From positions 1-33,019 of the IMG/VR virus record IMGVR_UViG_3300009154_000155: 33,019 nt of DNA; one strand, given 5' to 3'. Positions 1 to 33,019 of the stretch are shown piece after piece; within the stretch, counting starts at the first letter, position 1, and each line of letters opens with the position of its first letter. The translations under genes and the position numbers were made by a program. A model generated the notes under the pieces. The model ran no database searches. It was not told the DNA's origin and saw only the letters and a list, made by a program, of their open reading frames with translations. This stretch comes from a virus.

Positions 1-250
1 CACTTCCGGCAAACGGCGCACTAATATGCACCTTACCAACCCCTTCTACCAATATCTCTTTTGTTCGTCCTAGTGCTGCTAGCCTCAATTTTCCTTTCAC
101 ACTAGCCAATTCTTCTGATAAAGTATCGATTTGTGCTTGTAACACTATTGCTCTTCTCGCCAATTCTAGGTCGACCTCTACCGCGTGCCGCTCAAGAACG
201 TCGACCTCTCCGCCACCGTCGTCAGCTAGATCAGTCAGATGTACCATCAT
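1..250 (-). CDS. Coiled-coil protein, N-terminal part (runs off left edge)
   Basis: Partial gene: the reading frame is open from an ATG pair at 250/247 down to the left edge, giving 83 codons. A GGAG ribosome binding site lies about five bases upstream of the first ATG, which supports this start. The visible protein opens with an acidic, glycine-containing segment (LADDGGGEVDV) and then becomes a long heptad-like helix rich in Leu, Ala, Glu and Arg (LELARRAIVLQAQIDTLSEE), so a coiled coil is likely. After it the chain turns to a short beta-prone stretch (KVHISAPF). I do not recognise the family; the rest of the gene lies outside the window. Confidence 0.7.
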   Translation of the reverse strand, partial: MMVHLTDLADDGGGEVDVLERHAVEVDLELARRAIVLQAQIDTLSEELASVKGKLRLAALGRTKEILVEGVGKVHISAPFAGS

Positions 251-271
251 GCCACTCCAGTAGATACAGTT

Positions 272-598
272 ATGAAAAAATCAAAATGTTCTGTTATCAA
301 AGTGACTAAGAGGCTCACCAGCCCTTTTATTGAGGCAATACCACCACAAATAGTCCATTTTGATGCATATATTTACGCCGTGGTTAAAAGGAAAAAAGGC
401 AAAGATCTACCTACCCAACCATTCGGAGTGGATGTTAGAATCGACCCTGTAGTGCTTGATTGGCCAAGCAAGACTATTACTGCAAATATTCCTCTCAATA
501 TCAATATCGGGATATCAACGATAGAGGATCTAGATGATGATTGGTATGAGTCTGTTCAAGCAGCTTTTCTGACTTTGATGCATGCGACTCTCCTATAA
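272..598 (+). CDS. Hypothetical protein, 108 aa
   Basis: Plus-strand frame filling the 250-base gap between two minus-strand genes. I prefer the ATG at 272 (MKKSKCSVIKV) because the frame's earlier ATG at 239 would overlap the start of the divergent coiled-coil gene; neither has a convincing ribosome binding site. The protein has a basic N-terminus, a central alternating hydrophobic region suggesting beta structure (FGVDVRIDPVVLDW, ITANIPLNINIGI) and an acidic stretch EDLDDDW near the end. Its last 98 bases overlap the 3' end of the convergent glycosyltransferase-like gene. No family is recognised. The overlap and weak start leave some doubt that it is expressed. Confidence 0.5.
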   Translation: MKKSKCSVIKVTKRLTSPFIEAIPPQIVHFDAYIYAVVKRKKGKDLPTQPFGVDVRIDPVVLDWPSKTITANIPLNINIGISTIEDLDDDWYESVQAAFLTLMHATLL

Positions 599-1406
599 CT
601 GTCCTATTAGACTTGACCTTATAATATCTAATTGGTCTGGGGCCATATAAATTATGGTGTCCTGGCCCATACACACCAGATGATTGGTAATGCCAAAACG
701 CTGTTGTTAATATTGGACGCCCCTTATATGCTAGATATAGGGCTATCAGCCTTTCAAACACATGAGGAGTCCAAAATCCCACATCAGTTAGCCTGAGTTT
801 ACTAACCACGCTAGTCAACTTATTGCCCAAATAATTCAATGTGGACCTCGAACACGCGAACTGGTGGCTATATATCATGTTCGGTTGTGTATCAAACGCC
901 CACTCATAAATATCTGGATCATATTTCTTGATTATATCCCACACAAAGATCCCATTATCAAAACAATGTATCTTATATGGGTCATTCTTTGGTATTAGCT
1001 TAGCAGACTCGCGTACCAACCAATCATTCCAAAGTCCTTGATATCCTAACGGAGCTGTTAAAGCCAAAGAAGAGTCAGGTTCTGCATCTAATTGTTTATG
1101 GATTTTGCTCCATATCTCTGACGCCTTGAAATGTGGGCGTATATCAGTATGTAGAAAAGCCACATGATCGTTTGATATTAAATTGTCTGCGTGCTCCCAT
1201 ACAGTTAATATTATCGATGTCTCAAACAAAGCGGAATTCCATGACGCATAAGTCGGAAAGAAATCGGCCGCCTCTGATAAGTCAGCACCAGGTACTTTAG
1301 AAGCACCACATGATATTCCTATAGATTTAACCAGCTTAGATTTAAAAACGTCCTTAGGTAACAAATCTGCTGACTGTGGATGCATCAATACAATAGCTCG
1401 TATCAT
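501..1406 (-). CDS. Probable glycosyltransferase
   Basis: A 301-residue protein without signal peptide or membrane segment. Residues 53-90 carry YASWNSALFETS, then VWEHADN and the segment VAFLHTDIRP, a layout resembling the metal-binding region of DUF4422-type and related GT-A glycosyltransferases, with H86-T-D88 as candidate metal ligand. The middle region has the aromatic, Asp-rich composition common in these enzymes. It shares an ATGA overlap with the upstream GT2-like gene, so the two are translationally coupled and probably act on the same glycan. The donor sugar and acceptor cannot be deduced. The family call rests on weak motif resemblance and gene context. Confidence 0.5.
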   Translation of the reverse strand: MIRAIVLMHPQSADLLPKDVFKSKLVKSIGISCGASKVPGADLSEAADFFPTYASWNSALFETSIILTVWEHADNLISNDHVAFLHTDIRPHFKASEIWSKIHKQLDAEPDSSLALTAPLGYQGLWNDWLVRESAKLIPKNDPYKIHCFDNGIFVWDIIKKYDPDIYEWAFDTQPNMIYSHQFACSRSTLNYLGNKLTSVVSKLRLTDVGFWTPHVFERLIALYLAYKGRPILTTAFWHYQSSGVYGPGHHNLYGPRPIRYYKVKSNRTVIGESHASKSEKLLEQTHTNHHLDPLSLISRY

Positions 1407-2269
1407 GGTCTGCTCCTGTCTTTTACATTAAGTATGCCGTGTTGTTTATCGGTAGCCAGCACTACCTGACTTAAACCCATGGCCTTTATTCGTACTTCTT
1501 GTAGATCATCAGAAACTATAGACATAGGAATATAGCTCGTTAATTCATTTTCGGCCCAATGCATATGTGTACCTAACAATTCTGGGAATCTCATCTTCCA
1601 TTTATGATGCAAATAACGTAACTGTGGCCAATACCTGTTGTCGTCTGATATGCTCGCAGAATATTTCCCGTAATGTACTATTGGCAGATGTGCGCAATAT
1701 ACTGGGTATGCTGCTGATCTTGCCTGCAGGCATAAATCTACTGCATAAAAATGAAAGCCGTTGAACATCGTATCGAACCTTAGACCCGATCTCTTATTCA
1801 CTACCATCAAACATTCATCAACACAATGCGTTAGAGATAATTCCTTAGTCCCACCCCATTCAGGAGGCTGATCTACTGTTTCATCACTGAACCATACTGA
1901 TCCCACTGCAACAGTGGATTGGTTAGCCGCCCCTCCCCACTTACCTATGTCAGCTCTATTATATCTCAGATCTATTCCTGCTGATCCTAGTACAGCCCAA
2001 TCTTTAGGCATCTTGTTAATGTTGTCATATAATATATCAAACCAATCGGATAATAATCTAACATCTTGATGCACGAAAATCAACTTGTCCGATCTGGCAA
2101 CGTCCGCCCCTATATTCAAAGCGTTACTGGCTGAATATCTGTTTTCATAGTTAAAAATAGGAATTATTTCTATATCATATTCTTTTCTTGCAGCATATAT
2201 AGATCTTAAAAGGCACCTGTCAAAAACGTCTGGCTGTGATATGCAGCTAATAATAGAGAAATCGGGCAT
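1403..2269 (-). CDS. GT2-like glycosyltransferase
   Basis: A 288-residue protein matching the general pattern of the 'glycosyltransferase like family' related to GT2 (PF13712-type). The N-terminal Rossmann-like part has IISCISQPDVFDRCLLRSI, followed by YSASNALNIGADVA (residues 45-58) and the metal-binding region LIFVHQDVRL (63-72). Further on are DECLMVVNKR and FNGFHFYAVDLCLQA (169-183), resembling the acceptor-side region with a catalytic acid, and a late HYG (199-201). Expected role: transfer of an activated sugar within the local glycan-assembly gene block. It is the first gene of a minus-strand pair, sharing ATGA with the next gene. No clear ribosome binding site precedes its ATG. Confidence 0.75.
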   Translation of the reverse strand: MPDFSIISCISQPDVFDRCLLRSIYAARKEYDIEIIPIFNYENRYSASNALNIGADVARSDKLIFVHQDVRLLSDWFDILYDNINKMPKDWAVLGSAGIDLRYNRADIGKWGGAANQSTVAVGSVWFSDETVDQPPEWGGTKELSLTHCVDECLMVVNKRSGLRFDTMFNGFHFYAVDLCLQARSAAYPVYCAHLPIVHYGKYSASISDDNRYWPQLRYLHHKWKMRFPELLGTHMHWAENELTSYIPMSIVSDDLQEVRIKAMGLSQVVLATDKQHGILNVKDRSRP

Positions 2270-2278
2270 TGATCAAAT

Positions 2279-2298
2279 TTAAAGTAAACCTGCTTTAA
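2279..2298. promoter_or_regulatory. Short inverted repeat in a divergent intergenic gap
   Basis: TTAAAG and CTTTAA form a perfect 6-bp inverted repeat around an 8-base spacer, in the 43-base gap between the minus-strand glycosyltransferase start at 2269 and the plus-strand small gene at 2313. It could be an operator or part of a promoter shared by the divergent genes. AT-rich arms of this length can arise by chance, so support is weak. Confidence 0.2.
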
Positions 2299-2312
2299 CC
2301 TTGGAGGTAATT

Positions 2313-2540
2313 ATGGCCAATATCACGACAATCACCAACATCTCTAATCAAAGCATTCCGATCTTAGTCAATTCTATCGGATATGCTAGCGTTAATGTTA
2401 ATTCCGATCTTAAACCAGAGGTAACCAATCAGACCTTCGTTACTCCTGGTGCTCAGTTGTCTCTCGAGACTGTACGTCTTGACGAGGCTCAGCTCCAACA
2501 GTTAAGCAAGCTTAAACTGATCACATTCGTCTCTCGCTGA
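2313..2540 (+). CDS. Small beta-rich phage protein, 75 aa
   Basis: The ATG at 2313 follows a strong ribosome binding site (TTGGAGG, spacing 5); an in-frame TTG at 2301 lies before that site and is rejected. The protein begins MANITTITNISNQSIPILV and ends with a Leu/Gln-rich helix (DEAQLQQLSKLK) and the strand LITFVSR. This layout of N-terminal strands, a TPG turn and a terminal helix-strand resembles small structural or decoration proteins of tailed phages, but I cannot name the family. The first 50 residues of the 663-residue glycosyltransferase at 4941-6932 look similar in pattern. It stands alone between divergent genes and is followed directly by a strong terminator, which suggests a separately regulated and perhaps abundant product. 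Confidence 0.8.
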   Translation: MANITTITNISNQSIPILVNSIGYASVNVNSDLKPEVTNQTFVTPGAQLSLETVRLDEAQLQQLSKLKLITFVSR

Positions 2541-2567
2541 TATTTACTAATACCGTTCTTAACATAC

Positions 2568-2596
2568 AAAAGGGTGCGACAAAAGCACCCTTTTGT
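2568..2596 (+). terminator. Rho-independent terminator after the 75-aa gene
   Basis: A perfect 11-bp stem (CAAAAGGGTGC paired with GCACCCTTTTG) encloses a 7-base loop. The right arm carries a TTTT run followed by GTTGT. It lies 28 bases after the stop codon of the small plus-strand gene and before the next plus-strand gene, so it would separate their transcripts. The A-rich left arm gives a T-run on the other strand too, so it could act in both directions. Confidence 0.85.
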
Positions 2597-2626
2597 TGTA
2601 TACATACATCACTCGATAAATAGATT

Positions 2627-3376
2627 ATGCTCTTAGATATCCAACCTACACAAATCATAATGGTGGCATATCATAGGCCCAATGACTTCACTAATTGCGT
2701 CGATTCGATTCTCAATAATACAGAGTGCCCATACCATCTATCTATAATCGACAATTCTGCAGGTCATATTGATTCATACCTATATCAATATAGTAAACAC
2801 CCAAATATCACTATATATGCTAATGATTACAATATCGGAAAAGGAGCCGCAGTGAATAAATGGTATAATACTATTATGCGGCACAATACTCTACAGCACT
2901 TCATATCTATAGACTCGGATATAGTAGTACCAGCAGAATGGCTTATAGAACTTCAACGATCATTCTATTACGTCAAAAGATGCACTAAGGTCGGATTAAT
3001 AGCACCAGCGATATGTAATCTCCCTCATCAAACATGGCAATATCAGCTTGAGCATCAATTAATCATGCACGATGCTCGCATACTGGAAGCTTCACCCGAC
3101 TTTTATCCTGGGCTTTACTACAACAGACATACAGCAGGCCCTCTATTAATCATTGATACCCAGTTTTTCGAGTCAGTCGGCCTCTTTTATGACCAACAAT
3201 TATATGGGGCTGATGATGGTAATCTTTGTCTATCAGCTCACCGACGCAAGGCTTTCATAGGTATTAACAGTAACTTATTGGTCACCCATCTCAATAATGA
3301 TAGTGATCTAGAATATATTCAGTGGAAAGAACGTAATGTTACCAAGGTCGTGGACCTACATGGTCGCTGGGATTGA
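2627..3376 (+). CDS. GT2 family glycosyltransferase
   Basis: A 249-residue single-domain GT-A enzyme. Residues 9-30 have the GT2 opening (QIIMVAYHRPNDF, then CVDSILN), followed by LSIIDNSAG, NIGKGAAVNKW (69-79) and the metal-binding D-x-D in FISIDSDIVVP (D96, D98). GADDGNLCLSA (194-204) fits the ED-type catalytic acid region and H221 lies in the usual late position. It has no membrane segment, so it is cytosolic and presumably uses a nucleotide sugar. It sits on the plus strand inside an otherwise minus-strand glycan block, behind a terminator, so it needs its own promoter. The ATG at 2627 has no clear ribosome binding site. Its last 38 bases overlap the convergent sulfotransferase gene. Confidence 0.85.
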   Translation: MLLDIQPTQIIMVAYHRPNDFTNCVDSILNNTECPYHLSIIDNSAGHIDSYLYQYSKHPNITIYANDYNIGKGAAVNKWYNTIMRHNTLQHFISIDSDIVVPAEWLIELQRSFYYVKRCTKVGLIAPAICNLPHQTWQYQLEHQLIMHDARILEASPDFYPGLYYNRHTAGPLLIIDTQFFESVGLFYDQQLYGADDGNLCLSAHRRKAFIGINSNLLVTHLNNDSDLEYIQWKERNVTKVVDLHGRWD

Positions 3377-4022
3377 TTTTATGCCCAGAATAATATCGGT
3401 CGATGACTCGTCTCTCTACGTTGATCACTCGTTTATACACATCCGGTCGGTATTTAGCCCAATATTTTGATGTTCGCCCACCCATATCTGAATCGTTAAC
3501 CCTAGGTATAGATTTTATAACATTTATATCATATTGCAGGCCTATTTGATTGATGGCTTCAATCACTCCATTTAGACCATCTTCTAGTTTAATCACATGC
3601 CTGATTCCGCCTGGTACACCACACATAAATTGATCGATCTCGTATGTGTACCATCCATCAGGTTTATATTCCAGAGCATTGATTACAAACTGATTAAAGT
3701 CATTACTGGCACAATTGTAGTCTAATGGGTGACTCGAATGCCAGCCGTACTTTACTCTAAAAGCCCACCTAGACTGATACCAAGTAATAGGGTGCCTGAC
3801 CATTGTGAATATAAATTTACTTATAAACCAATCTGGCTCATATATTTGACACAGTTGCGGAAAATGAGAATGTTGATGCCCGACTTCTATTGGTGCCGAT
3901 ATCTTTCTCAGTATTTGTGATAACCATACACCCCCGGTCTTTGGAATATGTAAAAACAGATACTTGTCAGTAGCTAATGCCAAATTACACCAACATTTGC
4001 TTAGCCTGGTCCTCAAACCCAA
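3339..4022 (-). CDS. Sulfotransferase (PAPS-dependent type)
   Basis: A 227-residue protein with the two cofactor-binding signatures of sulfotransferases: FLHIPKTGG (residues 23-31), the 5'-phosphosulfate loop, and MVRHPITWYQS (74-84), the 3'-phosphate-binding segment. Expected role: transfer of sulfate from PAPS to a sugar hydroxyl or similar acceptor. It has no membrane anchor. It follows the group 1-type glycosyltransferase with a 38-base overlap, if the TTG start at 4022 is used. A second in-frame TTG, about 40 bases later and just after the upstream stop codon, is an alternative start. Context suggests it decorates the glycan built by the neighbouring enzymes; the acceptor is unknown. Confidence 0.8.
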   Translation of the reverse strand: MGLRTRLSKCWCNLALATDKYLFLHIPKTGGVWLSQILRKISAPIEVGHQHSHFPQLCQIYEPDWFISKFIFTMVRHPITWYQSRWAFRVKYGWHSSHPLDYNCASNDFNQFVINALEYKPDGWYTYEIDQFMCGVPGGIRHVIKLEDGLNGVIEAINQIGLQYDINVIKSIPRVNDSDMGGRTSKYWAKYRPDVYKRVINVERRVIDRYYSGHKINPSDHVGPRPW

Positions 4023-4944
4023 GCAACTTTAACAAACCAGCCATACGGTGATGATATGTATGATTAGCCAGCACCTCATCATGTTGCTTACGAGCTATTT
4101 CGACTCTCTCTGCGTCATTATTTATATAATGCAAACATAAATCTCTAAAATGTTGGGGATTTGCAGCTACTAATGCTGATGGTATCATACGCCTCAGGTG
4201 TAATACAGAATCGTGTATCACTAACGCACCACAAAGAGCCACCTTAAAAGCTCTCTCTGGTATATCGATCCCGTATTGGTGGGTGTGCTGCTCAGATATA
4301 CAAGGAGCTATTTTACCACTGTTCAAAAAAGAATTAACTTGATCGCTGGCTAGTGTGCCACCGCATATTTTATCTGGCCATTCTCCCCAACCCCTCACAG
4401 CCATTTTCCGATTTTGTAGTTTTAGTTCTTCAATCACAGGTATTAAATATGCATCTATAGTTTTAGCTTTATATTTCCACCTACCACCTAAATAAACTAG
4501 ATCCAAATCACGATCATCATATGATTTAACTTTTTTAAATAATACTCGATCTGCTGCACAAGGCATGGGTACCCAATCGATACCATATTGAGCGGACCAC
4601 CCACTCCACATTATGCCATCATCATCATGACCGTAGCCAAACACAACATCGGGCTTCTGCTCTACTACCCATTGTACGTTATCAAGTGATTCGTTTATTC
4701 CTTCTATTTCTACAGGACCATGTGGGTTGACGTGCAATGCTATTTTGCAATCATTTCGTTCTTTTGGTATAGGCTGTTTATGGCCTGAACAGCCAATATA
4801 TACTTTTGGTTTAAACTCACGCCATGATTCTATTCGCCCATCCCATCTTCTTACTTGATGGCCCTTATCGTGTAGAGCGTTTTGCCACCCATCAGAAATG
4901 TATCCAAAAGCACCATCCGGTCGGTGGCATAATAAAATATTCAC
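3985..4944 (-). CDS. Group 1 / CgeB-like glycosyltransferase
   Basis: A 319-residue protein with GT-B features. The N-terminus (MNILLCHRPDGAFGYISDGW) resembles the first beta-strand and glycine loop of a Rossmann fold, followed by the moderately conserved LDNVQWVVEQKPDVVFGYG. The nucleotide-sugar region is at residues 217-245: SEQHTHQYGIDIPERAFK, then ALCGALVIHD, the typical GIPxRxFEALACG-like signature of CgeB and 'glycosyl transferases group 1' proteins. A closing helix (EVARKQHDEVLANHTYHHR-like region, 280-305) also fits this family. It overlaps the 663-residue glycosyltransferase by an ATGA and the sulfotransferase downstream, so all three are probably co-translated and work on one structure. 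Confidence 0.8.
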   Translation of the reverse strand: MNILLCHRPDGAFGYISDGWQNALHDKGHQVRRWDGRIESWREFKPKVYIGCSGHKQPIPKERNDCKIALHVNPHGPVEIEGINESLDNVQWVVEQKPDVVFGYGHDDDGIMWSGWSAQYGIDWVPMPCAADRVLFKKVKSYDDRDLDLVYLGGRWKYKAKTIDAYLIPVIEELKLQNRKMAVRGWGEWPDKICGGTLASDQVNSFLNSGKIAPCISEQHTHQYGIDIPERAFKVALCGALVIHDSVLHLRRMIPSALVAANPQHFRDLCLHYINNDAERVEIARKQHDEVLANHTYHHRMAGLLKLLGFEDQAKQMLV

Positions 4945-6932
4945 GATATGCCCATCTCTCTTAAAGTCTGTCCATACCCATTTTGTTTAAGCTGGGTTAT
5001 TTGTTTGTTTATTCTTTGGCTTACTGATAATTTTTTCAGATATGATTCTAGCTCTTTATTAATATCGTGATGGTCATTCCATCCTTCTACTCGAGAGTGC
5101 CATAAGTGAATCAGATCATAGTCACGATCTCCACACCAATTGGATGACTCAGACAAGCGTTTGTAAAAGTCACAGTCTTCGCATCCATATCCATAGAAAT
5201 CTTCATTAAAAGCACCACAACGCCAATATGCTCTCTTTGTGCATGCTAACGAGCCACCCTCATAATAACCGACCACTCGTTCACATATCGTCGACTCTCC
5301 CATTTCTCCAGTGATATTGATTTGTTCACATGATTGTTTATCTGTATACAATACTCTAGAGCCAATATGACATGCGTCAGCATGTTCTAATATTTGCCAT
5401 ATTTTCCTAGCATAATCTCCGAATGTCATCATGTCAGCATCATGTAATATCAATTTATCACTGGTGGCTACAACCACTGCTTGGTTAAAAGCATATGACT
5501 TATTAAAAAGCTGTTCGTCTTTGCTGGCCATTACATAAGATACCGGTTCATACGCTTGGACGTCTATACGGGAAACCACATCCTGTTCAGATATGATTAT
5601 ATGTATCACAGGAAACCGCTGTGCCCTAATATTATTTAATACTGTTTTGATAGCACCTGTTCTCTCATGGTCTCTAAAAGGTATAATATATGTTATTTCA
5701 TCTACGGCTGATACTGCACTAGGAGGCACCTTCTGTCTAGGCTCTCTGTCCTTAAAGATGGCTTTTGCCTTGGCAAGTGACGCTTCTCTATCACTCACCG
5801 CTGATCTTTCATCATGCAGCATCATGTATCTGTCTGAGCCCATCACATCATAAAAGCCTCTTTGCTGTAAGCCGAACTCGTGTGCTTTCGCGGACCAATC
5901 GACATGTTCCATTCCATATAAACCATATTGCTCATTGAAATAACCACAACTGTTCAGCATCTTGTGGGTGAAGACTAACACAGCTCCTTGTGGTTTATCG
6001 TCGACCTTATTCAGTATGATCCCGCTAGCGTTAACCGGCACTCCTTGTTTAGCACCATATATGCCATTCTGCCTGAGCATCAAATGATGCATTCCTGTTT
6101 GTTCTAAAGCGCGCGTATAAAAGTATTCCCATCCTTCATCTAAAACTTCTACATCATCATTTAACAATATGCCATATTTAAATCTGCTTAAACACCTGAG
6201 CAGTCGGTTACTATTACCAGCCACACCCAGCCTGTGTGTGCTTCTAATAATCGTAAAATCACCGGACGCATCTAATTCGTTTAGGTATTCGACCAATTCT
6301 GGGTCTGTGCTACCATCATCACTAATAAACACGGTTGTTTTATATATATTAGTGTGCCGACGTATAGATGTTACTAATCTCTTAAGGCTCTTATACCGTT
6401 GATAAGATAGTATTCCTACTCCGATATTATTACTCAATGGAACTCGTTCTCCATTTAAATATGAAGACATCGATATATGGGCTTTCTTATTGACAGCTAT
6501 ACCGACTATTTTTTCTATATCAGATGTAGAACGATCGATTATCTCAGGTGTACGCTTCTGGTGCTCAGTAGGCTTTCTGGTTTTATTTGGCTTACTCTGT
6601 TTTACTGTATTCTTCTGGCTTCTCAGTGTGCGTCGATCTTTGAGCTTTGACTTGTCTATCCCCAATATCTCAGTATGTTTATTCTGTCCAGCGTCGACGA
6701 TGGGTTTATTAGTACCAGTTCTTGCTATTCTCTTCAGCTCAGCCAACTTTGGTTGTATCTTAGCTTCTATATTCAATTCTCCCGAACCTACTGCCCTTAT
6801 TAATCCGCGACTGACATATCGGTCAAAATAAGCAGGTAATTCTATCTTAGAATGTGGTCTTATTCTTATTACTAACCCATCAGCCCCTACTAGAGGCACT
6901 ATATATGGATTAGGATTTATATAATAAGGCAT
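4941..6932 (-). CDS. Two-domain GT2 glycosyltransferase with N-terminal beta domain
   Basis: A 663-residue protein with three parts. Residues 1-50 form a small beta-prone domain (YINPNPYIVPLVG, RIRPHSKIELPAYF). Residues 55-165 are a basic, low-complexity linker rich in Lys, Arg and Thr. Two GT-A domains follow. The first (168-380) has VGILSYQRY, ISDDGSTD (203-210), LLNDDVEVL (256-264) and GMEHVDWS (340-347). The second (412-640) has YIIPFRDHERT, ILHDADMMTF (495-504) and GYGCEDCDFYKRL (581-593), as in polymerising GT2 enzymes and the C-terminal galactosyltransferase domain. Paired GT2 domains occur in chondroitin-synthase-like polymerases, so it may add two alternating sugars. The N-terminal domain could tether it to a partner. 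Next gene overlaps by ATGA. Confidence 0.85.
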   Translation of the reverse strand: MPYYINPNPYIVPLVGADGLVIRIRPHSKIELPAYFDRYVSRGLIRAVGSGELNIEAKIQPKLAELKRIARTGTNKPIVDAGQNKHTEILGIDKSKLKDRRTLRSQKNTVKQSKPNKTRKPTEHQKRTPEIIDRSTSDIEKIVGIAVNKKAHISMSSYLNGERVPLSNNIGVGILSYQRYKSLKRLVTSIRRHTNIYKTTVFISDDGSTDPELVEYLNELDASGDFTIIRSTHRLGVAGNSNRLLRCLSRFKYGILLNDDVEVLDEGWEYFYTRALEQTGMHHLMLRQNGIYGAKQGVPVNASGIILNKVDDKPQGAVLVFTHKMLNSCGYFNEQYGLYGMEHVDWSAKAHEFGLQQRGFYDVMGSDRYMMLHDERSAVSDREASLAKAKAIFKDREPRQKVPPSAVSAVDEITYIIPFRDHERTGAIKTVLNNIRAQRFPVIHIIISEQDVVSRIDVQAYEPVSYVMASKDEQLFNKSYAFNQAVVVATSDKLILHDADMMTFGDYARKIWQILEHADACHIGSRVLYTDKQSCEQINITGEMGESTICERVVGYYEGGSLACTKRAYWRCGAFNEDFYGYGCEDCDFYKRLSESSNWCGDRDYDLIHLWHSRVEGWNDHHDINKELESYLKKLSVSQRINKQITQLKQNGYGQTLREMGIS

Positions 6933-7582
6933 TATCTGATTACCTTAGCGTACAATGGTTGATAAGACTGATCTTCCATTTTATGATTTAATCGAAATCT
7001 TGAAGGTTTGATTATTAAATCTCCTTCATAAGATCCGTTACCTTTGATAATAGCTTCCATGGCCCTGTCATCTAATATCTCTGTCTTAATCACATCCTGT
7101 GTTCTCAATATCTTACCAAATACATCCTTTACCATGCCAGGGCCAACCATCTTATTAATCGATATCTGTACGTCGCACAGCACTAATCCATGCTGATCAA
7201 CACCAAAAAAGTATTGTGCCTGGTCTATATTTATAACACGCATCATGTCTAACACATTTACCAAGTCTGATTGTATGAAGGATGAACACAGCTTAGTGTC
7301 TGAACTTTCTCCTTGTGTAATGTCAATGCTATTTCCGTGCCAGTCACCAAATATGGTCACCACTTGATCTTTTGATTTTTGCCTATAAATAAGGACAGAT
7401 AATCCTTCTTCACCATAATACTTTATAATATAACAAAATATATTCTTTAATGGTCCATCAACGGCTAGTGGTTCTAATATGGTGTATGGTAGTACTTTTG
7501 GCAGAGTGCTCCTAGATATACCAGATGGGCTCTCTGGTCGTGGGATCTCGTTGTAAGATAGCGTACTTGCCGTTCTTCGCAT
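6932..7582 (-). CDS. Hypothetical protein, 216 aa
   Basis: No family recognised. The ATG at 7582 follows GGAG with seven bases spacing, which supports it although it lies 71 bases inside the upstream gene; a later in-frame CTG behind AGGAG is a possible alternative. The chain is a mixed alpha/beta soluble protein: strands around IFCYIIKYYGEEGLSVLIY and VVTIFGDWHGN, a helix near SDLVNVLDMMRV, then YFFGVDQHGLVLCDVQI and a basic C-terminus ending YAKVIR. It has no membrane segment. It lies at the end of a run of small phage genes and its stop codon touches the start of the two-domain glycosyltransferase gene. Confidence 0.7.
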   Translation of the reverse strand: MRRTASTLSYNEIPRPESPSGISRSTLPKVLPYTILEPLAVDGPLKNIFCYIIKYYGEEGLSVLIYRQKSKDQVVTIFGDWHGNSIDITQGESSDTKLCSSFIQSDLVNVLDMMRVINIDQAQYFFGVDQHGLVLCDVQISINKMVGPGMVKDVFGKILRTQDVIKTEILDDRAMEAIIKGNGSYEGDLIIKPSRFRLNHKMEDQSYQPLYAKVIR

Positions 7583-7886
7583 TCTTAAGCTCCAAATAAT
7601 CCAGAGTAAAAATGTTCTCAGACTGTGCTTGTTCGTTCATAGTGAACAATAGTATGGGCAATCCCTCAAATATGACTTCCATCTTACTGCTTTTGGCGTC
7701 ATAGTTTATTACTACACCGTACCAGGTGGTAAACCACTTAGACCACACCACTAAATCACCATATACAGGACTGTATAGTGACCTTGGTCTATGATAGGCT
7801 AATGGCGGCAGTTGCGTCTTATCATTGCTTGTTAATCCGGGTGAGCTTGTGGGTGAAGATCTCGTACCTGTATTGATAGCCATCAT
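7512..7886 (-). CDS. Conserved phage-type protein with SH3-like core, 124 aa
   Basis: After a flexible N-terminus rich in Ser, Thr and Pro (residues 1-35), residues 37-85 form a compact beta-barrel-like pattern: YSPVYGDLVVW, TTWYGVVINYD, KMEVIFEGLPILLF. It ends with a helix and a closing strand (YAILQRDPTT). Similar small proteins with the DLVxW...WYGVV...VxFEGLPxLLFT pattern occur in T4-related and other large myophages without an assigned function; this link is from memory of the pattern. The gene overlaps the upstream gene by 65 bases and the downstream one by 71 bases. The start (ATG ATG at 7886/7883) has only a weak GGGA site. Confidence 0.7.
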   Translation of the reverse strand: MMAINTGTRSSPTSSPGLTSNDKTQLPPLAYHRPRSLYSPVYGDLVVWSKWFTTWYGVVINYDAKSSKMEVIFEGLPILLFTMNEQAQSENIFTLDYLELKNAKNGKYAILQRDPTTREPIWYI

Positions 7887-8331
7887 CTAAGTCCCAAACG
7901 ATTAATGTTCCATCTCTTCTACCGCCGGTCCATTGCTTAATCAATGGATCTACCCATGCATGTCCTTGTGTGTTGCTACGCAATATAGCTGGCTTGACAT
8001 ACCTACCATTTATCTCAATCTCTTCAGTAGCATTAGCTATTTCTTCTGACGTTTCTAGCCTTCTTTGTATCAATGCCATTCCTTCTACCAACATGTCTCT
8101 TTTACTTTTTGATTTAGTAGAAGCCGATACATTATATGCCACATTCTTGCCACCCTCTACCTCGTTGAGTATAGTAGATATTGGAATATCGTTATGGGGC
8201 TTATTCTTTGCTGGATCAAATTCAGTTAATATTCTTTGTATATCTGCTAATGTTTTAACTTCGACCTGATTAAATATATCAGGACCCAGCTTCTGGCCCT
8301 CCCTCTGTAATGCTTTCTCTAATGCCTCCAT
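7822..8331 (-). CDS. Hypothetical protein, 169 aa
   Basis: The ATG at 8331 is preceded by a strong GGAGGAG site, so the start is well supported even though it lies 53 bases inside the upstream membrane-protein gene. The N-terminal half is helical and charged (EALEKALQREGQKLG, KTLADIQRILTEFD). The middle has a Ser/Lys-rich loop (VSASTKSKSKRD) and a helix LVEGMALIQRRLETSEEI. The C-terminal third is beta-rich with many aromatic residues (LIVWDLDDGYQYRYEIF). No catalytic motif or membrane segment is visible and no family is recognised. It is translated within the same minus-strand run of small phage genes. Confidence 0.7.
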   Translation of the reverse strand: MEALEKALQREGQKLGPDIFNQVEVKTLADIQRILTEFDPAKNKPHNDIPISTILNEVEGGKNVAYNVSASTKSKSKRDMLVEGMALIQRRLETSEEIANATEEIEINGRYVKPAILRSNTQGHAWVDPLIKQWTGGRRDGTLIVWDLDDGYQYRYEIFTHKLTRINKQ

Positions 8332-8725
8332 CTGATTTCTCCTCCACGCTTAATGCTATATCAAGAGTATTTACTCTACCCTTTCTAACTAATTCATAAA
8401 TAACATGAATCCAGTTAGACAGTCTATGTATCACAAAAACTAATATTACAATATTAATGTATTCGTGCATGATAGTGTGGCTTAGCAATAGACATACCAA
8501 TAGAGATACCCAAACACTCGTACAATAACCGCAAGTTATTAACTTATATGCCCATGACCATATTCTAGTAGCCATGGTGTCTACAGGGGGATTAGTAAAA
8601 GCCAATCGATATATCATAGCATGAACAGGTTTGGCTATCTCTGACGATGTTATTATTTCGGTGACTGCTTCAACAGCCAAAGATAATAGTATTATACTCA
8701 ATAGTATTATAGATATTTCTATCAT
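8279..8725 (-). CDS. DUF1360-like membrane protein
   Basis: A 148-residue protein with about three hydrophobic segments (residues 5-25, 70-85 and 88-103). Between the first two is LITCGYCTSVWVS (62-74), the C-x2-C-x3-W signature that I associate with the DUF1360 family of phage and Bacillus membrane proteins. The C-terminal cytosolic tail is charged and glycine-rich (EKSDGGIRESITEGGPE). Function is unknown in this family. It is coupled to the upstream zinc-ribbon gene by an ATGA overlap, and its 3' end overlaps the next gene by 53 bases. Confidence 0.7.
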   Translation of the reverse strand: MIEISIILLSIILLSLAVEAVTEIITSSEIAKPVHAMIYRLAFTNPPVDTMATRIWSWAYKLITCGYCTSVWVSLLVCLLLSHTIMHEYINIVILVFVIHRLSNWIHVIYELVRKGRVNTLDIALSVEEKSDGGIRESITEGGPEAGS

Positions 8726-9006
8726 CTTTTTATTTTTCTACATCCTGGATTAGAACACTGCTCTCTTTCTCTGCCTGCGATATTTACCATAACCACAGGA
8801 TGATTACATTCACTACATCGATCAGTTCTAGTCATCCTTTGTCTTTGTGCCGGGATAGATGACGTCTTTATAGTATTACTCGTAGCGGCTTTAGCTCTTG
8901 ATATTTCTCGTGCAGAAGCCTGCTTGCTAGGCTTAACGACTCGCTGCTTCTGTATTTTCTGTGTTCTTATAGTCTTGTTAGAACTATTCGACTTACCACA
9001 ACACAT
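8722..9006 (-). CDS. Small basic zinc-ribbon protein, 94 aa
   Basis: Starts MCCGKSNSSN and continues with a long, basic, Lys/Arg/Gln-rich segment without predicted globular structure (residues 10-60). A C-terminal four-cysteine motif follows: C64-S-E-C67 and C84-x4-C89, typical of a zinc ribbon. The basic character suggests nucleic-acid or ribosome contact, but that is inference. Its start codon overlaps the stop of the 47-residue gene before it (TAATG) with a GAGG ribosome binding site, and its own end overlaps the membrane-protein gene (ATGA). It belongs to a chain of four tightly coupled genes. Confidence 0.75.
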   Translation of the reverse strand: MCCGKSNSSNKTIRTQKIQKQRVVKPSKQASAREISRAKAATSNTIKTSSIPAQRQRMTRTDRCSECNHPVVMVNIAGREREQCSNPGCRKIKR

Positions 9007-9149
9007 TATCGCCTCTTATCTGCGTCGTTAGCAGGTCTCAACGGCTCCGTTGATGAAGCTCTAATCCTAATAGGCATTTGTGCAGAATATTTCACTACCA
9101 GCCCTGTAGATCTGATCGCACCCGCTCTACCACAGGAGCTACATGCCAT
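9006..9149 (-). CDS. Tiny cysteine-motif protein, 47 aa
   Basis: A 48-codon frame that exactly fills the space between the endonuclease VII-like gene and the next zinc-ribbon gene. It starts with ATG in a TAATG overlap behind GGAGAG and ends in another TAATG overlap. The protein begins MACSSCGRAGAIRSTG, with a C-x2-C knuckle near the N-terminus, then a basic, Arg-rich tail (PIRIRASSTEPLRP) ending KRR. Only one cysteine pair is present, so it would bind zinc only as a dimer or with a partner. The coupling on both sides and good ribosome binding site make it a real gene. No function can be assigned. Confidence 0.75.
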   Translation of the reverse strand: MACSSCGRAGAIRSTGLVVKYSAQMPIRIRASSTEPLRPANDADKRR

Positions 9150-9586
9150 TATTGCTCTCCGACTAACATCTTTCTATATAACTTTGCCCTGTCGGTAGAA
9201 TTACTACACTCCTCGATAGATTCGACACAATAATGGGTCAATAATATCGTATATTGGTCTTCTTTTACCATTCTAGCAAAACGCTTGACCAATTGCCGAA
9301 CACCTACTGGGTGATATGGTCCTTGATCCTGCTCAAGATATAATGCTATTCTTCTAAGAACATTCGGCAATTCTAAATCGCTATCGACACACCTAGATCT
9401 AAAACAATTCTCGATCTTACCTATTAACACATTACCTTCTGAAGATATCACTCCTCTGACTTTCCCAGTCACATGGTCGTGGTCGACTACTGGTTTAAAA
9501 TCAGCCACATCCAGAATAGGGCATTTCTCTGGTTTCTCATCTTTACGGTATTGACTCAGTTTATTACTAGTAACGTAATCGTTCAT
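9149..9586 (-). CDS. Endonuclease VII-like Holliday-junction resolvase
   Basis: A 145-residue protein with the core of the recombination endonuclease VII family (T4 gp49 type, His-Me fold). Residues 33-45 read VVDHDHVTGKVRG, followed after a short gap by EGNVLIGKIEN (50-60), matching the conserved DHDHxTGxxRG...N..LG pattern with D35-H36-D37-H38 and N52 as likely active-site residues. Expected role: cutting branched DNA during recombination and packaging. Family members normally hold a structural zinc with two C-x2-C pairs; here only C22 remains before the core and no cysteine pair flanks the Asn. The helical C-terminal part (95-140) has no recognised motif. Confidence 0.8.
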   Translation of the reverse strand: MNDYVTSNKLSQYRKDEKPEKCPILDVADFKPVVDHDHVTGKVRGVISSEGNVLIGKIENCFRSRCVDSDLELPNVLRRIALYLEQDQGPYHPVGVRQLVKRFARMVKEDQYTILLTHYCVESIEECSNSTDRAKLYRKMLVGEQ

Positions 9587-9598
9587 GCATTATATACC

Positions 9599-10402
9599 CT
9601 ACTTATGATTATTCTTATAATCTGGGATATGTTCTTCTCTTCTCTTTCCATTCCTCAAATCATATAACCACTGCACAAAGCCCAAGCGTTCTCTTCCATT
9701 GCTCGGTGTTACGCTATGATAAGCAGGTTCTGCCTTGAGGTTACATATAAAAACTCGATTATATGTGGGCACTACTTGGTCTATCAGAACCAAATCATGT
9801 GGTCTTTTATCAGGAAAACCACCTCCAGGGGTAACTGTGCTTATTCTGCTATTAGTTCTTAGAAAATCCATACGACCACTAGGTGCATTTACTTTATATG
9901 CATTAATGTCATGTGTCTCATCCACCCTCCATAATTGTAATAATCCTCCATCGGCAGCGGTCCATCCCTTATTAAAATATGCTATTATTACTAAATCCCT
10001 TATGGTCGAATCGGTATGGATCCAAAATCCATCAGCCATGCCTCGATGATATCGTAGTTTAACTTCGGTACCAGCAGGATCAGATAATTCGGTGCCAGTA
10101 ATATAAGCACAATATCTATGCCATTCTGGATCAAAAAACAAATCAGCACCTACATCATTCTTGTCAGCGAATTTCACTGACCCATCATACGGCAATATTA
10201 CACCGCTGGTGGTGACTCTGTCTGCTGCTTCGCTAAAAGCCAAAGACTGATGCTTATTTATTAATAGATCTATCTTATCTTCTATGAAGAAATTATCTAA
10301 CACAGCATATTTAACAACAGGCTTAGCTAGTATTGATTCTTTGATATCTTCCACTACCCGATCTTGCAAATATATCGGATTTACCCAGTTATCTATAGAC
10401 AT
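9599..10402 (-). CDS. 2-oxoglutarate/Fe(II) oxygenase (prolyl-hydroxylase type)
   Basis: A 267-residue protein with a double-stranded beta-helix signature. The iron facial triad is H129-x-D131 in FWIHTDS and H229 in PAYHSVTP; R237 or R239 shortly after would bind the 2-oxoglutarate carboxylate. The GGLLQLW segment (152-158) and IVVTYNR-like VPTYNRVFI strand fit the family core. The likely reaction is hydroxylation of a protein side chain or small molecule with 2-oxoglutarate and oxygen; the substrate is unknown. Such oxygenases are common in large marine and freshwater phages. It lies three bases from the DUF6065-like gene, suggesting a functional pair. Confidence 0.85.
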   Translation of the reverse strand: MSIDNWVNPIYLQDRVVEDIKESILAKPVVKYAVLDNFFIEDKIDLLINKHQSLAFSEAADRVTTSGVILPYDGSVKFADKNDVGADLFFDPEWHRYCAYITGTELSDPAGTEVKLRYHRGMADGFWIHTDSTIRDLVIIAYFNKGWTAADGGLLQLWRVDETHDINAYKVNAPSGRMDFLRTNSRISTVTPGGGFPDKRPHDLVLIDQVVPTYNRVFICNLKAEPAYHSVTPSNGRERLGFVQWLYDLRNGKRREEHIPDYKNNHK

Positions 10403-10405
10403 AGG

Positions 10406-11098
10406 TCACTTTCTGAATTTGGCTGCATCTTTCCAATTACTTACATGCGACTCAATGCTGTCACCTGAAAAGTTATTTCCCTTCAAATAATCATAATCTT
10501 TGACATAATCTGGTCTAGATCTTCGTGCTAACCATTCTCGATGACCTTCTGGATGCCCATGATGTAATTCACCTATGGCGGCCCCAGCTGCCCCATGATA
10601 CATGAACATTTGAGCGATAGGATGGCCTTTTTCTATAGTAAATTCACCGGGCTGATTAATCATAAAAACCAAACCAAAGTTAGCAACGCTCCACCACGCT
10701 TCTATTATCGCTTCCATACAAGTATATGGTGTACACCGCATATTAGGTATGCCTTTGATATACACAAAGTCTCCTGGATCATCAGTAACAGGGATAAATT
10801 TTGCTTGCACTGTAAAACTGGCAAACGAAGCATGATCATCTACCTCGTAATGTGATGATTTATCTATATGTTCGATCACGGCCCTAGAATGAACATCACC
10901 ATTCCATCTAACCTTAAATGTACCAGGCGATAGAATGTAAAATCCAAGACTGTTAGCCATATTTAATGGCAAACAATGGCGTGCATGATTCTGGGTGGCT
11001 CTATTATCTTCCCACCAATTTCTATATCTAATAGCTGGTATTGGAGCTAACTCAGCATCGAAGTCAGGAGCTAAGCATACCATTATCCTATTACCCAT
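10406..11098 (-). CDS. DUF6065-like protein
   Basis: A 230-residue soluble protein. The segment HARHCLPLNMANSLGFYIL (residues about 38-56) followed by PGTFKVRWNGD resembles the DUF6065 pattern (CLPL-x-AN-x2-G...WxG), and a late region GHPIAQMFMY fits the same family. The C-terminus is basic and helical. The family has no firmly assigned role that I know of; its frequent partners are 2OG-Fe(II) oxygenases and other small-molecule enzymes, as here, where the oxygenase gene starts three bases after its stop. The ATG at 11098 has a GAAGGA ribosome binding site with about eight bases spacing. The family call is from pattern memory only. Confidence 0.6.
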   Translation of the reverse strand: MGNRIMVCLAPDFDAELAPIPAIRYRNWWEDNRATQNHARHCLPLNMANSLGFYILSPGTFKVRWNGDVHSRAVIEHIDKSSHYEVDDHASFASFTVQAKFIPVTDDPGDFVYIKGIPNMRCTPYTCMEAIIEAWWSVANFGLVFMINQPGEFTIEKGHPIAQMFMYHGAAGAAIGELHHGHPEGHREWLARRSRPDYVKDYDYLKGNNFSGDSIESHVSNWKDAAKFRK

Positions 11099-11158
11099 AT
11101 GTTGTTCCTTCTATTCTAAACAATGGTCATCGGGCATAAGCCATTGCTACTAAATAAC

Positions 11159-11425
11159 TTAGGCCAAGGAGGGCCCGTATGTAAGTATCATCGTTTGATC
11201 CATGTGATGAACGACGAAATTATCTGTCGCTTCTAATTTAATATATTCAGTCACAGTTGGATTCCCCACAGAATTTGGAACACTCGCGTCCTCTATAACC
11301 AAGTGTTCCAAGCTAGAGGTTAATTGCTGCTTTATTGATATATCTGGATCATTCTTTCTCATAATATTGCCTGTTGCATCCACGTTAAACAAACCGACTC
11401 TGGCAACATGTACCTCGATAGCCAT
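11159..11425 (-). CDS. Hypothetical protein, 88 aa
   Basis: Starts at ATG 11425 behind a GAGGG site. The protein is beta-rich (MAIEVHVARVGLFNVDATG, then EYIKLEATDNFVVHHMDQTMIL) with no membrane segment or cysteine motif. Short proteins beginning in this way look typical of tailed-phage accessory or virion genes, but I recognise no named family. It follows the sulfotransferase gene by ten bases. A possible weak stem (CAATGG...CCATTG) lies after its stop codon, in the 60-base gap before the DUF6065-like gene. Confidence 0.7.
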   Translation of the reverse strand: MAIEVHVARVGLFNVDATGNIMRKNDPDISIKQQLTSSLEHLVIEDASVPNSVGNPTVTEYIKLEATDNFVVHHMDQTMILTYGPSLA

Positions 11426-11435
11426 CGTTAAGCCC

Positions 11436-12212
11436 TCAATCTGTTAAGTACTGTTCTAACCCTAATTCTATTATCCTAGAACGCAATTGTTCGTAATTAG
11501 TTACTCTCGCGCATAATGCATCCGAATTTTGTTTTTTGCACTGAGCACTGACAGCATATTTAATACCCAACAACCATGGTAACGATTCTTCAACCACTAA
11601 ATGATTATCTTTAAAATCCTCATAACATAATATACGCCTATCTAAGCTAGCTGATTTATCCAACAAATACTTATTCTGGCGCATTATTTCATCAAGGTTA
11701 TATTCAATATCAGCTAATGGCACCTCTACCTTTGCTCTAATGACAGGGCCCTTCCATACGACACATTGCCTTGTCTGCTTTACTATCAAATCTGATATCC
11801 ATTGCATTAATATATTATTTCTAGTTATTATGATAGTCTTCACATCGTGCCTATGTAAGTATTCCCAAAACTTACGTTCATGTGGTAGTGCTTCAATTTG
11901 ATGAGCCATTATCTTAAAACCTGCGGCTATATGGCCATCTCTTCTATGTTTTATCCATGATACATGTTTTACATCATTTTCTACATGTTCAAATATCGGT
12001 TCGAAGCATATGTCTAAAGCTCTGGTAATGTCGTGACACAATATTTCTTGTGGTATTAATTGAGGAGATGGCCCCTTCATGTGATGCTTGTGCCCAACAG
12101 GATTAATCGGTTCATTGATACACCTTATTCCTTTGGGTGCACTTTTTTGTATCAAGCTGGTCATCAATGTAGAGCCAGTTCTTGGTTGGGCTAGTATTAT
12201 AAACTTTCTCAT
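11436..12212 (-). CDS. Sulfotransferase, Stf0-like
   Basis: A 258-residue protein with both PAPS-binding signatures: FIILAQPRTGSTLMTSLI (residues 4-21), where QPRTGST matches the 5'-phosphosulfate loop of Stf0-type and related sulfotransferases, and IIITRNNILMQWIS (about 126-139), the 3'-phosphate loop. The YEDF at about 196-199 also fits. It is a different subtype from the sulfotransferase at 3339-4022, whose loop is HIPKTGG, so the two probably have different acceptors. It is coupled to the upstream 5'-3' exonuclease gene by an ATGA overlap, although their functions look unrelated. Likely cytosolic; acceptor unknown. Confidence 0.8.
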   Translation of the reverse strand: MRKFIILAQPRTGSTLMTSLIQKSAPKGIRCINEPINPVGHKHHMKGPSPQLIPQEILCHDITRALDICFEPIFEHVENDVKHVSWIKHRRDGHIAAGFKIMAHQIEALPHERKFWEYLHRHDVKTIIITRNNILMQWISDLIVKQTRQCVVWKGPVIRAKVEVPLADIEYNLDEIMRQNKYLLDKSASLDRRILCYEDFKDNHLVVEESLPWLLGIKYAVSAQCKKQNSDALCARVTNYEQLRSRIIELGLEQYLTD

Positions 12213-13048
12213 GTCAATACTCTAAAAGGTAATACTATATCATGGTATTCCTGTAATAATCCATTTATCTTATGTTTTATTATTAATTCATTGACCAACT
12301 TTTGGTCGAAATTCGTCTTCGAAGCTAATTTTCTTAAGCAATATATTTTATTATGCATTAATTTGGGACATAATGATAGATCGATAAGTAGCAAATTCCG
12401 ATTAAATTTACTGGTCCCATTGGTATCTAAATATTCATTTAATGTATGATGATCAGCTAACAATATTTGGCTCTTCTTCTCTCCTATTCCCCTGTAACCG
12501 TCTATACAATCCGACTTGTCTCCTACCAAAGCCTTCTGCATCACAGGATTGACACTCGGCATCACTACCTCTCGCTTTTTTCCCGGATCATATAATTTGC
12601 ATGAATTAAAAGTAAAAGGTATCTGGACCATATCACTATCTGAAGAAACGATTATGCTCTGGGCAGGATGTAAGATAGATGTAGTAGCATATATCAAATC
12701 ATCCGCCTCCATATTATCCCTTTCGAATTGTCTAACATTAATAGCTTCGAACAGCTCCTTTGCAGTTTCCGTGGTGGTTCTCAATTCTTCTGATATATCA
12801 CCAATATAGTGGTTCGTTGATCTGTCTTTATATGAAGTCAATATCGATCTACGCCATACTGTCTTTCTTGGAGCATCCCAGAAAATGCTTACTGAAGTAG
12901 GTCTATATATATTAATCCAATTACTAAATTGTCGTAGAAGCACAGTGATATAATGGTATTTTACGTCATACCTGCGGTCTGCTTTAACAGCATAGATCGC
13001 TCTATATAATATATTTTTTGCATCTATCAGCATATGTAAATTATGCAT
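12209..13048 (-). CDS. 5'-3' exonuclease / flap endonuclease (T4 RNase H type)
   Basis: A 279-residue protein of the FEN family (PIN-like domain plus helix-3-turn-helix). Metal-binding acidic residues are visible in order: D9 in LIDAKN, D58 in FWDAPR, E114-x-D116-D117 in MEADDLIY, D137-x-D139 in SSDSDMVQ, and D177/D180 in LVGDKSDCIDG. The following RGIGEKKS (186-193) is the DNA-binding H3TH hairpin. The arch region has the basic segment RKTVWRRSIL. Expected role: removal of RNA primers and 5' flaps during phage lagging-strand synthesis. ATG at 13048 has a GGAG site and lies just past the SSB terminator, so it may have its own promoter or rely on read-through. Confidence 0.9.
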   Translation of the reverse strand: MHNLHMLIDAKNILYRAIYAVKADRRYDVKYHYITVLLRQFSNWINIYRPTSVSIFWDAPRKTVWRRSILTSYKDRSTNHYIGDISEELRTTTETAKELFEAINVRQFERDNMEADDLIYATTSILHPAQSIIVSSDSDMVQIPFTFNSCKLYDPGKKREVVMPSVNPVMQKALVGDKSDCIDGYRGIGEKKSQILLADHHTLNEYLDTNGTSKFNRNLLLIDLSLCPKLMHNKIYCLRKLASKTNFDQKLVNELIIKHKINGLLQEYHDIVLPFRVLT

Positions 13049-13060
13049 TTGTTCTCCTAC

Positions 13061-13096
13061 AAAAACAGCCCAGCGGGGATAACCTGCTGGGCTGTT
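13061..13096 (-). terminator. Rho-independent terminator after the SSB gene
   Basis: A perfect 11-bp stem (AACAGCCCAGC with GCTGGGCTGTT) and an 11-base loop, followed on the minus strand by a T-rich tail (TTTTTG). It starts 26 bases after the stop codon of the gp32-like gene and just before the start of the exonuclease gene. It probably limits transcription beyond the highly expressed SSB gene. Confidence 0.85.
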
Positions 13097-13121
13097 AGAG
13101 TTGTTATTATTCTGTTTTATT

Positions 13122-14234
13122 TCAGTCGTCGTCTAGCTGACTCAGCAAGTCATCGATATCACTCGCATCATCATCTTCCTTGGCCTTGGTGCTGTTTGAA
13201 CCCTTTTCTGTGTTCTTGCCCATCGGTTGTTCAGAAGACAGATCCTCCGACATATGAGTAACGACATCTTCGCCATCCTCGTTGTCCTCATCATCGTCAG
13301 ATTTAGGCTTGGTACGAGCTTGGCCTGATTTGGATGTCTCGACCTTGGTGGTTTCTCTAGAAGAACGTGCCTTGCCCTCTGCCACCTTGTTAGAAGCACT
13401 TTCATCCTGGTCGAACCCGCCATTATCGCCTTTTTCTTCATCATCACCAAGAGTCATGGCATTAAAGATACGCTCCAGCTTCTCTACATCGGGGGGAACT
13501 ATCTTATCCCACAAGTTGTGCCTGGCTCGTAAAAGCTTCTCCAATATTTCTTCATTCACTTCTCCATTCGAGGCTTTGATCATCGGTGTGGGCTCACCAC
13601 CGTTTGGCAAGAATTTACTGGTCTTATAACTGTTCTGCCGTCCCTGCTTGAGCACCTGCAGCTCATAAGTGAAAGCTGCATTTTCATCGAAGAAAATACC
13701 ATAAGCCTGTGGGTCATCAGGATCGCCACAATCATCTCGCATCAAAGTAGCCGTCCATTGGTCAAACAACGTCTTGGAAGCGTTGAAGAACCTTACCTTG
13801 CCACGCAGTTCTTCTGGATTACCCTTCCAAACGGGGAAGAATATATTAACCATATGGTAGGTGGTTGGCATCCACTGGCGAATTATCTGTCTACGCTTGT
13901 CTTCGTCCTTTTGATTGGCTTCTTCCTTGAGCAAGTCGAAGCCAAACTGGCATACTTTGCATTCACTGCTTCCCCACACTCGAGGACAAGGGTATGGTTT
14001 ATCGTTAATCCAGTGGTTGGCATGTGTGATGAAGAACTGATCCATAGACTTTTTGACTTCACCACTCTTGAGCTTATCGCCCTTAAGCAGCGGCGGCATG
14101 ATAAAGAATCTATATTTGAGAGGCTCTGTCGTACTATTAGCCTTTTCTGGCTTGAATTCATCTGGATCAGAGAACTTTCCAGACATTGTGGTCTTCAACT
14201 TGTTACGTATAGCTTGTACATCGTACTTTGACAT
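13122..14234 (-). CDS. Single-stranded DNA-binding protein, T4 gp32-like
   Basis: A 370-residue protein with the gp32 layout: a short basic N-terminus (cooperativity region), an OB-fold core, and a long acidic tail. The core carries a gp32-type zinc site: H71 or H74, C83, C92 and C95 (HWIND, YPCPRV, ECKVC). Residues 280-370 form a Ser/Lys/Asp/Glu-rich linker ending DIDDLLSQLDDD, like the partner-binding tail of gp32. Expected role: coat single-stranded DNA and recruit helicase, polymerase and recombination proteins. The gene is noticeably richer in G and C than its neighbours and has its own terminator, consistent with high expression. The start has an AAGGTGT site, and 73 bases of leader precede it. 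Confidence 0.88.
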   Translation of the reverse strand: MSKYDVQAIRNKLKTTMSGKFSDPDEFKPEKANSTTEPLKYRFFIMPPLLKGDKLKSGEVKKSMDQFFITHANHWINDKPYPCPRVWGSSECKVCQFGFDLLKEEANQKDEDKRRQIIRQWMPTTYHMVNIFFPVWKGNPEELRGKVRFFNASKTLFDQWTATLMRDDCGDPDDPQAYGIFFDENAAFTYELQVLKQGRQNSYKTSKFLPNGGEPTPMIKASNGEVNEEILEKLLRARHNLWDKIVPPDVEKLERIFNAMTLGDDEEKGDNGGFDQDESASNKVAEGKARSSRETTKVETSKSGQARTKPKSDDDEDNEDGEDVVTHMSEDLSSEQPMGKNTEKGSNSTKAKEDDDASDIDDLLSQLDDD

Positions 14235-14307
14235 TTGACACCTTTTTGGTTAAAACTACTATCGAAGTCTTCGGATTAAATACAGTTCGATTCGATCCGA
14301 ATTATCC

Positions 14308-14829
14308 TTAATTACTGTGTTCCGCTTTCTTTATACCTATTAGTGAGCGACATACCTCGTGCTTCATCTTTACCGCCTCCATCATATGATATATCTTGCC
14401 TGCTAACATATGGGCATTCGCTAATTTCAAATCTGCTTCAACTAGAGCAGGATTAACCTCTATGATCTGCCTTACCTGATCAGCAGTTATTTTAGTCCCA
14501 GACTCTTTTACTCTTTGTGTTGTCTCGTCTGTCGCCTTTCCCTTACGAACTTTGAGATTTCGTTCTGCTACAGCCACTGCTACCCTTAACTCTGAGTATA
14601 CAGCCGCCCAATATGCATATTGAGATGGAAGGTTCTGCATCTGCTCTTCTAATATATCCATATTCACATCTAAATCTGATAATATATCAACTAATATTTT
14701 TTTAGATTTTTTAGGATTCTCAGGATCAGGAATCCTTAGAGATACTTCGAATCTAAACAGGCTAGAATTAATTAATTCTACCGGTACATTGGCCTCGATC
14801 CAATCGGAGTATTCTTTTGGTCTGGGCAT
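14308..14829 (-). CDS. Possible UvsY-like recombination mediator
   Basis: A 173-residue helical protein. I choose ATG 14829 (MPRPKEYSDW) behind AGG over a TTG at 14847 that would overlap the previous gene. The central part YAYWAAVYSELRVAVAVAERN followed by KGK, a TADQVRQIIEVNPAL segment and a final pair of helices (ANAHMLAGKIYHMMEAVKMK) resembles the layout of T4 UvsY and related phage proteins: an early amphipathic helix, a variable middle, a short turn and a C-terminal helical oligomerisation part. Its place between the SSB and RecA-containing operon fits a mediator that loads RecA on SSB-coated DNA. Sequence identity cannot be judged; it may be an unrelated helical protein. Confidence 0.45.
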   Translation of the reverse strand: MPRPKEYSDWIEANVPVELINSSLFRFEVSLRIPDPENPKKSKKILVDILSDLDVNMDILEEQMQNLPSQYAYWAAVYSELRVAVAVAERNLKVRKGKATDETTQRVKESGTKITADQVRQIIEVNPALVEADLKLANAHMLAGKIYHMMEAVKMKHEVCRSLIGIKKAEHSN

Positions 14830-14836
14830 AATGTAC

Positions 14837-15118
14837 CTATTTATCAACTGATGGTTTTGGCTGCCATTTATTCATATTGAATTTATCTACCTTTAATACA
14901 TCTTTTTTTGATACGGCAATAGTATGATCTGGCATATATGCAGCTCTACTAAACGTAGGAGATAATTGTTCCTTTAACTGCATTCGTATGTTCTTATTTT
15001 TATCCCATGACTTCTTACGTTTCTGGGCCTGTTTTAATAATTTAATCTTACGCTTTCTATTTCTTGCTACTGCTCTTACTTTGGCGCGGTACGTCTTGAT
15101 CTTTTTCTCGCCTTTCAT
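14837..15118 (-). CDS. Small basic protein, 93 aa
   Basis: Starts three bases after the polymerase gene ends, with GGGAG before ATG 15118. The first 50 residues are extremely rich in Lys and Arg (KTYRAKVRAVARNRKRKIK, QAQKRKKSW), and a shorter C-terminal part (YMPDHTIAVSKKDVLKVD) is less charged. This suggests nucleic-acid binding. No motif or family is recognised. It sits between the family A polymerase and the UvsY-like gene and is probably translated with both. Confidence 0.7.
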   Translation of the reverse strand: MKGEKKIKTYRAKVRAVARNRKRKIKLLKQAQKRKKSWDKNKNIRMQLKEQLSPTFSRAAYMPDHTIAVSKKDVLKVDKFNMNKWQPKPSVDK

Positions 15119-15121
15119 AAC

Positions 15122-16315
15122 TTACTCCCTAAATGTCTTGTACACCTTCCACTGTTTCCACTTATTGCCGATACTTACATTAACTGGAAAATATGGATTA
15201 CTATCTAAATATCCTTCGAAAGGTCTAGCCATTATAGGAGCAACTGTGCTGATTAAGGCCTTAATTTGCTGAGGATCTGGTGGTGAAGAAATGATAAGAC
15301 AATCATGGATTTCACAAACTATACTATCTGGTGCTCTCTCCCATATACGTCGCAACACTATCTGCATCGCATGTGCTACTGTACCCTGCATTATACCATT
15401 CAAAACAGCCAATTCGTTTTTTGCGTGAGCCGGTCTGAAAGTGCGACCTAAAATAGTTTGTAATGGTTTTCCTTCAGATATCGATAATTTGCATCTTTTA
15501 ATCCATTGTCCTAATTTCGGATACACATCTGTCAAAGCTGTGCTTGTAAAATCCATAGAATTTATAGATTTTAATAGATATCTTTTGCTCTCAGATCTGG
15601 TCATCGTATCGTCTGATCCTCTATTTAAAACCTCCATCAATACAGTATACGGGTCCGATTTGACAAATGTTTCTATCAAAATATCATCGTTGGACATTAA
15701 TGAAGCTGCCCTTATATCTGCACATATCCAATCGAACATGATTAAGACATCGGGTTCTTTGCCACTAGATGATACTACATGGTAGTCGTCTGCTAACCCC
15801 TGTATGTTATAACTTGTGGTCTTACTCCTACCTGAAAACGTTTTTTGTGACCACTTGGGCCTCTCGAGCATAGAATTAACTAAGATACCATTGTCTTCAA
15901 GGTATTGATAAACTACAGCACTATTCGCTATAACGTGATTATATGCGGCTGTAGTCTTATTAGAAATTTTTTCCAATATTCTTTTTATAATTATTTCATC
16001 TTTTGATTTAGAGTTTGTCGGTAATATTTCGGGCAGTTGTAGATCATAGACATTGTACGTTCTCTTATCTCTTGGTAAGTCAAAAGATAGGATATGAGAT
16101 TTGAAATCTGAAGTTAAAATCCGCCTATTATCGGCGTTGGCTTTTAGTATTATCTGTCTGATAAGATTCTTGGTCTTGTCTATTTTTTGTATTGTTTTAC
16201 CAGCACCAGGCCTATATAGATCACATACTTTGACTATATCACCATCCTTTATACCTGTGCATCTTGGTTTGCCAGTTTTAGGGTCGAACAGTGTATAAAC
16301 GCAAAGGTCACCCAT
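15122..16315 (-). CDS. Divergent family A DNA polymerase (C-terminal part only)
   Basis: A 397-residue PolA-like protein. Motif A is D195-W-I-C-A-D200 (both carboxylates kept), the TGR-like region TFSGRSKTTSYNIQG lies before it, LQTILGRTFRP (about 286-296) and LNGIMQGTVAHA (305-316) are the usual post-motif-B blocks, and motif C is H337-D338-C339 instead of HDE. Motif B keeps R245 and K249 (KRYLLKSIN), but the Phe and Tyr normally at K+4 and K+8 are Ser and Thr. Residues 60-100 may be an eroded 3'-5' exonuclease domain without its catalytic acids. Full family members are 550-900 residues, so it is short. It could be a repair or primer-processing polymerase, or inactive. ATG 16315 is preferred over an adjacent GTG. 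Confidence 0.75.
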   Translation of the reverse strand: MGDLCVYTLFDPKTGKPRCTGIKDGDIVKVCDLYRPGAGKTIQKIDKTKNLIRQIILKANADNRRILTSDFKSHILSFDLPRDKRTYNVYDLQLPEILPTNSKSKDEIIIKRILEKISNKTTAAYNHVIANSAVVYQYLEDNGILVNSMLERPKWSQKTFSGRSKTTSYNIQGLADDYHVVSSSGKEPDVLIMFDWICADIRAASLMSNDDILIETFVKSDPYTVLMEVLNRGSDDTMTRSESKRYLLKSINSMDFTSTALTDVYPKLGQWIKRCKLSISEGKPLQTILGRTFRPAHAKNELAVLNGIMQGTVAHAMQIVLRRIWERAPDSIVCEIHDCLIISSPPDPQQIKALISTVAPIMARPFEGYLDSNPYFPVNVSIGNKWKQWKVYKTFRE

Positions 16316-16355
16316 CACCGACTTAATACAGGCGGTATCACGATTAAAGGATTAA

Positions 16356-16808
16356 TTAGCTGTCTTTTTTCTCTTTAGGGGCAGATGCTAAAAAGTGCTT
16401 AGTTTTAGGATCATGCCGGCCTTGTTTTTTCAAAGTCTCATTTATATGGTCTACTTCACCGGCAACACGGTATTGGGCATAAGGATCATCTGTGGTTAAC
16501 TTAAATCGATTCATATCTCGTCTTGCACCAGCTCTATCCAAAAATCCATACCCTCTAATAAAACTAGTTATCTGTGCACCATATACAGTTCTAGTGCAGT
16601 CAGTACTTCCACACCTAGGGCATTCTAGAGCTTCCTTTAGCTCCTTCTCATTTGCACTCATCGAGTGTTGTGTCTCGAATAATACTAACTCTTCATATAA
16701 TTCGATCGGAAGTTCTTTATCACCGGAATTATTTATCTGCAGCAGATCTTTATTATTTTTATATGCTTGTTTCTTACATACGTTACATTCATAATTATAT
16801 CTAGGCAT
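16356..16808 (-). CDS. FmdB-like zinc-ribbon protein
   Basis: A 150-residue protein beginning MPRYNYEC8-NV-C11, the opening of the FmdB family of small zinc-ribbon proteins. The second half of the ribbon is displaced by about 50 residues of helical insert and appears as C63-PR-C66-GSTDC. The C-terminal part (residues 80-150) is basic and polar (GFLDRAGARRDMNRFK, ending KEKKDS). FmdB proteins are named as putative regulators; in phages the role is unknown. A second homologue-like architecture (zinc ribbon plus helices) recurs in this window. It lies just upstream of the polymerase gene, with AGGTGG before its ATG, and shares the same direction. Confidence 0.65.
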   Translation of the reverse strand: MPRYNYECNVCKKQAYKNNKDLLQINNSGDKELPIELYEELVLFETQHSMSANEKELKEALECPRCGSTDCTRTVYGAQITSFIRGYGFLDRAGARRDMNRFKLTTDDPYAQYRVAGEVDHINETLKKQGRHDPKTKHFLASAPKEKKDS

Positions 16809-16922
16809 ATGCCACCTGCTTGATTAAATCATCGATCTCAATGTATATACTTATCTAACTATATTTGATGCGTTGTATTACACGGTGATATATGTAGCGG
16901 GATAGACATATTCTAATAGGGA

Positions 16923-17372
16923 CTACCATGGCTTGACATTAAACTTAATATCAGTGGGTATTTCACATATAATATTATTCTCTGAAACAATTACGACCTT
17001 CTTACCCTTATAATGCCCATTATCAGGCATCAATGTCGCAACGTGATTCTTGGATCCAATCATGACATAATCACCTAGATTAACAGATAGCGGTAGCCTC
17101 CCGCCATTTCCATCAGATAAGCCAGGACCGACCCCGATGACTACCCCTTCATTCTTGTACTGACCCTCGGTACCAGCTAGTTGTATAGCTGATTCGATCT
17201 CAGTCTGTAAAATGGCAACATAATTGTTATGACACACTACAGGCTTGATAATAATTACTGATTCGTCTACTTTAGCTACTAGAGTCTTCGCTCCCTTGGG
17301 GGGATCGTTAGAGACGAACGTATCATTCTTATCGTCTAACTGCTGGGCTACTTTGCTCTTAGGTATCGCCAT
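16923..17372 (-). CDS. GroES-like co-chaperonin
   Basis: A 149-residue protein with a strong AGGAGG ribosome binding site. After a 40-residue N-terminal extension rich in Asp and Lys, residues 45-145 follow the Cpn10 pattern: NNYVAILQTE (RVLV-type strand), a mobile-loop region IQLAGTEGQ, VVIGVGPGLSDGNGG, LGDYVMIGSKN and the final dome strand VVIVSENNIICEI. Expected role: cap for the host GroEL, perhaps enlarging the cage for a phage protein, as T4 gp31 does for the capsid protein. No GroEL gene is seen in the window. It lies between the helicase-linked 57-residue gene and the FmdB-like gene. Confidence 0.82.
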   Translation of the reverse strand: MAIPKSKVAQQLDDKNDTFVSNDPPKGAKTLVAKVDESVIIIKPVVCHNNYVAILQTEIESAIQLAGTEGQYKNEGVVIGVGPGLSDGNGGRLPLSVNLGDYVMIGSKNHVATLMPDNGHYKGKKVVIVSENNIICEIPTDIKFNVKPW

Positions 17373-17395
17373 CTCGATCCTCCTGTTTGGGTTAT

Positions 17396-17569
17396 CTACT
17401 TGTCAGAATGTTCATAGACCACTTTGGTTTTGCGTTTCGGTATAGCTGGCGAGTTGCCTACTTTTACCTGCATTGCTGAACCGTCTGGACAGACTGTAAA
17501 TCCACTTCTCTGCATGGTATCAGCCATCGAGCGGGAGACTTCTACTTCGATACTAATCTTCAATTTCAT
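17396..17569 (-). CDS. Small hypothetical protein, 57 aa
   Basis: A 58-codon frame filling the gap between the helicase and GroES-like genes. Its ATG at 17569 overlaps the helicase stop in an ATGA junction, so it is translationally coupled. The protein begins with alternating charged and hydrophobic residues (MKLKISIEVEVSRSMADTM), suggesting a beta strand and a short helix, and ends with a basic stretch (PKRKTKVVYEHSDK). It contains one cysteine and no recognised motif. Both the exact junction and the lack of another explanation for the gap support a real gene. Function unknown. Confidence 0.75.
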   Translation of the reverse strand: MKLKISIEVEVSRSMADTMQRSGFTVCPDGSAMQVKVGNSPAIPKRKTKVVYEHSDK

Positions 17570-18915
17570 ATCAATTCCCTTACTTGCATTTTGTCATATT
17601 CAATTTCACATTCGACTTGCGCGTGTTTTGGCCCGTTACGATTTTTAGCTACGAAAAATCGAATACGAGGATGTGGCACAGCTTTGCGGTCAGTATCACT
17701 TTGATTAAGACTAACTATATAATCAAGAGCGAATTGTTTAGCGTAGCTTTCTGCCACTTTATTCAAGTCCGCTACCATTTCGTCACCGGAAGTACCACTC
17801 CTGTTGGTCTGAGTGGCTGTAAAAACTAATACATTCTCGTTTTTAGCTAAACCTCTTATCTCATTAGCAACATGCTTTTGCCTGTCATAGTCTTTCTTAT
17901 TAAATTCGGCAACACGACTAATCATTAAATCCATATAATCTATTATAATTACGTCTGGTTTCCATCCCTTGGTGCGTTTTAGATTATCGAGCAAAGCATA
18001 TATATGATTGACACTGCATTCTTCTGGGGCCCACTCGTAAATGGCGAATTTTTTCTTATATGTTCGTTCTATGGTCTTTATCTTACGTCTAACCAAGTCC
18101 TTATGTTCTGCTAAGCTTGCTAACGGGACACCCGTGGCCGCACCCAGGCATCGTAGAGCTGTCTTAATGCTATCTAATTCGAATGTAATCAAAAGAACAT
18201 CTTGTCCAATTTCACCGTTTACAGTTTCACTCTGCAATGATGAAATTGCATTATTACATAACAATATCGATTTGCCGACATTGGTTCCAGCCAACCAACA
18301 TACGACTTCTTTCTTTGAAGGACCACCATTGTTAAGCAGTCGGTCTAGTTTAGGAAAGCCTGTAGTACGGTGATCTATGATGTCTTCTTGAAATAGCAGT
18401 TCTAAATTCTCGAAGAACCAAAAACCGCCCTCAGACACATCAGCTATTCTATTAGCTTGAGTTACTAAATTTTCTAATATTTCATAATTACCCATACGGT
18501 AAGCTTCTATAGCTTCATCACTATAGAGCATGCCGTATTGTCTATCTTTCGCCCATTTTAATAATGTATCCTTAACCATCGGTATTTCACGATGATTAGA
18601 TTTTCTCTTAACTAAGCCAAGCACTTGGTCATATGGATCATCTTCAGTTATCTTAGCCGATATTCTATCATATAAGATCTCTCTAGTAGGGATCGTATTA
18701 AACTCTTCGAAAGCGTTTAATATTTCTGCTATGACCCATTGACATTCGGATCTTTTAAATAAGCTGGGCTGTAGAAAGCCGCTAATCGCCGAAAAGAATT
18801 CAGGATAATCTAGAGCAAGCGAAATAATCGCCTCTTCTTCATAAGACCCAAATGGCCTTACAATATCATCTTGCTCTTCTGATTTATTGAGTATATCCAG
18901 AGTGGACATGCTCAT
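17566..18915 (-). CDS. Replicative DNA helicase, DnaB/gp41 type
   Basis: A 449-residue RecA-fold hexameric helicase. The N-terminal domain (20-160) is helical. The helicase domain has the Walker A motif A209-GTNVGKS216 (the usual serine or proline after the first glycine is Thr-Asn), H1a/H2-type TFELDSIKTALRCL (245-258), Walker B DVIIIDYMDLM (321-331) and TATQTNRSG (366-374), the sensor loop with Gln. An arginine-finger region and RFFVAKNRNG follow. Expected role: unwinding the fork 5'-3' with the phage primase and polymerase. No primase gene is visible nearby. The gene overlaps RecA upstream and the 57-residue gene downstream by ATGA, so they form one operon. Confidence 0.92.
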   Translation of the reverse strand: MSMSTLDILNKSEEQDDIVRPFGSYEEEAIISLALDYPEFFSAISGFLQPSLFKRSECQWVIAEILNAFEEFNTIPTREILYDRISAKITEDDPYDQVLGLVKRKSNHREIPMVKDTLLKWAKDRQYGMLYSDEAIEAYRMGNYEILENLVTQANRIADVSEGGFWFFENLELLFQEDIIDHRTTGFPKLDRLLNNGGPSKKEVVCWLAGTNVGKSILLCNNAISSLQSETVNGEIGQDVLLITFELDSIKTALRCLGAATGVPLASLAEHKDLVRRKIKTIERTYKKKFAIYEWAPEECSVNHIYALLDNLKRTKGWKPDVIIIDYMDLMISRVAEFNKKDYDRQKHVANEIRGLAKNENVLVFTATQTNRSGTSGDEMVADLNKVAESYAKQFALDYIVSLNQSDTDRKAVPHPRIRFFVAKNRNGPKHAQVECEIEYDKMQVRELI

Positions 18916-20033
18916 TCATCTCCATCCAATATTTTATCATCTAGCTCGTCAGAATCTTCATCAGAGTCTTCAATCGATACTGCACTGGTCACATACGTCT
19001 TAAAAGCTATATCATATGTCTTTTTCTCTATCTCGGCTAATATATCTGCATTCTCTCGCAAGTAAGACAATGTAGCGTTGACTCCGTTGCCTATCTTTTT
19101 GTCATTATAAACGTACCAACTGCCTGTGGAGGTCAACACCTTGCATTCTTTAGCTACTTCAAATAGAGAAGATATAGAGTCAATGCCATAGATCGGACGT
19201 GATGGATGTCCAACACAGATGTCGAATTCAGCTCTTTTGAATGGGGCTGCTACTTTGTTTTTAACCATTTTGATGCTGGTTCTAAACCCTAGAACATCAT
19301 CATCCTCTTTGATAGTCTGGCCTCTACGCACCTCACCACGAATAGAAGCATAAAATTTCAGCGCCCTGCCACCAGGTGTTGTCTCAGGGCTACCAAACAT
19401 CACACCGACCTTTTCTCTAATCTGGTTAATAAACACTATGGTAGTCTTAGAATTATTGATCTCTCCCTTTAGCCTACGCAATGCCTTACTCATCATGCGA
19501 GCATGTGCGCCTATGCTAGAATCACTTAGTTCGCCATCTAATTCTACCTGTGGGGTCAGGGCCGCCACTGAATCTATTATGATCAAATCGACTAGCTTGG
19601 ATTTGATCAGCACCTCCATAATATCAAAAGCTTCTTCTCCACTGTTAGGCTGAGAGAATAATAATTTATCTACGTTAACACCGATTTTCCTTGCCCATTC
19701 TGGGTCGAAAGCATGCTCAGCATCGATAAAGGCAGCTCGACCACTACGCTCTTTAGCATCAAAATAATGTTGCTGGCATGCCGCTATAAACTGTAAGCAG
19801 GTAGTAGTCTTACCACCACTCTCCGGCCCATATATTTCTATTATTCTTCCTTGCGGTAAGCCTCCACACCCCATTGCTAAATCTATCGATGGCACGGCTG
19901 TTGAAAAGGAGTCTACTTTGACTATAGTTCCCTCACCAAGCATTATCGACCCTGAACCATATGTCTTCTCAATTATACTTATCAAATCCTTTTCGTCTTT
20001 AGCAATCGGAGTCGATTTCTTGTGTTTAGCCAT
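18912..20033 (-). CDS. recA: RecA recombinase, bacterial type
   Basis: A 373-residue protein closely following bacterial RecA (about 350 residues) rather than T4 UvsX. Walker A is GPESGGKTT (69-77; bacterial consensus GPESSGKTT). FIDAEHAFDP (102-111), LVDLIIIDSVAALTP (147-161) and the L1/L2 regions DSSIGAHARMMSKALRRL and FINQIREKVGVMFGSPETTPGGRALKFY are all present. The C-terminus is acidic (EDSDEDSDELDDKILDGDE), as in RecA. ATG 20033 (MAKHKK) with GGGAG is preferred over a TTG at 20048. Role: strand exchange, recombination-dependent replication and repair. It heads the helicase operon. The upstream 87-residue gene overlaps its start by eight bases. Confidence 0.95.
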   Translation of the reverse strand: MAKHKKSTPIAKDEKDLISIIEKTYGSGSIMLGEGTIVKVDSFSTAVPSIDLAMGCGGLPQGRIIEIYGPESGGKTTTCLQFIAACQQHYFDAKERSGRAAFIDAEHAFDPEWARKIGVNVDKLLFSQPNSGEEAFDIMEVLIKSKLVDLIIIDSVAALTPQVELDGELSDSSIGAHARMMSKALRRLKGEINNSKTTIVFINQIREKVGVMFGSPETTPGGRALKFYASIRGEVRRGQTIKEDDDVLGFRTSIKMVKNKVAAPFKRAEFDICVGHPSRPIYGIDSISSLFEVAKECKVLTSTGSWYVYNDKKIGNGVNATLSYLRENADILAEIEKKTYDIAFKTYVTSAVSIEDSDEDSDELDDKILDGDE

Positions 20034-20289
20034 CAGATAGTCTCCCAAGTATATCGTTTAAGCCTTCTAAGTCGTAGTCTGATATTACTAACACATCAGT
20101 AGCTGGGATCCTGATAATGGCATTATCCTTAGCTAATATCAAATCATTCTGGCCGACCACAGCCGCTACAGACCAGATACCTTGAGGTGTAACTATAGTA
20201 TTAGGTGGGGCAGATAAATAAGACACATTTTTTACGGTAAGTAACCGTACTTGATCGAACCTTTCTATTCTCTGTCCAGGATTATCCAT
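20026..20289 (-). CDS. Hypothetical beta-rich protein, 87 aa
   Basis: Starts at ATG 20289 (a TTG at 20298 is possible); neither start has a good ribosome binding site. The chain is rich in beta strands (VRLLTVKNVSYLS, GIWSVAAVVGQNDLILA, AIIRIPATDVLVI) with a short acidic helix at the end, an SH3/KOW-like layout. The gene ends eight bases into recA, so it is coupled to it. It is the first minus-strand gene to the left of the plus-strand island at 20328; only 38 bases separate the two divergent starts, so the operon promoter must sit there or inside one of the genes. Confidence 0.7.
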   Translation of the reverse strand: MDNPGQRIERFDQVRLLTVKNVSYLSAPPNTIVTPQGIWSVAAVVGQNDLILAKDNAIIRIPATDVLVISDYDLEGLNDILGRLSDG

Positions 20290-20327
20290 CCGATTCAAAA
20301 CTAAAAAGGAATTATTAAGGAGTAATC

Positions 20328-20873
20328 ATGAGCGATAAATTCACTGAAGACGAGCGGACATTACTCGAGAGCATCAAAACCATGCTGCAGCATGATGCCC
20401 AGCTTGGTCTTAAGATGCATAGTTCTGACCATGAACAATCTGGCCGGGCTGAAAGAGGCTACGAATATCTACACAACCAAATTGACGAAATGTTTGCATT
20501 AAAAGCCGCTGAGCTTAATCATGCCAACGGCGTATGCCAATCATTTACCAAAGTGCATAGTTATAAATACCTCGATGATCCTACATTCTTGACAGCCATG
20601 GAGAAAGAGATGGTGGCTCAAGCAGTACCTGCTGAAGAAAGAGCCAAAGCCGCCAAATTCGTTCCTTCTATTATCAAGGAACTTAAAGATGACCAAGCAG
20701 AATGGGCAGAAAAAGATTTCGGTTTCAATCCTAAGATGGACGAGATTATTGATGCCAGTCAACCAGAACAGCCTCTAGATTTTACAATCGAAGATGTAGA
20801 AGACTGGCCTATGGAGTCTAATGTTGATTTCGAAGAAGGCGATACGAGCCCGGGGCACATGGATGAAGCTTAA
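20328..20873 (+). CDS. Acidic hypothetical protein, 181 aa
   Basis: A plus-strand gene with a strong AAGGAG site before ATG 20328. The protein is largely helical and charged (LLESIKTMLQHDAQL, then YEYLHNQIDEMFALK), with a Lys/Ala-rich middle (EERAKAAKFVPSIIKEL) and an acidic C-terminus (EDVEDWPMESNVDFEEGD). It has no cysteine cluster or membrane segment. Codon choice is richer in G and C than in most neighbours, similar to the SSB gene, which would fit high expression. No family is recognised. Confidence 0.8.
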   Translation: MSDKFTEDERTLLESIKTMLQHDAQLGLKMHSSDHEQSGRAERGYEYLHNQIDEMFALKAAELNHANGVCQSFTKVHSYKYLDDPTFLTAMEKEMVAQAVPAEERAKAAKFVPSIIKELKDDQAEWAEKDFGFNPKMDEIIDASQPEQPLDFTIEDVEDWPMESNVDFEEGDTSPGHMDEA

Positions 20874-21069
20874 AAGGATAAATGCCGGATTACACGGTTC
20901 TAGGTTATTTAACCGGCCTGCACTTCACACGCCACATTTATATAATCCTAATGCTGGCATAGATGCTGCTGCCAGATCTTCTGGGGCTACAGAGCAGCCT
21001 AGCGGAATACCGACAAAAAATAAACATCGAAAATTCTTTAATATACGCTTACCAGGCAATCAGATATAA
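20863..21069 (+). CDS. Small basic hypothetical protein, 68 aa
   Basis: The frame starts at ATG 20863, 11 bases before the end of the previous plus-strand gene, which suggests coupling; the ribosome binding site is poor (GGGG at nine bases). An earlier in-frame ATG at 20821 is possible. The protein is basic with Pro, Asn and Gly (LFNRPALHTPHLYNPNAGI), ends KHRKFFNIRLPGNQI and seems partly disordered. No family is recognised. It fills the gap before the convergent membrane-anchored gene, two bases away. Confidence 0.55.
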   Translation: MKLKRINAGLHGSRLFNRPALHTPHLYNPNAGIDAAARSSGATEQPSGIPTKNKHRKFFNIRLPGNQI

Positions 21070-21071
21070 TA

Positions 21072-21404
21072 TCACTTTAGTTTATTGAATAATCTTTCTA
21101 TTAACCATTTTAAAACCATTGGTAACACGACATATATTAACAAAAATGATAATATAGCGAATCCATATTCCTCTTGATACTCCTTGATCACACTTTCCTT
21201 GACAGAGTTAAAACAATCCCTTTTTAGCCTCCGTCGATCATTTCTAGTGTAAGCCACACCTGACTGATATGACTCTATCATCCATACATTGATATGTTTT
21301 AAGCACTTAGCAGCTACTTTTTGTTTTTCCTCGTCGCCAAATTGTTGTACTGATTCAACCTCGAGTTCGCGTAGACAATATTCAATGTGAGCGGCTGTGT
21401 CCAT
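21072..21404 (-). CDS. Hypothetical C-terminally anchored protein, 110 aa
   Basis: I choose ATG 21404; a GTG at 21434 is an alternative that would add ten residues. The first 75 residues are helical and charged with two cysteines (IEYCLRELEVE, RRRLKRDCFNSVKE). Residues 84-103 form one hydrophobic segment (FAILSFLLIYVVLPMVLKWL) followed by a short basic tail, so the protein is probably tail-anchored with its N-terminus in the cytosol. It could be a lysis-associated or host-takeover protein, but nothing in the sequence proves that. It is convergent with the small plus-strand gene. Confidence 0.7.
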   Translation of the reverse strand: MDTAAHIEYCLRELEVESVQQFGDEEKQKVAAKCLKHINVWMIESYQSGVAYTRNDRRRLKRDCFNSVKESVIKEYQEEYGFAILSFLLIYVVLPMVLKWLIERLFNKLK

Positions 21405-21503
21405 TTGTTTCTTTCTTTCTAGTATCTTTTCCACTACTCTCTCATGAGCGTCTTTGATTTGCTACCATATTTTATCTCGTCCGTACACCTTTGGGGGCAT
21501 CGG

Positions 21504-22259
21504 TTAGTAGACACTAATTATCCCACTACCTTTACACTTTGGGCAATCTTTCCCATTCACCACGCATTCGCCACGACATATAGGGCAATTCCTAGTAGCA
21601 TCATTATATCCTTGTCTAAAGTCGGGCTGATGCTCCTGATTATTTGCCATATTCTTAAATCTACGCTGCAATGATTGATCTGTCTCGGCGTTGTTAATTC
21701 GAATCCGGGTAGTACCGGTACCGTCTACTCTCTCTAACGGAACAGGAATCTGGCTACCACCACGACCTTCGGCTACACCCATCTTCACTTTACCCTGACG
21801 TACGCTCTCATCCAGCACATCGGATTGACCTATTACTTTATAACTGTTATATGAGGCAACGCCTTGACCACCGACAGAAGTAAAGCCTTTAGACTCGACT
21901 GTTTCGAATTTTTTAGTGCTTATCCACCCTTCGTCAGGTTCTAAACTCTGCTCCTCTGTGCTCGTAGTTTTATCCTCTCTTGACGGCTGTGGGTTAGGAT
22001 TAGCTACCTGCTTTGATTCATTGGACGAGGCTGCCGCTTTTTTCATTAAGCTACTAGTATCTAACCCCAATTTCTTAGCTTGTTCTACTAGTAAATCTAT
22101 TTGGTTCTGCCTTTCCAAATATTTCTCTCTAGCCATTTTTACAGTCGTATCTTCTGCATGTTCGTCACATAAACAAACTACGATATTTTCATTATTTATG
22201 ACTATAGTTAACTTGGTATTTAAATTTTGGTCTTCGCCACAAACAACACAAATGTTCAT
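21504..22259 (-). CDS. Zinc-binding protein with DnaJ-like cysteine motif, 251 aa
   Basis: The N-terminus holds C4-x2-C7 and C29-x-C31-x2-H34, a small zinc site. A long linker (80-215) is polar and low complexity, with repeated Gly, Ser and Gln (NPNPQPSREDKTTSTEE). The C-terminus carries C225-PI-C228 and C239-PK-C242-KGSG, the central repeat signature of DnaJ-type zinc fingers (CxxCxGxG). It lacks a J domain, so it is not a DnaJ; the zinc domain might bind unfolded protein or nucleic acid. ATG 22259 has a GGGAG site only 21 bases from the divergent gene start at 22281. Confidence 0.75.
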   Translation of the reverse strand: MNICVVCGEDQNLNTKLTIVINNENIVVCLCDEHAEDTTVKMAREKYLERQNQIDLLVEQAKKLGLDTSSLMKKAAASSNESKQVANPNPQPSREDKTTSTEEQSLEPDEGWISTKKFETVESKGFTSVGGQGVASYNSYKVIGQSDVLDESVRQGKVKMGVAEGRGGSQIPVPLERVDGTGTTRIRINNAETDQSLQRRFKNMANNQEHQPDFRQGYNDATRNCPICRGECVVNGKDCPKCKGSGIISVY

Positions 22260-22280
22260 TATTATCTCCCTGAGGCTTCA

Positions 22281-22694
22281 ATGTCCAAAACCAAAATTAC
22301 TATCATACCGATCGATTTGGGCTATAATGTCCAAGATCTGATAGCCGAAGGAGTCGAAGAACTCACTGGACAAGCGAAACAAGAACTCGAAACAGCCATC
22401 AGTGTAGCCAAGGAAAGGGACGCCCTTCGAGACAAGCAAACAATAGCTAAGAATCAGGCGACAGATCATATTACTTCTGCAATGGAGAGTGCTTATGACA
22501 AAATCGCTCAATCTGGTGAAAACGGTGTTCTTTGTAGTGAGATACTAAATCTTGTTTGTGATAAAATACCCAATTCTTCAGCATTTACACTGAGAATGAA
22601 AAAATTGTTACGGGAAAAAGGGAATCCATATTCGATTACTAGGGCCAAAGTGCAAGGTAATCCTCATTATATTTTTATCCCATATAATGACTAA
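22281..22694 (+). CDS. Hypothetical protein, 137 aa
   Basis: I place the start at ATG 22281 (MSKTKITIIPIDL) behind GAGG; earlier in-frame codons lie inside the divergent zinc-protein gene. Residues 10-75 are a charged helical region (LIAEGVEELTGQAKQELE, VAKERDALRDKQTIAK). Residues 80-137 look like a small winged-helix-type domain (GVLCSEILNLVCDKIPNSSA, LRMKKLLREKG, then strands PHYIFIPYND). That would suit a DNA-binding role, but this is inference from pattern alone. It is convergent with the uracil-glycosylase-like gene, ten bases away. Confidence 0.75.
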   Translation: MSKTKITIIPIDLGYNVQDLIAEGVEELTGQAKQELETAISVAKERDALRDKQTIAKNQATDHITSAMESAYDKIAQSGENGVLCSEILNLVCDKIPNSSAFTLRMKKLLREKGNPYSITRAKVQGNPHYIFIPYND

Positions 22695-22704
22695 CTTTAT
22701 CTAC

Positions 22705-23427
22705 TTATTCTAATCTGCTTATCAGTTTACTTACTATTTTTATATGATCAATAAATCGTACGTCAGATATATCCGCTATGGTTAGCATTTTAATATTAAA
22801 TATACTATTCGTTATCTTCTTAACATTATCTTTATATTCTAAACTACTATCTGCCTTGAGTCTATCGAAAGGTTCCTGACCTGATGATATGATTAATGTG
22901 GGTTTTAATATATTCATTTCTAATTGTATAAATGGGCGACAATTTTCGTAATAATCACCTCTATCAATGCTACTACATTTAACAAGATATGTTATATATA
23001 ATCTATCTAATATTTCTTTGACCTGCGTTAACTTTTCTATTTCGCTAGCATGCCCATCATTATCCCTATTAGTAATATCATCCCACGTTGGTCTATCACA
23101 CACCATAACATATTTCGAAATATTTCTATTGCTCAATAAGTGAGGATCCCTATAAATACCGTCTTTACTAACACACTCGGTTCCGATAGGGCAAATAGAG
23201 CAAGTCATACATGCGGTGTATAACTGTCCTATAAATTTATCCTTCTGCTCTACTTCTGTTTCGGTTAAACCAGCGACTATCAATTGTTTAGGTTTATTAA
23301 CCTTTGTTATTATAATATTCTTATTGTGCCAATCGAATTCTTCTATCTCTTCCGATAACCTATCATTAGAGTGCTTATTTATCCTCAAACCTGATTCGTA
23401 AAAGCTTCTACGACTACTATGCTTCAT
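22705..23427 (-). CDS. Uracil-DNA-glycosylase superfamily protein (family 4-like)
   Basis: A 240-residue protein with the layout of Fe-S uracil-DNA glycosylases. C73-x2-C76 and C79 (CMTCSICPIGT), then C151 (YLVKCSS) and C163 (YYENCRPF) are in the usual places for a [4Fe-4S] cluster. ILKPTLIISSG (173-183) is the conserved 'P-x-I-I-x-LG' strand. The active-site motif GEAPG is not recognisable; the equivalent segment reads VMVCDRPTWDDI. The final HPS-type motif is not visible either. It may therefore have altered specificity, or serve as a nucleic-acid-binding relative rather than a glycosylase. The gene is divergent from the HD-domain-like gene at 23489 and has an extended N-terminus of about 70 residues. 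Confidence 0.65.
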   Translation of the reverse strand: MKHSSRRSFYESGLRINKHSNDRLSEEIEEFDWHNKNIIITKVNKPKQLIVAGLTETEVEQKDKFIGQLYTACMTCSICPIGTECVSKDGIYRDPHLLSNRNISKYVMVCDRPTWDDITNRDNDGHASEIEKLTQVKEILDRLYITYLVKCSSIDRGDYYENCRPFIQLEMNILKPTLIISSGQEPFDRLKADSSLEYKDNVKKITNSIFNIKMLTIADISDVRFIDHIKIVSKLISRLE

Positions 23428-23488
23428 AATACACCAATATAATTACTTGTGCTACATATCACTAAAATATACTTAAGTGGAGAATCAC

Positions 23489-24637
23489 ATGGCCTCTCTC
23501 GACCAACATATACGTGGACAATTATGTCTTAAACAATACACTTCTATATCTGTCTGTCTCAAAAAGATCAAATATGACCTATGCACTAGGTGTTCTTTCG
23601 GTAACATCAAATACCTAACCGAGCTAGGATTGGCCCATACTAATAAAAAAAATGTAATCCATAACTATAGCAAAATAAACAAATATCTAACCCCATTTAA
23701 GCCATTCGACCAATCAATGATACAAGCATACTTTAACGATGTCGAACATGGATTCTTCCATGGCATCTGCAGCTGCATTATCGCTTATCTTATAGATTCA
23801 ACTATCAATCCACATACTTGGGTATCAATCATTCTGCACGATTTCCTTAAAACAAATGGCTATGCACAACCACTCCATGACACACATCTCGAGTACTTCT
23901 ACAATCAATTGCAACCTATCACATACCGCCATTCTGGTGTAGTTGATCAACAGACCGAATGGACATTAGTCAAGGCGGATCGCATAGAATTAAGAAGATA
24001 TGATGACCATCGACAATGGGTGGATGGCAGATATGCATATACATATGGCATTTTAGATAAAGACATTAAATCGACTATTGATGCATTCTATTTATATTTA
24101 AGGCCTGTCCTGTCATATTTTTATATTAATCGAGATTCCATATTCATCAGGCATGGATATGAACGATTGACAGAGCCATACACCGACGAAGGGCGTTTTC
24201 CTCCTAAGTCGTCTTATTGGCGTGGTGCTGTTAATGCATATGCGATTGAGATAGACACAGCACCTTTTTCTAATCAAAGGAATACCGCTCCACATTTATT
24301 ATGGCAAGACAATCATTGCTCTAATCATGGTGGTGCCCACCTGTGGAATAAAGTAAAAGGGTTCATTACTCATGAGTCATTTAGTTCATTAGGCGGAATA
24401 CTCGAACCCATCGATACTCGAGATCATCTAATGGCTAAATCGAATATCCCACTTAAAGAGTGGAAATTCGTATTATCTAATATCACCGAGCAGGAACAAT
24501 GTATTGTCGAACATCTTTCTCTACTAGGTGCTGGTATGGTTGATCAGTCTATATTATTCGACATGTTTATGATACACCGATTATTATATAATAGACTAAC
24601 TGTGCTAAATCGTTCTTATCCTATTATGTATCAGTGA
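23489..24637 (+). CDS. HD-domain-like protein, 382 aa
   Basis: ATG 23489 follows GGAG with six bases spacing; an earlier GTG at 23477 is rejected. Residues 80-165 resemble an HD phosphohydrolase: H87/H91 (EHGFFHG), then IILHDFLKTNG with H117-D118, HDTH (130-133), and KADRIELRRYD with D164, the usual order H...HD...D. The C-terminal 200 residues have aromatic and Asn/His-rich stretches and no recognised fold. HD enzymes hydrolyse nucleotides or phosphodiesters, so it may act in nucleotide metabolism or defence evasion, but the substrate is unknown. It is an isolated plus-strand gene, with its 3' end overlapping the convergent oxidoreductase gene by seven bases. Confidence 0.6.
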   Translation: MASLDQHIRGQLCLKQYTSISVCLKKIKYDLCTRCSFGNIKYLTELGLAHTNKKNVIHNYSKINKYLTPFKPFDQSMIQAYFNDVEHGFFHGICSCIIAYLIDSTINPHTWVSIILHDFLKTNGYAQPLHDTHLEYFYNQLQPITYRHSGVVDQQTEWTLVKADRIELRRYDDHRQWVDGRYAYTYGILDKDIKSTIDAFYLYLRPVLSYFYINRDSIFIRHGYERLTEPYTDEGRFPPKSSYWRGAVNAYAIEIDTAPFSNQRNTAPHLLWQDNHCSNHGGAHLWNKVKGFITHESFSSLGGILEPIDTRDHLMAKSNIPLKEWKFVLSNITEQEQCIVEHLSLLGAGMVDQSILFDMFMIHRLLYNRLTVLNRSYPIMYQ

Positions 24638-25578
24638 ATATATTTTGGTTTAGCATTGACATAGCCCCTATTAGCAAACCTTACTAATTTTAGTATATTG
24701 CTACCCACATCAGAGCACCAATCCCATTGTGCATAACTTCCGACATTAAATATGCCCATTTGATCCAATATTTGCAATTCTGGCATCGGGCCTAAAGGCA
24801 TCGCCTCCGGAATAGATGTACCATCGATTATCTCGAACTTTTGCATAAATCCCATTAGATACGTACCAGGATTCGGTATGTCTTCGTGGCAATAAAACAT
24901 AAATCTACCAGGTGCTATATTAGTCACTTTATAAAAGCCGAACAGACGATCAGCGACCAATAACTGATTATATCCTTCAAAATTTAAATCATTAGTTCTT
25001 ACATGCCAGTAATGAATATCTTTACAAGGAAGATTTATAGATAACTTACATAGGCTCGCCAGGTGGTTTAAAGGTATGGTGTTTATGGCCTGCTCAAAAT
25101 CGCTCTTCACACCGTTCCTTACTATATAATGATCTCCTATCTCTGTAACTTTACCTACTGCCGATTGCTGTTTTAATTCATCTATATATATGTTAGTTAA
25201 TTTAGAATATAGATCATTTATTCTCAAATCATATACACCAAAAGTCATTTTTTGTTTATTATAAATCTGTGATTGTGGAGGTATCTTATCGCCAAATATC
25301 TTGTATAACCAATCACTACATATAGCTTCATTCCAGTCTGGTAATATTTGCCCGCCAATCGACCAAGCTCTTTTATATTCGAACACTGACAATTTGATTT
25401 CTTGCGTTATCTGCTTTATAACATCATCTATTAGTTCATCCCTTATTATGAAGTTATCATCTAGTGAAGGATTAAAGCTATAAAACCTGCTTCTATAAAA
25501 CGGGATTATCGTCCACGAGGGACCTAATATCAACTTAGCTATTAGTCCTACTATGCCTGAACCTAATATGATTTTCAT
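24631..25578 (-). CDS. FAD/NAD(P)-binding oxidoreductase-like protein
   Basis: A 315-residue protein beginning MKIILGSGIVGLIAKLIL, the Rossmann dinucleotide-binding G6-x-G8-x2-G11 of amine-oxidase or UDP-galactopyranose-mutase-type flavoproteins. A second conserved-looking segment near the C-terminus, MGIFNVGSYAQWDWCSDVG (about 283-301), fits the second flavin-binding motif of that superfamily (GxY/EYxxW). Length is short for the family (usually 370-450). Possible substrates include sugar nucleotides, which would link it to the glycan genes, or amines. It overlaps the upstream zinc-ribbon gene by ATGA. The family call is tentative because the middle of the protein has no recognised motif. Confidence 0.55.
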   Translation of the reverse strand: MKIILGSGIVGLIAKLILGPSWTIIPFYRSRFYSFNPSLDDNFIIRDELIDDVIKQITQEIKLSVFEYKRAWSIGGQILPDWNEAICSDWLYKIFGDKIPPQSQIYNKQKMTFGVYDLRINDLYSKLTNIYIDELKQQSAVGKVTEIGDHYIVRNGVKSDFEQAINTIPLNHLASLCKLSINLPCKDIHYWHVRTNDLNFEGYNQLLVADRLFGFYKVTNIAPGRFMFYCHEDIPNPGTYLMGFMQKFEIIDGTSIPEAMPLGPMPELQILDQMGIFNVGSYAQWDWCSDVGSNILKLVRFANRGYVNAKPKYIH

Positions 25579-26171
25579 TCTAATTCGACCATGTCTGCGT
25601 CGTCTATTTCTACTTCCTCTGTTAAGCCTTGAGCTGATTCGATCCTCTTCTTTAATGGAGGTACATTAACGAATCCTACTGGGTCGGCATTGGTTTGCTC
25701 ATTAATGTCTGTCTTCTTCTTACTTCTCTTATTTTTCTTTATGTTCTGCTTGGGTTCGTCTTTAGTCTCAGAAGCGACATCTGGGTGTTGTTCTTCAGGC
25801 ATATCGAATCTTTGTTCTACTGTCGTGTCGATATTGCAAATATCATTATTTTTACAAAGCAGTGGTTCATCTGTTGGTGCTTCCTCATTTTTCCTGAACC
25901 TATTAACGGTTCCGACCTTGATTTTCGATTTATCCTTACACAGGTGGCATTCAATATACACTCCTGATGGGCACTCACCCTGGCTTATATTAATCTCAAG
26001 GCCTTGGCCACAATCTGGACAGGCACTAGTCAATAAAATCGGCTTAATTAGCTCACCATCCTTATTTTTCAAAGTATGTATGTTTATTGGGTCAGAGTCG
26101 AATGCCACAGGTCTACCATATGTCTCTTTGCCATTTATCTTGATCTTAACTAGGTCATATGGATTATACAT
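25575..26171 (-). CDS. Zinc-ribbon protein, 198 aa
   Basis: The start at ATG 26171 has an AGGG site. Residues 1-45 are beta-rich (YDLVKIKINGKETYGRPVAF), then a ribbon C51-PD-C54 and C75-HL-C78 with further cysteines at 67 and 105/111. The C-terminal half (115-198) is polar and highly charged, with a basic run KNKRSKKK and an acidic end. The layout resembles phage proteins that bind nucleic acid or transcription factors. It is coupled by ATGA to the oxidoreductase gene and follows another zinc protein by eight bases. No family is recognised. Confidence 0.65.
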   Translation of the reverse strand: MYNPYDLVKIKINGKETYGRPVAFDSDPINIHTLKNKDGELIKPILLTSACPDCGQGLEINISQGECPSGVYIECHLCKDKSKIKVGTVNRFRKNEEAPTDEPLLCKNNDICNIDTTVEQRFDMPEEQHPDVASETKDEPKQNIKKNKRSKKKTDINEQTNADPVGFVNVPPLKKRIESAQGLTEEVEIDDADMVELE

Positions 26172-26179
26172 TTTTATCC

Positions 26180-26749
26180 CTAACTATTAGTAGACCACTC
26201 TGACGCTTGTTTTTTCACCAACTCTGACTTATTTACCATATCTTTAAATGACTCCTGACATACATTTATATCGAGTAATCTATCGTATGTCGAGGTATTA
26301 GCTGTCCTTGTAAACGAGCTACCTTTGCAATTGCTACATATTTTATCACTATCTCTAGTCTGTTGTCTGCATGTTGTGCAAATGTTGGGCTGGCCTGATG
26401 TAGACACATTTACTTCTGTCACACAACATAAATAATAATTATAGTTAGCACCTAATATTTTCCTACCACTAATTTCGCAAATTACCGTATTACTCGTACC
26501 CCGTTTTCTCACATCATTAGTCATAGTAGATTGATAGTTTTTAATCACTTCCATTTTTATATTGTCATAGCATTGCTGGCATATGTCCAGCGAGTGAACT
26601 ATCTTAGATCTTAATAATTCCCTTAAAGCTAACCTTCTACCTGATATGACGGATACGACCCTGAAATCGAACGAATAATATGTAAAGTCTAATTTATGAG
26701 TGGTACCACATTGATCACATGCTATTCCATCTTTACTAACTAGTTGCAT
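26180..26749 (-). CDS. Multi-cysteine zinc-finger protein, 189 aa
   Basis: Starts at ATG 26749 inside the 3' end of the polymerase gene (14-base overlap) behind GGAAG. It carries several cysteine pairs: C11-x2-C14, C57-x2-C60, C108-C109, C124-x2-C127 and C138-x2-C141, with basic residues between them (ISGRRLALRELLRSK). The spacing is that of two or three stacked zinc ribbons. The protein is probably a nucleic-acid or protein adaptor; its coupling to the polymerase gene suggests a link with the replisome, but that is inference. No family is recognised. Confidence 0.7.
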   Translation of the reverse strand: MQLVSKDGIACDQCGTTHKLDFTYYSFDFRVVSVISGRRLALRELLRSKIVHSLDICQQCYDNIKMEVIKNYQSTMTNDVRKRGTSNTVICEISGRKILGANYNYYLCCVTEVNVSTSGQPNICTTCRQQTRDSDKICSNCKGSSFTRTANTSTYDRLLDINVCQESFKDMVNKSELVKKQASEWSTNS

Positions 26750-29441
26750 GTTGCTTCCGTTTTAGTCTAAGAATAGCTTCATTTCTTGCTACTGAGAAGA
26801 TATTTCTAGTAGGGTCATAATTGACGTATAATTGTACTCCTACGCCTGGTTTTAATGTATCTTGATTTTGATGTTTGATTTCTGACTCCCACATTAAGAC
26901 TAATGTCTGTTGTATACCATCACTTATTATTATCTTAGCGAAATCTTTATCATTTTTGGTCTTACCATAATCTACGCTTACGATAACTCCTTCTAATCTG
27001 GTTGATGTGTCTTTAGTAGAATAATCTTTAGCTGTTTCAATAGAGCATTGTCCCTTACACTCGTATAGATCTAAAGGAGAATGTAAATAATACCCTAAAT
27101 AGTCTTTCTCAAACTGCAGCACTTCCACAAGAGAGAAGTCTTCAGTTACCAATGCCATTACATTATCACGAGAATCATTTGGACTCGGTTTCCAATTTAT
27201 TAGCTTTTCAGGAACTTTCCTTCTATTAGGATAAGCCTTCTTGTATTCAGTGATCTGCCTTTTTCTCTCTTGCTCGATAGTCTGATCATTCCATCCTTCT
27301 GCAGCTAGTAATTGCTCTTTGATAGTTGTCCTAAGTGCAGTAATATCTTTCCCACTGCAATATTTATATTGATACCATGTCCATACAGCCTTCGAATTGC
27401 TATGTCCTTGCATATATTTGAAAGCACCCAATTTTATGAACCGCTCGCATGCGGCTTTATCTTTTCCACCTGTTTTTGTAATAAACTCGTCGATGTCCGC
27501 ATAAACGCCTTTTCGCTCGTACTTTACAGCAGCTGTTTCCCCTATACCTTTTATTCCGATTAAGCCCTGATTGACCGTGTCTCCTGTTACAGTGAAACTC
27601 CTTGTCATATTTTCTAAATTTAGCGTATCAAATATGACTCCATCCGATTTTTTAGCAGGACGATGTTTCCCAGAATAAGTGATTTCGGTCGGCCTCCATT
27701 TTTCAGACCTAGCTATCCCCATATATCTTACTAGCTTTTCTTGGTGGCAATCGCTCATCACTGCGGCCCACCATTCTGGTGTAAAATGAGCTTTGAGCCA
27801 AAGACATCTATGAGCTACCAAACAATAACTGACGGCGTGGCTTTTATTGAAAGCATAACGACCGAATGTCTCCATTTTGGCCCACCATGCTTCTGCATCC
27901 TTATCACTCATAGACCTGCTCGCACCCTTAAGCCATTTTTCTCTTATGGGTTTTAGTTTATGAGTCCATTTTTTGGCTACAGCCTTACGTGCTTCTTGGG
28001 CCTCGGGAGCTGTAAACCCTGCCATTATCTGCCAAATAGCTTGCAATTGCTCCTGGTAAACGATTACACCATATGTATACTTTAATATTTCATAAATAGG
28101 TTTAGGCAAAGCAGATCGCCAATCTTTCTTGAAATTATCTCTATTTTCTACTGCTTCTGGAATCGAAGCCATTGGGCCTGGATGGCCCATAGCATTAAAC
28201 AACATTAAGTCATCGAAGTTGCGTACACCATTCGATAATATTTGTTTAGCTAAATCTGTGTCGAATTGGAAAACACCATCTGTTTTTAATTCGTTAGCTA
28301 ATCTTAAGGTATGTTCGTCATTAAGTAATATATCACATTTCTTTCCGGTTCCATCAATATACCATCCTGCTATCCCGGTTTCGGGATCGTTATAGTCCCA
28401 TCCTTCCATGTTAGGTCCGAAAGATATACCGCGATTGGCTTCTATCAATTTACAACATTCAAAAATATATTTAAGTGTTTTGAGACCAAGTATATCCCAT
28501 TTATTATATCCAAATTTAGATAATTGAGCATTGCGGCCTTCTGTCCACATACTGACCCAATAGCCTTTGCTGCTGCTTTTAGCCATTGGGATATTACCGA
28601 ATAGTGACCTATCTGCTATTATGAGAGCACCAGCATGCATGCCCATATTACGCACACGACCCACCAGTTTAACAGCATATCCAACTACTGTTTTATGCGT
28701 AGAAGCGAAATTTCTTAATATTTCGTATTCTTGTAATAACTTACCTATGGTTGGGGCATCAGTGTCTGCTGAACCACATCTTGGGCATTCGGTTAAGCTA
28801 TGAATAAATCCGCATTCTTTTTCCTCTCCATTATCAATAATGCGGTTTTTGCAAGCGGCCTCACCTCCGTCTTTTAATTGATCGACTTCATCTGGCAATT
28901 GAGTAGTCAGCTCGAAAGCTACACTTCTATCCACCAATCCTGTTCCAGCACAAGCATCAATAATAGCGTTTTTGAATTTATAAGTCTGCCAAGTTCCTAC
29001 AGAACAGACAGGACCATATCCATCCGTTATACCCATACTATATGTCTTAGCGGCATATTCTTTAATAGGATCTCTAGCTTCTGGTAAGCAATCTAGATCA
29101 ATGTCTGGCATGTCTGTATCTTTAATAAAATCAGAAGGAATACTCCCATATTTGGCTCGGTATTCTTTGACTTTTGATGCTCTAACTGTGTTTAATATAA
29201 TATCATTCCTACTAAGTATAGGATCCTCATTAACCATATTTAATAACCACGGTAACACTAAATTATTTGGATTGGTAGCGAATTTCTTATTATCGTTATA
29301 ATATATTTCCCACTTAGCACTAGCACCTTGTTTTTCTATTTCAATAATTTCAAAAGCCAAACGTTCTTGATATTTTTTATCTAGACCACGATCGGACACT
29401 ACTCGATAAGCTAATTCCTTTATCTGATCCCAATTCTTCAT
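26736..29441 (-). CDS. DNA polymerase III alpha subunit, C-terminal half (split gene)
   Basis: A 901-residue protein covering the catalytic-Asp part of the palm, thumb, fingers and OB fold of DnaE-type polymerases. MPDIDLDC (111-118) matches MPDFD-x-DFC with D113 and D115 as metal ligands. GYNKWDILGLKTL (311-323), FQFDTDL and FDDLMLFNAMGHPGPM (409-424), YGVIVYQEQ (457-465), RYAFNKSHAVSY (528-539) and the HhH-like GLIGIKGIGE (626-635) are all typical. An OB-like strand region follows (about 790-860). The PHP domain and the GSAGGS loop are missing and lie in a separate gene at 30669-32117. A four-cysteine cluster (C197, C210, C219, C222) is inserted in the palm/thumb. ATGA overlap with the upstream zinc-finger gene. 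Confidence 0.93.
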   Translation of the reverse strand: MKNWDQIKELAYRVVSDRGLDKKYQERLAFEIIEIEKQGASAKWEIYYNDNKKFATNPNNLVLPWLLNMVNEDPILSRNDIILNTVRASKVKEYRAKYGSIPSDFIKDTDMPDIDLDCLPEARDPIKEYAAKTYSMGITDGYGPVCSVGTWQTYKFKNAIIDACAGTGLVDRSVAFELTTQLPDEVDQLKDGGEAACKNRIIDNGEEKECGFIHSLTECPRCGSADTDAPTIGKLLQEYEILRNFASTHKTVVGYAVKLVGRVRNMGMHAGALIIADRSLFGNIPMAKSSSKGYWVSMWTEGRNAQLSKFGYNKWDILGLKTLKYIFECCKLIEANRGISFGPNMEGWDYNDPETGIAGWYIDGTGKKCDILLNDEHTLRLANELKTDGVFQFDTDLAKQILSNGVRNFDDLMLFNAMGHPGPMASIPEAVENRDNFKKDWRSALPKPIYEILKYTYGVIVYQEQLQAIWQIMAGFTAPEAQEARKAVAKKWTHKLKPIREKWLKGASRSMSDKDAEAWWAKMETFGRYAFNKSHAVSYCLVAHRCLWLKAHFTPEWWAAVMSDCHQEKLVRYMGIARSEKWRPTEITYSGKHRPAKKSDGVIFDTLNLENMTRSFTVTGDTVNQGLIGIKGIGETAAVKYERKGVYADIDEFITKTGGKDKAACERFIKLGAFKYMQGHSNSKAVWTWYQYKYCSGKDITALRTTIKEQLLAAEGWNDQTIEQERKRQITEYKKAYPNRRKVPEKLINWKPSPNDSRDNVMALVTEDFSLVEVLQFEKDYLGYYLHSPLDLYECKGQCSIETAKDYSTKDTSTRLEGVIVSVDYGKTKNDKDFAKIIISDGIQQTLVLMWESEIKHQNQDTLKPGVGVQLYVNYDPTRNIFSVARNEAILRLKRKQHATS

Positions 29442-29857
29442 AGCATGCCCTTGTACTCATCTAACTTATCGGGATGTTTAGATTTAATGTGTAAAGTCCG
29501 CCCCGGTGTGCTTGACATTTTTTTATTACAAAAAGGACATACAAGCGACCGTTCTTCTGTGATTGGCGGTGCGACCTGAACACTGGGCTGAACTTCAACA
29601 CTGTCCTCCTTCTCTGTGTTGTCAGAGAACATATCGATATAGTTTTTAGCTGATTCTTCATCAACTATTAACGGTTGATCAGTGTAATATTTATTTCCTT
29701 TTTTTATGACATGGGAATAATATAGCAACAATTCATTATGTTTAGCTGTCTCGATTAGCTTGATATGCTCATGCCTGTTGTTGATCTTATGTGTAGAAAC
29801 TACCTTAGAAGGAGGTTTGATCAGCACAAAGGCAGTCTTCTCATAATTGATGTTCAT
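29438..29857 (-). CDS. C2H2-type zinc-finger protein, 139 aa
   Basis: I choose ATG 29857 (MNINYEKTAF) behind AGGAAG; a TTG at 29890 would add eleven residues. The N-terminal 75 residues are mixed and basic (VLIKPPSKVVSTHK); the middle is acidic and Pro/Val-rich (KEDSVEVQPSVQVAPP). A single C2H2 finger is visible near the end: C107-PF-C110, H123 and H128, with the linker KMSSTPGRTLHIKSKH. The gene overlaps the polymerase gene by ATGA, lying between the two halves of the polymerase. It may contact DNA or the polymerase; no family is recognised. Confidence 0.7.
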   Translation of the reverse strand: MNINYEKTAFVLIKPPSKVVSTHKINNRHEHIKLIETAKHNELLLYYSHVIKKGNKYYTDQPLIVDEESAKNYIDMFSDNTEKEDSVEVQPSVQVAPPITEERSLVCPFCNKKMSSTPGRTLHIKSKHPDKLDEYKGML

Positions 29858-29899
29858 GTTCTTCCTAATACACGTTATTCCGCTATTCAATCTGCCTAA

Positions 29900-30154
29900 T
29901 TACAAATGGCCCATATATTTCACAGCAATAAAAGTGCCTATAAACGCACCGCATGCTAAGGGAATAATGTACAATGGATTCTCTAAATAATTCATAACCC
30001 CATATGCACCTATGCTATATAATATCGAGCTTATAACACTAGCCCGCAAAGCTCTTTGTTGACTAACACACATGACATAAAGAGCATATAATATATCGAA
30101 TAATATATATATAACGAATACAATAACGGCGGTGTACCAGCTAAAATCCTTCAT
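29900..30154 (-). CDS. Small integral membrane protein, 84 aa
   Basis: ATG 30154 follows GGAG with five bases spacing. The chain has about three hydrophobic segments (residues 7-28, 38-53 and 60-78) and few charged residues: YTAVIVFVIYILFDILYALY, then SVISSILYSIGAYGVMNYL and LYIIPLACGAFIGTFIAVKY. The small size and spacing recall phage membrane proteins including some holins, but no lysis genes are nearby, so I do not call it a holin. It is the second of three genes that separate the two polymerase halves, and is coupled to the gene before it by ATGA. Confidence 0.75.
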   Translation of the reverse strand: MKDFSWYTAVIVFVIYILFDILYALYVMCVSQQRALRASVISSILYSIGAYGVMNYLENPLYIIPLACGAFIGTFIAVKYMGHL

Positions 30155-30642
30155 AATGTCTCCGCTTGTTCTCCGGGTCTTGTCTGGTGATTATTCAGCT
30201 GACGTCCATCAACTTCAAAAATCGTAGGGTATACTGCGCCAGTAAATGTCCCCAGAGCATCTAATGCTTTGCCTATAGCGACAAGCACAGCCGTTTTAGC
30301 CACCCTCTTGTCATTTAGTCCTCTTACCTGGCCTAACGTTATTAATATATTATCAGAATAAGATCTGACATTCTCTGGCATATGATTACCTTTGTTTTTC
30401 GCTACTTGGCCCCTCGCATCAATCGCCTGTTGAACATGCACCGCTATTGCCTCTACGATACTAAAGGCCAACAACAATGTTTCCTGCTTTTTCCTTTGAA
30501 TATCATCATCTTCTAATAAATCGATCGTTTTTACCAAAAAAGCACAAAGCTGCTGGCTCGGACCTGCCATTATTAACAGATGAATCTTTATAGAATGCTT
30601 AAGTTCGCTAATCGCTATTTCTAAATCTTTTGTCTCTGTCAT
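30151..30642 (-). CDS. Helical hypothetical protein, 163 aa
   Basis: ATG 30642 follows GGAG. The protein is mostly helical with long amphipathic stretches (ISELKHSIKIHLLIMAG, LLLAFSIVEAIAVHVQQAID, TAVLVAIGKALDALGTF) and one polar linker (RGQVAKNKGNH). The last 25 residues are polar. No cysteine motif, no clear membrane segment and no recognised family. It follows the N-terminal polymerase gene by 26 bases and overlaps the membrane-protein gene by ATGA, so it is in the same transcript as both polymerase halves. Confidence 0.7.
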   Translation of the reverse strand: MTETKDLEIAISELKHSIKIHLLIMAGPSQQLCAFLVKTIDLLEDDDIQRKKQETLLLAFSIVEAIAVHVQQAIDARGQVAKNKGNHMPENVRSYSDNILITLGQVRGLNDKRVAKTAVLVAIGKALDALGTFTGAVYPTIFEVDGRQLNNHQTRPGEQAETL

Positions 30643-30668
30643 TTAATGACTCCAGCAATTGTAATAAA

Positions 30669-32117
30669 TCAACTGATTGGATCTGGCATGTCTACGTTTA
30701 ACATATAACCACCTCTACTAGGTGATAAAAACCTATCAAACGATAGACCCCACAACATAGGATTCAACGTATGGATGCCCATCAAGAAACACACCAAAGA
30801 ACCACCAGCACTGCCTCTTGGGCTAAACGGCCAACCTCTTTGTCTACCATAGTTAACAAGATCTTGAGTTATTAAAAAATAACTCGAATATCCCTTATCG
30901 ATAAATCTATTTAATTCTATTTTAGCTTGCTCAACGTATGTCACTTCTTTTCCGTCTATTAAATATCTCTTAGTTATTTTATCGTATCCACCTTCCTTTA
31001 AGCGTTTGGCTACGATCTGCTTGATAGAATCATCAGCATTATCTATTTCAGGTATCTTAGGGGACGTGTCTACATCAAATGCTACGCATTTTTCTGCTAT
31101 TTTCAATGTATTATCACACATCACTTCAAATATTCTATCGTCTATACCTTCGCTATATTTATTGTTTTTAAATCTAGACCACAATTCAGCTCTAGATTGT
31201 ACGAATTGCTCACTACTATTAACATGAAATAAATCGGGAGAATCCATAGTTGTTTCTTGAGCCACAGCCATCATAAGCTTTTGCAATTCGAAGTCTTTGC
31301 GATCTAAATAATGACAATCATTGGTCAAAACGACAGGTATATTGTATTTATCGGCTATAGCTATTGACCACTTGAAGACAGCATCATCACTTACCGTTTT
31401 TTCGCCCCACTTATCAATGGCTTCAATACCAGGCATCTGTAATTCTATATAATAGTCATCACCAAATTCTTTTTTAAACATCTTTACATATTTTATAGCA
31501 TCATTGAAAGCTTGTTGTTTATCTCGTTCGAAAATCTTGACGCCTTCTTTATCCTTAAGGAAGCGATGCCTAAGTTCATGACTAATTGGGCCATTTAAGC
31601 AGCCTGATAATATAATAAGACCTTCTTTATACTCACATAGCTTTTCAAACCATATTCGGTTATACTGCGTCCTACCCATGCCGAATAAACCAGTCTCATA
31701 TGCTTGAGTAGTAAGTTTTAATAAATTATGGTATCCTACTTCGTTTTTACATAATATAGTTAAATGTCTGTTTCTAGATATCCTAGCAGAAATATCAGGA
31801 TTATTTTTTCTCCATTCGGGAGATCTGACCTTTGTTCCGCTTTGTTCCAGCGTTTGTCTATGCGGTTCCCAGTCATTATAATATATTTCACATCCTGGAA
31901 TATACTTGATTCCATATTTTTTAAACGCCAAGTACATGTCGGGTACCGATGCCATATGCCCGTGCTCAGTAGCACTCATAGCAGGATACCCACGCTCAGA
32001 GCATAATTTAGCGTATTGTTCTGGAGTGGCTACACCATCCAGAGCAGAAAATACAGTGTGATTGTGCAAATGTACAAATTGCGTAGAACCACTATAATCT
32101 TTGGGATCATATGCCAT
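30669..32117 (-). CDS. DNA polymerase III alpha subunit, N-terminal half with PHP domain (split gene)
   Basis: A 482-residue protein. Residues 12-320 are a PHP domain with its metal ligands kept: HLHNH (16-20), SALDG (24-28), TEHGHM (50-55), GCEIYY (75-80), NRHLTIL (H118), LSGCLNG (C173) and the late LTNDCHYL. An intact PHP site suggests a metal-dependent proofreading nuclease, as in many bacterial DnaE proteins. The last 90 residues are the first part of the palm, with YFLITQDLV and the nucleotide-binding loop PRGSAGGSLV, then SFDRFLSPSR. The frame ends VDMPDPIS, where normal enzymes continue into the catalytic PD-x-D-x-D. The rest lies in the gene at 26736-29441. Confidence 0.92.
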   Translation of the reverse strand: MAYDPKDYSGSTQFVHLHNHTVFSALDGVATPEQYAKLCSERGYPAMSATEHGHMASVPDMYLAFKKYGIKYIPGCEIYYNDWEPHRQTLEQSGTKVRSPEWRKNNPDISARISRNRHLTILCKNEVGYHNLLKLTTQAYETGLFGMGRTQYNRIWFEKLCEYKEGLIILSGCLNGPISHELRHRFLKDKEGVKIFERDKQQAFNDAIKYVKMFKKEFGDDYYIELQMPGIEAIDKWGEKTVSDDAVFKWSIAIADKYNIPVVLTNDCHYLDRKDFELQKLMMAVAQETTMDSPDLFHVNSSEQFVQSRAELWSRFKNNKYSEGIDDRIFEVMCDNTLKIAEKCVAFDVDTSPKIPEIDNADDSIKQIVAKRLKEGGYDKITKRYLIDGKEVTYVEQAKIELNRFIDKGYSSYFLITQDLVNYGRQRGWPFSPRGSAGGSLVCFLMGIHTLNPMLWGLSFDRFLSPSRGGYMLNVDMPDPIS

Positions 32118-32222
32118 TGTTCATATCTATTGAAAGTTTTTGCTTTTGAATACAATGGCCACTTCGATACAAACACATATCAATACTAACCAGAATACAA
32201 ATGCAGTCCGTCACATATTATG
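32118..32222. other. Gene-free gap between Hsp70-like and polymerase genes
   Basis: About 105 bases, AT-rich, between the stop of the Hsp70/actin-like gene and the polymerase N-terminal start at 32117. No hairpin with a T-run is visible. It may hold a promoter for the polymerase operon, but I could not pick convincing -35 and -10 elements. Confidence 0.3.
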
Positions 32223-33019
32223 TCAAAACATTTCAGCTGCCTTTAGGCAGCCAGTCGCTACGGAATACAATGGCTGTTCGGCCCTTTTGATAGTTCCTAC
32301 TTCAAAAGGCGGTTCTAATTGATTTAACTTTTCAGCGCATCTTTCTACGAAACCAACTGGCGACGAGGTGCCGCCAGCCATAAATATAGGCACAGCACCT
32401 TCAATTCTCGCTTCAGACTCGTTCTGCTTAAAGCCTTCAACAATGCCTTCTATCACTTGATTTATAAGCACGTCGTAATGAAGCACTATATCCATCGCTA
32501 ATCTATCATTACTATAATCTACACCCGGAGTCAAGTCTACTTCAGTCTTCTTCTTGGCCACAGTTGTCGGCGTTTCCTTCGCCTTTTTCTTCATAGTGTT
32601 TACAGCATTTGGATCATACCCATGCCTAGATGCTACTTGTGAGTCTATCCAATCACCGGCACCTACCCAACAGAAAGAGTATACTTCTAAACCGTACATG
32701 ACGTAGCTAACAGTTACAGTACCTGCCCCCCATGATATCCCTATTCCAGTACCGTCTTCACTCATGTCTATAACAATAGCGTGGGATTCATATATCGAAT
32801 TATATGATAGCTTGGCCTTGGTATCATAACCCTCGAGAACCAAATTAACGACTCTCTGATGATAATCTATATTCGAATGCTTGTTTATCGCTTTAGCAGT
32901 AGTACAATAACATAGCTTAACTTGATCATCGAACTTTCCTACATCATGCTCAGCCATAGTCATTAAACCCTGAACTATAGCAGCTAACACGGTCATAGCC
33001 GCTTCATCTGCTGCTATGC
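32223..33019 (-). CDS. Hsp70/actin-like ATPase, 3' part (runs off right edge)
   Basis: The frame stays open to the right edge (265 codons), so the N-terminal nucleotide-binding part is missing. The visible part has the Hsp70/actin layout: ADEAAMTVLAAIVQG, then GIGISWGAGTVTVSY (phosphate 2 motif, DxGxGT-like), the turn GAGDWIDSQVA, and FMAGGTSSPVGFVERC followed by EQPLYSVATGCLKAAEMF, matching the adenosine motif and final 'AxGAxxAA' helix of DnaK-type proteins. A 20-residue basic Lys/Thr-rich insert (about 134-152) interrupts it. It could be a chaperone-like, plasmid-segregation-type or cytoskeletal ATPase. Its 3' end lies 105 bases before the polymerase N-terminal gene. Confidence 0.75.
   Translation of the reverse strand, partial: IAADEAAMTVLAAIVQGLMTMAEHDVGKFDDQVKLCYCTTAKAINKHSNIDYHQRVVNLVLEGYDTKAKLSYNSIYESHAIVIDMSEDGTGIGISWGAGTVTVSYVMYGLEVYSFCWVGAGDWIDSQVASRHGYDPNAVNTMKKKAKETPTTVAKKKTEVDLTPGVDYSNDRLAMDIVLHYDVLINQVIEGIVEGFKQNESEARIEGAVPIFMAGGTSSPVGFVERCAEKLNQLEPPFEVGTIKRAEQPLYSVATGCLKAAEMF

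Follow-up and report, generated by a model that had tools for sequence, protein, structure and literature searches.

The 33,019-nucleotide window (the whole stretch of viral DNA analysed here) encodes a DnaE-type DNA polymerase in two pieces: an N-half and a C-half that are separate genes, tile one polymerase, complement each other's catalytic elements and are conserved, the C-half opening with a copy of the palm start that has no GS loop (Table 1). By sequence the pair would be assigned to the C-family polymerases (DnaE), the PHP, palm, fingers and helix-hairpin-helix (HhH) domains all being found. In the available text of PMC3666897 the usual description of this family is PHP, palm, thumb and fingers domains in a single polypeptide; here they are spread over two genes, with the break at position 99 of the Pfam family PF07733, and we therefore term the split DnaE a variant.

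Table 1. Features of the split-polymerase locus and of the family-A-like gene; positions are those of the window.
Feature	Position	Strand	Basis and remarks
Volactin-family (actin-like) gene, cut by window end	32223-33017	-	PF25216; adjoins polymerase N-half
N-half of DnaE, 482 aa	30669..32117	-	ORF; PHP domain, palm start, GS loop
PHP domain, residues 16-227	31437..32072	-	Pfam (PF02811, 4.3e-35); seven of nine presumed metal-ligand positions inside
N-half share of palm, residues 374-469	30711..30998	-	PF07733 positions 4-99
GS loop RGSAGGS, residues 434-440	30798..30818	-	in N-half; absent from matching C-half place
Tail VDMPDPIS, poorly conserved	30672..30695	-	sequence; pLDDT under 50 at 466-482
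Intervening gene 1, 163 aa	30151..30642	-	ORF; 0 Pfam / PHROG matches
Intervening gene 2, 84 aa	29900..30154	-	membrane protein by eye; Pfam DUF5968 0.0089, under cut-off
Intervening gene 3, 150 aa	29438..29890	-	C2H2-like end by eye; no Pfam match
C-half of DnaE, 901 aa	26736..29441	-	ORF; PF07733 99-260, fingers, HhH
Loop-less palm copy (leader), residues 1-107 of C-half	29121..29441	-	hhalign, AF2 pLDDT, dN/dS
Catalytic DMPDIDLDC motif, residues 110-118	29088..29114	-	D113, D115, D117 invariant, 18 sequences
Third catalytic aspartate D316 in KWDILGLKT	28494..28496	-	invariant, 18 sequences; role assumed from known DnaE
Fingers domain, residues 352-509	27915..28388	-	PF17657 5.1e-29
Helix-hairpin-helix, residues 614-680	27402..27602	-	PF14579 4.5e-6
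OB-fold region, residues 797-897	26751..27053	-	model matches OB folds, Z about 9.4-11
Small family-A polymerase-like protein, 398 aa	15122-16318	-	hmmscan 28.5 bits, under curated cut-off 34.3

The division runs through the palm. Pfam places positions 4-99 of PF07733 on the N-half and positions 99-260 on the C-half, so that the two halves tile one DnaE polymerase and the break falls after the GS loop and before the DxD motif. In other records, phrog_405 is covered up to 439-440 by the whole N matches and, in most cases, from 440-441 onward by the C matches. A palm with GS loop, DxD and third aspartate is complete only when both proteins are taken together. A split within the palm, with the GS loop and the catalytic carboxylates on two proteins, had been proposed earlier from the letters of this DNA alone (the sequence-only reading), and the Pfam tiling and the recurrence of the arrangement in many contigs bear this out. 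That reading also had the gene coordinates, the quoted motifs (TDMPDIDLDC of the C-half among them) and the three genes between the halves right; it put the N-half stop six residues after VDM, where the actual count is five. Its statement that both parts carry DMPD holds for the window and for few other members, as MPD occurs in 3 of 14 distinct N-half ends (a count that takes L021-L024, which share a tail, once and omits N-halves missed by the motif, L056-L058 among them; L numbers denote loci). The window's N-half terminates in ...SRGGYMLNVDMPDPIS.

The catalytic positions are strictly kept. H18, H20, D27, H52, E77, H118, C173, D267 and H269, which we take to be the metal-ligand positions of the PHP domain, are invariant in 15 N-half sequences, as are R434, G435, S436, A437, G439 and S440 of the GS loop. 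All nine PHP positions are identical to those of the M. tuberculosis chain 7pu7_A in an alignment inspected by eye, and, according to the available text of PMC3666897, nine PHP residues bind three metals.

On the minus strand the ORF list gives, in order, the Volactin-family gene, the N-half, three small genes and the C-half, the start of which overlaps the stop of intervening gene 3 (ATGA). No endonuclease was matched in the three intervening genes (Pfam and PHROGs, E up to 0.01). By eye, a gene similar to intervening gene 1 follows the N-half in L020, L021 and L054, and a Volactin-like gene lies upstream of the N-half in L021-L024, a different gene taking that place in L020. The window is part of the 178,026-bp IMG/VR contig IMGVR_UViG_3300010885_055964 (G001), with 2 differences in the 16,281 bases compared, and both DnaE frames are likewise open on this parent contig. 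A frameshift, sequencing or assembly error at the break is ruled out, since the frames are identical in the two records and the break recurs in other metagenomes.

Relatives from other metagenomes, with 60-63% identity in the N-half and 50-53% in the C-half, carry the same two genes among similar neighbours. When phage sequences were searched for the identical break point in a census of 59 IMG/VR contigs (L083-L175; class labels derive from HMM ranges on stop-to-stop frames, and lengths overrun by a few residues), 46 contigs, near copies such as L117-L119 and L123/L124 included, had both halves as separate genes, the loop-less palm copy at the start of the C-half (the ‘leader’) recurring. The remaining 13 comprise two contigs with the N-half only, eight with the C-half only, two with a single chain and one with a cut inside the leader. 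Four of the C-only contigs have an N-half elsewhere on the same record; one of the N-only contigs has a C part that runs off the contig end, and the C part of the other, L133, was classed apart, its leader being very divergent. In contig 3300045738_002037 the halves lie at 143,820-145,241 (+) and 85,427-87,625 (-), about 56 kb apart and on opposite strands. Left out of the census were the 42 loci L176-L217, about 28-32% identical, in which single chains prevail among the rows listed; the gene of L185 is interrupted at the FNKSH site, and L207 and L213 run to the end of their contigs. In the phages collection 1,210 records match the C-half, all at under 60% identity, and the 18 regions examined among them divide into 10 single chains (one of them a fragment that lacks both ends), 4 genes cut near the GS/DxD junction, with intron- or endonuclease-like spacers, and 4 cut elsewhere. 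A motif-pattern scan of genome contigs returned 37 pattern matches and no relatives.

The palm origin of the leader rests on profile comparison: a profile of 18 leaders matches 13 loop-bearing palms (including two from PHP-less third genes, see below) with an hhalign score of 48.9 (P 4.3e-9), whereas 100 column shuffles reach 11.9 at most; the gap in the alignment falls at the GS loop. Against the N-half palms of its own group the score is only 13.7, which does not suggest a recent derivation of the leader from the N-half palm. In the relative L058 Pfam aligns the C-half from PF07733 position 2, and palm likeness is plain by eye in the L056-L058 leaders (e.g. NGLVFPYLLGITNVDPI in L056). Leader residues Y24, R27, E31, Q38, G39, L61 and P74 are invariant in 18 sequences, and the GS loop is absent at the matching place in the 27 leaders listed; away from that place a stray RGS occurs after DP in L061, and a GS before NPN in L042. 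Leader dN/dS is 0.06 and 0.03 in the two of 78 pairs that passed the saturation filter (one of them at dS 1.27), which indicates purifying selection. The sequence-only reading had seen here an eroded copy of the palm region before the loop; the homology stands, but the copy runs past the loop to DxD and only the loop is missing. Nor was its residue pairing between leader and N-half the best alignment, because the leader has its nearer match in ordinary palms, not in the N-half palms of its group.

Separate AF2 models of the halves suggest that these tile a DnaE and that the leader lies outside the palm, although the shallow alignments (15 and 18 rows) make the models suggestive rather than proof. 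The N-half model (15 rows; pLDDT 84, pTM 0.75) aligns over residues 9-464 to E. coli DnaE 1-392 (2hnh, Z 32.8, rmsd 10.0; the best row is 5lew, Z 33.9), the rmsd of about 10 Å over the whole implying that domains are shifted. The C-half model (18 rows; mean pLDDT 80, pTM 0.61) has block means of 75-93 over residues 1-100 of the leader and poor ones of 28-63 in the palm-core parts 101-150 and 261-320. All 15 DnaE/PolC rows listed (best Z 21.3) align to it only from model residue 108-115 onward, corresponding to 397-403 in E. coli DnaE chains, with the leader outside; the leader would therefore not be placed in the palm, and the palm of the isolated C-half looks incomplete.

We consider it probable that this polymerase is made as two cooperating proteins. 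Judged from sequence, the N and C proteins would associate without covalent joining, and the GS (triphosphate-binding) loop of the first and the aspartates of the second would form one active site; the PHP domain of the N protein would proofread, and the leader, kept out of the palm's place, would be a docking or folding element. Consistent with proofreading by PHP, only one of the 11 contigs searched yielded a DnaQ-type nuclease (PF00929). As to origin, a dnaE palm may have been duplicated or recruited, one copy losing everything after the DxD junction and the other the PHP domain and the GS loop, and the split probably occurred once, early in the phage group. It is unlikely that the C protein is instead self-sufficient, holding the loop-less leader in the palm position, with the N protein a separate PHP nuclease bearing a leftover palm piece: while the leader shares homology and collinearity with the palm start, and PHP-less DnaE-like proteins do occur in phages, the loop that the leaders have lost is kept in the N-halves, and the AF2 model shows no alignment of the leader with the palm.

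Considerably less probable still is that the halves are joined after transcription or translation, by a split intron or by protein trans-splicing. Firmicute phages do break dnaE near here: in Lactobacillus phages Maenad and Satyr and Staphylococcus phages SpP and RQ1 it is found, as in the window, in two annotated genes, and the break, no more than some 25 residues from the window's, falls at DxD or between it and the GS loop. The parts are separated by a group I intron match in Maenad (RF00028, 52.5 bits) and by an unnamed or endonuclease gene in Satyr, SpP and RQ1, and are presumed to be joined in the mRNA; unlike the window's C-half, the annotated C parts start close before or after DxD and have no palm leader. 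Relatives of the window also have split-intein-like breaks at other sites. However, at a lax setting (E up to 5) window positions 26000-33019 gave no intron match, the setting yielding an intron in one of four intron-like controls (in Maenad, none in L079-L081), and at Rfam gathering scores no intron was found in the window, in 7 phage-record loci (Maenad and L078 among them) or in 7 relatives. Neither window half matches an intein model or carries an intein-length extension, which rules out an intein at the GS/DxD break. Moreover, the C-half has its own start, the ATGA overlap and a conserved leader, and one contig encodes the two halves on opposite strands. The family phrog_7513 (461 aa, ‘unknown function’) could be taken for an N-half family already known; in phage VFW it covers 5-458, adjoined by phrog_12219 at 462-1272. 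It may stem from intron-split Firmicute phage genes, Maenad, SpP and RQ1 being cut nearby.

The phage has other replication genes. The window also encodes RecA/UvsX, a DnaB helicase, a gp32-like SSB, a UvsY-like protein and a 5'-3' exonuclease, which makes the split DnaE part of a replication module. Outside the window, the parent contig carries a third DnaE-like gene of 583 aa (G001 875-2626 (-); L009/L010) that is PHP-less and has the GS loop and DxD in one chain; 18 further contigs searched yielded a relative of 561 aa on G002 only, and the third genes of G001 and G002 form their own long branch in the C tree. Beyond these PHP-less genes, no full-length DnaE, which the sequence-only reading had allowed for, was found on the parent and the 18 further, possibly incomplete, contigs. 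The family-A polymerase-like gene has matches in 10 of 11 related contigs, 9 of them above the cut-off (none on G001 in this search, though hmmscan of the window gives the sub-threshold match in Table 1), and no family-B polymerase was found in the 11 contigs. With the family-A-like and third DnaE-like genes present, the split DnaE need not be the sole replicase and may share replication work with other polymerases. That the pair is decaying, with replication left to the third gene or to the small family-A polymerase, is suggested by the presence of these genes and is nevertheless very improbable, since the catalytic residues do not vary in either half, two pairs of C-halves are under purifying selection, and the third gene was found in only 2 of 19 contigs, some of which are fragments.

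The trees, quick ones with SH-aLRT support only, unite the C core of the window clade in one branch (100), adjoined (98) by the single-chain phage DnaE of LR756511 (1,179 aa), which differs from the window's in being one polypeptide with a normal GS loop. In the C tree the divergent split group L123-L134 joins the window clade (98), and the single-chain L029 (LR756511) and L127 nest within that group (96). In the N tree L029/L127 and three split rows form a 100-supported group that joins the single-chain L176 (91) and not the window clade, and the 21 split rows as one clade are rejected (AU p 5e-7). The first C tree lacks the single-chain L065, L066 and L072, skipped by the motif; later trees add L065 and L066, L072 is in none, L073 was left out of the N tree, and the PHP-less third genes were left out of the later C tree. 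The leaders of the two split groups score 89.5 (hhalign, P 2e-17) against each other versus 52.9 against ordinary palms and share a derived form, N-x-N-x-L replacing the loop, which favours one leader origin and re-fusion in LR756511/L127. On the 595-kb LR756511 record the leader profile found nothing besides the gene's own palm, weakly. These comparisons suggest that the LR756511 and L127 chains may be re-fusions of a split ancestor; alternatively, there may have been two independent splits. The sequence-only reading's dnaE duplication with reciprocal loss fits, although DMPD is kept in only those few N-half ends and the leader is nearer to ordinary palms, and the copy may or may not derive from the phage's own dnaE. 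To the fullest version, a lineage of large-phage two-subunit C-family replicases with a composite active site, a single GS loop/DxD split, a loop-less palm copy as docking module and re-fusion in LR756511/L127, we would give about even odds of being correct.

The cyanobacterial split DnaE is broken at the FNKSH site and bears intein halves. It resembles the window in having two dnaE genes and differs from it in both of these traits, the FNKSH site lying inside the window's C-half; in the window's relative L054 a cyanobacterial-type FNKSH break is additional to the palm break. The available text of PMC3919608, which describes the division of the cyanobacterial polymerase into two genes by an intein, contains no word beginning with ‘phage’. 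A precedent is provided by the 43A/43B proteins of T4-like phages 44RR and 25, a two-protein phage replicative polymerase: the phage 25 proteins co-purify and are active as a polymerase, and, unlike the window's pair, 43A/43B belong to family B, with no duplicated domain mentioned in the available text of PMC2988022. The same text describes NrdA of phage Aeh1 as remaining active although the split falls in a region critical to its function; that protein is a ribonucleotide reductase split by a homing endonuclease gene, whereas the window's is a polymerase. A search of open-licence papers found no description of the two-piece DnaE arrangement.

Since the break is kept in dozens of environmental phage sequences, an enzyme otherwise made in one piece appears to run as a stable two-piece machine. 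A nucleotidyltransferase core is cut between its two signature elements, and both the cut and the duplicated loop-less palm piece have been kept through wide divergence. It can therefore be tested how one active site persists across two proteins, what role the duplicated piece plays and whether LR756511-type chains are natural re-fusions; a natural two-part DnaE would also allow the proofreading PHP part and the polymerising part to be mixed and mutated separately.

Breaks and insertions of other kinds were seen among the relatives, and none of the extra breaks of L038, L054, L055, L061, L062 and L064 is at the window's GS/DxD junction. The C-halves of L054, L061, L062 and L064 have a split-intein-like break at the FNKSH site. 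Between its FNKSH-site pieces L054 carries a free-standing gene of 512 aa that weakly matches Vsr (E 0.023), and the pieces themselves align with PRK09532 (to 871/876) and PRK07373 (from 2), intein part included; we take these to be the two cyanobacterial split-DnaE models. L055 and L064 have intein-like insertions, with PF14890 below the cut-off in both and Hint_2 and intein_Cterm above it in L064. In L038 (2238-13660) dnaE is spread over four ORFs; besides the palm break, ends resembling those of split inteins occur at the GS loop and at GHPGPM. In one subclade (L099, L105, L107, L113, L136 and L167) separate ORFs encode the leader and the DxD part. The tail of the leader ORF is intein-like (such as AKDLKIGDEL), and in five of the six this ORF is followed by a short one ending in PD[IV], the DxD ORF beginning there. 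This break may be a degenerate split intein or a break of another kind. L133 (3300020156_000448), a further split DnaE, is very divergent and has a palm-like leader of a different kind (NKANCYLSYLIGVTD); family matches there run through stop codons. Finally, away from the polymerase genes, the window holds a cluster of glycosyltransferase-like genes at 3985-6932 and 1403-2269 (-).
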